Assembly: GCA_016870915.1 (NCBI GenBank)
Contig: VFZY01000019.1
Location: 1 to 48,017, forward strand
DNA: 48,017 nt
Source: Acidobacteriota bacterium
GTDB lineage: Bacteria; Acidobacteriota; Terriglobia; Bryobacterales; Bryobacteraceae
Direction: 5' to 3'
Made by a program: the position numbers and the translations under genes. This document shows, in pieces, positions 1-48,017 of this stretch (its first letter is position 1; the number at the start of each line of letters is the position of its first letter). Under the pieces are notes generated by a model. It was not told the origin of the DNA and did not search any database. It saw nothing but the letters and a program-made list of their open reading frames with translations.

Positions 1-131
1 TGTTCCGGGCCACCGAGCAGGATCCGGCGCGGGTGGAGTATTGGCGGAAGCACGAATACCCCGCGATTCGAGCCGAAGCGCAACAACTAGGCGCGGCCAT
101 CTATTTTGGCGATGAATCCAGCGTACGTTAA
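1..131 (+). pseudogene. IS630-family transposase remnant (internal fragment, 3' end lost)
   Basis: Frame 3 is open from the window edge to a TAA at 129-131. It reads a run with YWRKHEYPAIRAEAQQ followed by AAIYFGDESSVR. This resembles the stretch of IS630-type DDE transposases around the first catalytic aspartate (family pattern I-F/Y-F-x-D-E-x-x-V-R, normally followed by S-D-Y/H). The aspartate of GDE is present, but the homology stops right after VR, and the next bases belong to the oppositely oriented JAB-like gene. It is therefore a truncated insertion-sequence remnant whose 5' part lies outside the window. The family call rests on a short motif recognised by eye. Confidence 0.6.
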
Positions 132-521
132 GTCCACATCGGATAGCAGGTATGAAGGCCCAAACCGGTACTCGCAGGGAACCGGCTCCACATCCCGGAT
201 CCGCACTGCCTTCGCAGCATCCAACTCGAATGATCCCAGCAGGATACCGCCCACTTCCGCGCCCCGCTTCGGCACCGCCCCGAACCCCTGCAGCGCCTCT
301 GCCAGCGTCCTGTCCAGGGCATCGAAGTCCATCACCACACGTACACCCAGACCCGTGGGCTCCCACGTGTAGCTCGTCGCGCCGCTGACCGCTTCTCCGG
401 GCGCCTTGTCCCGTTCCCCTTCGAGCGTCCCGCTCTCTGCAAGTACGTCTTCCAACCGTTCCTCCAGGTTCGAAGGCGTCGGACTATCGTAACCGGTCTC
501 AACTGTTGAACTCAAGTTCAC
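87..521 (-). CDS. JAB/MPN-like (Mov34-type) protein, C-terminally truncated by the IS630 remnant
   Basis: A 144-residue ORF whose ATG is at 521. Residues 1-50 are acidic and probably disordered. A domain starting near residue 60 carries RGAEVGGILLGSFE and then EPVPCEYRFGPSYLLSDVDL. The EVGGILLG segment looks like the glutamate-bearing strand of JAMM/MPN domains. The expected downstream metal-binding H-x-H motif and C-terminal half are missing. The last 13 residues (TYAGFIAKIDGRA) are the antisense reading of the transposase fragment, so the true homology ends near position 129. It lies divergent to rsmI. The broken domain suggests a non-functional metalloprotease-like protein. The family call is an inference from the motif. 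Confidence 0.5.
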   Translation of the reverse strand: MNLSSTVETGYDSPTPSNLEERLEDVLAESGTLEGERDKAPGEAVSGATSYTWEPTGLGVRVVMDFDALDRTLAEALQGFGAVPKRGAEVGGILLGSFELDAAKAVRIRDVEPVPCEYRFGPSYLLSDVDLTYAGFIAKIDGRA

Positions 522-552
522 CTCGACGCGCTACTAAGCTACCATCGAACAG

Positions 553-1386
553 GTGGCCGGAACCCTTTATATTGTTGCCACGCCAATCGGCAATCTCAAC
601 GACATCTCCCTGCGAGCAATTGACACCCTGAAGTCCGTCGAGACCATCTACTGCGAAGACACCCGTCACACAGGCAGGCTTCTCCACCACTTCTCCATCC
701 GGACCCCGCTCGCCAGCCTCCATGAACACAACGAGGCCGCCCGCATCGCCCAGGTTCTCCAGCGTCTCGACGCCGGCGCCCATCTCGCCCTCGTCAGCGA
801 TGCCGGTACGCCCCTCGTCTCGGACCCCGGTTTCGCGCTCGCCCGCGCCGCGCGCCAGGCCGGTCACACCGTCACGCCCATCCCCGGCGCCTCAGCCCTC
901 ATCGCCGCGCTCTCCGCCGCCGGCGTCCCCAGCGATGCCTTCTACTTCGGCGGCTTCCTGCCCTCCAAGACCAACCAGCGCCGCACCACCATCGAGTCCG
1001 CGCGCGCCCTCCCCTGCACCCTGATCTTCTACGAAGCGCCCCACCGCCTGCTTGAAACCCTGGCCGACCTGGCGGCGCTTCTGCCCGAACGCCGCATCAC
1101 CATCGCCCGCGAACTCACCAAACTGCACGAGGAGTTCCTCGCCGGTTCGGCCGCCCAGCTTCTGGAAACGTTGGAAGCCCGCGCGGAAGTGCGCGGTGAG
1201 ATCGTCCTGCTCATCGAGAAGCCGCCGGATGCCCCCGCCCGCACGCTCGATGAGGCCATCGAACGCATGACCGAACTCGCCGCGCAAGGCCAGCCGCCCA
1301 CCGCCGCCGCGCGTCAGGCCGCGCTTGAGACAGGACATCCCAAGCGGGATATTTATAAAGGATGGGAAGCCGCCCGCCGGCGGTGA
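553..1386 (+). CDS. rsmI: 16S rRNA (cytidine(1402)-2'-O)-methyltransferase RsmI
   Basis: 277 residues, the normal length for RsmI, starting at a GTG (553). The enzyme uses SAM to 2'-O-methylate C1402 in the decoding centre of 16S rRNA. The N-terminus LYIVATPIGNLNDISLRAI, the segment CEDTRHTGRLL and the segment VSDAGTPLVSDPG are hallmark motifs of this tetrapyrrole-methylase-fold family. PIPGASALIAALSAAG and FYFGGFLPSK follow in the usual order. The C-terminus RQAALETGHPKRDIYKGWE is the typical small helical tail. It converges on trigger factor with only 3 bp between the stop codons. No second function is apparent. Confidence 0.96.
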   Translation: MAGTLYIVATPIGNLNDISLRAIDTLKSVETIYCEDTRHTGRLLHHFSIRTPLASLHEHNEAARIAQVLQRLDAGAHLALVSDAGTPLVSDPGFALARAARQAGHTVTPIPGASALIAALSAAGVPSDAFYFGGFLPSKTNQRRTTIESARALPCTLIFYEAPHRLLETLADLAALLPERRITIARELTKLHEEFLAGSAAQLLETLEARAEVRGEIVLLIEKPPDAPARTLDEAIERMTELAAQGQPPTAAARQAALETGHPKRDIYKGWEAARRR

Positions 1387-1389
1387 GAT

Positions 1390-2664
1390 CTACTCCGCCG
1401 CCGCCACTTTGCGCGCGTTGTCGAACAGGAACGCGAGCGTCTTCTCGGTCTTGATCCGCGAAACCAGCCGCCCCATCGTTCCATCCTTCTGCCACTGGTC
1501 GCGAATCACCGGCATCGGCTGCCGCGTCTGCCGCGACACCCGCTGAATCTCCCGGTCGATCTCATCGTTCATCACCCCGATCGACTCACGCTCGGCAACC
1601 CGCTCCAGAATCAGCGACCCGCGCACTTCCCGCGCCGCCCGGTCCTTCGTCGACTCCCGGACCTTATCCCACTGGATGTCCATCTTCGACACATCCATGC
1701 CCTGCATCGCCATCGCGCTCAGGTACTCTTCCAGGTTGCTCCGGATCTGCTGGTCCACCCAAACTTCGGGCACCGCGAAGGAGTGCGCGTCGATCAGCTT
1801 GTCCACCAGCGCCGTCTTCGCCTTCTGCTGCGCGCTGTTCTCGGCCTCGCGGAACAGGCTCCGCCGAATCTCTTCGCGCAACTCGCCCAGCGTCTGCAGA
1901 TCGCCCCGGATCGACTGCGCGAAATCGTCGTCCAGCTCCGGCAGCTCCTTCCGCCGCAGCTGCTTCAGCACCGCGTGGAATGTCACCTTCCGGCCCGCCA
2001 GCTTCTTCTGTCCGTAATCCTCCGGGTAGGTCACGTCGAATTCCTTCTCGTCGCCCGGCGTCAGGCCCGTCAGATTCTCCGTGAACTCGGGCATCGTGTC
2101 GGGGCTGCCCAGTTCCAGGGCAAGGCCGTCGCTCTGCACCGCGTCGCCTTCCACGCCCGCCACGCTCCGGATCGACACCACCACGTGATCGCCCGCGCCC
2201 ACCGGCCGCGGATCCTCGTTCACGTACTCGGCCTTGCTCTCCCGCAGCCCGTTCAGCCGTTCGTCAATCTCGGCATCGGCCACCTCGGGTTCCTTATACT
2301 CCACTTCCATCCCGCGATAGTCACCCAGTTCGAACGAGGGCGCAATCTCGAACTCCGCCTTGAACCGCAGCGGTTCACCCGCGTGAAAATGCAGATCGGT
2401 GACATTGGCCCGGCTCACCATCCGCACCTTGTCCTCTTCCGCCTTCGCGTCCAGGGCTTTCGGAATCACATGGTCCAGCACCTGCTTCTGAATGTCCTGC
2501 TGGAACCGCGTCCGCACCACGCTCATCGGAGCCTTGCCCGGGCGGAATCCCGGCATGTGGACCTGCTTCTGGATCTTCTGCTCGGCGGCCTCGGTCTCCC
2601 GGGTGATCTCCTCAACGGGGATGGTCAGTTCCACCTCATACTTGCAACCTTCAACGACTGGCAT
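1390..2664 (-). CDS. tig: Trigger factor, ribosome-associated chaperone and peptidyl-prolyl isomerase
   Basis: About 424 residues from the ATG at 2664; an in-frame TTG at 2682 would add six residues, and neither has a clear ribosome-binding site. Trigger factor binds ribosomal protein L23 and shields nascent chains. The ribosome-binding motif appears as HMPGFRPGKAPMSVV (G-F-R-x-G-K-x-P) near residue 40. The central FKBP-like domain (about 150-240) follows, with GDHVVVSIRSVAG and KEFDVTYPEDYGQKKLAGR. The helical C-terminal chaperone domain runs from about 250 to the end. I chose the ATG because the next residues, PVVEGCKYEVELTIP, match the usual family beginning. In many bacteria tig precedes clpP-clpX; here it converges on rsmI and no clp gene follows. 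Confidence 0.95.
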   Translation of the reverse strand: MPVVEGCKYEVELTIPVEEITRETEAAEQKIQKQVHMPGFRPGKAPMSVVRTRFQQDIQKQVLDHVIPKALDAKAEEDKVRMVSRANVTDLHFHAGEPLRFKAEFEIAPSFELGDYRGMEVEYKEPEVADAEIDERLNGLRESKAEYVNEDPRPVGAGDHVVVSIRSVAGVEGDAVQSDGLALELGSPDTMPEFTENLTGLTPGDEKEFDVTYPEDYGQKKLAGRKVTFHAVLKQLRRKELPELDDDFAQSIRGDLQTLGELREEIRRSLFREAENSAQQKAKTALVDKLIDAHSFAVPEVWVDQQIRSNLEEYLSAMAMQGMDVSKMDIQWDKVRESTKDRAAREVRGSLILERVAERESIGVMNDEIDREIQRVSRQTRQPMPVIRDQWQKDGTMGRLVSRIKTEKTLAFLFDNARKVAAAE

Positions 2665-2739
2665 AAGTACCAGTGTAGCCAACCGCTCCCCACCCCGGCA
2701 TCACAACGCCATGCCAATGCACTATCATGGACCTTCCCC

Positions 2740-4149
2740 ATGTGGATCCTCGTCGTTCTCGCTGCCGCTTTTCCGCTCGCCGCCCAGGTCAGTCCCTATC
2801 GCATCGAACGCGCGCCGTCCCGCATCACCCTCGATGCCCGGCTCGATGAACCGGCCTGGCGCGATGCCACGCCCGTGGGCGATTTCATCTTCAACTGGTT
2901 TGAATCCGGCGACCGCGAGCAGACCGATGCCCGCATGCTCTGGGACGACGACAACCTCTACGTCAGCTGGCGCTGCCAGGACCGTCACATCTCCGCTCAG
3001 GTCACCGAACGCCACGGGCCGGTATCCCGCGATGACTGCGTCGAGATCTTCATCAGCCCCAACCCCGCCAAGGTCCGCAACTACTACACCTTCGAGATCA
3101 ACGTCATCGGCACCATGCTCAACCGCTGCCGCACCGACTGGTGGACCGGCCCGCCCACCTGGGAACCGGAAGGCGTTCAGTACCGCACCACCTACCACGG
3201 CCGCGCCCGCAAGGACGAATCCTCCGATGACCGCGAGTGGATCGTCGAGCTCGCCATTCCACTGCGCAACTTCGCCCGCGACGCCGCCCACATGCCCCCG
3301 CGCGATGGCGATGAGTGGCGCCTCAACCTGCAGCGAACCGGCGGCATCACCAACCGCCAGAACAGCACCTGGGCGCCCATCGCCCCGCCGTCCAAGAGCT
3401 TCCACACGCCCGAGAGCTTCGGCCGCGTGATCTTCAGCACCCAGGTGGCCGCCGCGCCCAACGCCGAAGCGGGCCGCAAACTCTACAACGCCAACTGCAC
3501 CGCCTGCCACGGACTCGACGGCGCCGCCGGCGACCGCGCCCCCGCGCTCGGCGCCCAGCGCCGCTACCTCCGCCGCACCGAAGCCGAGCTCTTCGACGCC
3601 ATCAAGGCCGGCATCGCCGGCACGCTCATGCCCGCTTCGCCGCTGCCCGATAGCCAGGTCCGCGAAATCGTCGGCTACATCCGCTCCATCCGCGCCACCG
3701 CCATCGACTTCGCCGCGCCCGGCGACGCCGCCCTGGGCCGCGAGGTCTTTGCCGGCAAAGGCAACTGCGCCGCCTGCCACATGATCGGCGGGCGCGGCGG
3801 CATCATCGGCCCCGATCTTTCGAATATCGCCGCCGAACGCAAGTACGAGGACCTGCGCGCTGCCCTAACGGTCGCCAAACCCGTTCCTCCGCGCGGCTTC
3901 CAGCCCGTGCGCGTCACGCTGCGCGACGGCCGGCGCGTGCGCGGAGTCATCAAGAACGAGAACAACTTCTCGCTCCAGGTTCTGGGTACCGACGACAAAC
4001 TCCATTTGATCGACCGCTCTCAGGCCGCGTCCGTCGAGTACGAAAAGCAGTCCCTCATGCCAGCCGACTACGGCAAGAAACTCACCCCGGCCGAACTCAC
4101 CGGCGTCCTTGCCTACCTCAGCACCCAGTCGCGCAGGAGAGCCGAATGA
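2740..4149 (+). CDS. Secreted CBM9-like protein with two c-type haem domains
   Basis: 470 residues from the ATG at 2740; the frame is open far upstream, but that part is antisense of tig. MWILVVLAAAFPLAAQ is a signal peptide. Residues of about 17-235 form a carbohydrate-binding family 9-like beta-sandwich (ITLDARLDEPAWRDA, WDDDNLYVSWRCQD, DDCVEIFISP). Two haem sites follow: CTACH at 253-257 and CAACH at 343-347. The second domain, ending in SLMPADYGKKLTPAELTGVL, resembles the putative haem-binding C-terminal domain common in Acidobacteria and Planctomycetes. It overlaps the PQQ dehydrogenase start by ATGA, so the pair is probably co-translated. It is likely an electron acceptor, possibly with a substrate-docking role for the sandwich domain. 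Confidence 0.85.
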   Translation: MWILVVLAAAFPLAAQVSPYRIERAPSRITLDARLDEPAWRDATPVGDFIFNWFESGDREQTDARMLWDDDNLYVSWRCQDRHISAQVTERHGPVSRDDCVEIFISPNPAKVRNYYTFEINVIGTMLNRCRTDWWTGPPTWEPEGVQYRTTYHGRARKDESSDDREWIVELAIPLRNFARDAAHMPPRDGDEWRLNLQRTGGITNRQNSTWAPIAPPSKSFHTPESFGRVIFSTQVAAAPNAEAGRKLYNANCTACHGLDGAAGDRAPALGAQRRYLRRTEAELFDAIKAGIAGTLMPASPLPDSQVREIVGYIRSIRATAIDFAAPGDAALGREVFAGKGNCAACHMIGGRGGIIGPDLSNIAAERKYEDLRAALTVAKPVPPRGFQPVRVTLRDGRRVRGVIKNENNFSLQVLGTDDKLHLIDRSQAASVEYEKQSLMPADYGKKLTPAELTGVLAYLSTQSRRRAE

Positions 4150-5714
4150 AAACCCTATGCCTTGCCGTGGCCGCCGCGGCCCTCGCTCAGAGCCAGGTCA
4201 CCTATGACCACCTGCTGCGGGCGGACCCGAAGAACTGGCTCCACTACTCGGGCCAGTATCATGCCCAGCGCCACAGCCTGTTGAAGCAGGTCACCACGGC
4301 CAACGCCCATCAGCTTTCGGCGAAATGGATCTACCACGTCGACGGCGCCCGGCGCCTGGAAAGCGTGCCCATCGTCGTCGATGGCGTGATGTACGTCTCG
4401 CAACCCAATGAGGTGCATGCGCTCGATGCGGCCACCGGCCGCCTCATCTGGGAGTACCGCCGCCAGCCCGCGCTCCAGAAAGGGCCCAACCGGGGCGTCG
4501 CCGTCTACGGTCATCGCGTTTACATGGGTACGCCCGACGCGCATCTAGTGGCGCTCGACGCGCGCAACGGCAGTCTGTTGTGGGAAGTGGAGATCGCCAA
4601 GGCTTCCGATGGCTACTGGTCGCCCGCCGCTCCGCTTGTCATCAAAGACAAGGTGATCATGGGCATCGCTCCGGGCGATCACGGCTTGAACGGCTTCCTG
4701 GATGCCTATGACGCCACCACCGGTGAACGCCTCTGGCGCTGGCACTCCATCCCGCGCCCCGGCGAACCCGGCAATGAGACCTGGGCCGGCGACTCCTGGA
4801 AGACCGCCGGCGGCGACACCTGGCTCACCGGCAGCTATGACCCCGAACTGAACCTGCTCTACTGGGGCATCGGCAACCCCGCGCCGGACTTCGACGGCGA
4901 CGTTCGCAAGGGCGATAACCTCTTCACCGAAAGCGTCGTCGCACTCGATGCCAACACAGGGAAGTTGCGCTGGTACTTCCAATTCACCCCGCACGATGTT
5001 CATGACTGGGATTCGGTTGAGATCCCCGTCCTTGTGGACGCTCCCTTCAACGGCCGCCCGCGCAAGCTCATGCTGCATGGGGACCGCAACGGCTTCTACT
5101 ACGTGCTGGACCGTGTGACCGGCGAGTTCCTCCACGGTTCGCCGTTCGTGCAGCAGAACTGGGCCAAGGGCCTCGACCCCAAGGGCCGCCCCATTCGCGT
5201 GCCCGGCGTCATCCCCTCCTTCCAGGGCACCAAGACCTGCCCCGCCACCTCGGGAGCCACCAACTGGATGTCGCCCGCCTACAACCCCGATACCGGCTGG
5301 TTCTACCTGGTTGCCCAGGAAGGCTGCGGCATCAACACCAAGTCACGCGACACCTTCCGCCCCGGAGGCAATGCCTACATGGCCACGGGCTACATCGAGA
5401 GCCCCGAGGAACCATGGCAGATGTACGTCCGTGCGCTTGATCTGAAGGGCAAGCTGCAATGGGAGTACAAGCAGATCAACTCGCGCCGCTACGGGGCCGG
5501 TGTGCTCTCGACGGCCGGCGGCCTCATCTTCGTGGGCGACGATCAGGGCTTCCTGACAGCGCTCGACGCCAAGACCGGCAAGGCGTTGTGGCACTTCAAT
5601 ACCGGGCGGCAGATCTCCGGCCAGCCCATCAGCTATGAAGTGAACGGCCACCAGTTTCTCGCTCTCACGGCAGGCGTCAACGTCGTGGCTTTCGCCTTAT
5701 TCGACGGCAAGTAG
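4146..5714 (+). CDS. PQQ-dependent dehydrogenase (quinoprotein beta-propeller)
   Basis: 522 residues with an N-terminal signal peptide (MKTLCLAVAAAALAQSQ). The fold is an eight-bladed quinoprotein propeller: tryptophan-docking repeats such as ALDAATGRLIWEYRR, TGERLWRWHSI, TGKLRWYFQF, LKGKLQWEYKQ and TGKALWHFNTG are visible. WGIGNPAPDFDGD and TPHDVHDWDSVEIPVL match conserved parts of methanol/ethanol-dehydrogenase-like enzymes, including the region of the catalytic aspartate. The family oxidises alcohols or sugars in the periplasm using PQQ. No haem motif is present, which fits electron transfer to the dihaem protein encoded immediately upstream (ATGA overlap). The substrate cannot be read from the sequence. 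The last 82 bp overlap the end of the WD40 gene on the other strand. Confidence 0.92.
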   Translation: MKTLCLAVAAAALAQSQVTYDHLLRADPKNWLHYSGQYHAQRHSLLKQVTTANAHQLSAKWIYHVDGARRLESVPIVVDGVMYVSQPNEVHALDAATGRLIWEYRRQPALQKGPNRGVAVYGHRVYMGTPDAHLVALDARNGSLLWEVEIAKASDGYWSPAAPLVIKDKVIMGIAPGDHGLNGFLDAYDATTGERLWRWHSIPRPGEPGNETWAGDSWKTAGGDTWLTGSYDPELNLLYWGIGNPAPDFDGDVRKGDNLFTESVVALDANTGKLRWYFQFTPHDVHDWDSVEIPVLVDAPFNGRPRKLMLHGDRNGFYYVLDRVTGEFLHGSPFVQQNWAKGLDPKGRPIRVPGVIPSFQGTKTCPATSGATNWMSPAYNPDTGWFYLVAQEGCGINTKSRDTFRPGGNAYMATGYIESPEEPWQMYVRALDLKGKLQWEYKQINSRRYGAGVLSTAGGLIFVGDDQGFLTALDAKTGKALWHFNTGRQISGQPISYEVNGHQFLALTAGVNVVAFALFDGK

Positions 5715-8422
5715 ACACCCTCGCACAGGGGAGCGTCTTCCGGGATGGCGAGATCGGGGTAGTACTCATCCAGTTCGCCCACTTCGTAGCGGGCAAGGCC
5801 GATGGCGTGCCAGAAGCGCCCCTTGAGGTCGCCGCCCCACTTGTACTTCCCGTTCGGACGGAAGGCAACCCAGCCGGATTCCGAGGCGAAGAGGATCGCG
5901 AGACACGCGCCCGTCTCCCGGTCCCAGTAACGAATCGTCCCGTCTTCGGAACTGCTGATCACGATCTGCCCGCCTGGATGGAACGCGACTGCCCACACGG
6001 AGTCGCTGTGGCCTTCGAGCGTGCGAAGGAGCTTCCCGCTGTGGGCGTCCCAAAGCTTCACAGTTTTGTCAGAGGACCCGCTGGCGAGCCCCTGCGCGTC
6101 AAACGCCACGCTCAGGACCGAATTCGTGTGGCCCTCGAGCGTGCGCAGGAGCTTCCCGCTGTGGGCGTCCCAAAGCTTCACGGTTTTATCAGAGGACCCG
6201 CTGGCGAGCGTGCGCCCCTGCGCGTCAAACGCCACGCTCAGGACCGAATACGTGTGGCCCTCGAGCGTGCGCAGGAGCTTCCCGCTGGGGGCGTCCCACA
6301 GCTTCACCGTGTTGTCCTTGGACCCGCTGGCGAGCGTGCTTGCCTGCGCGTCAAACGTCACGCTCAGGACCCAATCCGTATGGCCCTGGAGCGTGCGCAG
6401 GAGCTTCCCGTTGGGGGCGTCCCACAGCTTCACGGTGTTGTCATGGGACCCGCTGGCGAGCGTGCGCCCCTGCGCGTCAAACGCCACGCTCCGGACATAA
6501 CCCTTGTGGCCCTCGAGCGTGCCCAGGAGCTTCCCGCTGGTGGCGTCCCACAGCTTCACGGTTTTGTCAGAGGACCCGCTGGCGAGCGTGCGCCCCTGCG
6601 CGTCAAACGCCACGCTGCGTACGGAATTCTTGTGGCCCTCAAGCGTGCGCAGGAGCTTCCCGCTGGGGGCGTCCCACAGCTTCACGGTTTTGTCAGAGGA
6701 CCCGCTGGCGAGCATGCGCCCCTGCGCGTCAAACGCCACGCTCAGGACCCCATTCTTGTGGCCCTCGAGCGTGCGCAGGAGCTTCCCGCTGGTGGCGTGC
6801 CACAGCTTCACGGTGTTGTCAGAGGACCCGCTGGCGAGCGTGCGCCCCTGCGCGTCAAACGCCACGCTCCAGACCCAATTCGTGTGGCCCTCGAGCGTGC
6901 GCAGGAGCTTCCCGCTGGAAGAGTCCCACAGCTTCACGGTGTTGTCAGAGGACCCGCTGGCGAGCGTGCGCCCCTCCGCGTCAAACGCTACGCTCCGGAC
7001 CGAATCCGTGTGGCCCTCGAGTGTGCGCCGGAGCTTCCCGCTGGTGGCGTCCCACAGCTTCACGGTGTTGTCATAGGACCCGCTGGCGACCATGCGCCCT
7101 TGCGCGTCAAGCGCCACGCTCAGGACCAAAATCCCGTGGCCCTCGATCGTGCGCAGGAGCTTCCCGCTGGGGGCGTCCCACAGCTTCACGGTGTTGTCAG
7201 AGGACCCGCTCGCGAGCGTGAGCCCTTGCGCGTCAAACGCGACGCTCAGGACCCCACTCGTGTGGCCCTCGAGCGTGCGCAGGAGCTTCCCGCTGGGAGT
7301 GTCCCAGAGCTTCACGGTATTGTCCATGGACCCGCTCGCGAGTGTGCGTCCCTGTCCGCCAAACGCCACGCCTATCACCCCATTCGCGTGGTCCAGGAGC
7401 GTGCGCAGGAGCTTCCCGCTTGGGGCGTCCCACAGCTTCACGGTGTTGTCAGAGGACCCGCTGGCGAGCGTGCGCCCCTGCGCGTCAAACGCCACGCTCA
7501 GGACCCCATGCGTGTGGCCCTCGAGCGTGCGGATACGGTGGCCGGTCCGGGCGCTCCGGATGGTAATGACGTTGCCCTCAGCCTGAGCGATCCAAAACCC
7601 GTCGGGGCTAAAGGTGATCGACTGGACTTCACCTCCCCGCGTCACCATCGGTTCCGGCTGATGGCCGCCTTCGGCGCGAGCGGTTCCCACAAGCCTCGCG
7701 CCAGCCCACCGGGTCGTCTCATCGGTTCGGAGGCCGCTGAGATCCGCGCCCTCCAGACGCGCCAGGGTGAAATCCGTGCCCCGTGCGTCGGCGCCTGTAA
7801 ACTTGGCCTTCCGGAGATCGGCTTCGGCAAAGCAGGCTTCAACGAGACTCGCGCCGGTAAAGTCCGCCTCTACCGCAACCACGCCCTCCAGGTTGGCCTG
7901 AGCCAGGTTGGCCCGCCGCAGCGACTGCCGCGCGAAATCCCGTCCGCGCAAGTCCTGACGTGCCAGATCCAGAGCGGTCTCGGTGACAGCTCCTTCTTTC
8001 TGAAGTAGCAGAGCGTTGCCCTTGGCCACACCGGAAGCATCCTCGGACCGGAGCACATCACCAACCCACGCGGCCACACTCTGCCGCCCGGCGCACGCAA
8101 GGACAAACCGGGCCATCAGAGCTGAGATCTCCCGCTGACCCAGCAGGGCTCCGTGCGCCCGCAAGTCCCGGGCAGCCGCCCGCGCCACCAGCCACTCCGC
8201 CACGGAGAAATGGATGAATCGGAAACGCTCGCCCTCGCGAACCAGCAGAGACCGGGAACCAATCTGTTGCGCGGCCACCTCCGCACCAAGCGCGGTCACC
8301 TTGAGAGTCTGGCCGGCCTCCGCGAGCTCTCCAATGCCAACGTCCTCCTGGCCATTCCAGATCTTGAGAGCCACAAGCTCCACCGCGTCCCAAAGCTGCT
8401 GCGTGCGCAGGCCTTGCTTCTC
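5633..8422 (-). CDS. 3' part of SIR2-NACHT receptor: NACHT C-terminus, pentapeptide repeats, WD40 propellers
   Basis: This is the downstream half of a protein interrupted by a frameshift near 8422-8426; after correction the whole protein is about 1,514 residues. Before the first possible start, this frame still encodes EKQGLRTQQLWDAVELVALK, the natural continuation of the NACHT module. FRFIHFSVAEWLVARAAA is the winged-helix end of a NACHT/STAND ATPase. Pentapeptide repeats (pattern A-x-L/F at every fifth residue) span about 7739-7966. Then come 14 WD40 blades, of which R1-R12 are near-identical and R13 is diverged. The C-terminus after GELDEYYPDLAIPEDAPL is antisense to the end of the PQQ dehydrogenase. 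The WD40 part is expected to recognise a ligand and the NACHT part to oligomerise. It may be a pseudogene half or reflect a sequence error. Confidence 0.85.
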   Translation of the reverse strand, partial: EKQGLRTQQLWDAVELVALKIWNGQEDVGIGELAEAGQTLKVTALGAEVAAQQIGSRSLLVREGERFRFIHFSVAEWLVARAAARDLRAHGALLGQREISALMARFVLACAGRQSVAAWVGDVLRSEDASGVAKGNALLLQKEGAVTETALDLARQDLRGRDFARQSLRRANLAQANLEGVVAVEADFTGASLVEACFAEADLRKAKFTGADARGTDFTLARLEGADLSGLRTDETTRWAGARLVGTARAEGGHQPEPMVTRGGEVQSITFSPDGFWIAQAEGNVITIRSARTGHRIRTLEGHTHGVLSVAFDAQGRTLASGSSDNTVKLWDAPSGKLLRTLLDHANGVIGVAFGGQGRTLASGSMDNTVKLWDTPSGKLLRTLEGHTSGVLSVAFDAQGLTLASGSSDNTVKLWDAPSGKLLRTIEGHGILVLSVALDAQGRMVASGSYDNTVKLWDATSGKLRRTLEGHTDSVRSVAFDAEGRTLASGSSDNTVKLWDSSSGKLLRTLEGHTNWVWSVAFDAQGRTLASGSSDNTVKLWHATSGKLLRTLEGHKNGVLSVAFDAQGRMLASGSSDKTVKLWDAPSGKLLRTLEGHKNSVRSVAFDAQGRTLASGSSDKTVKLWDATSGKLLGTLEGHKGYVRSVAFDAQGRTLASGSHDNTVKLWDAPNGKLLRTLQGHTDWVLSVTFDAQASTLASGSKDNTVKLWDAPSGKLLRTLEGHTYSVLSVAFDAQGRTLASGSSDKTVKLWDAHSGKLLRTLEGHTNSVLSVAFDAQGLASGSSDKTVKLWDAHSGKLLRTLEGHSDSVWAVAFHPGGQIVISSSEDGTIRYWDRETGACLAILFASESGWVAFRPNGKYKWGGDLKGRFWHAIGLARYEVGELDEYYPDLAIPEDAPLCEGVYLPSNKAKATTLTPAVRARNWWPFTS
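5891..7522 (-). repeat. 13 tandem 126-bp repeats encoding near-identical WD40 blades
   Basis: Thirteen direct repeats of 42 codons; R12 is two codons short, giving 1,632 bp. The backbone SVAFDAQGRTLASGSSD-x-TVKLWD is nearly invariant from R1 to R12, and R13 is diverged. Differences cluster at unit positions 4, 5, 6, 8, 24, 26, 33 and 34 (E of EGH = 1). The high DNA identity implies recent amplification or ongoing homogenisation. A diverged blade precedes R1 and a degenerate one follows R13, so two seven-bladed propellers are plausible. Confidence 0.95.
7739..7966 (-). repeat. Pentapeptide-repeat segment between the NACHT and WD40 modules
   Basis: About 75 residues, from DLARQDLRGRDFARQSLRRA through LEGADLSGL, show the pentapeptide pattern with L or F as the central residue and A two before it (right-handed quadrilateral beta-helix). 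In a receptor of this architecture it probably acts as a rigid spacer between ATPase and sensor. Confidence 0.8.
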
Positions 8423-10179
8423 ACCCGGTCGAACTTCTCCAGCGTCATCAGCAGGGCTTGTTCCGTCTCCGCCCGGCGTCCAAGCTGCTGGAGCACCTGA
8501 TCGTCGGACTTGAAGTGCTGAGTCCGGCTGGTGACCACCACGCGGGCGTTCCCTCCCGCCGCGGCGCAGATGGTCTCGAAGTGCTCCGCGGCGCCCTCGT
8601 AACCCACACGAAGCTCAAGCTCGTCGTAGCCGTCGAACAGCAGCGCGACGCGCCCCTCGCGAATCATGTACTCGAGCTCACCAAGGGCGAAGTCCTTCTG
8701 TTCCTCCTGCGCCAGGTGGGTGGCAAGAAGACCATGTAGCGAATCCTGCCGGTTGAGACGCCGCAAGTCGATCAGGAGCGGGGTGATCCGCTTTTCCTCC
8801 ATCAAGCGACGGGCGACTTGGCGCAGCAGGAAACTCTTGCCCGTGCCGAAATCTCCGAGCACGACCGTGAAGCCACCCTTCGGAGCGGTGACCCGCTCCC
8901 AGACAGCCTCAAGCGCATCGGTTTCGACACGCCTCTCCCGTCCCAGCCAGTAGCTGATCTCCTGCGGGATGAACAGATCGCTCGGATAGCGAGCATCGTC
9001 CAGGCGCCGCTCCAGCTTATCGAGGTACGGGCGGAAGTCGATCAGCGCGTCCTGGAGTCCAGTGAAGCTCTGGACACGAACTCCCGGAACTGCGTTGGCC
9101 GGGGGTCCCGAGCCGTCATGAACGAAGACGGCGGGCGAGTGGTCATAGTCCATCCGCACCACTCGCTGCTCGAACGCTGCGAGGGAAGACGCCGGTCCCA
9201 CCCCCACCGGGAAGCACTCGCCGTGCTTGGTGGTGACGCGAAGGTAATCGACGCCGGGACGGCTGAACGGCTCGACCATCCAACCGCGCACCCGATAGAC
9301 ATCGCCGACACGCGAGATCAGCGTGTCGCGATCTGGACGCTCAACCTCGTGGCGGACATCTGCTCCGGTTCCGACATGCGACGCCATCTCGCGAAGCACA
9401 GCCAGGAGCGGTTTTCCGTAGGTGTCGACCGCGATAGTCTCGACGCCTTTGAACTGCCCTTCCTGCCCTTTGAGCACCAACGCGTAGTGCGGCCCGCCTA
9501 CGCCGCCGAACAAGTCGCTCACCCACTTGAACTGCGCCTGAATCGCGTCCTCGACAGCCGCTCCGACGAAAAGAAAATGCCGCGTCACCAGTTGCTGAGT
9601 CAGTGCCGTGAATGCCGCATCGTAGCCCCGATTCCGATAGAGCTTCTCGTACGAATCGAACGTAAGGATGATGTCGTCAGGGTGGTCGATGAAGCCGTGG
9701 AGGTGCCAGACGGTTTCTCGCTCGATCGATCCCCCCAGGATGCTCGGAAAGCTCGCCTTGTCGGAGGGTAGCAACCGGCGCACATTGGGCCGCGCCCACT
9801 CAAGCACACGGTCGTAGTTGGTGGTGATGATCAGCTTGCTGCCAAGATTCCAGAGCGCGTTGGGCAGTGCGAGATCAGCATTCGTTGGCCGAAGTGGATC
9901 GAACCGTTCCTTCAGGAACGCGACCCACGCGCCAGCCAAGGCAGCCCGTGCCCGGTCGGCGGCTTCCAGATAGTCTTCCACCCCAGTCAGGGCTTCAATG
10001 ACCTTCGCCTCTTTCTCCTTGCCCTCGCGGCGAACGCGATCCGCCGCGTCGGCAAGCAGCTTGCTCCAGGCCGGAAACAGGCCATCCTTCACCGACAGCG
10101 ACACGCCGGCGCCCGCGAACGGCACGACGCGCCGCTCCTTCAACGCACGGATGAGAGTCTCGGGAAGCGCCACAGGCAC
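8296..10179 (-). CDS. 5' part of SIR2-NACHT receptor: SIR2-like NADase domain and NACHT NTPase
   Basis: The ORF starts at a GTG (10179). Residues 1 to about 265 form a SIR2-like domain: VVPFAGAGVSL (23-28, NAD loop), IITTNYDRVLE (TTNYD 119-123) and VWHLHGFIDHPDD (HLHG 159-162, catalytic histidine region). Such domains deplete NAD+ in several anti-phage systems. Residues of about 290-400 are an unassigned linker with an alpha/beta pattern. The NACHT NTPase follows: Walker A GDFGTGKS (442-449), Walker B VALLFDGYDEL (511-521) and VVVTSR (547-552). The true frame is lost after residue 585; the last ~42 residues (RSKACARSS onward) are out of frame. The restored protein resembles NLR-like defence receptors: effector, NTPase, repeat sensor. 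It stands alone between metabolic genes. Confidence 0.88.
   Translation of the reverse strand: MPVALPETLIRALKERRVVPFAGAGVSLSVKDGLFPAWSKLLADAADRVRREGKEKEAKVIEALTGVEDYLEAADRARAALAGAWVAFLKERFDPLRPTNADLALPNALWNLGSKLIITTNYDRVLEWARPNVRRLLPSDKASFPSILGGSIERETVWHLHGFIDHPDDIILTFDSYEKLYRNRGYDAAFTALTQQLVTRHFLFVGAAVEDAIQAQFKWVSDLFGGVGGPHYALVLKGQEGQFKGVETIAVDTYGKPLLAVLREMASHVGTGADVRHEVERPDRDTLISRVGDVYRVRGWMVEPFSRPGVDYLRVTTKHGECFPVGVGPASSLAAFEQRVVRMDYDHSPAVFVHDGSGPPANAVPGVRVQSFTGLQDALIDFRPYLDKLERRLDDARYPSDLFIPQEISYWLGRERRVETDALEAVWERVTAPKGGFTVVLGDFGTGKSFLLRQVARRLMEEKRITPLLIDLRRLNRQDSLHGLLATHLAQEEQKDFALGELEYMIREGRVALLFDGYDELELRVGYEGAAEHFETICAAAGGNARVVVTSRTQHFKSDDQVLQQLGRRAETEQALLMTLEKFDRVRSKACARSSFGTRWSLWLSRSGMARRTLALESSRRPARLSR
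8421..8426 (-). other. Frameshift site within the SIR2-NACHT-WD40 gene
   Basis: On the minus strand the bases run through codons F-D-R, then GT, then codons E-K-Q-G. The upstream frame is homologous up to R585 and the downstream frame from GAG at 8422. Two extra bases (GT) or one missing base break the frame. No slippery heptamer is visible at the site, so a mutation or sequence error is more likely than programmed frameshifting. Confidence 0.8.
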
Positions 10180-10199
10180 TCAGGATAACACCGAGTAAG

Positions 10200-11120
10200 T
10201 CACTGCGCCTTGCGCACAAAGACGAATCGCTGCCCATCCGGCGCCACGTCATACTTTGGCAGCCACGGGGCCTCATCGGGAAAGTTGCCCTTCGTTGCCG
10301 TCAGTGCGAACAGGCGCTCGGCCGGTTCGACGCGGAATTCGTCCCCGGTCTGCACCTTCACTCGCATCAGGGCGCTCTCTCCCAGCACGTAGAACAGTTC
10401 CGTGCCGTCGCGGCTCCAGCGCGGCTGCCAGCCACCGCCTGCCCAGCCTGCGCCCAACGTTCGCGATACCTTCCAGCGTCTCCGTGGCTCGCGCGTGGGC
10501 GAGACGTACACCTCGAACGGCCCCTCCACATTCGAGACATAGGCGATGTACAGCCCGTCCGGCGAAAACCGGGCCGCCTCCGTCCAGCCTCGCATGTGGG
10601 CGAAGAGCGGTATCGGCTCATCCTCACCAATCCGCCACAGCAGCGTTTCACGCCCCGCGCCGGTGGCGTTGGTGAACAGCAGCCAGCGCCCCGTGGGTGA
10701 CCAGGAGCGTGGAAACTGCGACTCCGGCTGCTTGTGGATCAACACCGCTTCGCCCGCCGGGGCCACCGGCTTGCGGTAGATCTCGTAGTTGCCCAGCCGG
10801 CTGCTGGTGAAGATGATCTCGCGGCCATCGGGACGCCACACCGGAAAGTTGTCGTTGCCCGGTGAAACCTCCAGCACTTCCTTTGTCCCCGCCGCCGTGT
10901 CGTGAATCCAGATATCGCGATCCGCCGCCGCCCCATCGCGGGCCGAGACCGCAATCTTCGTGCCGTCCGGCGATACTTCGGGAAAGTAGATGGCCTGTTG
11001 CCGGGCACCCACGCGCCCCAGCACTTTGCCTGTGCGATCCACCCACACCATCTCCTGCGGCATGTCCGCCGCGGTGGGCTGCTGCGTCAGCAGCAGTAGA
11101 GCCGCTACACCGATGCTCAT
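10200..11120 (-). CDS. TolB/PD40 beta-propeller secreted protein
   Basis: 306 residues from the ATG at 11120, which overlaps the upstream gene's stop (ATGA); the longer open frame upstream is a shadow of that gene. The N-terminus MSIGVAALLLLTQQPTAAD is a short signal peptide. Four or more PD40 motifs are visible: FPEVSPDGTKIAVSARD, FPVWRPDGREIIFTSS, FPRSWSPTGRWLLFTN, AARFSPDGLYIAYVSN and QPRWSRDGTELFYV. These form a six-bladed TolB-like propeller. DRTGKVLGRVG at the start resembles the family of PD40 proteins often attached to kinase or transporter systems in Acidobacteria, but no kinase is present here. Its role is unknown; its partner is presumably the metallohydrolase encoded upstream in the same operon. 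Confidence 0.85.
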   Translation of the reverse strand: MSIGVAALLLLTQQPTAADMPQEMVWVDRTGKVLGRVGARQQAIYFPEVSPDGTKIAVSARDGAAADRDIWIHDTAAGTKEVLEVSPGNDNFPVWRPDGREIIFTSSRLGNYEIYRKPVAPAGEAVLIHKQPESQFPRSWSPTGRWLLFTNATGAGRETLLWRIGEDEPIPLFAHMRGWTEAARFSPDGLYIAYVSNVEGPFEVYVSPTREPRRRWKVSRTLGAGWAGGGWQPRWSRDGTELFYVLGESALMRVKVQTGDEFRVEPAERLFALTATKGNFPDEAPWLPKYDVAPDGQRFVFVRKAQ

Positions 11121-13585
11121 TGTGTCTTCTCCATCATCAGCGCGCGCGCCTTTGCGTAGAGCGCCCGCGTCTCGGACCGCTCCGTTTCGTTGTTGAACTC
11201 GCCGGTGGCCATGGCCCGCTCCCGCGTCCTGTCCATCCAGGCGACGAAGTGCCGGGCATCTTCGGGTGATCGCGGCTTTTCGCCGCCCACCGTCACCCAC
11301 ACGGGCATTGCCGCCGCGAACGGGAACGGCCGGCGGATGGGGTCGCGCCCATACCGCGCCCGCACCTGCGCCGAGATCCAGCCGCTCTCCGTCACCTCCA
11401 CCTCTTGCGTGAACACCGCCCGGCGCCCATCGCCCTTCCACGTGCCCGCCAACTTGCCGTTGCGCAGGATCTCAATGGACTCGATGCCGTTGATGGATGC
11501 CACCTCCACTTTCACCCGCAGCCGGTGAATCCCTTTGGGCAACTGAATCTCGTCGCCCGGCTGCTTGCCGTCCACACTCACCAGCATCAGCGGACCCGCC
11601 GTCACAAAGGAGCGCCCGGCGCGAAAGTCCGCCATCCAGCGCTCGTAATCGAGCTTCGGCCCGGTCCGTACATAGACCCGGTTCGAACCCAGAATGTAGC
11701 TGCGGTAGAAGTTGGGAAACGCATCCTCGCCGGCCGAAGCCACCACGCGATAGCCCAGATTCCATGCACGGTACAAAGGCTCCATGCCGGCCAGCGTGTT
11801 CACCTCCACGAAGTCCACATTGCCCAAAGCCAGATCCACGGGAAAGTGCGATCCCGCGCCGTGCGCATACCCCGCCAATCCACCCTGATCGCGCGCCACC
11901 TGGAACGGCACCGTGTTCGACGGGTGCAGACTGCCCACCACCGTGTTCTGATAGCCCACATAGTCAGGCATGACCAGATGCTGCTTCAGGTTGAGGAACG
12001 CGGCGTGCTCCCAGAACGGCGGATGATACTCCTGGCTGTGGAAGAGCACGCGGGTGAGCGAGGAAACCGGGTCCGGCTTGCCGGTGAAGTGCGCCACGTC
12101 GGGAATGCGCTGCTCCTTGTTGCAGATGAGGTTGTTGAGCACGTGGATGTCCTCGGCCTCCGCCTGCTCCATCAGCCGCTTTGGTGTGTTGAAGTAGACC
12201 CCGGCGTAGTTCATGTGGAAGTGGTTGTCGCCATCCCACCAGCCGCGCGCCGGGAAATTGTTGAGTCTTGCGAGGCGCACCGTCACCCGGCTTGTCTCGC
12301 CTTGCCGGACCACCGCTTCCGCCTGTTGCGGAATGTACTCGAAGCCGCGCGAGACGCCCAGTTTGACAGCGCCCGGCGGCAGGTCCACTTCGAACATGCC
12401 GGGTGAGTGGAAGTAGTGGTACTCGCTCCTGTCCATGTGGTCGAACATCAGCCAGTCGGCGCGGAACCAGCTCTCGGGTGGAGCGTAGGCGCGGCCATCC
12501 GCGGCGTTCAAGTGCACACGGGACCGCATGGGCAGCCCCGTGGCCGCGTCCACAATGCGCACGGCCAGACGTCCCATGGGCCGCTTGTACTCGACGCGCT
12601 TTGGGACCACGCGTTCCATGCGCCCGCCAAACCAGTGCCACAGCCAGAGGCTGGTGTCCCCATCCTGATTGGAGATGAACGCGATGCGATTGCCGTCGGG
12701 CGACCAGCGTGGCGAGGTGCGGTCGAACTCGCCATAGGTGAGCGGGAAGGCGTCGCCGCCTGTGGGGGGCATGGCCCAAAGCTGCTGCCACTGCCCGCCC
12801 AGATAGCTGCTGTAGACCAGCTTTGCCCCGTCGGGCGAAAGTGTGGGGCGGGCCTTCCAGGTGGTCTCCTCATAGTGGAACCGCCGCAGGGGAGCGCCGG
12901 GCTGCGCGAGCATCCGGTAGAGGCCGCCGGAGCCATGGCGGTTGTCGCGGTTCGACACCAGGATGAGTTCGCGCCCGTCGCGGGTCCAGGTGGGATGGAT
13001 GTGGAGCGCCCACTTGCCGTAGTAGACCGTGGGCGGCTTCAGTTCGAAATCGCTGGTCAATGCGGTGACAGTGCCCTGCACACCGGCTCGCAGCGGCATC
13101 ACGTGGAGGTTGTAGTTTCCGTTCGGATGCGTGGAGACGAACGCCAGGCGCCCGCCGTCGGGCGACCACTCAGGCTCCACGTTGATGGAGTTGCCGTGGG
13201 TGAGCTGCCGGGTCTCGCCGGTGTCGAGGTCCAGCAGTTTGAGATGAATGGTCTCATTGAGGTCCGACGTGTAGACGATGTAGCGGCCGTCGGGCGACCA
13301 CGCGGGCATTGATGCGTAGCCCTGGTCCGATGTGATCTCACGCGCCACGCGATCCTGCAGGTTCATGCGCCACACCGACCCTCGCATAGCGAAGGCGATC
13401 TCGCGCCCGTCCGGCGACCACGCCGGAAAGTTCGGTCCGTTGGTGATCTGCGGCAGGTAGCATTCCAGCGTGTAGGGTTCGCCGGTCATGATGCGGGAGA
13501 AGGCGCGGCGCTGGCTCTGCGCCCCGCACGGCGGCGCGAGAAGGGCGAGAAGGGCGAGAAGGGCAACCGCGGTCAGTGTTCGCAT
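11117..13585 (-). CDS. Secreted TolB-propeller / CehA-McbA-type metallohydrolase
   Basis: 822 residues from the ATG at 13585, chosen because MRTLTAVALLALLALLAPP is a clear signal peptide; the extra 68 codons upstream are antisense of the aminotransferase. Residues of about 45-330 carry at least five PD40 repeats (FPAWSPDGREIAFAMR, MPAWSPDGRYIVYTS, EPEWSPDGGRLAFVS, TSPRWSPDGNRIAFIS). The C-terminal half contains WWDGDNHFHMNYAGVYF, a candidate H-x-H metal ligand pair, then GYAHGAGSHFPVDLALGNVDFVEV and VVASAGEDAFPNF. These match PHP-like metallohydrolases of the CehA/McbA family (carbaryl hydrolase relatives). The substrate is unknown. It is translationally coupled to the TolB gene downstream. 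Confidence 0.85.
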   Translation of the reverse strand: MRTLTAVALLALLALLAPPCGAQSQRRAFSRIMTGEPYTLECYLPQITNGPNFPAWSPDGREIAFAMRGSVWRMNLQDRVAREITSDQGYASMPAWSPDGRYIVYTSDLNETIHLKLLDLDTGETRQLTHGNSINVEPEWSPDGGRLAFVSTHPNGNYNLHVMPLRAGVQGTVTALTSDFELKPPTVYYGKWALHIHPTWTRDGRELILVSNRDNRHGSGGLYRMLAQPGAPLRRFHYEETTWKARPTLSPDGAKLVYSSYLGGQWQQLWAMPPTGGDAFPLTYGEFDRTSPRWSPDGNRIAFISNQDGDTSLWLWHWFGGRMERVVPKRVEYKRPMGRLAVRIVDAATGLPMRSRVHLNAADGRAYAPPESWFRADWLMFDHMDRSEYHYFHSPGMFEVDLPPGAVKLGVSRGFEYIPQQAEAVVRQGETSRVTVRLARLNNFPARGWWDGDNHFHMNYAGVYFNTPKRLMEQAEAEDIHVLNNLICNKEQRIPDVAHFTGKPDPVSSLTRVLFHSQEYHPPFWEHAAFLNLKQHLVMPDYVGYQNTVVGSLHPSNTVPFQVARDQGGLAGYAHGAGSHFPVDLALGNVDFVEVNTLAGMEPLYRAWNLGYRVVASAGEDAFPNFYRSYILGSNRVYVRTGPKLDYERWMADFRAGRSFVTAGPLMLVSVDGKQPGDEIQLPKGIHRLRVKVEVASINGIESIEILRNGKLAGTWKGDGRRAVFTQEVEVTESGWISAQVRARYGRDPIRRPFPFAAAMPVWVTVGGEKPRSPEDARHFVAWMDRTRERAMATGEFNNETERSETRALYAKARALMMEKTQ

Positions 13586-13600
13586 ACGGAGTCCAACGGG

Positions 13601-13610
13601 TATGATACTA
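13601..13610. promoter_or_regulatory. Candidate bidirectional -10 element between divergent genes
   Basis: The 31-bp gap between the metallohydrolase start (13585) and the aminotransferase start (13617) contains TATGATACTA. TATGAT is a good -10 for the plus strand, 10 bp before ATG, and TATCAT/TAGTAT reads as a -10 on the minus strand. No strong -35 is evident on either side. Confidence 0.35.
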
Positions 13611-13616
13611 GGCACC

Positions 13617-14864
13617 ATGGCAACCGATCGTAGAACCTTCCTGGCGGGCGCGGCGGCACTGGCCGCGCCGGCACAATCGGCCGAGCCCGACTGGGCGAAG
13701 ATTCGCCAGGAGTTCCCGTGGAATGAGCGCCAGCTCTTCATGAACCCCGCCGGCTGGCACCCGATGCGCCGCGCGGCCATTGCCGCCATGCAGCGCTACC
13801 TGGAATACAAGCTGCTGGGCCCGGGCGATGGACGCGAACGGGCGGCCAGTGGTATGCAGGAGGAGGCTCGCCAGGGCTTCGCGCGTCTGATCAATGCCCA
13901 GCCTTCCGAAGTGGCCTTCGTTCAGAGCACGCTGATGGGCGAGAACATCACGAACATGGCTCTGGGCATTGTGCCCGGCGGCCCCTGGAACGTGGTGACC
14001 GACGAACTGCACTATGAGAGCGCCATCTACATGTACCGTTCCATGCAGCGCCAGGGCCTGGATGTGCGCGTGGTGAAGATGCGGGATTGGCATGTGCCTG
14101 TGGAGGATGTGGCTCGCGTGGTGGACAAGAAGACGCGCCTCGTTGCCTGCTCGCTTGTGTCCTTCCTGAACGGTGTGCGCGCCGACGCCAAGGCGCTCTC
14201 CGATCTGGCCCATGCCCACGGCGCGTTCCTCTACACGGACGTGATTCAGGCCGCGGGCGCGGTGCCCATCGACGTGAAGGCGCTTGGCATCGACTTCTGC
14301 GCCTGCTCCGGCTACAAGTTCCTGATGGGTGACAGGGGGCTGGGGTTCTTGTATGTCCGGCAGGACCTGCAGGGCCGCGTGGCGAAGCGTTTCCAATACG
14401 GCGACCGGCAGTTCAGCAACCCTCGCTACCATATGTTCCCGCATGATCCGCCCGGCGAACGCCCCTGCTCTTTCCAGCAGCGCGACGGGGCCGGGGCGCA
14501 CTATGAGGTGGGCAACATCGCGAACGTGGTGGCCGCCGGCCATGCCGAAAACCTCCGCTTCATCCATGAACTTGGCGTGGACCGGATTCAGGCCCGGGTC
14601 AAGCCGATGGTGGAAAAGCTGCGCCGCGAACTGCCCGTGCTGGGTTACCCGGGAATGACGCCCGCCGGCACGCCCACGCCCATCTCATCCTTTGTGGTTG
14701 AGAAGCCGGCGGAACTGGCCGCGAAGATGAAGCGTGCGGGCATCGACGTGAAGGTGCAGTGGAACCAGATGCGCGTCTCGGTCTCGGTGTATCACGCGAT
14801 GGCTGACATTGACCGCTTTCTCAACGCCGCGTCTTCTTTCTCAGCGCCAAGTCTTGGAGAATGA
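13617..14864 (+). CDS. Tat-exported class V aminotransferase (isopenicillin-N-epimerase-like)
   Basis: 415 residues from the ATG at 13617. The N-terminus MATDRRTFLAGAAALAAPA is a twin-arginine signal (RR-x-F-L), implying folded, PLP-loaded export. The fold-type I core shows FMNPAGWHPM, EVAFVQSTLMGENI, FLYTDVIQAAGAVPIDV (cofactor aspartate) and CSGYKFLMGDRGLGFLYV, where K234 is the expected PLP lysine. It belongs to the cysteine-desulphurase/isopenicillin-epimerase group. The exact reaction cannot be predicted. It overlaps the MFS gene by ATGA and is divergent from the metallohydrolase. A second exported member lies at 24647-25900. Confidence 0.85.
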   Translation: MATDRRTFLAGAAALAAPAQSAEPDWAKIRQEFPWNERQLFMNPAGWHPMRRAAIAAMQRYLEYKLLGPGDGRERAASGMQEEARQGFARLINAQPSEVAFVQSTLMGENITNMALGIVPGGPWNVVTDELHYESAIYMYRSMQRQGLDVRVVKMRDWHVPVEDVARVVDKKTRLVACSLVSFLNGVRADAKALSDLAHAHGAFLYTDVIQAAGAVPIDVKALGIDFCACSGYKFLMGDRGLGFLYVRQDLQGRVAKRFQYGDRQFSNPRYHMFPHDPPGERPCSFQQRDGAGAHYEVGNIANVVAAGHAENLRFIHELGVDRIQARVKPMVEKLRRELPVLGYPGMTPAGTPTPISSFVVEKPAELAAKMKRAGIDVKVQWNQMRVSVSVYHAMADIDRFLNAASSFSAPSLGE

Positions 14865-16087
14865 ATCGGGACTTCCGGAAGCTCTGGGCCGGGCAGACCA
14901 TCTCCCAGATCGGTTCCCGCGTTTCGCGTGAGGGCCTGCCGTATACCGCCGTCGCGCTGTTGGGCGTCAGCACCGCGGAGATGGGCGTGCTTTCCGCCGT
15001 GCAGGGATTCATGGCGCTGCTGCTTGGCCCCGTGGCGGGCATGGTGGCGGACCGGTATCGCCACCGCCCGATCATGATCGGCACGGATCTGGGCCGCGCG
15101 GCCGTGCTGGCCACGGTGCCGTGGGCCGCGGCCACCGGAAGGCTGAGTTACGAGTGGCTCTTTGCCGTGGCTGTTGCGGCCGGGGTGCTGACGCTGTTCT
15201 TCGATGTGGCTTATCAGGCGCACGTGCCGGTGCTGGTGCGGCGCGAGGAACTGCTGGGTGCCAACGCGAAGCTGATGGCGAGCAATGCCACGGCGGAGAT
15301 GGTGGGTCCGGGGCTGACCGGCTTCCTGATCCAGATGCTGGGCGCGCCGCGGGCGATTCTGCTGGACGCTGTGTCGTTCGTTCTGTCGGCGGTCTCGATT
15401 GCCTGGATCCGTAAGCCGCAGCCGGTCCACACCGGCGCGGCGCCGCCCGAGTTGACCTGGCGCGACGCTGTGGCGGGCATGCGGTTCGTGGCCGGCCACG
15501 CCATCCTGCGGCCACTCGCTCTGCGGACCGCCACGTCGATGTTCTTCTTCGGCTTTTTCATGGCGCTCTACATTCTTTATTGCGTGCGTGAGCTCAACAT
15601 GCGGCCGGCGGTGATCGGCGTGGTGGTGATGCTGGGCGGCGTGTCGAATCTCTGCGGTTCGCTGATCGCGCAGCGGCTGGTGCGCTGGATGCCGCTGGGC
15701 ACGGTGCTGATTCTGAGCACCTTGACGCCTGCCCTTGCCACCTGGCTGATTCCGCTGGCGCCGGCAGAGCCGGTGGGCGCGGCCGTCTTCATGGGCCTTT
15801 CGCAGCTTCTGGGCGACATCGGCTTTCCCGTGTTCTACATCCACGAAATGACGCTGCGGCAGGCCGTGACGCCACCGGCGTTGCTGGGCCGGGTGAATGC
15901 GTCGATGGAGATGATCGCGAAGGGGCTGCTACCCGCGGGATCGCTGGCGAGCGGATTCATCGCGGCTGCCGTGGGAACCAGAGCGACGATGGCGTTGTGC
16001 GCAGCGGGTGTGACGCTGGCTGTCTTGTGGCTGGTGTTCTCGCCGGTGCGCTCGCTGAAGTCGCACGAAGCGGCGGTTACTCCGTGA
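14861..16087 (+). CDS. MFS transporter (EntS/MFS_3-type exporter)
   Basis: 408 residues with about 12 hydrophobic segments. The N-terminus NRDFRKLWAGQTISQIGSR and the loop ADRYRHRPIMIGTDLGRA (the MFS signature D-R-x-x-R-R region between TM2 and TM3) match the MFS_3 group of drug and siderophore exporters. AEMVGPGLTGFLI and FVLSAVSIAWIRKP are also typical. Its start overlaps the aminotransferase stop (ATGA), so the two are likely coupled, suggesting export or uptake of something related to that enzyme. It converges with the DoxX-thioredoxin gene, sharing 11 bp at the 3' ends. Confidence 0.9.
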   Translation: MNRDFRKLWAGQTISQIGSRVSREGLPYTAVALLGVSTAEMGVLSAVQGFMALLLGPVAGMVADRYRHRPIMIGTDLGRAAVLATVPWAAATGRLSYEWLFAVAVAAGVLTLFFDVAYQAHVPVLVRREELLGANAKLMASNATAEMVGPGLTGFLIQMLGAPRAILLDAVSFVLSAVSIAWIRKPQPVHTGAAPPELTWRDAVAGMRFVAGHAILRPLALRTATSMFFFGFFMALYILYCVRELNMRPAVIGVVVMLGGVSNLCGSLIAQRLVRWMPLGTVLILSTLTPALATWLIPLAPAEPVGAAVFMGLSQLLGDIGFPVFYIHEMTLRQAVTPPALLGRVNASMEMIAKGLLPAGSLASGFIAAAVGTRATMALCAAGVTLAVLWLVFSPVRSLKSHEAAVTP

Positions 16088-17006
16088 AGCCGAGTTTCTT
16101 CAATTCGCCGTAGGGCTCGGCGTCGTCCCAGCGTGTGAACCGCGCCACCTGCCGGCCGTTCTCGACGGCCACGCCATAGGGGTAGGCGGTGTAGCCGAAC
16201 TGATCCTTCACTTTCTCAAAGTCGTTGGTGATGCCGGCCTGCAAGCCCGTGGCGGTGAGGAACCCGGCGGCGAAGTGCTTCTGGGTTACGGGCACGCCGA
16301 TGACCGGATTGCCCAGCCAGTTGAGTTTCGACATCTTCTGCGCGGCGTGGTAGCAGTGCATGCACTCCGGGTCAAAGAAGAAGAGGAAGGCGCGGCCGTT
16401 CTTCAGGTTGCGCTCCTCTCCAGCGACGGTGATGCTTTCAGGCGCAGGATCCCCGGTCTGCCGGGCGAGCGCCACGCCGTAAGAGACCAGCGCGAAGACC
16501 GTGGTGCTGGCGAGAATCACGCCCGCCGTGCGCACGCCTTCCGGCGGCCGCGACCACAGCGCGGCAAGAGCTGCCAGCGCCAGCATCACCGCGTCGCCAA
16601 TGAAGAAGCCCGGCCCTACCGCCCGCTTCACCCACGGAAAACAACTGCACTCCTGCCCGCGGAGAGCTTCGTAATAGAAGCCGACGTGCGCCATGAACGC
16701 CACCAGCATCAAAGCCGTGATCCAGGCGCCCCAGCGGCGCAGACGCGGGATGACGAGCAGAACGGCGGCGAAGGTTTCGCCAATGCCCAACGCCAGAGTG
16801 AACGGCTGGATGAGGAAGCCGGGCGCCTTGGCCTGCATCAGCCGGATGGATGCCTCCAGCGGATCGGTCAACTTCCAGATGCCGGCGACGGCAAACAGAA
16901 GCGCAAGCAACACCGCGGCGATGGCCCCTGAATACGACTTCCAGGCCGGCGGCTCTGAAAAGGCGACGGCGGGGGCCTGTGCCATACTGTCGTCCATGTT
17001 GACCAT
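16077..17006 (-). CDS. DoxX/MauE-like membrane protein with periplasmic thioredoxin domain
   Basis: 309 residues from the ATG at 17006, which has an AGGA six bases upstream; internal ATGs at 16997 and 16985 are alternatives. Four membrane segments in residues 25-175 (AVLLALLFAVAGIWKLTDP, PFTLALGIGETFAAVLLVI, WITALMLVAFMAHVGFYY, AVMLALAALAALW) form a DoxX/MauE module. The loop RGQECSCFPW contains two cysteines typical of MauE-type redox proteins. A thioredoxin-like domain follows with FFFDPECMHCYHA, the CxxC being at about 215-218. It probably shuttles disulphide or thiol equivalents across the membrane. At its first ATG the 5' end overlaps the divergent amidohydrolase by 11 bp. Confidence 0.85.
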   Translation of the reverse strand: MVNMDDSMAQAPAVAFSEPPAWKSYSGAIAAVLLALLFAVAGIWKLTDPLEASIRLMQAKAPGFLIQPFTLALGIGETFAAVLLVIPRLRRWGAWITALMLVAFMAHVGFYYEALRGQECSCFPWVKRAVGPGFFIGDAVMLALAALAALWSRPPEGVRTAGVILASTTVFALVSYGVALARQTGDPAPESITVAGEERNLKNGRAFLFFFDPECMHCYHAAQKMSKLNWLGNPVIGVPVTQKHFAAGFLTATGLQAGITNDFEKVKDQFGYTAYPYGVAVENGRQVARFTRWDDAEPYGELKKLGFTE

Positions 17007-18618
17007 TGTAGTCCTGTTGGCACTGGCTGCCCACGCGCAGGACGCAACCCTGGTGATTGAGAACGCGCGCGTCTACGCCAAGCCGGGCGCGGCGCCGGTC
17101 TCCATGGTGGTGTTGCGGGATGGCCGCGTGGTCGCGTTGGGCGATGCGGCACGCAAGCTCATCGGAACGTCGACCAAGCGGATTGATGCCGCGGGGCGCG
17201 CGGTGCTTCCGGGCCTGATCGACTCGCACGTGCACATGCGGGGCCTGGGCGACATGCTGGAAAGCTTCGACTTCCGCCATGTTCGAACGGTACAAGAAGT
17301 GGCGAGCGCGGTAGCGAAGAGAGGGGCGGCGCTGCCCAAGGGCCAGTGGATTCGCGGGCGGAACTGGGACCAGACCAATTGGGGCGGCGCTCTGCCCACC
17401 GCGGAGATTCTGACCGCGGCCGCGCCCGACCATCCGGTGTTCCTGTCGCGTGTGGACGGCCATGCGGCGTGGGTGAACCGGCGCGCGCTCGACGTGGCGG
17501 GCATCACGGCCGCAACGGCTGATCCGCACGGCGGCAAGATCATTCGCGACTCGCGCGGTGAGCCCACCGGTGTTCTCATCGATCGCGCGCAGGCGCTGGT
17601 TTCACGCCACATTCCCGCCCCCAGCGATGATGAGGTGCGCGCGCGGCTGCGCCGTGCGGCGCGCGAGTGCGCCCGCCTGGGGCTGACGAGCGTGCATGAC
17701 GCGGGCATCGGAGCCGCTGAGCTTCGGGCGTATCGCGCGCTGATCGCGGCGGGCGAACTGCCGGTGCGAGTCTACGCGATGATCGGCGGTGAGGGCGATC
17801 TGTGGCGCGAGTATCTGACGCGAGGGATTGAGGTATCGCCGCAGCTTACGGTGCGCTCCATCAAGCTGGTGGCGGACGGCGCCATGGGTTCGGGCGGCGC
17901 CGCGTTCTGGCAGCCGTACTCGGATGAGAAATCGAACAGCGGCTTGCTGATTCTGGACCGCGCCGCCGTTGAGCGCGTGGCCCGCGCCGCCGTGGCCAAG
18001 GGTTTTCAGGTGAACACGCACGCCATCGGCGACCGCGCCAATCGCACGGTGCTTGAAGCTTACGCGGCCGTGCTGGGCGGCGGCAACGGCAAGCGGTTTC
18101 GCATTGAACACGCGCAGGTGGTGTCGCTGCCGGACTTTGACCTGTTTCGCGCCAACTCCATTGTTGCCTCGATGCAAGCCACGCATGCCACCAGCGATAT
18201 GCGGTGGGCGGAGAGGCGTCTGGGTCCCGACCGGGTGAGCGGCGCCTACGCCTGGCGGCGCATGTTGAAGTATGGCATTCCGCTGGCCAACGGCAGCGAC
18301 TTTCCGGTGGAAGATCCGAACCCGCTGTGGGGGTTCCACGCCGCCATCACGCGCCAGGATCACACCGGGCAGCCGGCCGGCGGCTGGCGTCCCGATGAGC
18401 GCCTGTCACGCGCCGAGGCGCTGCACAGTTGGACCGTGGGCGGCGCCTACGCCGCGTTTGAAGAACAGGAGAAGGGAACGCTCGAACCGGGTCGCCTGGC
18501 CGATCTGATTGTGCTGTCGAAAGACATTCTGGCGGTGCCGGAGCGCGAGATTCTGGAGGCTCGTGTGCTGATGACGGTGCTGGGCGGCCGTGTGGTTTAT
18601 CGCGACCCGAAGTTCTGA
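16996..18618 (+). CDS. YtcJ-like metal-dependent amidohydrolase, secreted
   Basis: 540 residues from the ATG at 16996; the upstream open frame is antisense. MLTIVVLLALAAHAQ is a signal peptide. The amidohydrolase_3 architecture is clear: VLPGLIDSHVHMRGLGD (metal H-x-H), GQWIRGRNWDQTNWGG, VFLSRVDGHAAWVN, LGLTSVHDAGIGAAEL, VNTHAIGDRANR, FRIEHAQVVS and LANGSDFPVEDPNPLWGF (metal aspartate). The C-terminus EKGTLEPGRLADLIVLSKD is the usual end strand. Substrates of YtcJ relatives are mostly unknown. There is no room for a separate promoter between it and the divergent DoxX-thioredoxin gene. It ends 22 bp inside the 3' end of the small DoxX gene. Confidence 0.92.
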   Translation: MLTIVVLLALAAHAQDATLVIENARVYAKPGAAPVSMVVLRDGRVVALGDAARKLIGTSTKRIDAAGRAVLPGLIDSHVHMRGLGDMLESFDFRHVRTVQEVASAVAKRGAALPKGQWIRGRNWDQTNWGGALPTAEILTAAAPDHPVFLSRVDGHAAWVNRRALDVAGITAATADPHGGKIIRDSRGEPTGVLIDRAQALVSRHIPAPSDDEVRARLRRAARECARLGLTSVHDAGIGAAELRAYRALIAAGELPVRVYAMIGGEGDLWREYLTRGIEVSPQLTVRSIKLVADGAMGSGGAAFWQPYSDEKSNSGLLILDRAAVERVARAAVAKGFQVNTHAIGDRANRTVLEAYAAVLGGGNGKRFRIEHAQVVSLPDFDLFRANSIVASMQATHATSDMRWAERRLGPDRVSGAYAWRRMLKYGIPLANGSDFPVEDPNPLWGFHAAITRQDHTGQPAGGWRPDERLSRAEALHSWTVGGAYAAFEEQEKGTLEPGRLADLIVLSKDILAVPEREILEARVLMTVLGGRVVYRDPKF

Positions 18619-19025
18619 CGCTCGAACAGGCGGCCGAGCACGGGCAACTCCGCGCGATGCAGGAAGAGCACGGCGCCCGAAGCCAGGAAGACGGCCACAG
18701 CCAGGGCGAACAGTTCGCCATGGTCATCCACGGCTGGAATCGCGATGCCCAGCCTGGTGAGATGGCTCAGGATGGCGCCGGTGATCACGCCGAGTGAGAG
18801 TGCGGCGCCATAGACTGTGGTGGCCGGAAGCAGAATGAGCACGGCGGCGACGAGTTCCACAATGCCTGAGCCGATGCGGCCCCAGGGCTCGGCGCCCAGA
18901 GTGGAGAAGATGTAGACGGATTCGCGGGCGCCGGTGAACTTGAAGAACAGCGTCTGCAGAAGAATGACGGCCACGGTGGCGCGCAGCAGCCAGCTAACGA
19001 GGTTGAAGGTCCTGAAATGGTCCAT
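18597..19025 (-). CDS. DoxX-family membrane protein
   Basis: 142 residues from the ATG at 19025, preceded by AGGAG at a good distance; the longer frame upstream is a shadow. Four hydrophobic segments are present (WLLRATVAVILLQTLFFKF, IGSGIVELVAAVLILLP, YGAALSLGVITGAILSHL, ALAVAVFLASGAVLFLH), the standard DoxX layout. DoxX proteins are often linked to quinone or thiosulphate redox processes, but the function here is unknown. It is the last gene of the operon running down from about 23710 and overlaps the acyltransferase gene by 32 bp. Confidence 0.85.
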   Translation of the reverse strand: MDHFRTFNLVSWLLRATVAVILLQTLFFKFTGARESVYIFSTLGAEPWGRIGSGIVELVAAVLILLPATTVYGAALSLGVITGAILSHLTRLGIAIPAVDDHGELFALAVAVFLASGAVLFLHRAELPVLGRLFERQNFGSR

Positions 19026-20817
19026 GATGTTTCTCCTGGTAGTTGAGGAATTGGGCGGCCTCCTGCTTGCCCAGGTACCGTTCCAGCAGCGGACGGCCGG
19101 TGCGCATGAGGTCAACGAGGATTAATCCATCGAGGGCGCCGGCAAATTCCGGGTCGACGTTGAAGCCCAGCAGGCGGCCGCCCAGCTTTAGGTATTGACG
19201 CAAGAGCACGGGGACGCCGGGTTTTGCCGGGTCCACGTCGGCCAGGATGCCGGAGAGATCGTCTAAGGATTGACAGGCTTCGCCTGTTTGGCAGGCTTCG
19301 CGTGTTTGACAGGCTCCACCCCAAGCATCCAACCGCCGGGGCGCATGGCGCGGGCGCACGGCGCTGATCAGGCTGTCGAGCTGCGCATGACGCTCCAGAT
19401 ACGAAATGATCAGTTCGCGGGACATCGCCTGATACTGGTTGCTGATGCTGACCGGGCCGAAGAGCACGCGGTACCGCGGGTTGCACGCGACGTACTTGCC
19501 GATGCCTTTCCACAGCAACAGCAGCGGCGTGAACCCTTTCTGATACTCCTGGCGCACGAAGGAGCGGCCGAGTTCCAGGGCGGGTCCGATGGCGCGCAGA
19601 AACGAGGGGTGGTAGTGGAAGAGAGTTCCGGTGTAGATGGGCCGCACGACATCGGTTCCGGCCAGACGGTAGCCGCCGGCGATCTCGCGACGCTCCGGGT
19701 TCCAGAGAAAGAGTTGGAGGTAGTGGGCGTCGAAGCGGTCCGTATCGAGCGCGCGGCCGGTGCCTTCGCCTTCCGCGCGAAAGGTGATCTCGCGCAGGCG
19801 GGCGATCTCGCGCATGGTGGCTGGCAGGGAGGGTCCATGGACCAGATAGACCTGGAGTCCGTTTGATTCGGCGAGCCGCGCTTCCGCGGGCAAGGCCGCA
19901 ATCTCCGCCGCGATGGCTTCCGGGGGCGTGGGTTCGGCGATGGGCTCGGATTGAGGCGCGCGCGCCGTGCGGCCAAGGAGCGGGCGGCGGGTCTGAGGCT
20001 TGAACGTCTGGCGCGAAGCCAACAGATGCGTGCGCCAGCGCAGGTAGGCAATGCATTGGTTGTGGCTGGCAAAGCCGGCCAGCTTCGCGGAGCCGATGGC
20101 CTTGCCGATGCGAACCTCAACCTGCGCGTTGCGCTTGTTCAATAACTCGCGCGCCAGCAGCGCGGTGCGAGCCGCCGGATGGATCAAGCCCGCGGCCTGA
20201 AACAGAGCGCTGTTGCGGCCCGCCACGTGAATGGGAACCACGTTGAGTTCCGTGGATCGCGCGGCAAGACGGGCCAGGCGCGCGATGGCGGGATTCCAGT
20301 CTCCTTCCCGGACGTTGGCGCCGCGCAGATGCGCGACTTCGCCGGCGGGGAACACCACCAGGGCGCCGCCTTGTTCCAGGTGGCGTAGCGCGGCGCGCAT
20401 GCCGGAGGCGCTCGATTGGGTCTGGCATCCTGGATCGACCGGGATCACGGTGGAGGCAAGCTCCGGGATGAGTGTGAGAATGCCGTTGGCCAGGAATTTG
20501 ACGTCTGAGCGGCGCTCGCCGATCAGTTGCGCGAGAACGGCGCTTTCGAGAATGCCGAACGGATGGTTGGCCACGATGAGCAGCGCGCCTGAGCGCGGGA
20601 TGTTCCGCAGGCTTACGGGTTCCACCGCGCAGGTGACGTTCAGCAGCCGCAGCAGCTTGTGGGTCAACGGTTCCGGCCCTGGCATGGCGCGCAGGGTCTC
20701 ATAGGTGTCCGACGCTTCATCCAGCGCGAGCGCGCGGGCAGCCAGCCGTGACGCGAAAGGGGGCAGGCGAAACGGGATCAGTTGGTCGAGCGCCGCTTTG
20801 AGGTTGAGAGTAGCCAC
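18994..20817 (-). CDS. Bifunctional lysophospholipid acyltransferase / GNAT-like acyltransferase (OlsF-like)
   Basis: 607 residues from a GTG at 20817. The N-terminal PlsC-type domain (about 75-265) has IVANHPFGILESA (His-x5-acid motif) and GALVVFPAGEVAHLR. The C-terminal GNAT-like domain (about 325-500) resembles OlsB-type N-acyltransferases: REITFRAEGEGTGRALDTDR, HYLQLFLWNPERREIAGGYR, ALELGRSFVRQEYQKGFTP and LFGPVSISNQY. This pair in one chain is the layout of OlsF, which makes ornithine lipids by N-acylation and O-acylation; that assignment is an inference. A short 18-bp tandem repeat interrupts the tail at 19272-19318. It overlaps the upstream gene by 40 bp. Confidence 0.8.
   Translation of the reverse strand: MATLNLKAALDQLIPFRLPPFASRLAARALALDEASDTYETLRAMPGPEPLTHKLLRLLNVTCAVEPVSLRNIPRSGALLIVANHPFGILESAVLAQLIGERRSDVKFLANGILTLIPELASTVIPVDPGCQTQSSASGMRAALRHLEQGGALVVFPAGEVAHLRGANVREGDWNPAIARLARLAARSTELNVVPIHVAGRNSALFQAAGLIHPAARTALLARELLNKRNAQVEVRIGKAIGSAKLAGFASHNQCIAYLRWRTHLLASRQTFKPQTRRPLLGRTARAPQSEPIAEPTPPEAIAAEIAALPAEARLAESNGLQVYLVHGPSLPATMREIARLREITFRAEGEGTGRALDTDRFDAHYLQLFLWNPERREIAGGYRLAGTDVVRPIYTGTLFHYHPSFLRAIGPALELGRSFVRQEYQKGFTPLLLLWKGIGKYVACNPRYRVLFGPVSISNQYQAMSRELIISYLERHAQLDSLISAVRPRHAPRRLDAWGGACQTREACQTGEACQSLDDLSGILADVDPAKPGVPVLLRQYLKLGGRLLGFNVDPEFAGALDGLILVDLMRTGRPLLERYLGKQEAAQFLNYQEKHHGPFQDLQPR
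19272..19318. repeat. Intragenic 18-bp tandem repeat with palindromic core
   Basis: About 2.6 copies of an imperfect 18-bp unit (GACAGGCTTCGCCTGTTT, then GGCAGGCTTCGCGTGTTT, then GACAGGCT) lie in the acyltransferase gene. The first unit holds a perfect hairpin: ACAGGC, loop TTC, GCCTGT (19273-19287). It encodes an ACQT-x-EACQT-type cysteine-bearing tract that looks unrelated to the enzyme fold, suggesting expansion or insertion of a small palindromic repeat. Confidence 0.7.
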
Positions 20818-21563
20818 GGCGATGGATCACCCAGGCGGTGCGCGGTATTCCCGGCTGTGGCGGGAAGACCGGTGCGCAGCGTGAACCAGCCGCCCGATTT
20901 CAAAAGCCGGCCCTGGAACGTGGCGGGCTGCGCCGTGAGATGCGCAACCTGCCGTGAGAGCGGCCGGCCTTCCGCGCCGGCCAACAGCACCAGCCGCGCG
21001 ACGCCGGCGCTGTCGCGCACCAGGAGAGCGGCGGGAATGCCACCGCGCAGGCAGGCTTGGGCACAGCCGCGATGCGGCACTCCCTGGCCCGGGTTCATCA
21101 CGCCGAGGTAGCACTTGGTGTCCACCACTTCGCCGGTGAGGGAGAAGGCGCCGAGATCAAGGTCCGCGGTGTCCGGCAGCGCCGGGCCGCGTTCGGTGAG
21201 GGAAGCGGGCTCGATTTCGACCATGCGGATGCCCTCGCGTTCAATGAGCGACCCGCGAAGCGTGACCTGACGGCCGGCGAACGGCCGCACGGCTTCGTCC
21301 GCGCCGTACTTACCCGAAAGGACGAGCAGCAGGCGGGCGCCGGCGACGCGAAGCATCGGGTATGGCCAGAGTTCGACAGCGCCCTCAAATTCCGTGGAGC
21401 GGCCGAACTCGAAGCGGGCAGGCGCGGGCGGTGTCTGGCCGGCCGTGAGAGCGATGCCAATGAAGGCCGCGCCAGCACCGATCACGAGCCAGGTGAAAGC
21501 CATCCAACGGCGCATGGATCGTGATGCCTGGGGCTGATAGCCGACGTAGAAATCGTCAGTCAT
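20778..21563 (-). CDS. Membrane-anchored protein of unknown function with conserved Cys motif
   Basis: 261 residues from the ATG at 21563, eight bases inside the end of the Rieske gene. An N-terminal anchor (MAFTWLVIGAGAAFIGIAL) is followed by a soluble region. The notable part is GEVVDTKCYLGVMNPG followed by HRGCAQACLRGGIPAALLV: four cysteines and a histidine in a compact pattern that could bind a metal or cofactor. I have the impression of a conserved family accompanying Rieske or molybdopterin-type redox proteins, but cannot name it. The strict overlap with the Rieske/ferric-reductase gene supports a joint redox function. Confidence 0.75.
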   Translation of the reverse strand: MTDDFYVGYQPQASRSMRRWMAFTWLVIGAGAAFIGIALTAGQTPPAPARFEFGRSTEFEGAVELWPYPMLRVAGARLLLVLSGKYGADEAVRPFAGRQVTLRGSLIEREGIRMVEIEPASLTERGPALPDTADLDLGAFSLTGEVVDTKCYLGVMNPGQGVPHRGCAQACLRGGIPAALLVRDSAGVARLVLLAGAEGRPLSRQVAHLTAQPATFQGRLLKSGGWFTLRTGLPATAGNTAHRLGDPSPWLLSTSKRRSTN

Positions 21564-22554
21564 GAGGCTTGCAAGGCTCCGGGTGCACATAGACGCGGCC
21601 CTGTTCGACGCGCGTGCGATAGGTGGGCACACGGTCCTTGAAGGGCGGCGGCGATATGCCGGTGGCGGGGTGGTATTGATAGCCGTGCCAGGGACAGGTG
21701 ACGCAGCCGTTGATGATGCGGCCTTCGCCCAAGGGTCCGTTCTGGTGGCGGCAGACGTTGGAGAGCGCGGAGAAGTGTCCCTGGTGGCGAAAGATCGCGA
21801 TGCGTTCTCCGCCGATGCTGACCACTTTGGCCCGGCCTTCGGCGATATCATCCATGGGGCACACGGGCACGAAGCCGTCGAGGGTCTGTTGCGGACTTGC
21901 TTCATCAGCCGCCGATTCGCGCCGGGCCGCCGCCATGTGCAGGGTCGTGATGGCGAGCAGACCCACGAGGAGGGGCGTGGCGAGCAGAGGGCTTGTTTCG
22001 GCCTGCGCGGAGCCGAAGGCGACATGCGCCACCACCAGGGCGTAGGCTCCGTAGACAGCCATGTGCAGTGATTTCCAGATGCGGGGCGTGAGGGCGTGCA
22101 GCCAGAAATCGTGGCTGGTGGCTGCCATGAGGAAGAGAATGACGATTGCGGCCAGCCCGAACTGTTCGAACGGCACGTTTCCGGGAAGACCGCTCGCAAG
22201 CAGGCTGGCGAGCGGGTTGTCATGGCCGAAGCCATGGAATTGAATTGTGGCGAAGGTTCCGTGGATAAGGGCAGCGAAGAACATCACGACGCCCAGATGG
22301 CGGCGGTTGTAGAGCAGCGGCAGGAAGCGTGGATTGAGGCGGCAAAGGGGACCGATGGCCAGGATGAGATGCAACAGCAGGAACGCCAGCGTGCCGAAGC
22401 CGCGAATGACGAGTGTTTCGATCGTGGCGGCGGGAAACAGCGCCGCCCCGCCGGCCACAAACAGCGCCAGATAGACCAGGCAGATGGCGGCGACGGTCAG
22501 GTCGTAGAGTTTCTTCTGGCGGTTCCACAGGACCGCCTGATGGACGAGGCTCAA
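21556..22554 (-). CDS. Ferric-reductase-like transmembrane protein fused to a Rieske [2Fe-2S] domain
   Basis: 332 residues from a TTG at 22554, which overlaps the previous stop (TTGA) and has GGGAG eight bases upstream; an in-frame ATG at 22608 is possible but lies inside the preceding small gene. Residues 15-210 hold about six membrane helices with histidines placed as haem-b ligands (LLLHLILAIGPLCRLNP, RRHLGVVMFFAALIHGTF, WKSLHMAVYGAYALVVAHVA), the ferric-reductase/MsrQ-like fold. The C-terminal Rieske domain has C268-R-H270 and C287-P-W-H290 with 16 residues between, an intact cluster site. It probably passes electrons across the membrane from haem to Rieske centre. Confidence 0.88.
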   Translation of the reverse strand: MSLVHQAVLWNRQKKLYDLTVAAICLVYLALFVAGGAALFPAATIETLVIRGFGTLAFLLLHLILAIGPLCRLNPRFLPLLYNRRHLGVVMFFAALIHGTFATIQFHGFGHDNPLASLLASGLPGNVPFEQFGLAAIVILFLMAATSHDFWLHALTPRIWKSLHMAVYGAYALVVAHVAFGSAQAETSPLLATPLLVGLLAITTLHMAAARRESAADEASPQQTLDGFVPVCPMDDIAEGRAKVVSIGGERIAIFRHQGHFSALSNVCRHQNGPLGEGRIINGCVTCPWHGYQYHPATGISPPPFKDRVPTYRTRVEQGRVYVHPEPCKPHD

Positions 22555-22694
22555 CGGTTTGTCTCCCAGCGAAACGCGGGGTTTGGTGGAGCCGGGTCCT
22601 GGCGCCACCAGAGGCCGGCCGCGACAATCGCGGCGAGAATCAAGGGCAGCAGCCGCCAGACGATGCGGTGCGCCCGGCGGAGTGGTTGAATCAT
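22551..22694 (-). CDS. 47-residue single-pass membrane protein
   Basis: A short ORF: ATG at 22694, TGA at 22551-22553. It begins MIQPLRRAHRIVWRLLPLIL, continues with a hydrophobic stretch ending AAGLWW, then a polar tail ending RWETNR. The N-terminus is basic, so the tail would be periplasmic. Its start overlaps the stop of the 71-residue gene (ATGA) and its stop overlaps the likely TTG start of the ferric-reductase/Rieske gene. This double coupling is the main evidence that it is real. It may be an accessory subunit of the redox complex; no family is recognised. Confidence 0.65.
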   Translation of the reverse strand: MIQPLRRAHRIVWRLLPLILAAIVAAGLWWRQDPAPPNPAFRWETNR

Positions 22695-22906
22695 GGCCGC
22701 CGCACCCTATTCAGAAGAAGCGGCCACAGCGCGACGGCGCCGGGGATGATCGCGCAACGGAAGCCGAGGCTTGAGCCGCGCGCGGCCTGGTCCAGACGTT
22801 CCGCGCCGCGGCGGAAGGCGAACCAGAGGGCGAACACGATGCCGGCGGCGGCGTAGAGCGCCAGCAGCCACACCACCGAAGAGGCAATCTGGAGTGCGCT
22901 ATTCAC
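22691..22906 (-). CDS. 71-residue membrane protein, two predicted helices
   Basis: From a GTG at 22906 overlapping the SDR stop by eight bases, to a TGA shared with the next start. Helix 1 is VVWLLALYAAAGIVFALWFA. A loop with FRRGAERLDQAARGSSLGFR follows, and helix 2 is IIPGAVALWPLLL. The segment D-Q-A-A-R-G then G-F-R and P-G-x-x-A-L-W-P-L-L-L looks like a conserved pattern I have seen in small membrane proteins near Rieske/ferric-reductase genes, though I cannot name a family. Codon-tight coupling on both sides supports expression. Confidence 0.7.
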   Translation of the reverse strand: MNSALQIASSVVWLLALYAAAGIVFALWFAFRRGAERLDQAARGSSLGFRCAIIPGAVALWPLLLNRVRRP

Positions 22907-23710
22907 CGGACGACCATGCGACGCGGAACTCGGGGTAGAGGGTAAGGCCGCCGCAGGCGAAGATCGTCTGGCCGGTGATGTAGGAGGCCTCATCCGACGC
23001 CAGGAACGCGAAGACGTTGGCGATCTCTTCGGCCTGCGCCGCGCGGCCCATGGGGATGTGGCTTTCCACCTCACCGCGCGCCTTCGCGTTGTCGATCCAC
23101 GCCTTGTTGATGGGTGTTACGACGGCCCCCGGTCCCACGGCGTTGACGCGGATGCCGTGCGAGGCGTATTCCAGAGCGAGGGACTTGGTGAGATTCTCAA
23201 GGCCGCCCTTGCTCACCGAGTAGGGCAGGTACTTCGGTTTCGGAATGATCTCGTGGACGCTGGAGTTGTTGAGCACCACGCCGCCCTTGCCGCGTGCCAG
23301 AAAGTGGCGGATGGCTTCACGGGCGCAGAGAAAGGCGCCGCGCAGGTTGACGTCGAGCACGCGGTCGAAATCGCCCACCTCGACATCGTGGCTGGCCGCG
23401 GGCTTCTGGATGCCTGCATTGTTCACCAGAACGTCCACGGTTCCCAGTTCGGCCAGCACGGCCTGGACTGGAACATGCTTTGCACTTCGCCTTCCCGCGA
23501 AATGTCGGCCTGGACAGTCATGTGCCGGCAGCCTTGCAGCGGCGAGGCGTCGCGCACCATGCGCAGCGTCTCCGCCGCCATCTCGCCGCCGCCGCCACGA
23601 TAGTTGATGGCTACCGTGGCGCCATCGCGCGCCATCCTGACGGCGATGGCCTGGCCGATGCCCGATGAGGCGCCGGTGATGAGTGTGTTTCTGCCTTCGA
23701 GTCTTAGCAT
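22899..23710 (-). pseudogene. SDR-family oxidoreductase (glucose 1-dehydrogenase-like), frameshifted
   Basis: The N-terminus starts at the ATG at 23710 with AGGAG upstream and reads MLRLEGRNTLITGASSGIGQ, the Rossmann TGxxxGIG motif, up to EVQSMFQ. The reading then shifts, and another frame continues with AVLAELGTVDVLVNNAGIQK (NNAG), VVLNNSSVHE, YSVSKGG (catalytic Y-x3-K) and VNAVGPGAVVTP. The break is a 5-bp tandem duplication: on the plus strand CTGGACTGGA at 23463-23472. Removing one copy joins the two halves as MFQAVLAELG. The rest of the enzyme looks intact, so the lesion is recent or a sequencing error. It heads the Rieske/acyltransferase operon. Confidence 0.85.
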
Positions 23711-23771
23711 GGGGTGATCTCCTGGTCACGGAGAAGATCCCACGATACGGCGCGAGTATTCCCGCGGCGCT

Positions 23772-24647
23772 TCAGGCGCCCAGACGCAGAGTGTCGCGGA
23801 TGTAGGCGCGGGCGTGACGGGCGTTGGCGTCGGCTGTCACACCGGGTTCGGCCTCGCCTTCGAGTTCGGCGATGAGCCAGCCGCTCCATTGGGTGTCGCG
23901 CAGCGCCTGGGCCACGGTGTCCAGCCGGACGATGCCGGTGCCCAGCTTGCGGCGCTCGCGGCCGGTGCGGTCGCTGTAGTCCTTGATGTGCAGCGCGGCG
24001 ATGCGGCTGCTGTGTTCGCGAAGGAACGGCGCGGCGTCCAGGCCGATGCGCGCCGAGTGGCCGATGTCGATGAGCAGCCGGACGCGTTCGGCGGTGGTGT
24101 GGGCGAGCAGATGGCGGTATTCGGCCCAGTCATCCTCAGCCTCTTCGGTGTGATTGTGCACGGCGAGGGTGATGCCGGCGTCGCGGCAGATGCGGCCCAG
24201 GCGCTCGACCTCGGCTGCCTTGCGGTCGAAGGCGCGCAGGTGTTCTTCTTTCGTGGCGTTTTTGGCGGCCGCGGCACCACTCAGCATGAGGTGATCGCCG
24301 CCGAAGCTTCGCACGGCTGCCGCCACGCGTGCCACATCGGCTCGCGACTTTTCGTAGGTTTCGGGCTGCGGGAACCGCACGCCCATGTGCAGACCGGCGA
24401 GCCGCAAGCCGCGCCGGGCCAGTTCGTCGCGTGTCCGCGACGGATCGTTGAATGAGGCTTCGAGGCAGATGTAGTTGCATTCGAAGCCGTCATAGCCCGC
24501 GGCCTTGATCTGATCGAGAATCGCGTCGAGCGCGGCACGATCGCGAGACGGCAGGGCGTAGGTGCGCGACTGGCATCCTATGTGAGGAATGGCCGGGGCG
24601 CCGTGAGCGGCCATGCCGGCCACGGCGAGGAAATCGCGCCGCCGCAT
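23772..24647 (-). CDS. Tat-exported sugar phosphate isomerase/epimerase-like TIM barrel
   Basis: 291 residues from the ATG at 24647, whose codon overlaps the upstream stop (TGATG); the longer frame is a shadow. MRRRDFLAVAGMAAHG is a twin-arginine signal. The xylose-isomerase-like barrel shows IKAAGYDGFECN, LRLAGLHMGV, ITLAVHNHTEEAE (metal-ligand region), VRLLIDIGHSARIG and IAALHIKDYSD, ending in WSGWLIAELEGEAEPG, all typical of AP_endonuc_2-type isomerases and epimerases. The substrate is probably a periplasmic sugar derivative, by inference. It is co-transcribed with the class V aminotransferase upstream. Confidence 0.88.
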   Translation of the reverse strand: MRRRDFLAVAGMAAHGAPAIPHIGCQSRTYALPSRDRAALDAILDQIKAAGYDGFECNYICLEASFNDPSRTRDELARRGLRLAGLHMGVRFPQPETYEKSRADVARVAAAVRSFGGDHLMLSGAAAAKNATKEEHLRAFDRKAAEVERLGRICRDAGITLAVHNHTEEAEDDWAEYRHLLAHTTAERVRLLIDIGHSARIGLDAAPFLREHSSRIAALHIKDYSDRTGRERRKLGTGIVRLDTVAQALRDTQWSGWLIAELEGEAEPGVTADANARHARAYIRDTLRLGA

Positions 24648-25900
24648 CAGCCGAGCACCTCGCGCATGGTCCTGAAGAAGAGGTCGATGTCGGAGGGCCG
24701 CGTGTGAATGTGCGAAGAGAGGCGCATCACGGGACCCTCGGTGCACCAGATGCGGCGCTTGCGCGCTTCCGCCCACAGCTTCTTCAGGTCGGGCTTGTTG
24801 ATGCGAAAAGCCACCAGGCATGCGTAGAGCCTGTGATCCTGGCTTGAGAGCGGTTCAAGATAGGGGATCTCGGCCACGCGCGCATACACGCTTCGCGCCA
24901 GTTGATGGATGCGTTCAAAGATGCGCTGAGGGCCAATCTCCTTGTGGAAGCGCAGGCCCGCCATCATGCCTTCAAAAATGGCCCGGTTGTTGGTGCCCAC
25001 CATCTGGAAGCGCGCCGCGCGAAGCTCCTTCTTGTTGTTCCAGGCGCCGGTGACGGTGTTCGCCCACAGATTGTCCTGCACCTCATCGCGGGCGTAGAGA
25101 AGACCGCAACCGGCGGGAGCGAAGAGCCACTTGTGCGGGCTGCCGGCGAAGTAGTCGCAGTGCATCTCGCCGATGTTGAGCGCCATCTGACCGTTCATGT
25201 GCGCGCCGTCGACGGCTGTGATGACGCCCTTCGAGCGGGCGAAATCGCAGATCTCGCGCACGGGCATGATGACACCGCTCTGGCTGAGCATGCCGCTGAA
25301 GAAGAGAACGCGGGTGGAGGGCCCGATGGCCGAGGTCATGACGTCGGCCAGTTGGCCGGAATCCTTGGGCGGGAAGGGGATCTTCACTTCGCGCACCTTG
25401 ATTCCGTAGCGCTCCGCTTTCTGATACCACGGGCTGCGGCCGCTGGGATGCTCCTGGTCCGTCATGACCACTTCGTCGCCGGGTTTCAGGTCGATGCCGG
25501 CGGCGATGGTGCTGAGCGCCTCCGTGGCGTTGTGGAGGAAGGCCAGTTCCTCTTTCTTGCAGCCGAGATACTCGGCGAATTCGGCGCGCTCGGCATCGAG
25601 CGTCTCGTAACCCCAGCGCGGATACTCGTGGTTTGGCATCAGCAGCCCGGCGGACCGGTTCACGTAGTCGACCATGGCGTTGATGACGGGCCGGGGCGTG
25701 ATGCCGAGGGTCCCGTTGTTGAGGAAGACGCGTTCTTCCGGCAGCAGGAACTGCTCATCGCGGATCCGGCGCCAGTACTTTTCCTGGTTCTGGCGGAACA
25801 GCGTTTCATCGGGCAGCGCAGCGGCTTTCAACTTCTGCAACGTGGGCAGCCCGAGCGCGGCCGCCATCAGGCCGCGTTCCATCGCCTGGCGTCTGTTCAT
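24647..25900 (-). CDS. Tat-exported class V aminotransferase (isopenicillin-N-epimerase-like), second copy
   Basis: 417 residues from the ATG at 25900, preceded by GGAGGTGA at good spacing. MNRRQAMERGLMAAALG is a twin-arginine type leader. The PLP fold is visible: FLNNGTLGITPRPV, LAFLHNATEALSTIAAG, VVMTDQEHPSGRSPW, VITAVDGAHMNGQM (cofactor aspartate) and FAGSPHKWLFAPAGCGLLY with K257 as expected PLP lysine. It belongs to the same broad family as the gene at 13617 but is clearly diverged from it. Its substrate is unknown; an exported barrel isomerase is encoded directly downstream. It is divergent from a cytochrome-PQQ protein with 36 bp between. Confidence 0.88.
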   Translation of the reverse strand: MNRRQAMERGLMAAALGLPTLQKLKAAALPDETLFRQNQEKYWRRIRDEQFLLPEERVFLNNGTLGITPRPVINAMVDYVNRSAGLLMPNHEYPRWGYETLDAERAEFAEYLGCKKEELAFLHNATEALSTIAAGIDLKPGDEVVMTDQEHPSGRSPWYQKAERYGIKVREVKIPFPPKDSGQLADVMTSAIGPSTRVLFFSGMLSQSGVIMPVREICDFARSKGVITAVDGAHMNGQMALNIGEMHCDYFAGSPHKWLFAPAGCGLLYARDEVQDNLWANTVTGAWNNKKELRAARFQMVGTNNRAIFEGMMAGLRFHKEIGPQRIFERIHQLARSVYARVAEIPYLEPLSSQDHRLYACLVAFRINKPDLKKLWAEARKRRIWCTEGPVMRLSSHIHTRPSDIDLFFRTMREVLG

Positions 25901-25936
25901 GTGAGGGTCACCTCCAAACCGGGTATCCTTTCAATC

Positions 25937-27727
25937 ATGCCCCACGCCCGGCTTTGGATGCCACTGGTGCTCGCGTGTGCTCTGGCGGCGGCTCCGCCGC
26001 CCGATGGCGCGGCGATCTTCGGCAAGCAATGCGCGGTCTGCCACAAGGAGCCGCCGGTGAATCGCGCGCCGCTGCCGGAGGCGCTGCAAAGGCTGCCGAA
26101 GGAAGCGATTCTGCAGTCGCTTGCGGGCGGCAGCATGAAAGCCCAGGGCGATGCGTTGACGGCCGAGGAGCGCGATGCGGTGGCCAGCTTTCTGGCAGCC
26201 AAACCGGCGAAGGCCGAAGCGGCCGATGCCGTCCGCTGCGCCCAACCGTCGCCCGAGTTCCGCAATCTCAACGGCTGGAACGGCTGGAGCATCGGTGAAA
26301 CCAACGCCCGCCAGGTGACGGCCGCGCAGGCCGGGTTCGGCGCAAAGGATCTGGGGCTCTTGAAGCTGAAGTGGGCGTTCGGATTTCCGGGCGCCAATGC
26401 GGCCTTCGGCCAGCCCACGGTGGTGGACGGGCGGCTGTTTGTGGGCAGCGCGAACGGCACGCTGTATTCGCTGGAGGCGTCGTCGGGGTGTGTCTATTGG
26501 ACGTTCAAGGCGCCGGGGACCGTGCGTTCCGCGGTGACCGTGGGGCGCGCCGGGGGTTTGGCCATCGCCTACTTCGGCGACGTGGCCGCGAACGTCTACG
26601 CGGTGAATGCCAGAACGGGTGAACTGGTGTGGAAGGCCAAGACGGACGAGCATCCGGTGGCCCGCGTGACCGGAGCGCCGCGCCTGGAAGGGGGCCGCCT
26701 CTATGTCCCGGTATCGTCGGTGGAAGAGGTGCCGCCCGCCAATCCGAAGTATGGCTGCTGCACCTTTCGCGGCAGCGTGGTGGCCTATGAGGCAGCCACG
26801 GGGAAGCAGATCTGGAAGACGTACTCCATTCCCGACCCGGCGCGGCCCACGCGGGTGAATGCGGCGGGCACTCAGTTGCATGGCCCGGCGGGCGGGGCGA
26901 TCTGGACATCGCCCACCATCGACCGCAAGAACAAGGTGCTCTACGTGGGCACCGGCAACAGTTACGCCGACCCGGCCGCGCGCACCACCGACGCGGTGCT
27001 GGCCATTGAACTTGAGACTGGGTCCGTGCTCTGGTCAAAGCAGTTGACGCCGGGCGATGGCTGGAACTTTTCCTGCTCGAATCCGAACAAATCGAACTGT
27101 CCGGAGGAGCGTGGGGAGGATTTTGACATTGGCGCCTCGCCGGTGCTGGCGGAGTTGGGGGGCGGGAAGCGGCTTCTGCTGGTGGGGCAGAAATCGGGTG
27201 TGGTCTACGGGCTGGACCCGGAGCGGCGCGGCGAGATGGTGTGGCAGACGCGGGTGGGGAAGGGAAGTGCGCTGGGTGGGGTGATGTGGGGCATGGCTGC
27301 CGGGCGCGACGCGCTGTTCGTGCCGGTATCGGATGTGAACAAGGGCAAGCCGGATGAAGTGGGCGGGCTTGCCGCGCTGCGGATCGCGACCGGCGAGAAG
27401 CTGTGGCATGCGGCGCCACGGAGGCCGGAATGCATGGGTAAGTTCGGGTGCACGGCGGCCCAGATGGCGCCGGCAACCTTGCTGGATTCGGCGGTGCTTT
27501 CGGGTGCGATGGACGGAACACTTCGGGCGTACGATGCGGCCACGGGCGAGGTGATCTGGGAGTTTGCGACGAACCGCGAGTTCGAGACGGTGAATGGCGT
27601 GAAGGCGAAAGGCGGGTCGCTGAACGGCGCCGGCGCCACGGCGGCGGGCGGCATGCTGTTCATGCTTTCCGGCTATGGCGTGTTGGGCGGCATGGCCGGC
27701 AATGTGCTGCTGGCGTTTGGGCGTTAG
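25937..27727 (+). CDS. Cytochrome c / PQQ beta-propeller fusion (polyvinyl-alcohol-dehydrogenase-like)
   Basis: 596 residues from the ATG at 25937; the frame is open for a kilobase upstream, but that part is antisense to the aminotransferase. MPHARLWMPLVLACALAAA is a signal peptide. A small cytochrome c domain follows with CAVCH at 32-36 and a methionine-containing segment (GGSMKAQGDAL). The propeller from about 100 to the end has blades such as FVGSANGTLYSLEASSG, VYAVNARTGELVWKAKTD, VVAYEAATGKQIWKTY and LRAYDAATGEVIWEF. NPKYGCCTFRGSVVAYE holds a vicinal cysteine pair; vicinal cysteines are a known quinoprotein feature. It probably oxidises an alcohol in the periplasm and passes electrons to its own haem. 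Confidence 0.9.
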   Translation: MPHARLWMPLVLACALAAAPPPDGAAIFGKQCAVCHKEPPVNRAPLPEALQRLPKEAILQSLAGGSMKAQGDALTAEERDAVASFLAAKPAKAEAADAVRCAQPSPEFRNLNGWNGWSIGETNARQVTAAQAGFGAKDLGLLKLKWAFGFPGANAAFGQPTVVDGRLFVGSANGTLYSLEASSGCVYWTFKAPGTVRSAVTVGRAGGLAIAYFGDVAANVYAVNARTGELVWKAKTDEHPVARVTGAPRLEGGRLYVPVSSVEEVPPANPKYGCCTFRGSVVAYEAATGKQIWKTYSIPDPARPTRVNAAGTQLHGPAGGAIWTSPTIDRKNKVLYVGTGNSYADPAARTTDAVLAIELETGSVLWSKQLTPGDGWNFSCSNPNKSNCPEERGEDFDIGASPVLAELGGGKRLLLVGQKSGVVYGLDPERRGEMVWQTRVGKGSALGGVMWGMAAGRDALFVPVSDVNKGKPDEVGGLAALRIATGEKLWHAAPRRPECMGKFGCTAAQMAPATLLDSAVLSGAMDGTLRAYDAATGEVIWEFATNREFETVNGVKAKGGSLNGAGATAAGGMLFMLSGYGVLGGMAGNVLLAFGR

Positions 27728-28911
27728 GAGGGTGTGAAGAGGCGGACGAGACGGTCCGCCACGCGATCCTCATTGAAGCGGCGCGCGGCGGCGCGGGCTT
27801 TGCGGCTGGCCTCGCGATAGGCGGAATCGGAGTCCCAGAGCCGCAGGATCTGGTCCACCCATGGGCGTGCGGCGGCTTCGTCCACGGGCTTGTCCTGTTC
27901 GAGAGTGAGGTCCGGTGGCAGGGGGACGACGATGCCGCCGCGGCCGACGGTTTCAGGCAGGCCGCCGCGATCGCTGACGAGGGGCGGGATGCCGTTGATC
28001 ATCGCCTCGGCGGCCACGCGTCCGGCGGCCTCTTCAAGCGAGGGCACCAGCAGGATGCGGGTTTGCGCGAAGATGTCGCGCGGGAGGGGAACACAGTTCA
28101 GCACGTGCAGGTTGGAGTTCCTGTGCAGGTCGAGCTTTCCGAGATGACCACAGAGGACCACCGTGCCGGCTGTGGCCCGCCCTTCCACCAGCAGGAGGGG
28201 GATATCGGGGCGTTCGTGTCCAAGGATGGCGGCGATCCGCGCGACGACGGCGGCGCCTTTGGCGTAGCTGGGGTTCACCATGGTGAGATACGGCCGTGGA
28301 CCGGGCGGGGCGAGAACGTCCTGTGTGATCAGGGGATTCCGGATGACCGTGGTGCGAAGCCCGAACCGTTCAGCATAGAGATCGCGGAGATAGCGGGATG
28401 GCACATAGGTGGCTCGGACGGGATCAAAGACGGTGCGGTCGTGGTAGTGAATGGAAAACAGGCCGAAGGTGACGGCCACATTGTGATCAAGAAGCATGCG
28501 CATGCGGGCGCGGTCCGGGGCGCTTTGGCCATACACAAGGGCATGGTGGGGGCGGAAGCGGCGCAGTTCGCGTGCAAGCAGGGCGTCGAAGACGGAGTTC
28601 GCGATTTCCGTGGCCCGCTTGACGGTGACATCACCCACGTTGAGAATGGCGAACGAGACGCCACGGCGCTTGAATCGCCAGACGTTGGAATTGGCGCGGG
28701 GGCGGACGCCTAATTCGTCAAGCGTGCCTGCCGCTGAAGCGCCAGCGTATTGTTCGGACGCGGTTGTGCCAACGAACAGCACCTCAAAGCCGCGTCTTGC
28801 GAGAAGCTCCCCCGCTGACGTCATGTCGCGTGCGGCGCCATTGGCCGGGTCGTGCGGGAACTGGGGGATCATGATCAGGAGCCGGGGTTGCGTCGGTCTC
28901 ATCTGCGCCAT
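27724..28911 (-). CDS. GT4-type glycosyltransferase
   Basis: 395 residues from the ATG at 28911 (MAQMRPTQPRLLIMIPQFPH); an ATG at 28902 is equally plausible and would suit a leaderless transcript. The GT-B fold is visible: an N-terminal Rossmann domain with GAARDMTSAGELLARRGFEVL and a C-terminal nucleotide-binding domain with PYLTMVNPSYAKGAAVVARI and LLVPSLEEAAGRVAAEAMINGIPPLV. The last is the family-4 E-x7-E motif region, with glutamates flanking AAGRVAAE. The acceptor is unknown. It ends 4 bp inside the cytochrome-PQQ gene on the other strand, and its start is only 10 bp from the divergent CYCYC gene. Confidence 0.85.
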   Translation of the reverse strand: MAQMRPTQPRLLIMIPQFPHDPANGAARDMTSAGELLARRGFEVLFVGTTASEQYAGASAAGTLDELGVRPRANSNVWRFKRRGVSFAILNVGDVTVKRATEIANSVFDALLARELRRFRPHHALVYGQSAPDRARMRMLLDHNVAVTFGLFSIHYHDRTVFDPVRATYVPSRYLRDLYAERFGLRTTVIRNPLITQDVLAPPGPRPYLTMVNPSYAKGAAVVARIAAILGHERPDIPLLLVEGRATAGTVVLCGHLGKLDLHRNSNLHVLNCVPLPRDIFAQTRILLVPSLEEAAGRVAAEAMINGIPPLVSDRGGLPETVGRGGIVVPLPPDLTLEQDKPVDEAAARPWVDQILRLWDSDSAYREASRKARAAARRFNEDRVADRLVRLFTPS

Positions 28912-28916
28912 AATAG
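28888..28916 (+). promoter_or_regulatory. Candidate promoter of the CYCYC selenoprotein gene
   Basis: TTGCGT at 28888-28893, a 17-bp spacer and TAATAG at 28911-28916. The ATG at 28922 follows after five bases, so transcription would start at or beside the first codon (leaderless). The same A/T core reads TATTAT on the minus strand just before the glycosyltransferase start. Confidence 0.35.
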
Positions 28917-28921
28917 CCTGT

Positions 28922-29359
28922 ATGCGAACGCTGCTCACCTGGCTTGCGTTGACGGGCGCTGGGGTGATGGCCTGCTGGTACATCCCGGATGCTGAGGGCG
29001 TTGCCGCGCAATCGGCCGCGCAGAACGACGTGCCGCCGTATCACGTCTCGGAGGCATCGGCGAAACCGTTCCCGCGGCTGTTGGCTCCGGAGACGTTCCA
29101 GAATCCCGTGGTGCGCAAGGTGTACCAGATCGCGGCCACCATTCCGGGCGTTTTGGCGCAGCAGCCATGTTACTGTTACTGCAACCGCGCGGGCCACAAG
29201 GGGCTGCTGGATTGCCACCGGGATGCGCACTCAGCGGGTTGAATGATCTGCATCAAGGAGGTTCTCCTTGCCGATCGCCTGCACCGCCAGCAAAAGACCC
29301 CGGCACAGATCCGCCGCGCGATCATCGCCGGTGAGTGGAAGAGCGTGGACGTGCGCTAG
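28922..29359 (+). CDS. CYCYC (PCYCGC-type) lipoprotein, candidate selenoprotein with UGA at codon 107
   Basis: The reading frame runs from the ATG at 28922 to a TAG at 29357-29359 with a single in-frame TGA at 29240-29242 (codon 107), giving 145 residues if read through. The N-terminus MRTLLTWLALTGAGVMAC is a lipoprotein-like leader. QPCYCYCNRAGHKGLLDCHR (CYCYC 83-87, C98) is the PCYCGC-family core, probably metal-binding. After H103-S-A-G the UGA stands where the family has a cysteine, followed by M-I-C110, making UxxC instead of CxxC. The next 35 residues (IKEVLLADRL, KTPAQIRRAIIAGEW) keep the family pattern, so the frame is under selection beyond the UGA. A hairpin follows at 29254-29270. 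The alternative is a TGC to TGA nonsense mutation. Confidence 0.7.
29254..29270 (+). promoter_or_regulatory. SECIS-like hairpin downstream of the in-frame UGA
   Basis: CAAGGAG-GTT-CTCCTTG forms a perfect 7-bp stem with a GUU loop; opened by one pair it has a GGUUC apex. The loop begins 18 nt after the UGA. In E. coli fdhF, as I recall it, the GGUC apical loop of the SelB-binding stem also starts 18 nt after its UGA. A G-U apex and this distance are the main features of bacterial SECIS elements. Confidence 0.6.
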
Positions 29360-29763
29360 GCGGGAAGCGCGCCCAATTGCGCCATCAGGCCCAGGAAGTC
29401 CGCCTGGCTCCAGCGTTCGACGCACTTGCCGCCGGCGAAACGGAGGATGGTGATGCCGGGCAGCACGATGGCGCGGCCGGTGGCGGGGATGCCCTGGAAG
29501 GCTCCCTGTTGCGTGGCGTGCATTTCAAAGCGGCACACCACTTTGTCTTCCGCTTCCAGGGTGTCCAGCACCCTGACGCGCGCATCGGGAAACGCCTGCC
29601 AGATTGCCGCGTAGAAGGCAGCGATGTTGGCCTTGCCCGGGCCCACGCCCTGATAGCCGTGCAGGATGGCTTCGTCCGCGTAGAGGTCCAGATAGCGATC
29701 GCGGGAGGCGGGGTCCGAGAAGTGTCCCAGGGCGGTGTTCAGGATCTCGAGATTTCCTTGCAT
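29356..29763 (-). CDS. SnoaL-like/NTF2-fold polyketide-cyclase-type protein
   Basis: 135 residues from the ATG at 29763. It has the cone-shaped NTF2 pattern: YLDLYADEAILHGYQGVGPG, IAAFYAAIWQAFPDARVRV, DKVVCRFEMHATQQGAFQGI, GITILRFAGGKCVERWSQAD. This is close to SnoaL-like ester cyclases, a family including aldol cyclases and many small proteins of unknown role. A real substrate cannot be given. It lies downstream of pilC on the same strand, and its stop codon shares the palindrome CTAG with the stop of the read-through CYCYC gene. Confidence 0.85.
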   Translation of the reverse strand: MQGNLEILNTALGHFSDPASRDRYLDLYADEAILHGYQGVGPGKANIAAFYAAIWQAFPDARVRVLDTLEAEDKVVCRFEMHATQQGAFQGIPATGRAIVLPGITILRFAGGKCVERWSQADFLGLMAQLGALPA

Positions 29764-29778
29764 ACCGCACCAGTGTAC

Positions 29779-30984
29779 CTACTTCAGCGTGTCGGCCAGC
29801 GAGAAGATGGGCAGGTACAGACCGATGAGGACGAAGGCCACGAAGCCGCCCATGAAGATCATGAGCATGGGTTCGATCAGTGCCAGAGCCGCGGTCATGC
29901 GGGTCTTGACGTCGTCCTCGTAGAACTCCGCCACGCTGGCCAGCATCTGCGGCAGCGCGCCGGTGGATTCGCCCACTTCGATCATGTCGATGGCCAGCGG
30001 GGGAAAGACTCCCGTAGTGGCCAGAGAACCGGAAAGGGACTGGCCTTCCTTGACCAGTTTCCGGGCCTGGCCCACCGATTCACGGATGAGCGCCGAGCCC
30101 ACCGATTCCGAAGCCGTCTCAAGCGCCTGCACCAGCGGAATGCCGCCGGTGAGGGTGGTGCTCAGCACACGCGCCAGCTGCGCCACCTGGAACTTGGCCC
30201 AGACTTCCCCGGCCACCGGCGTCTTGAGTTTCAACATGTCGATTTTGGTTCGGGCGGCCGGGCGCTGCGCCCAGGCCCGGAAGAAGATGCCGGCGCCGAT
30301 GAGCGCGGCCACGCCGGCCAGGATGTAGTCGCGGGCCGTGGTGCCAATGGCGATGAGCAGGCGCGTGGGGGCCGGAAGGGTGGCCTGCAGGCCCTGGTAC
30401 AACTGGGCGAAGTTCGGCACCACGTAGGTCACCAGGAAAACGATCAGCACGATCACCAGGGTGACCAGCAGGGCGGGGTAGAGGAGCGAAAGCATCAGCT
30501 TCTTCCGCACCTCAAGCGCCAGGCGCTGATAGTTCACGTAGCGCTCCAGCACTTCGCCCAGGGCGCCCGATTTCTCACCGGCCAGGATCGAGGTGATGAA
30601 GATGGCTGGAAAGATGCCGCGCCGCGCGAAGGCCTCGGAAAGCAGGGTGCCGTTCTTCACGTCGTCCCGAACTTCGCGGATGAACGGGCTCAGTTTGGCG
30701 TCGGTGAGCCGTTCGCACAGCAGGTCGAGACACTTGAGAATGGGCAGCCCGGCGCGCACCAGCGTGACGAACTGCTGGTTGAAGATGAGGAACTTCTCGA
30801 GGTCGACTTTCTTTGCCCGGCGGCGTCCCGCCAGAGCCGCCACCCCGGCGCGGCGCTTGATCGAATAGATCAGAAACCCCTGCTGGGTGAACCGTTCCCG
30901 CAACTCCTGTTCGTTTGAGCCTTCTTCCACCTGCTGGTGGATCTGGCCGCGCGCGTCGGCGTACTTGAGCAGGAACTCCGCCAT
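29779..30984 (-). CDS. Type II secretion/type IV pilus inner-membrane platform protein (PilC/GspF)
   Basis: 401 residues, the normal family length. It has two T2SSF domains. The first has FLIFNQQFVTLVRAGLPILK and SEAFARRGIFPAIFITSILAGEKSGALGEVLERY, followed by a membrane helix (LLYPALLVTLVIVLIVFLVTYVV). The second has FQVAQLARVLSTTLTGGIPL and LATTGVFPPLAIDMIEVGESTGAL, then a C-terminal helix (LMIFMGGFVAFVLIGLYLPI). PilC/GspF anchors the assembly ATPase. No other pilus or secretion gene is near, so it must work with components encoded elsewhere. It is divergent from the thioesterase, with 55 bp between starts. Confidence 0.95.
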   Translation of the reverse strand: MAEFLLKYADARGQIHQQVEEGSNEQELRERFTQQGFLIYSIKRRAGVAALAGRRRAKKVDLEKFLIFNQQFVTLVRAGLPILKCLDLLCERLTDAKLSPFIREVRDDVKNGTLLSEAFARRGIFPAIFITSILAGEKSGALGEVLERYVNYQRLALEVRKKLMLSLLYPALLVTLVIVLIVFLVTYVVPNFAQLYQGLQATLPAPTRLLIAIGTTARDYILAGVAALIGAGIFFRAWAQRPAARTKIDMLKLKTPVAGEVWAKFQVAQLARVLSTTLTGGIPLVQALETASESVGSALIRESVGQARKLVKEGQSLSGSLATTGVFPPLAIDMIEVGESTGALPQMLASVAEFYEDDVKTRMTAALALIEPMLMIFMGGFVAFVLIGLYLPIFSLADTLK

Positions 30985-31039
30985 ACCAGATTTGACGGCG
31001 CCGGGAGCCTAGGCGTGCAGATGGGATAATCGAATCAAG

Positions 31040-31450
31040 ATGGCTCATCACGACGCGCGGATCAGGGTCCGCTATGCCGAAACCGACCAGATGGGCATTG
31101 TCTATCACGCCAATTACATCGTCTGGATGGAGGTGGGCCGCGTGGAGTACTTCCGCGCCAGCGGGGTGGCCTACGCCACCATGGAGAAGGAGGATGGCAT
31201 TTTGCTGGCGGTGGTGGAGGCGAACTGCCGGTACATCGCTCCGGCGCGTTATGACGAGGAGATCCTGGTGCGGACGCGGGTGGTGGAAAGCAACCGGCGG
31301 ATGGCGCGGTTCGGCTATGAGATTCTGCGGTCGGCGACCCTGGACCGGCTGGCCGAGGGCGAAACCCGGCATATTTTTCTGAACCGCGAGATGCGGCCGG
31401 CGCGCCTGCCGGACAAGTACCTGTCTCTGTTCGCCGCCGATCCGGCTTGA
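31040..31450 (+). CDS. YbgC/4-hydroxybenzoyl-CoA thioesterase-like hotdog protein
   Basis: 136 residues from the ATG at 31040. RVRYAETDQMGIVYHANYIV is the classical active-site segment of the YbgC/4HBT family (D-x-x-G-x-V-x-H), followed by WMEVGRVEYFRASG. YbgC hydrolyses short-chain or medium-chain acyl-CoA or acyl-ACP and is tied to the Tol-Pal/phospholipid pathway in proteobacteria; no tol gene lies here. A -10-like GATAAT sits nine bases before the start. It converges on the SUMF1-containing gene with two bases between the stops. Confidence 0.93.
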   Translation: MAHHDARIRVRYAETDQMGIVYHANYIVWMEVGRVEYFRASGVAYATMEKEDGILLAVVEANCRYIAPARYDEEILVRTRVVESNRRMARFGYEILRSATLDRLAEGETRHIFLNREMRPARLPDKYLSLFAADPA

Positions 31451-31452
31451 GG

Positions 31453-32722
31453 TCAGGGCTTGCGCTCGCGCACGCAGCGGAACCCTACGTTGCCGCTGCG
31501 GGAGGCCGCCGCCAGGATGGAACGGCGTGTGATGGTTGCCACCAGCCACGGATTCTGAACATAGGCGATGATCCCGCCGGTTGAGGTATCGCCCCGCACA
31601 ACCCGGTTGGCGCCCTCGGCCGGCCCAGTGGGGTTGGTGACCGTCTGCGCGGTGAACGCGCGAGGCCGGTCCTGGACCCATTCCGCCACGTTGCCGAGCA
31701 CGTCGTGGAGGTTCCAATGATTTGCCTTCTTCATGCCTACCGGAGCCGTTCTGCCGGAGGGATTGTTGCCCCCGTACCAGGCGGATTCATGAAGGACACC
31801 CCCAGCGAAGGGGTCAAGGCTGCCCGCGCGGGCGGCGTACTCCCATTCGGCCTCGGTTGGGAGCCGGTAAAGGTAGCCATCGTTGCGCGCGTTGAGCCGG
31901 CTGATAAACTCCTGCACTTCGTTCCATGTGACCTGTTCCACCGGTAGATCCGGGCCCCTGGCGGCGCTGGGATTGTCGCCCATTAATGCCTGCCACTGCG
32001 CCTGGGTCACTTCGTAACGTCCGATCTCGAAGGCTTTCGTGAGGATCGCATTGTGGCCGGGACCCTCCGCGGTGGGGCCTTGGCCGCGGGTCTCTTCGCA
32101 AACGAAATCCCCGAGCCCACAGCCCATCCGGAACTGTCCGGCCGGAACCTGTATGAACTGCAGGCCAAGAGGCCCAATGGCTGTTGTCCCGGCCTGAGGA
32201 CGCGCCTCGTAGTCGCTGGTGTCCGTTCTGGAGCTTTCACCCAGTCTGGCGGTGACCGTGATGTTGCGACCCACCATCGACGGGATGCTCTGAACTCCGA
32301 ACGGATAGGTCATCCTGCCGGGCGGTACGGTGATGCTGGCCAGTGTAACGCGGCCCGATCCCTCGCCCGTTTCTAGCGTTACCAGGGCACCCGCGGCGCC
32401 GGCTGGCCGGTCCAGACTGACGTTCGCCATCACACGGTCGCCGGCGCGATGATTGGTGCCCCAGATATCGAACGACGTCAAGCGCGGCCATGCATTCTCC
32501 GGAGTAGCGCGTTCACGAAGCACACGGAATCCGAGTTCAGGCCAAGGCCGGTTCAGATACCAACTCATCGGCGATGAGAACTGCAAGTCACGCCCGGCCG
32601 CACAGCCAAATCCGCATCCGTGGATCGCGGTTGTGAGAACATAGTCCGGCATCAGGGCGCCCCATAAAGGGCCCGGGGGATCGACGTGCGGGCCGGTGAA
32701 ATAGTTCCCGGACCAGTCTTGA
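31453..32722 (-). pseudogene. 3' part of S41/SUMF1 protein: end of first SUMF1, Ig-like linker, second SUMF1 domain
   Basis: The frame begins at DWSGNYFTGPHVDPPGP, the exact continuation of the SUMF1 domain that is broken off at 33140. It runs through GFRVLRERATPEN (end of SUMF1 one), a beta-rich linker of about 120 residues (NVSLDRPAGAAGALVTLETG), then a full second SUMF1/formylglycine-enzyme-like domain: FIQVPAGQFRMGCGLGDF, EIGRYEVTQAQWQALMG, YRLPTEAEWEYAARAG, LHDVLGNVAEWVQDR, GFRCVRERKP. The catalytic cysteine pair of true FGE is not seen, so it is probably a binding fold. The open frame extends to 32895 only through the inserted TonB fragment. It lacks its own good start; the ATG inside MSWYLNRPWPELGF could restart translation. 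Confidence 0.8.
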
Positions 32723-33144
32723 CGCAGAATCTCCCCAGTTCGAAAAAAAGCGTGGATGATTGAACACGTTGCTGAACCGTCCGTCCAACCGGAGCTTGAA
32801 GCTCTCCCGTCCCGGCAGATTGAAATACTTGAACAGACCCAGCGCCGGCCCCCACCAGCCGGGACCTTCCAGAACGGCGCGGCCTGAATTGCCAAAGCGG
32901 CCGCTATTGGCCGCGGGCATCACAAAACAGGAACTGTCGAACCATCGATTGATGGTTCGCTGGCTCCTTGGCAGGTTCCCGTCGCAAATACGATCCGGAC
33001 GCCCCTGCGTAACGTTCATGCCGGAGATGTCGCGGCCTTGAAACGCCGGGCTGAACCACGGGCCGCTGCCAATCGTCAGGATGGTGTTGATTGTCCAACC
33101 GCCCAAAACTCCTTCCACCACCCCCGGAAGAGTCCTCAGCTTGA
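32723..33144 (-). other. Inserted fragment of a TonB-dependent (Oar-like) receptor gene, flanked by 5-bp repeats
   Basis: A third minus-strand frame here encodes LPGVVEGVLGGWTINTILTI, GRPDRICDGNLPRSQRTINR, WFDSSCFVMPAANSGRFGNS and LRLDGRFSNVFNHPRFFSNW. These are C-terminal barrel motifs of the large carboxypeptidase-regulatory TonB receptors abundant in Solibacter-like genomes. It has no start and lacks the receptor's very end. CTTGA (minus TCAAG) occurs at 32718-32722 and again at 33140-33144, so the insert is 417 bp plus one 5-bp copy (422 bp). Deleting 422 bp joins the two SUMF1 halves in frame. Confidence 0.8.
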
Positions 33145-36100
33145 ACGTATTCGCCAACGTTGCCCAGCATGTCGTGCAGCCGGTAGCCGTTGGCGGATTT
33201 GGTTCCCACGGGATGGCTGGTGCCGCCCGAGTTCTCACGGAACCAGGCAGCCGCTCGAAGTTCATCCGGGGTGTACTCAATGGTTCGTCCACCGCGCGCC
33301 GCAAACTCCCATTCCGCCGTGGTGGGCAGGCGGTACCGGTATCCGTCTTCCCGGTTATTCAAACGGGCGAGGAACTCCTGGACTTCCCACCATGCGACCG
33401 TCTCAACCGGCAGGTTATCCCCCTGCCGCCGGCTGTTGTTGTAGCCCATCACGGACCGCCATTGCGCCTGGGTCACCTCGAACCGTCCCATCTCAAATGG
33501 CCTGCTGAGCCGCACGGAGTAGGTGACTCCGAATGCGGTCCGCGGATACTCGCCGGCCGGGACCGGGGCGAACTCCATGGCGAAGGGAGCATTGTTGGTG
33601 CGCGGAATCACCCACGGGCTGATTTCAAGTTCTTTTCCGCCGCCGGAGGCGGTGATCTTCACCTCAACCGGGGCCGCCACGGTGCGTGTGGTCACCGGAA
33701 ACGAAACGGAGTCCTGGCCCGCGGCGATTTCGACACGTTCCGGTACGGTGGCCTCCGGGCGGCTTGACCGCAACCGCAGCGACATCCCGCCCGCCGGCGC
33801 CGCGTGCTCAAGCTGGATCCGCCCAAGCTGCTGTTGCATGCCCCCAATCGCCACGTGCGGAACCACGATGAGGCTGGTCATGGGAGGCGTGGCGCTGAAT
33901 CTTGCATACACGTTCGGCTGCTTTTCGGGTGTCACGGTGAGCGTGCGCGAACCGGCTGTTCCGGAACAATCGCCACCCCAGCTGCCCAGTGTTCCGGACA
34001 GCGAGGTCACAGTCACCTGGCCGACGGGGACGTATTGCACAGCCGTCAGGCAGGCGGCATCGCAGAACAAGCCGCCTGGCTGCACTTCGAGCGAACCGGT
34101 GCCCGACTTGAACAGGGTCATGCGCTGCGTGTTCGCTGACCCGATGAGGCGTAGCGCCTCTTCCAGAACTTCGTCCCTGCCCGCGGCGATTCCCGCGATG
34201 GTGGGAGTCACCACGATATCCGGCAGGATGCCCACACGCTGCGTGGGTTTCTTGTCCGGGTAGAAGACGCCCACGCCGCTCATGGCCGACCGCAGACCCC
34301 ACGGCAGAGGAACAGGTGAGGTATTCCCATCCGCGCCCGCCGTGGTGCTGCCGATGACAACCGCTCCCGGAACCGTGCGGAATGCCATCGCCGTGTATTC
34401 ACCCTGGCTCTGCGTGGTGTCGTCCACCAGGATGGCGATCTTGGCCGGATAGCCCCGGCCGGACGCCTGCAGACTCACCACCGGGCCCCAGGAAAACGCC
34501 CCCGGGTTTGCGGGATCGCCGGCCGTGAAGCGGGCGAACTCAGCGTTACGAGGCGCCAACAGGTTGCCGAGGGCGAACACCACGAACTGCAACGGATAGT
34601 TCCGAATGTCGATGATCAGACCCCTGGAGCGGCTGGCCGCCCCGAAGTAGGCTGCCGCGCCCTGGGCGGTTGCGCCGCTCAACTTGAGATAGGCGACGTC
34701 GTTCGCCAGGGTCTGGTAGGCATTGCCCGGACGATCCCGCGTGGTGCGGATGGCCAGTGAGCCGATTCCCACCCGCTCCGCGGTAACTTCCAACTCTTCG
34801 GTGCCGCGCTGAATGGCCAGCGAGACCGGCCCGCACTCGCCACGCGTGAGATTTGCGGCGATGTCACGCAGGCGTGCCGCATCGTTCGACGCGGCGTAGA
34901 ACGGAGTCCACTGGCGCACCAGTTCCTCCACCGGCGTCTCTCCCACCTTGAGCAGCACATCGCCTACGCGCAGCGAACCATCGGCTTGCCCATTCCGTGT
35001 GTTGTGCCACGCCACCACGGCCTTGCCCTCCGCAAATCGCACGCCGGCGCTCACCTGGCATCCACCGGACGGCGGCAGTGAGTCAAGAGAGTTCCAGAGG
35101 TTGGCGTGGGTGTCCTTCATCTTCGCAATGAAACGCAGCAGTTCCCGTCTCAATTCAGGCTGTCCGGCCGCCAAGGCGAAGCCGGGAATGGACTCCATCA
35201 GCACCTTGTCCCAGTACACGGCCGATTCGGCCGGGTCATCGCTCATCACGTCGCGGTAGGGGAAGAAATACTCCACCATGTTCCACATCCGGAACAGAGT
35301 GAGAAGTTGATAACCGGCATCGGAACCGGGAACGACCCGGTAGCTTCGTTCGTGTTCGAAGACGGGGTTGCCCACGCCGGGAACGAAAGAAACGTAAAAG
35401 TTCCCCGCGGCTGCGGATCGGTTGCGGTAAATCGCCCGTAGCAGTTGGCTCAGTTCAGGACCCAATTGCGCCTCATCCTCCGTCCAGGCCAGGTTCGGTC
35501 CCAGGTGCAAGCGGCCGGCGTCGAGCGTCGCGCAGGTTGAGCACTCCGGCACTTCGCCCAGTCCGTTGATCCAGGCCAGCAAAACCTGGTTGACGGCTGC
35601 GCCGTCGGCGGCCTCGAGCACCCGCGGAAGGATGCGGAACAGTTCGTAGTCCCAATGTTTCTGGCCACCTGTGATGGCCGGGTGGTGATACTTCAGGAAT
35701 CCCCAGATCTTCGCCAGCCGCACAACATTCGCGGTTTGTACTTCGGTGAGGCCGGAGATACCAACGCGCGATCCGGTGTCGAACTCGGTGTCCAGGTCCA
35801 GGGCGTTCGGCTGATAGGCGGGCGCTTCCTCCACGGGCTTGCCATCCGCCCAAAGGCTGAGGTCGTCCGCCCACATCTTTCCCGTGCCCAGCAGGAACAC
35901 GCCCAGGGTTACTCGTTTGGCCTCAAATTGCCTGGGCAGAGAGATCCGGAACTCGCGCCAGTCGTTGTTGAACCGGAATGCCGCGCCTTCCGTCGACACA
36001 AACGCGAGGCTCGGTGTCTCCCCGTCCAGCCTCATCCAGATGGCCGCGGCGCGAGTCACACCTTCTGTTTTGAGCCAGCCGCGCCATTCGATCTGTCTGG

Positions 36101-36374
36101 CGGCGAAATCCAGAGGCACCGAAAGGCTGATGAAGCTGCCTTCCCCGGGGCTGGAGCCTGTCCGCTCCATGCGGGCTGAAAGCTTGCCGCTCCGGAATAC
36201 CTTGTCGTCGGCCACCGCTCCGCCCACAGGCGACACGGCCCATGCGGGGGGTGCTTCTCCCACCGTCGCATTCTCGAATCCCAGATACGCCTTCAGGTTC
36301 TGGCGGGATATGGTTTGCGCGGTGAGCGTTGCCAGGCAGCAGAAGTACAGGCCCAGAATCCAACGTGGACACAT
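32904..36374 (-). CDS. S41 (C-terminal-processing-like) peptidase with C-terminal SUMF1 domain, disrupted
   Basis: The ORF begins at the ATG at 36374 with a signal peptide (MCPRWILGLYFCCLATLTAQ). Residues 25-180 are a beta-sandwich. Residues of about 200-735 carry the S41 region: FLKYHHPAITGGQKHWDYEL, KMKDTHANLWNSL, a PDZ-like part (SLRVGDVLLKVGETPVEELV), and DDTTQSQGEYTAMAFRTVPG, the serine-bearing segment (Ser about 655). Ig-like stretches follow (about 760-930), then a SUMF1 domain starting PFAMEFAPVPAGEYP up to LGNVGEYVQ at residue 1078. The last 78 codons are out-of-frame reading of the TonB insert. The restored protein would be 1,499 residues. It is secreted and likely degrades or binds extracellular protein. 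Confidence 0.85.
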   Translation of the reverse strand: MCPRWILGLYFCCLATLTAQTISRQNLKAYLGFENATVGEAPPAWAVSPVGGAVADDKVFRSGKLSARMERTGSSPGEGSFISLSVPLDFAARQIEWRGWLKTEGVTRAAAIWMRLDGETPSLAFVSTEGAAFRFNNDWREFRISLPRQFEAKRVTLGVFLLGTGKMWADDLSLWADGKPVEEAPAYQPNALDLDTEFDTGSRVGISGLTEVQTANVVRLAKIWGFLKYHHPAITGGQKHWDYELFRILPRVLEAADGAAVNQVLLAWINGLGEVPECSTCATLDAGRLHLGPNLAWTEDEAQLGPELSQLLRAIYRNRSAAAGNFYVSFVPGVGNPVFEHERSYRVVPGSDAGYQLLTLFRMWNMVEYFFPYRDVMSDDPAESAVYWDKVLMESIPGFALAAGQPELRRELLRFIAKMKDTHANLWNSLDSLPPSGGCQVSAGVRFAEGKAVVAWHNTRNGQADGSLRVGDVLLKVGETPVEELVRQWTPFYAASNDAARLRDIAANLTRGECGPVSLAIQRGTEELEVTAERVGIGSLAIRTTRDRPGNAYQTLANDVAYLKLSGATAQGAAAYFGAASRSRGLIIDIRNYPLQFVVFALGNLLAPRNAEFARFTAGDPANPGAFSWGPVVSLQASGRGYPAKIAILVDDTTQSQGEYTAMAFRTVPGAVVIGSTTAGADGNTSPVPLPWGLRSAMSGVGVFYPDKKPTQRVGILPDIVVTPTIAGIAAGRDEVLEEALRLIGSANTQRMTLFKSGTGSLEVQPGGLFCDAACLTAVQYVPVGQVTVTSLSGTLGSWGGDCSGTAGSRTLTVTPEKQPNVYARFSATPPMTSLIVVPHVAIGGMQQQLGRIQLEHAAPAGGMSLRLRSSRPEATVPERVEIAAGQDSVSFPVTTRTVAAPVEVKITASGGGKELEISPWVIPRTNNAPFAMEFAPVPAGEYPRTAFGVTYSVRLSRPFEMGRFEVTQAQWRSVMGYNNSRRQGDNLPVETVAWWEVQEFLARLNNREDGYRYRLPTTAEWEFAARGGRTIEYTPDELRAAAWFRENSGGTSHPVGTKSANGYRLHDMLGNVGEYVQAEDSSGGGGRSFGRLDNQHHPDDWQRPVVQPGVSRPRHLRHERYAGASGSYLRREPAKEPANHQSMVRQFLFCDARGQ

Positions 36375-36424
36375 TAATCCATGTTTGCACGAGCGGGGGG
36401 AGGGTGAAAAGTTGGGTAGTACTG

Positions 36425-36859
36425 TTAGACCGGTTCCTTGATCCGGAACACGTCGCGGGCGTGGGAAATCGCCATGCGGGGCTCCATGATGACGCTGACC
36501 GTGTCGAACCGCACCTGATTCCAGGGGAGGTTCGCCCGCCGCAGATACTCGCGTGCCGCCCGGAACAGCCGCAACTGCTTTTCCTGTCCGATGGACCGGT
36601 CTGGAGCGCTGAACTCACCGGTGGAGCGTGATTTCACTTCCACGAACACAAGCACCATGCCATCCCAGGCGATGATGTCCACTTCGCCCGATCCGGACGA
36701 GGTGCGGTAGTTCCGGCCCACCACCGTGTAACCCAACCCGCGAAGGTAGCGGTGGGCCGCGTCTTCGCCGCGCCTTCCCAGAGCCGCGCCGGGGTTCCAG
36801 GTGCGCCGCCGGCCCGCGTGACGTAACCAGTCCACGGCCCGGTAGAGAGGAGAAATCAC
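36425..36859 (-). CDS. yraN: YraN/UPF0102 nuclease-like protein
   Basis: 144 residues from a GTG at 36859 that overlaps the methyltransferase stop (GTGA). The family pattern is clear: GRRGEDAAHRYLRGLGYTVV, NYRTSSGSGEVDIIAWDG and VFVEVKSRSTGEF. These give the PD-(D/E)xK catalytic elements (E of GRRGEDAA, D of GEVDII, E-x-K of VFVEVKSR). The biological role of this conserved nuclease-fold family is still poorly defined. The C-terminus VRFDTVSVIMEPRM is also typical. Confidence 0.93.
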   Translation of the reverse strand: MISPLYRAVDWLRHAGRRRTWNPGAALGRRGEDAAHRYLRGLGYTVVGRNYRTSSGSGEVDIIAWDGMVLVFVEVKSRSTGEFSAPDRSIGQEKQLRLFRAAREYLRRANLPWNQVRFDTVSVIMEPRMAISHARDVFRIKEPV

Positions 36860-37410
36860 TTGACGGCTTCAAGCTCCCATTCGATCACTTTGCCTCGCAC
36901 GAGGTAGCAGAGGTAGTGCTCCCAGAAGCGCCGGAAGCGCCGCGAGGCGTTCACCGCCGCCTCAAAGCCCAACCACCTCCATAAAGCTAGTAGCTTGACG
37001 CGGGTGGAAATCTCACGAAATCGCGCAGCGGAGTAGTAGCCGAACCCGGCGTTGTCGTCGCCAAAGTATCGGAGGGAGAAGCTGTTCAGATGCCAGCGGT
37101 GGGTGGGGTCGCAGAACGAGCTGAAATCGGTGTAGTGCGGCGTGACGATGACGGCGCGGCCGCCGGCGCGGAGCAGGCGGTGGAACTCCTCCATGGTACG
37201 GATGACATCGCCCACATGCTCGATGACGTGGATGGCGCGCACCTGATCGAAACTGCCGTCCTGGAACGGATACGGATACGAGTCAAGTTCGCACAGGACA
37301 TCGGCCGCGGTACCCGCGATGCGATCAATGCCAATCGCGCCCGGATGCTTGTTGCGGCCGCAGCCGACGTCCAGGATCTTCAACCGCCGCGTTCGATCGT
37401 CTTGAGACAC
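36856..37410 (-). CDS. Class I SAM-dependent methyltransferase
   Basis: 184 residues from a GTG at 37410, 31 bp inside the aminotransferase gene. Motif I is KILDVGCGRNKHPGAIGIDR, the motif II region is PFQDGSFDQVRAIHVIEHVG and motif III is LLRAGGRAVIVTPHYTDF. The D-V-G-C-G form with a following histidine and FSSFCDPTHRWHLNSFSLRY resembles a small conserved methyltransferase type often near LPS or lipid genes. The C-terminal YLVRGKVIEWELEAVK is basic. The methyl acceptor cannot be deduced. Confidence 0.85.
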   Translation of the reverse strand: MSQDDRTRRLKILDVGCGRNKHPGAIGIDRIAGTAADVLCELDSYPYPFQDGSFDQVRAIHVIEHVGDVIRTMEEFHRLLRAGGRAVIVTPHYTDFSSFCDPTHRWHLNSFSLRYFGDDNAGFGYYSAARFREISTRVKLLALWRWLGFEAAVNASRRFRRFWEHYLCYLVRGKVIEWELEAVK

Positions 37411-38735
37411 TCACCCAGTGTATCGAGCGCGAAGTCCGCCTGATCCCGCGTCACCACCAGGGGCGGGGAGAGCCGCAGCGAGTTCGGTCCGGCGCCCAGC
37501 ACCAGCAGACCGCGTTCGAAGGCCATTCGTTCCACGCGATCGCGCAGTTCCGGCGCCCGCTCCCGCGTCTCCCGGTCACGCACCAGCTCGATGCCTATCA
37601 TCAGACCCAGTCCGCGTACTTCGCCCACGTGCCGGAAGCGCGCCGGCCACTCGCGCATACGGTCCATCAGGTATTCGCCCATCCGGGCCGCGTGCGCCAC
37701 CAGGCCCTCTTCCAGCAGCTCGATGGTCGCAAGCGACGCCGCCACCGAGACCGGATTGCCGCCGAAGGTTGAGGCGTGGGCGCCCGGGGTCCAACTCATC
37801 CACTCGGCGCGCGCCACGGTGGCCGAGAGCGGCATACCGCTCGCGATCCCCTTGGCCAGCGTCAGGATATCCGGTTCCAGGCCAAAGTGGTCCGAGGCCC
37901 ACATCCGGCCGGTGCGGCCCATGCCGCTCTGCACCTCATCGCAGATGAGCGCGATCCCGTGCCGCCGCGCGGTGGCCTGCAACTCGTCGAAGAACCGCCG
38001 CGGGGGCACCACGTAGCCGCCCTCGCCCTGCACGGGCTCGACGATGATTCCGGCGATCTCCCGCGCCGGCAGAATGTGGCGGATCAGAGTGTCCTCGATC
38101 GCCCGGGCGCACTCCACGTTGCAGGTATCGGGCTGGCGGTTGTACGCGCAGCGGTAGCAGTAGGCATAGGGAACATGATGCACCCCGCCCAGCATGGGCC
38201 CGAACCCCTGCTTCTGCACGTTCTTTGACCCGGTGAGGGCAAGCGATCCCATCGTGCGTCCATGGAACCCGCCAAAGAACGCCACAAAACTCTGGCGGCC
38301 GCTGTGATAGCGCGCCATCTTCAGCGCGGCCTCCACGGCCTCCGTGCCGGAATTGCCAAAGTACACACGCTTGCGGCCCGGCCCGGGGGCGAGCGCGGCC
38401 AGCTTCTCGCCCAGCGCCACCATGTTTTCGTAGTAGAAATCGGTTCCCGACATGTGGATGAGCTGCGCGGCTTGCCGCTGGATGGCCTCCACCACGCGCG
38501 GGTGTGCGTGGCCGGTGGCCACCACCGCGATGCCGGCGTTGAAGTCGAGAAAACGGTTGCCATCCAGATCCTCGACGATTGCGCCCTCGCCCCGGGCCAC
38601 GGTCAGCGGGTAGGGCCGTGTGTACGAGGGCGAGAGCACCGCCGCATCGCGATCAATCAGAGCTTTCGACCTCGGGCCCGGGAGCGAGGTGACAATGCGG
38701 GGCAGTCCGGGCGCAGTTGTAGTCAATGTGGACAC
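37380..38735 (-). CDS. Class III PLP aminotransferase (acetylornithine/4-aminobutyrate type)
   Basis: 451 residues from a GTG at 38735 preceded by GGAGG seven bases upstream. It has the class III signature ALICDEVQSGMGRTGRMWAS and ILTLAKGIASGMPL with the PLP lysine, plus YFGNSGTEAVEAALKMAR and FHGRTMGSLALTGSK. A four-cysteine segment, YCYRCAYNRQPDTCNVECA, is inserted mid-protein as in the thermophile/acidobacterial subgroup and could bind a metal. Members transfer amino groups from omega-amines (ornithine derivatives, GABA) to 2-oxoglutarate; the exact substrate is uncertain. It precedes the methyltransferase and yraN in a likely operon. Confidence 0.9.
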   Translation of the reverse strand: MSTLTTTAPGLPRIVTSLPGPRSKALIDRDAAVLSPSYTRPYPLTVARGEGAIVEDLDGNRFLDFNAGIAVVATGHAHPRVVEAIQRQAAQLIHMSGTDFYYENMVALGEKLAALAPGPGRKRVYFGNSGTEAVEAALKMARYHSGRQSFVAFFGGFHGRTMGSLALTGSKNVQKQGFGPMLGGVHHVPYAYCYRCAYNRQPDTCNVECARAIEDTLIRHILPAREIAGIIVEPVQGEGGYVVPPRRFFDELQATARRHGIALICDEVQSGMGRTGRMWASDHFGLEPDILTLAKGIASGMPLSATVARAEWMSWTPGAHASTFGGNPVSVAASLATIELLEEGLVAHAARMGEYLMDRMREWPARFRHVGEVRGLGLMIGIELVRDRETRERAPELRDRVERMAFERGLLVLGAGPNSLRLSPPLVVTRDQADFALDTLGECLKTIERGG

Positions 38736-38866
38736 ACCAATCCTCCGTTCGTCTTCAAGAGATCAGTCTTCAACGGACAGGGAGTGAAGGAGAGCCTAAT
38801 CGGAGCCGAACAGGCCGGGGCGTGACGTGGAAGGAGTGAAGTTCATCGGAGAGCCTCCCTGCCCCT

Positions 38867-38872
38867 ATCATA
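38867..38872 (-). promoter_or_regulatory. Candidate -10 box for the aminotransferase operon
   Basis: The 179-bp gap 38736-38914 is the longest clean upstream region in this part. On the minus strand it contains TATGAT (plus 38867-38872), with TGGCTT 17 bp upstream as a weak -35. The leader carries two copies of GGAGAGCCT (plus strand) about 60 bp apart; no known riboswitch was recognised. Confidence 0.3.
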
Positions 38873-38914
38873 GCCGCAACCCGCTCCGGAAGCCAGGAAA
38901 ATCAGCGGAGTAAA

Positions 38915-40804
38915 TCAGCGCGGACCGAAACCAGCGCCAGTCACGATGGCGCCCAGTTCACGGCCGTCTCCGGCCACCCGGGTGGGCTTGTCCACCGTGA
39001 TGGTGAGCATCGCGGAACGGCCCGTGGGGGCCACGGGCGGCGATGTCACCGTTTGCAGGCCCGGCGCCAGGGGCTGGTCCAGAAGGGCCACGCCATCCAA
39101 CGCCAGCGTGATGCGCCGCGCGGCGGCGTTCGGCGGAAGGTAGACGGTGACGGCAATGGGCGTGGGCCCGGGCGGCGATTTCAGCAGCACCAGCGCGCGC
39201 GGGGCGATCCATCGGGACGTGCCTTCCAGGCTGTAGAAACCACTCACCAGGTGAAGATCCGCCTCCGGGTGATTCATCGGCACCCAGGAGAGACCGGGCT
39301 CGCGCGCGATCACCTGTTCGGCGCGCACCCGGTCCACGGGCGCGATGCCATGTTCGGACGAGCGAAGCGCCAGGTCAAACGCGCGCAGCCCCATGGCCAC
39401 ACTCGACCAGCCGGAATGGCCGCCCAGGGCAATCGGCCGAATGGGCAGGGTGGTTTGAATTCCGGTGGCGGCCACCGGCGCCAAGGCGCCGCCGCCGGTG
39501 GTCAACGGCAGCGGATAGCCGAGTTCACCGGTGATCACCAGGTCACCCGGGCGGATGGCCTGGCCGCGAACCAGGGGCATGGCGCCCTCCGATTCCGCGT
39601 AGAACCTCAGCCCCCATTCGCCATTCACCCACACGCGCCGGGCGGGGAACTGATCGCGAAGGGTGCCGATGAAGGTCCGGTAGCCGTTCCACTGCTCGGC
39701 GTTTGACCAGGCCAGGCACAGGCCCAGCGATGCGAGCAGCCCTGCGCCAAAAGCCAGTGTTCGAGGCGTGCGCAACCGGGACGCCGCGATGGCCGCCGCC
39801 GGCGCCAGGGGCAACAGGTAGCGCGCCGCCCCGGCGAAGAACACGGCCACCGCGGCGCCGAAGAAGATGAGCAGCCACTGGCCTTCCCAGCGCCGCCAAT
39901 CCAGGGAGGCGATGACGGCCGCGCCCAGAGCAAACGGCGCGACAAAGAGGGGATGAGCGTCGATGAACATCGCACCGGCGCCCGCCGCCAGGGCCACGGC
40001 GATGGGCGCCGGGCGCCAGCGAATCGCCAGAAAGCCCAGCACGCCCAAGTGCACGGTGAGCCCCGCCGCGTTCCTCAACTTGGCCTCCAGGCGCTGCAAG
40101 CCATACTCCGAGAAGTAGCTGGCCGTGGCAGCCACCGGCAGCCCGCCCGATGTCACCCACTCGAACGCCTGCCACGCCGCCAGGGCCGCGCCGGGCGCCA
40201 GCGCCGCCAGCCACTCCACCCGCCGCGCCGGGCGATCGAGCCCCCACCGCAGGTAACACCACAAGATCGGAATCGCCGCCACCGCCTGGTAGGCCATCAA
40301 GCCCGCCAGGCTAAGCGCCACCGCGGCGCAGCCAAGCCAGCCGCGCACAAAGCACGCGATTCCCGCCAGCCACAGGGCGGTGAACGGCACATCGGCCTCC
40401 ACCGAATTGGCGTTCACCAGCAGGGCTGGCGCGGCCAGAAACACCAGCGTCGCCAGAACCGGATGCGGCGAAAACCGGCGTGCCAGAGCCAGCATCGCCA
40501 CGGCCGCCATGGCACTGAAGGGCAAGTAGGCGAGATGAAAGATCACCTCGCGCGTGTCCCCGGCGAACGCCAGCACGGCGCCCAGCCAGGCGGCGTTCAG
40601 CGGCGGGTGCGGGTGCCCGCGCATCGACACTTCGACGCCGTGATAGACGTAGCGGGCGTGGTGCGGGTGCAACGGGTCAATCTGCGCATGCTGCGCCCCC
40701 GCCAGGTAGTAGATGTCATCGCCCTGAAACGCGCCCCACAAAAACGGCAGCCGCGGCAGGAGCGCCGCGGCCAGCACGATGAGGATTTGTGTCCGCCGGG
40801 TCAT
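38915..40804 (-). CDS. GT39/ArnT-type GT-C membrane glycosyltransferase-like protein
   Basis: 629 residues from the ATG at 40804. About ten hydrophobic helices fill residues 5-385. The first periplasmic loop has WGAFQGDDIYYLAGAQHAQ with paired aspartates, the position of the catalytic acid in GT-C enzymes, and HHARYVYHGVEVSMRGHPHP. A C-terminal soluble domain (about 390-629) ends in beta strands (SAMLTITVDKPTRVAG). GT-C proteins use polyprenyl-phosphate sugars in the periplasm. It directly follows gcvPB with nine bases between, but no functional link to glycine metabolism is evident. Confidence 0.75.
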   Translation of the reverse strand: MTRRTQILIVLAAALLPRLPFLWGAFQGDDIYYLAGAQHAQIDPLHPHHARYVYHGVEVSMRGHPHPPLNAAWLGAVLAFAGDTREVIFHLAYLPFSAMAAVAMLALARRFSPHPVLATLVFLAAPALLVNANSVEADVPFTALWLAGIACFVRGWLGCAAVALSLAGLMAYQAVAAIPILWCYLRWGLDRPARRVEWLAALAPGAALAAWQAFEWVTSGGLPVAATASYFSEYGLQRLEAKLRNAAGLTVHLGVLGFLAIRWRPAPIAVALAAGAGAMFIDAHPLFVAPFALGAAVIASLDWRRWEGQWLLIFFGAAVAVFFAGAARYLLPLAPAAAIAASRLRTPRTLAFGAGLLASLGLCLAWSNAEQWNGYRTFIGTLRDQFPARRVWVNGEWGLRFYAESEGAMPLVRGQAIRPGDLVITGELGYPLPLTTGGGALAPVAATGIQTTLPIRPIALGGHSGWSSVAMGLRAFDLALRSSEHGIAPVDRVRAEQVIAREPGLSWVPMNHPEADLHLVSGFYSLEGTSRWIAPRALVLLKSPPGPTPIAVTVYLPPNAAARRITLALDGVALLDQPLAPGLQTVTSPPVAPTGRSAMLTITVDKPTRVAGDGRELGAIVTGAGFGPR

Positions 40805-40813
40805 GGCCGGCCG

Positions 40814-42295
40814 CTAGGCCGGCCGGCGCCAGCGCACCACGGGCTTGCGGGCCGCGGTCACTTCGTCCACGCGGGTGGTGCGAGTGAGGTACGGCGCCCC
40901 GGTCACCAGCGCGGGATTGGTTTCAATCTCGCCGGCGATGGAAATCATGGCATCCACAAACAGGTCGATCTCCGGCTTGCTCTCCGTCTCGGTGGGCTCG
41001 ATCATCAACGCCCCGTGCACAATCAGCGGGAAGCTCACGGTGTAGGGGTGAAAGCCGTAGTCGATGAGCCGCTTGGCGATATCGCCCGTCCGCACACCAT
41101 TCTTCGCCTGCCGGTCGTCGCTGAACACCACCTCATGCATCGAAGGTGACTGGTAGGGCAGGTCGTAGAAGGGCTGCAGCAGCTTCCGGATGTAGTTGGC
41201 GTTCAGAATGGCATCGAGTGTCGCGTTGGTCAGCCCGTTGCCGCCGTGCGCCAGAATGTAGGCCAGCGCGCGCACCAGGACGCCGAAGTTCCCGTAGAAC
41301 GCCCGCACGCGTCCAATCGATTCGGGCAGATCGTAGTTCCACCGCCACGCGCCGTCGACGCGCGCCAGCCGCGGGCCCGGCAGATGGGGCGCCAACTCCG
41401 CCTTGCACGCCACCGCGCCGGAACCGGGGCCGCCCCCGCCATGCGGCGTCGAAAACGTTTTGTGGAGGTTCAGGTGCATCACGTCGATGCCGAAATCGCC
41501 CGGCCGCGCCACGCCCACCAGCGCGTTCATGTTGGCGCCGTCCATGTACACCAGGCCGCCCTTGGCGTGCACCACTTCGCAGATTCTGGCGATGTTCTCC
41601 TCGAACACGCCCACCGTGTTCGGGTTGGTGATCATCAGCCCGGCGATCTCACCGGTCATCTCCTGTTCAAGCGTCGCCACATCCACCATGCCCAGCGAGT
41701 TCGACTTGAGGTTCGCCACGCCATAGCCCGCCATGGCCGCCGTGGCCGGGTTGGTGCCATGCGCCGAATCCGGCACCAGGATCTTCTTCCGCGCATCGCC
41801 CCGCTTCTCAAGCGCCGCCCGGATGAGCAGTATCCCGGTCATCTCCCCGTGCGCACCGGCGGCCGGCTGCAGAGTCACCGCGTCCATGCCGGTGATCTCG
41901 GCCAGGGCGCTCTCAAGGTGCGCCATCACTTCCATGGCTCCCTGGGAAAGCGCGTCCGGCTGATACGGATGCGCCCACGCCAGGCCTTCCGTTCGAGCCA
42001 CCACTTCGTTGATCCGCGGGTTGTACTTCATGGTGCATGAGCCCAGCGGGAACATGCCCAGGTCAATCGCGTAGTTCCAGGTGGACAGGCGGGTGTAGTG
42101 GCGGATCACCTCCACTTCACTCACCTCCGGGAAGTCCTCAATCGATTCCCGCGTCCCGCCGCCCCCCAGCGCCGCCGCGGCATCCACCGCCGGGACATCC
42201 AGCGGAGGAAGCTGATACGCCTTCTTCCCCGGCGAACTCATCTCGAACAGCAACTGTTCGTTTATGTTGATATGCGAACGCGTCTTCCGGATCAT
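40814..42295 (-). CDS. gcvPB: Glycine dehydrogenase (decarboxylating) subunit 2
   Basis: 493 residues from the ATG at 42295. The P-protein decarboxylates glycine and passes aminomethyl to the lipoyl arm of GcvH. This subunit carries the PLP lysine in VMHLNLHKTFSTPHGGGGPG. Other hallmarks are MFPLGSCTMKYNPRINEVV, QPAAGAHGEMTGILLIRA, PDSAHGTNPATAAMAGY and the cofactor segment VYMDGANMNALVG. The N-terminus EMSSPGKKAYQLPPLDVP is typical of two-subunit P-proteins. It lies three bases downstream of gcvPA, so the two chains are made together. Confidence 0.97.
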   Translation of the reverse strand: MIRKTRSHININEQLLFEMSSPGKKAYQLPPLDVPAVDAAAALGGGGTRESIEDFPEVSEVEVIRHYTRLSTWNYAIDLGMFPLGSCTMKYNPRINEVVARTEGLAWAHPYQPDALSQGAMEVMAHLESALAEITGMDAVTLQPAAGAHGEMTGILLIRAALEKRGDARKKILVPDSAHGTNPATAAMAGYGVANLKSNSLGMVDVATLEQEMTGEIAGLMITNPNTVGVFEENIARICEVVHAKGGLVYMDGANMNALVGVARPGDFGIDVMHLNLHKTFSTPHGGGGPGSGAVACKAELAPHLPGPRLARVDGAWRWNYDLPESIGRVRAFYGNFGVLVRALAYILAHGGNGLTNATLDAILNANYIRKLLQPFYDLPYQSPSMHEVVFSDDRQAKNGVRTGDIAKRLIDYGFHPYTVSFPLIVHGALMIEPTETESKPEIDLFVDAMISIAGEIETNPALVTGAPYLTRTTRVDEVTAARKPVVRWRRPA

Positions 42296-42298
42296 CGC

Positions 42299-43612
42299 TT
42301 ATCCCCACACCTCCGCCACGGCGTCCAGCGTTTCCCGCTTCACCATCTCGGTTGCGCACAAAAGCATCGAACCCGCCAGTTCCGGATAGTGCCGGCCCAG
42401 GTCCAGCCCGCCCACGATCTTCCGTCCCAGCAGTTCGTCGTTGATGGCCGCCACGCCCTTGGGGCCGGCCACCGCCGCGAATTCATTGAAGAACGGACCG
42501 GTGAACCGCCGCGGCAGCTTCGCCGCCAGATAGTGCGTCTTCGCCAGATTCTGTTCCGCCAGTTCCCGCAGCCCCTGCTTGCCGTACACGGCCATGTAGA
42601 CCGCCGCCATCAACGCGATGAGCGCCTGGTTGGTGCAGATGTTCGATGTGGCCTTCTCACGCCGAATGTGCTGCTCGCGCGTCGCCAGCGTCAGGCAGAA
42701 AGCCCGCCGGCCCTCGGAGTCCTTCGTCTCCCCCACCAGCCGCCCGGGAATCTGCCGGATGAACTTCTCCTTGGTCGCAATGACACCGGCGTAGGGGCCG
42801 CCATAGCTGGGCGGGATGGCGAAGCTTTGCAACTCGCCCGCCACAATGTCGGCCGCCCGCGGCGGCGCCAGCAACCCAAGCGATACCGCTTCGGTGAACA
42901 GGAAGACCAGCAGCGCCCCGTGCCGATGGGCCAATTCCGCCAGCTCTTCCACCTGTTCAATGATCCCGAAAAAGTTCGGCGATTGAATCACCACCGCGGC
43001 GGTGTCCCCGTCGATCTTCGCCCGAAGATCGTCCATGTCGACCTGGCCGCTCCGGGCGTCGTAGCCGAACTCGGCCACCGGCAAACCCTGATGTAGCGCG
43101 TAGGTTCGCAGCACCTCGCGATACTCCGGATGCACCGAGCGCGCCGCCAGAATCCGGTCGCGTCCGGTGATGCGAGCCGCCATCATCGCCGCCTCCGGCG
43201 CCGCCGAAGACCCGTCATACATCGACGCGTTCGCTACCTCCATGCCGGTCAGCTGGCAGATCATCGTCTGGAATTCGAAGATCGTGGTCAGCGTGCCCTG
43301 CGCCATCTCCGCCTGATACGGCGTGTACGATGTCAAGAACTCGCCGCGCGTCACCACCGTGTCGCACATCACCGGGCGAAAGTGGTTGTACACCCCCGCG
43401 CCCAGCAGACTGGCGTAGCCCGCCGCGCCTTCCGCCCCCCGAGCCTTGAAATAGTCCACGATCTCGTATTCCGAGATGCCCGGGGCCAGATTCAACGGGC
43501 GGTTGAGCCGCACCTCCGCGGGAAGATGTTTGACCAGATCCTCAAGACTTGCGACGCCGAGCGCGGTGAGCATCTCCGCGCGTTCGGAGTCTGATTTCGG
43601 CAGATAGCGCAC
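42299..43612 (-). CDS. gcvPA: Glycine dehydrogenase (decarboxylating) subunit 1
   Basis: 437 residues from a GTG at 43612. It is the non-PLP-binding half of the two-chain P-protein: [25 protein letters not shown]-like [59 protein letters not shown] and [20 protein letters not shown] are family motifs. It forms a heterotetramer with GcvPB. A 108-bp gap separates it from gcvH; I looked there for a glycine riboswitch and saw none. No good Shine-Dalgarno precedes the GTG, which suggests dependence on upstream translation or a leaderless form. Confidence 0.96.
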
Positions 43613-43720
43613 GTATGTTTACCTGTTGTGATTGAAATGAACCGAGTGGTGCTTCCAGGGGAGGGAATATACTACCAGCATAATCGGTTCGGGGAGCCAA
43701 AATGTTGCCGCCGGGGCAGT

Positions 43721-44113
43721 TCAGTGCGCGGCGCCGCCCAGGTAGGCCTCGTATTGCGCCGCGGTCATCAGGCCGCCGAGTTCGCCGGCGTTGGCCAGAC
43801 GCACTTCCACCAGCCAGCCATCCCCATGCGCGTCGCTGTTCAGCGTCTCGGGAGTCGCCGCCAATGCCTCATTCACGGCCAGCACTTCACCCGACACCGG
43901 GGCGTAGATATCGGACACCGCCTTGACGCTCTCCACGGACCCGAACGCCGCCCCGGGCGACAGTGCCGCGCCCACCTTCGGCAGATCCACGTAGACGATG
44001 TCGCCCAACTCCTTCTGCGCGTGGTCGGTGATGCCGATGCGTGACGTTTCGCCGCCTACCGACACCCACTCATGTTCCTTCGTGTACCGGAAATTCTCTG
44101 GATACGTGCTCAT
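43721..44113 (-). CDS. gcvH: Glycine cleavage system H protein
   Basis: 130 residues from the ATG at 44113. H-protein is the lipoyl-carrying shuttle of the glycine cleavage complex. The lipoylation lysine is K64 in GSVESVKAVSDIYAP. The start YPENFRYTKEHEWVSVGG and GITDHAQKELGDIVYVDLP are characteristic, and NSDAHGDGWLVEVRLAN is the usual C-terminal strand. Its start overlaps the gcvT stop (ATGA), indicating coupling. Confidence 0.97.
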   Translation of the reverse strand: MSTYPENFRYTKEHEWVSVGGETSRIGITDHAQKELGDIVYVDLPKVGAALSPGAAFGSVESVKAVSDIYAPVSGEVLAVNEALAATPETLNSDAHGDGWLVEVRLANAGELGGLMTAAQYEAYLGGAAH

Positions 44114-45213
44114 TTCGCCCTCTTGTAAAAAGGTGCCGCCACCACGCGCGCCTCCACGGGCTGATTGCGCACCATCACGTGTATTGTCTGGCCAATCCCG
44201 GTCTTATCCACCGGCAGGCAGCACAGGCCGATGTTCTTCCCCAGCGATGGCGCCGGGCCGCCCGAGGTCACCCAGCCGGCATTCCGGCCGTCGATCTGGA
44301 TCTCGTAGCCGTCGCGGCCGATCCCGCGGCCCACCATCTCAAAGGCCGCCAGCTTCCGCCGGATGCCCTTTTCACGCTGCGCCTCAAGCGCCGCGCGCCC
44401 GATGAAATCTCCCTTGCCGAACTTCACAATCCACGCCAGATCGGCTTCAAGCGGCGTCAGCGTGGCATCGATCTCATGGCCGTACAACGCCATCTTCGCT
44501 TCCAGGCGCAGCGTGTTCCTGGCGCCCAGCCCGCATGGCTTGATGCCGAACTCCCCGCCCGCGGCTGTAAGCGCCAGCCAGAGCGGCTCCGCGGCTTCGG
44601 GCGCCACGTAGACCTCAAACCCGTCCTCGCCCGTGTAGCCGGTGCGCGCAATCCGCGCCGGAACGCCGTTCACCTCACCGTCGCGAAACCAGTAGTAGCG
44701 GATTGATGCCAGATCCACCGCCGTCAGTTTCTGCAGGGTCGCAAGGGCCGCCGGCCCCTGCACCGCGATCTGCGCGTATCGCGGGCCCGCGTTCTCCACC
44801 GTGCAGTCAAAACGGTTGGCGGCCGCGATGTGTTCGTAGTCCTTGTCCTGGTTCGATGCATTCACGCACAGGAAAAAGTGGTCATCGGCCACCTTGTGCA
44901 CCAGAATGTCGTCGACGAATCCGCCATGCTCATACAACAGGCCGGAATAGTGCGCCTGCCCGGCCTCCAGGCTCGCCGCGCGATTGGTGCTGACATGCTC
45001 CACCAGAGCCAGCGCCTGCGGACCGCGGATCTCGATCTCGCCCATGTGGCTCACGTCGAACAGCCCCACCCGCTGCCGCACCGTGTGGTGCTCATCCATC
45101 ACCTGGGAATACTGCACCGGCATGTCCCACCCGCCGAAATCCACCATGCGGGCGCCCAGGCGGCGATGCAGCGAATTGAGCGGAGTGGCTTTGAGCGCCA
45201 CGGATTCAGACAT
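44110..45213 (-). CDS. gcvT: Aminomethyltransferase, glycine cleavage T protein
   Basis: 367 residues from the ATG at 45213. It transfers the methylene group from aminomethyl-lipoyl-GcvH to tetrahydrofolate. Motifs: LGARMVDFGGWDMPVQYS, GLFDVSHMGEIEIRGPQA, the catalytic/folate part YEHGGFVDDILVHKV, NRFDCTVENAGPRYAQIAVQ, GYTGEDGFEVYV and GLGARNTLRLEAKMALYGHE. The C-terminal GWVTSGGPAPSLGKNIGLC is typical. It is first of the four gcv genes, 38 bp after the FmdB-like gene. All gcv genes in one order (T-H-PA-PB) is the common bacterial layout. Confidence 0.97.
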   Translation of the reverse strand: MSESVALKATPLNSLHRRLGARMVDFGGWDMPVQYSQVMDEHHTVRQRVGLFDVSHMGEIEIRGPQALALVEHVSTNRAASLEAGQAHYSGLLYEHGGFVDDILVHKVADDHFFLCVNASNQDKDYEHIAAANRFDCTVENAGPRYAQIAVQGPAALATLQKLTAVDLASIRYYWFRDGEVNGVPARIARTGYTGEDGFEVYVAPEAAEPLWLALTAAGGEFGIKPCGLGARNTLRLEAKMALYGHEIDATLTPLEADLAWIVKFGKGDFIGRAALEAQREKGIRRKLAAFEMVGRGIGRDGYEIQIDGRNAGWVTSGGPAPSLGKNIGLCCLPVDKTGIGQTIHVMVRNQPVEARVVAAPFYKRAK

Positions 45214-45251
45214 GAATGATTACTCTAGCACGCAACCCGGCGGCAGCCCCG

Positions 45252-45476
45252 TCAGTTGCGGCCGCACAAACCGGGTGTGCGGCACATCCCCGCGCCGCAG
45301 CCGCCGGCCATGGAAGCCGGTTCCTTGGCCGCTCCGTTGCCCCGCGCGGCAAATGTCGAATACTCCTGGCGCAGGTGCTGTTCACCACAGCTTGGGCACG
45401 CCACCGCCGTGCCGCCGCGCACCAGCTTCTCAAACTTCGTTCCGCAGTCTTCGCACTGATATTCAAAAATGGGCAT
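45252..45476 (-). CDS. FmdB-family zinc-ribbon protein
   Basis: 74 residues from the ATG at 45476, three bases after the carboxypeptidase stop. MPIFEYQCEDCGTKFEKLVR is the FmdB start, with zinc ligands C8/C11 and C27/C30 (AVACPSCGEQ). The C-terminal tail after STFAARGNG is low-complexity and cysteine-rich (GGCGAGMCRTPGLCG), an unusual extra feature seen in several family members. The role of FmdB proteins is unclear; regulatory roles have been proposed. Confidence 0.92.
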   Translation of the reverse strand: MPIFEYQCEDCGTKFEKLVRGGTAVACPSCGEQHLRQEYSTFAARGNGAAKEPASMAGGCGAGMCRTPGLCGRN

Positions 45477-45479
45477 GGT

Positions 45480-46898
45480 TCACTCCGTCAGGATCAATCC
45501 AATTTTATCAATCAACGCCCGGATCTCGGCGGAGGGGGCGGTGTAGCCGTTCGCCATGATGGCAAACGCCACCCTGCCGTGGGTTTCGCTCTCGGCGTAA
45601 CCAGCCAGACAGCTGACGTGCGACAGCGATCCGGTCTTGGCCCGGATCAGCTTGCCCCGGCGGTTCTTTCCGAACCGGTTCTCAATCGTTCCGTCCGTGC
45701 CGCCAATGGCCAAAGAAGCCAGAAACGCCTCCCTTTCCGGGCTCCCGTCCATGTGCGCCAGAAGCCGCGTGGTCACCAGCGGCGATACCAGATTCGCCCG
45801 CGCCAACCCGGACCCGTCGTGCAAGTCGAACTCGCGCTTGCCGGCCCCCATCTCCACCAGAAACCCCTCCAGTTCCTCCATCGCCGCCTCGCGCGTTCCA
45901 TCCAGCCGCTTCACCTTCCCCACCTCGTGCAGCAGCAGTTCGGCGTGCAGGTTCTGGCTCACCTTGTTCACCACCTGTGCCACTTCCGCCAGCGGCGGCG
46001 ATTCGCGATGCCAGATCAACTGCCCGGCGGGCGCTTCCCAGGGCTCACCCTTGGCACGATGGCGGGCCCGCACCCGGCCCCCAATCGCCACCCCGCGCCG
46101 CGTGAGCGCCACCGCCAGCGTGTGGGCCGCGAACAGCGCCGGGTCATCCACCGCAATCGACTGCGATTCGCCGCGGTCGTTTGACGGCAGCACGCCGGAA
46201 ATCCGCAAGTGCCGCCCCCGCAGGTCCCAATCGATGGCCCGCTGCCCGCCCGCCGTCACTGTCACCCGGTTGTCGATTTCGAAATATTCAACTGCCGGCC
46301 GCAGCCCGATGGAAGCAAAGCCGTCCGCGTGCGGCCGCACGGTGACCATCTGCGCCCCGTCGTTCACCGTCAGCGCGCTCACTGCGGCGCCGTAGGCCCA
46401 CATGAGGTCGCCCTGGGACCAGGCTTCCGGCACCGGCTCAAAGGGATACCAGCGGTCGTCCCCCACCACGTCGCCGGCGATTCGTTCGATCCCCGCTCGC
46501 GCCACGGCGTCTGCCATCGCCTCCACCACGGCCAGCGGATCGCGCGCCGTCCGGTCCTTACTATAGGGATACTGGCGCGCCGAAAGGCTGGGGTCGCCAC
46601 CGCCCACCAGGACCAGATCGGGCCCGGCCAGACGCAGTTCCGTCTTGAAGCGATGGCCCCCGCCCAGCCGCGCCAGCGCCAGACTGGTGGCGAACAGCTT
46701 GGTGTTCGAAGCCGGGGTGAAGTACTGGCCCGCGTTGCGCTCATACAGCACGGTCCCGGTGCCCAGCGCGACGGCGTGAATGCCCCATCGCGTGCGCCGC
46801 CCGGCCTCCGATTCGTCGATCACCTGCCCGATCCGCTCCGCCAGATCGGCGGCGCAAACCGGGCTCAGAGCCACGGCAACCAGGAGAATGCTTCGCAT
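45480..46898 (-). CDS. dacB: D-alanyl-D-alanine carboxypeptidase/endopeptidase (PBP4-type, S13)
   Basis: 472 residues from the ATG at 46898, chosen because MRSILLVAVALSPVCA is a signal peptide; the 14 codons before it are doubtful. S13 peptidases cleave peptidoglycan cross-links in the periplasm. The three penicillin-binding motifs are present: S64-N-T-K67 in TPASNTKLFATSLALARLGG, SQN in VNKVSQNLHAELLLHEVGK, and KTG (421-423) in RAKTGSLSHVSCLAGYAES. DLVLVGGGDPSLSARQYP is also typical of the family. It leads the run into fmdB and the gcv genes. The 226-bp region upstream contains no recognisable gene. Confidence 0.94.
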   Translation of the reverse strand: MRSILLVAVALSPVCAADLAERIGQVIDESEAGRRTRWGIHAVALGTGTVLYERNAGQYFTPASNTKLFATSLALARLGGGHRFKTELRLAGPDLVLVGGGDPSLSARQYPYSKDRTARDPLAVVEAMADAVARAGIERIAGDVVGDDRWYPFEPVPEAWSQGDLMWAYGAAVSALTVNDGAQMVTVRPHADGFASIGLRPAVEYFEIDNRVTVTAGGQRAIDWDLRGRHLRISGVLPSNDRGESQSIAVDDPALFAAHTLAVALTRRGVAIGGRVRARHRAKGEPWEAPAGQLIWHRESPPLAEVAQVVNKVSQNLHAELLLHEVGKVKRLDGTREAAMEELEGFLVEMGAGKREFDLHDGSGLARANLVSPLVTTRLLAHMDGSPEREAFLASLAIGGTDGTIENRFGKNRRGKLIRAKTGSLSHVSCLAGYAESETHGRVAFAIMANGYTAPSAEIRALIDKIGLILTE

Positions 46899-47124
46899 GG
46901 GTCTTCTTTTACGAGTATGGACCAAACGAAAATGGACCAACTTCTCTCAGGTAAGATATCGGCAGCCATGCCCGAACCAGCGAGCGCCGGAATCGTTCCG
47001 CCGGCCCGGATGGCGGCCTACTTCGACGGCCGGCATCACCGGGCCCAAGGGCTGTGTTGGCGATGGATTGCTCGAAGAATCGCTGCGCCCATGCCATGGA
47101 CGCGCCTTCCTCCGGATTGCCGCC

Positions 47125-48017
47125 TTAAGGCAATGGCGGCGCGTTCCCATCGATGTGGCGTTTCAAGAACTGGAAGGCAAGGTCGCCGATCGGCCGGCCA
47201 AATTTCCAACCTTCCTCAATCGCGGGCCGGAAGTGAACGCCTCCCCATAGCCGGCTCAGCCCGCAGTCAGTCTCAAACGCTGTCCAGGTCGGCCACGGTC
47301 CCAGAACGATGTTTGCTGAGGGCGTGATTCCTGGTTCTACTCTGGAGGATCCCATGGACACGGGCACCGACCAGTTCAGCGCGTCACTGCCCAGGAACCG
47401 TCGCGCTACCTGTGCGTGCGCCGCGCAAAAAGCGGCTGAGCCGGAAGGATACTCGGGGTGATCGGCCACATCCAGGTATTCCTTCCATTCAACGGCGGGA
47501 ATATCGTTGACAGTGCCCTTGCCGGGCCCGCCCCAGGCTCTCACGGGCCGCCGTCCGTAAAGATATTGAATGGCGCTAAACGGGCGCACCGCATCGTGCT
47601 TCGCCTTTTCATTCCAGACCGCGATTCCCGTGTCGAAAGCGGCAAGATTGGTGGCGAAATCCAGGTGGATGAACTGGATGAGACTCAACCCGCGCGAGAG
47701 GGCGGCAAAGACGGCCGAGAAGCCGAGACTGGCGATCTTATCGTTAAACAACTCGGCTGTCATTTTCTGGCGATCCGTCAGATTCGCCGAAGCACGCAGC
47801 ACTTCGTCGGCCTGAGCCTGGTAGGCCGCGCGCCCCTTTGGCCCGTTCGGATGGCTGTCATCGGGCCGAGGCGTGTGGAACCGGTTGGGGTTGTTATCCC
47901 ACATTTCCGTTTTGAGCCGCGCGTGCGAATCTCCTGGATGCTCGTCCGCATCAATATCGATAGGGGTTTGAAGGCAGCGAAGACCCCTGCGGAGGACAGC
48001 ACCCAATGGGTGACAAA
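47125..48017 (-). CDS. Vanadium-haloperoxidase/PAP2-like protein, 5' end outside the window
   Basis: The frame stays open to the window edge (the codons before position 48006 read C-H-P-L), so the gene is partial at its start. About 297 residues are visible, mostly helical. HPEYPSGSAAFCAAHAQVA and SRLWGGVHFRPAIEEG correspond to the P-S-G-H and S-R-x-x-x-G-x-H phosphate/vanadate motifs of the PAP2/haloperoxidase superfamily. The histidine of the first motif is a serine here, while the vanadate-ligand histidine of the second motif is kept. KHDAVRPFSAIQYLYGRRPV is also typical of the bacterial group. Halide oxidation or phosphatase activity is therefore uncertain. Confidence 0.75.
   Translation of the reverse strand, partial: CHPLGAVLRRGLRCLQTPIDIDADEHPGDSHARLKTEMWDNNPNRFHTPRPDDSHPNGPKGRAAYQAQADEVLRASANLTDRQKMTAELFNDKIASLGFSAVFAALSRGLSLIQFIHLDFATNLAAFDTGIAVWNEKAKHDAVRPFSAIQYLYGRRPVRAWGGPGKGTVNDIPAVEWKEYLDVADHPEYPSGSAAFCAAHAQVARRFLGSDALNWSVPVSMGSSRVEPGITPSANIVLGPWPTWTAFETDCGLSRLWGGVHFRPAIEEGWKFGRPIGDLAFQFLKRHIDGNAPPLP

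Follow-up and report, generated by a model that had tools for sequence, protein, structure and literature searches.

The closest described system is the CYCXC family, a little-studied group that a 2026 review lists among the known selenoprotein families as "CYCXC family protein (hypothetical protein OS_HP4)", with the PF13798 domain and a UxxC motif, and to which it assigns no metal role (PMC13188914). OS_HP4 with UxxC is likewise among the known selenoprotein families in a second review (PMC9312934). As cited in these two papers, the family's first report as a selenoprotein was OS_HP4 of the Olavius algarvensis delta symbiont (Zhang and Gladyshev 2007), and PMC13188914 credits OS_HP4 to that 2007 symbiont study. 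The corresponding NCBIfam model, NF041379 (OS_HP4_CYCXC), is named "CYCXC family (seleno)protein". Members of PCYCGC (PF13798) are lipoproteins in Parageobacillus (PMC13068155).

The gene described here lies in an acidobacterial contig, in the stretch of 48,017 nucleotides that was analyzed as a whole and is referred to as the window. Its frame (28922-29359, plus strand) runs from an ATG at 28922 to a TAG at 29357-29359 and holds a single in-frame TGA at 29240-29242. With the TGA translated as U, the product has 145 residues, U being residue 107, and its C-terminal part reads ...QPCYCYCNRAGHKGLLDCHRDAHSAGUMICIKEVLLADRLHRQQKTPAQIRRAIIAGEWKSVDVR*; ordinary annotation would cut the product at residue 106. 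The protein scores 98.8 bits against NF041379 (curated cut-off, 90), and the match (residues 51-137 on model positions 2-88 of 90) spans the TGA, more than chance would give. Family sequence is kept up to the TAG, as an earlier sequence-only reading had noted. A genome scan with the same model gave 94.6 bits for the window gene, with one TGA inside the match. The motif pattern of NF041379, C-[YF]-C-x-C with a downstream [UC]-x-x-C, is present as C-Y-C-Y-C (C83, C85, and C87; codons at 29169-29183) and U107-M-I-C110. The protein also matches PF13798 with 32.8 bits (gathering cut-off, 25) and has the PCYC motif in common with PCYCGC proteins, but it carries C-Y-C-Y-C rather than C-Y-C-G-C, and Sec replaces one Cys. 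The N terminus, encoded by 28922-28980, is hydrophobic and contains by eye a possible lipobox (GVMA-C18), which makes it a probable export signal.

Compared with the NF041379 family, the window protein is alike, including the Sec/Cys column and the UxxC motif, and shows no essential difference; it adds one more member to the family, this one encoded by an acidobacterium. OS_HP4 of the Olavius algarvensis symbiont, as described in the two papers citing it, belongs to the same family and has UxxC, but it comes from another phylum. The sequence-only reading had proposed a new selenoprotein. This claim is unsupported because OS_HP4 with UxxC has already been catalogued as a selenoprotein family (PMC13188914, PMC9312934), and "(seleno)protein" already stands in the NCBIfam name. 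The window gene is instead a well-supported new acidobacterial example of a known selenoprotein family.

The same reading had placed the in-frame TGA at the first Cys of the family's C-x-x-C, and the alignment of homologs confirms this. Scanning of named genomes yielded 80 loci, which together with the window make 81; the labels of almost all 80 are Acidobacteria, Terriglobia, Bryobacterales, or Solibacteraceae. Column 107 is UGA in 22 of the 81 and Cys in the other 59, with no locus lacking either, and the UGA stands at the identical column in the window and the 21 further assemblies that bear it. A separate draw of 299 genomes gave the same UGA/Cys picture, with 16 distinct UGA genes, the window included; a profile search of the 299 genomes of the class found the family in 159, and several among the matches listed hold one in-frame TGA. 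All 68 aligned relatives keep C83, C85, C87, H92, C98, H103, and C110, together with Sec or Cys at column 107.

Just downstream of the UGA, a SECIS-type hairpin is predicted (29254-29270, plus strand), to which SelB is predicted to bind. It has the form C-AAGGAG-[GTT]-CTCCTT-G, with 7 pairs and a short loop of 3 bases, and begins 11 bases after the UGA. Since the loop is preceded by G, the apex reads GGU, the form seen in bacterial SECIS elements. When the 24 bases lying 9-33 past the codon were folded, a stable predicted hairpin, defined as -7.9 kcal/mol or lower by a threshold set after the data had been seen, was obtained for all 22 UGA genes and for only 1 of the 59 Cys genes. The mean fold energy of these 24 bases was -8.4 kcal/mol for the UGA genes versus -3.4 kcal/mol for the Cys genes. 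A control with shuffled synonymous codons, for which 16 UGA and 30 Cys genes partly shared with this set were used, gave a mean z of -2.6 for the UGA genes and 0.06 for the Cys genes. In the alignment of the 22 UGA genes, 97.4% of the cells can pair, a share that drops to 44-57% once the partner columns are displaced by 1-3 columns. Covariation in the hairpin is weak because the pairs hardly vary, the only two double-sided changes both being found in L108. Moreover, the near-invariant stem overlies the conserved peptide KEVLL, so amino acid constraint accounts for part of its sameness. The contrast of predicted folding with the shuffles and with the Cys genes is therefore the stronger argument for the hairpin. 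In the more distant UGA genes of L038, L059-L061, and L075, the stem is of another kind (GCGC...GCGC type), lies slightly further downstream, and also folds.

These observations bear on whether the TGA might be a sequencing or assembly error in an ordinary Cys member of the family, the true codon being TGC or TGT. TGA and TGC are one base apart, and the window is known from assembled sequence. However, the same error would have to stand at exactly the same column in 21 further assemblies, and the window has a predicted hairpin that is absent from 58 of the 59 Cys genes. We consider an error very improbable.

Equally improbable is that the TGA is a nonsense mutation or a genuine stop, with the protein ending after residue 106 and the remainder decaying. 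UGA is normally read as a stop, but the residues after it are family-like, the Cys of UxxC does not vary, and dN was lower than dS for the 33 codons past the UGA in all 21 pairwise comparisons with the window. The differences over these 33 codons, summed by codon position, were 233, 155, and 318. Such comparisons indicate purifying selection on the codons downstream of the UGA.

The sequence-only reading had relied on recoding by the bacterial Sec system, and selA, selB, selC, and selD were all found in the genome, which is 96.9% complete and comprises 6.6 Mb in 367 contigs. The tRNA-Sec scored 70.7 bits and was called tRNA-SeC with the anticodon tca by ARAGORN; profile search gave 378.5 bits for selB, 477.6 bits for selA, and 361.9 bits for selD, and all four exceed the curated cut-offs. 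Both selA and selB were searched for an internal UGA, and none was found in either. The selD gene (L026:938-1870, minus strand) has an in-frame TGA in KAAGU, a Sec-type site, and the selenium donor enzyme of this genome is therefore probably itself a selenoprotein. Adjoining selD in the same locus (L026, G000:C318), at about position 2225 on the plus strand, is a peroxiredoxin-like frame with an in-frame TGA in FTGGUTKE, which is likely to encode a second selenoprotein of this genome. Although UGA encodes other residues in some lineages, recoding as Trp, Gly, or Cys through a code change or a suppressor is the least probable explanation of all, given the Cys found at this column in relatives, the full Sec machinery and bacterial SECIS-type hairpin, the UGA codons at Sec-type sites in selD and the peroxiredoxin-like gene, and the lack of internal UGA in selA and selB.

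We regard it as very likely that the window gene encodes a Sec-containing CYCXC/PCYCGC (OS_HP4) protein of an acidobacterium. The UGA/Cys column, the SECIS-like hairpin, the selection on the downstream codons, and the full set of Sec genes all support the 145-residue selenoprotein with UxxC that had been read from the sequence. We suggest that the gene is expressed and that the hairpin that follows closely in the mRNA would direct the decoding of UGA 29240-29242 as Sec by SelB with Sec-tRNA. The protein would thereby carry a U-x-x-C pair beside the C-Y-C-Y-C motif and would be exported, perhaps with a lipid anchor.

The family's Sec form is found in several acidobacterial lineages beside Cys forms, with repeated switches on the tree. 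The tree was built with the Sec/Cys column masked and, because only 105 columns were available, many of its forks are weak. On this tree, the Sec/Cys label changes about 5 times (4-6 over the bootstrap trees; the starred branches force at least 2), compared with 19.6 times when the labels are shuffled. As far as such a tree with many weak forks can be read, the family has switched between its Sec and Cys forms more than once. A tandem CYCXC pair in L071 has UGA at the column in one gene and TGT in the other. The UGA member of L085, a record titled Acidimicrobiia (Actinomycetota), is placed among acidobacterial ones on the tree, which reflects either a mislabelled bin or a transfer.

For the function of the protein, we tentatively favor a role in the envelope, in which the Cys/Sec/His cluster would bind soft metals (copper, silver, or mercury), or reduce them and pass them on, while giving this reading slightly less than an even chance. 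A general thiol or peroxide redox role without metal handling is its equal in probability, as UxxC is a classic redox motif and the family review names no metal role (PMC13188914). On the other hand, C-Y-C-x-C, Cys98, His92, and His103 match UxxC in conservation and exceed what a simple dithiol needs, and metal-efflux genes adjoin the gene in some loci. A CusA/CzcA heavy-metal RND pump is encoded near the CYCXC gene in 9 loci, 7 with UGA (L078, L089, L093, L097, L098, L102, and L106) and 2 with Cys (L101 and L103). In L106, a small cytochrome c gene lies between the CYCXC gene and the pump, and L101 also has a heavy-metal P-type ATPase and YtkA-like proteins nearby. Because 5 of the 7 UGA loci with a pump neighbor fall in one clade of the tree and the window locus has no metal-pump neighbor, this adjacency is a testable functional lead rather than proof. 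A more specific proposal is that acidobacterial selenoproteins of the CYCXC family handle metals in the envelope, with Sec as the soft-metal ligand or reductant working together with CusA/CzcA efflux pumps. It is possible but rather unlikely; if true, a selenoprotein family now labelled "hypothetical" would take part in resistance to copper, silver, or mercury.

The AlphaFold model, with a mean pLDDT of 86.2, is a small helical protein with a core of good confidence. Searching solved structures by sequence gave nothing below an E value of 0.75, and a Foldseek search of the model against the PDB gave no match below 2; the fold thus provided no functional reading.

An apparent recurrent neighbor (cluster 8, 16 loci) was rejected, as it is the antisense frame of the CYCXC gene itself. 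In the window, the gene is flanked by a glycosyltransferase gene (27724-28983, minus strand, longest ORF) and a SnoaL-like gene (29356-29763, minus strand). The longest ORF of the former overlaps the start of the CYCXC gene, an overlap that a later glycosyltransferase start would abolish. A long ORF occupies 24902-27727 on the plus strand, and its second half resembles by eye a secreted quinoprotein-type beta-propeller dehydrogenase with a CxxCH heme motif.
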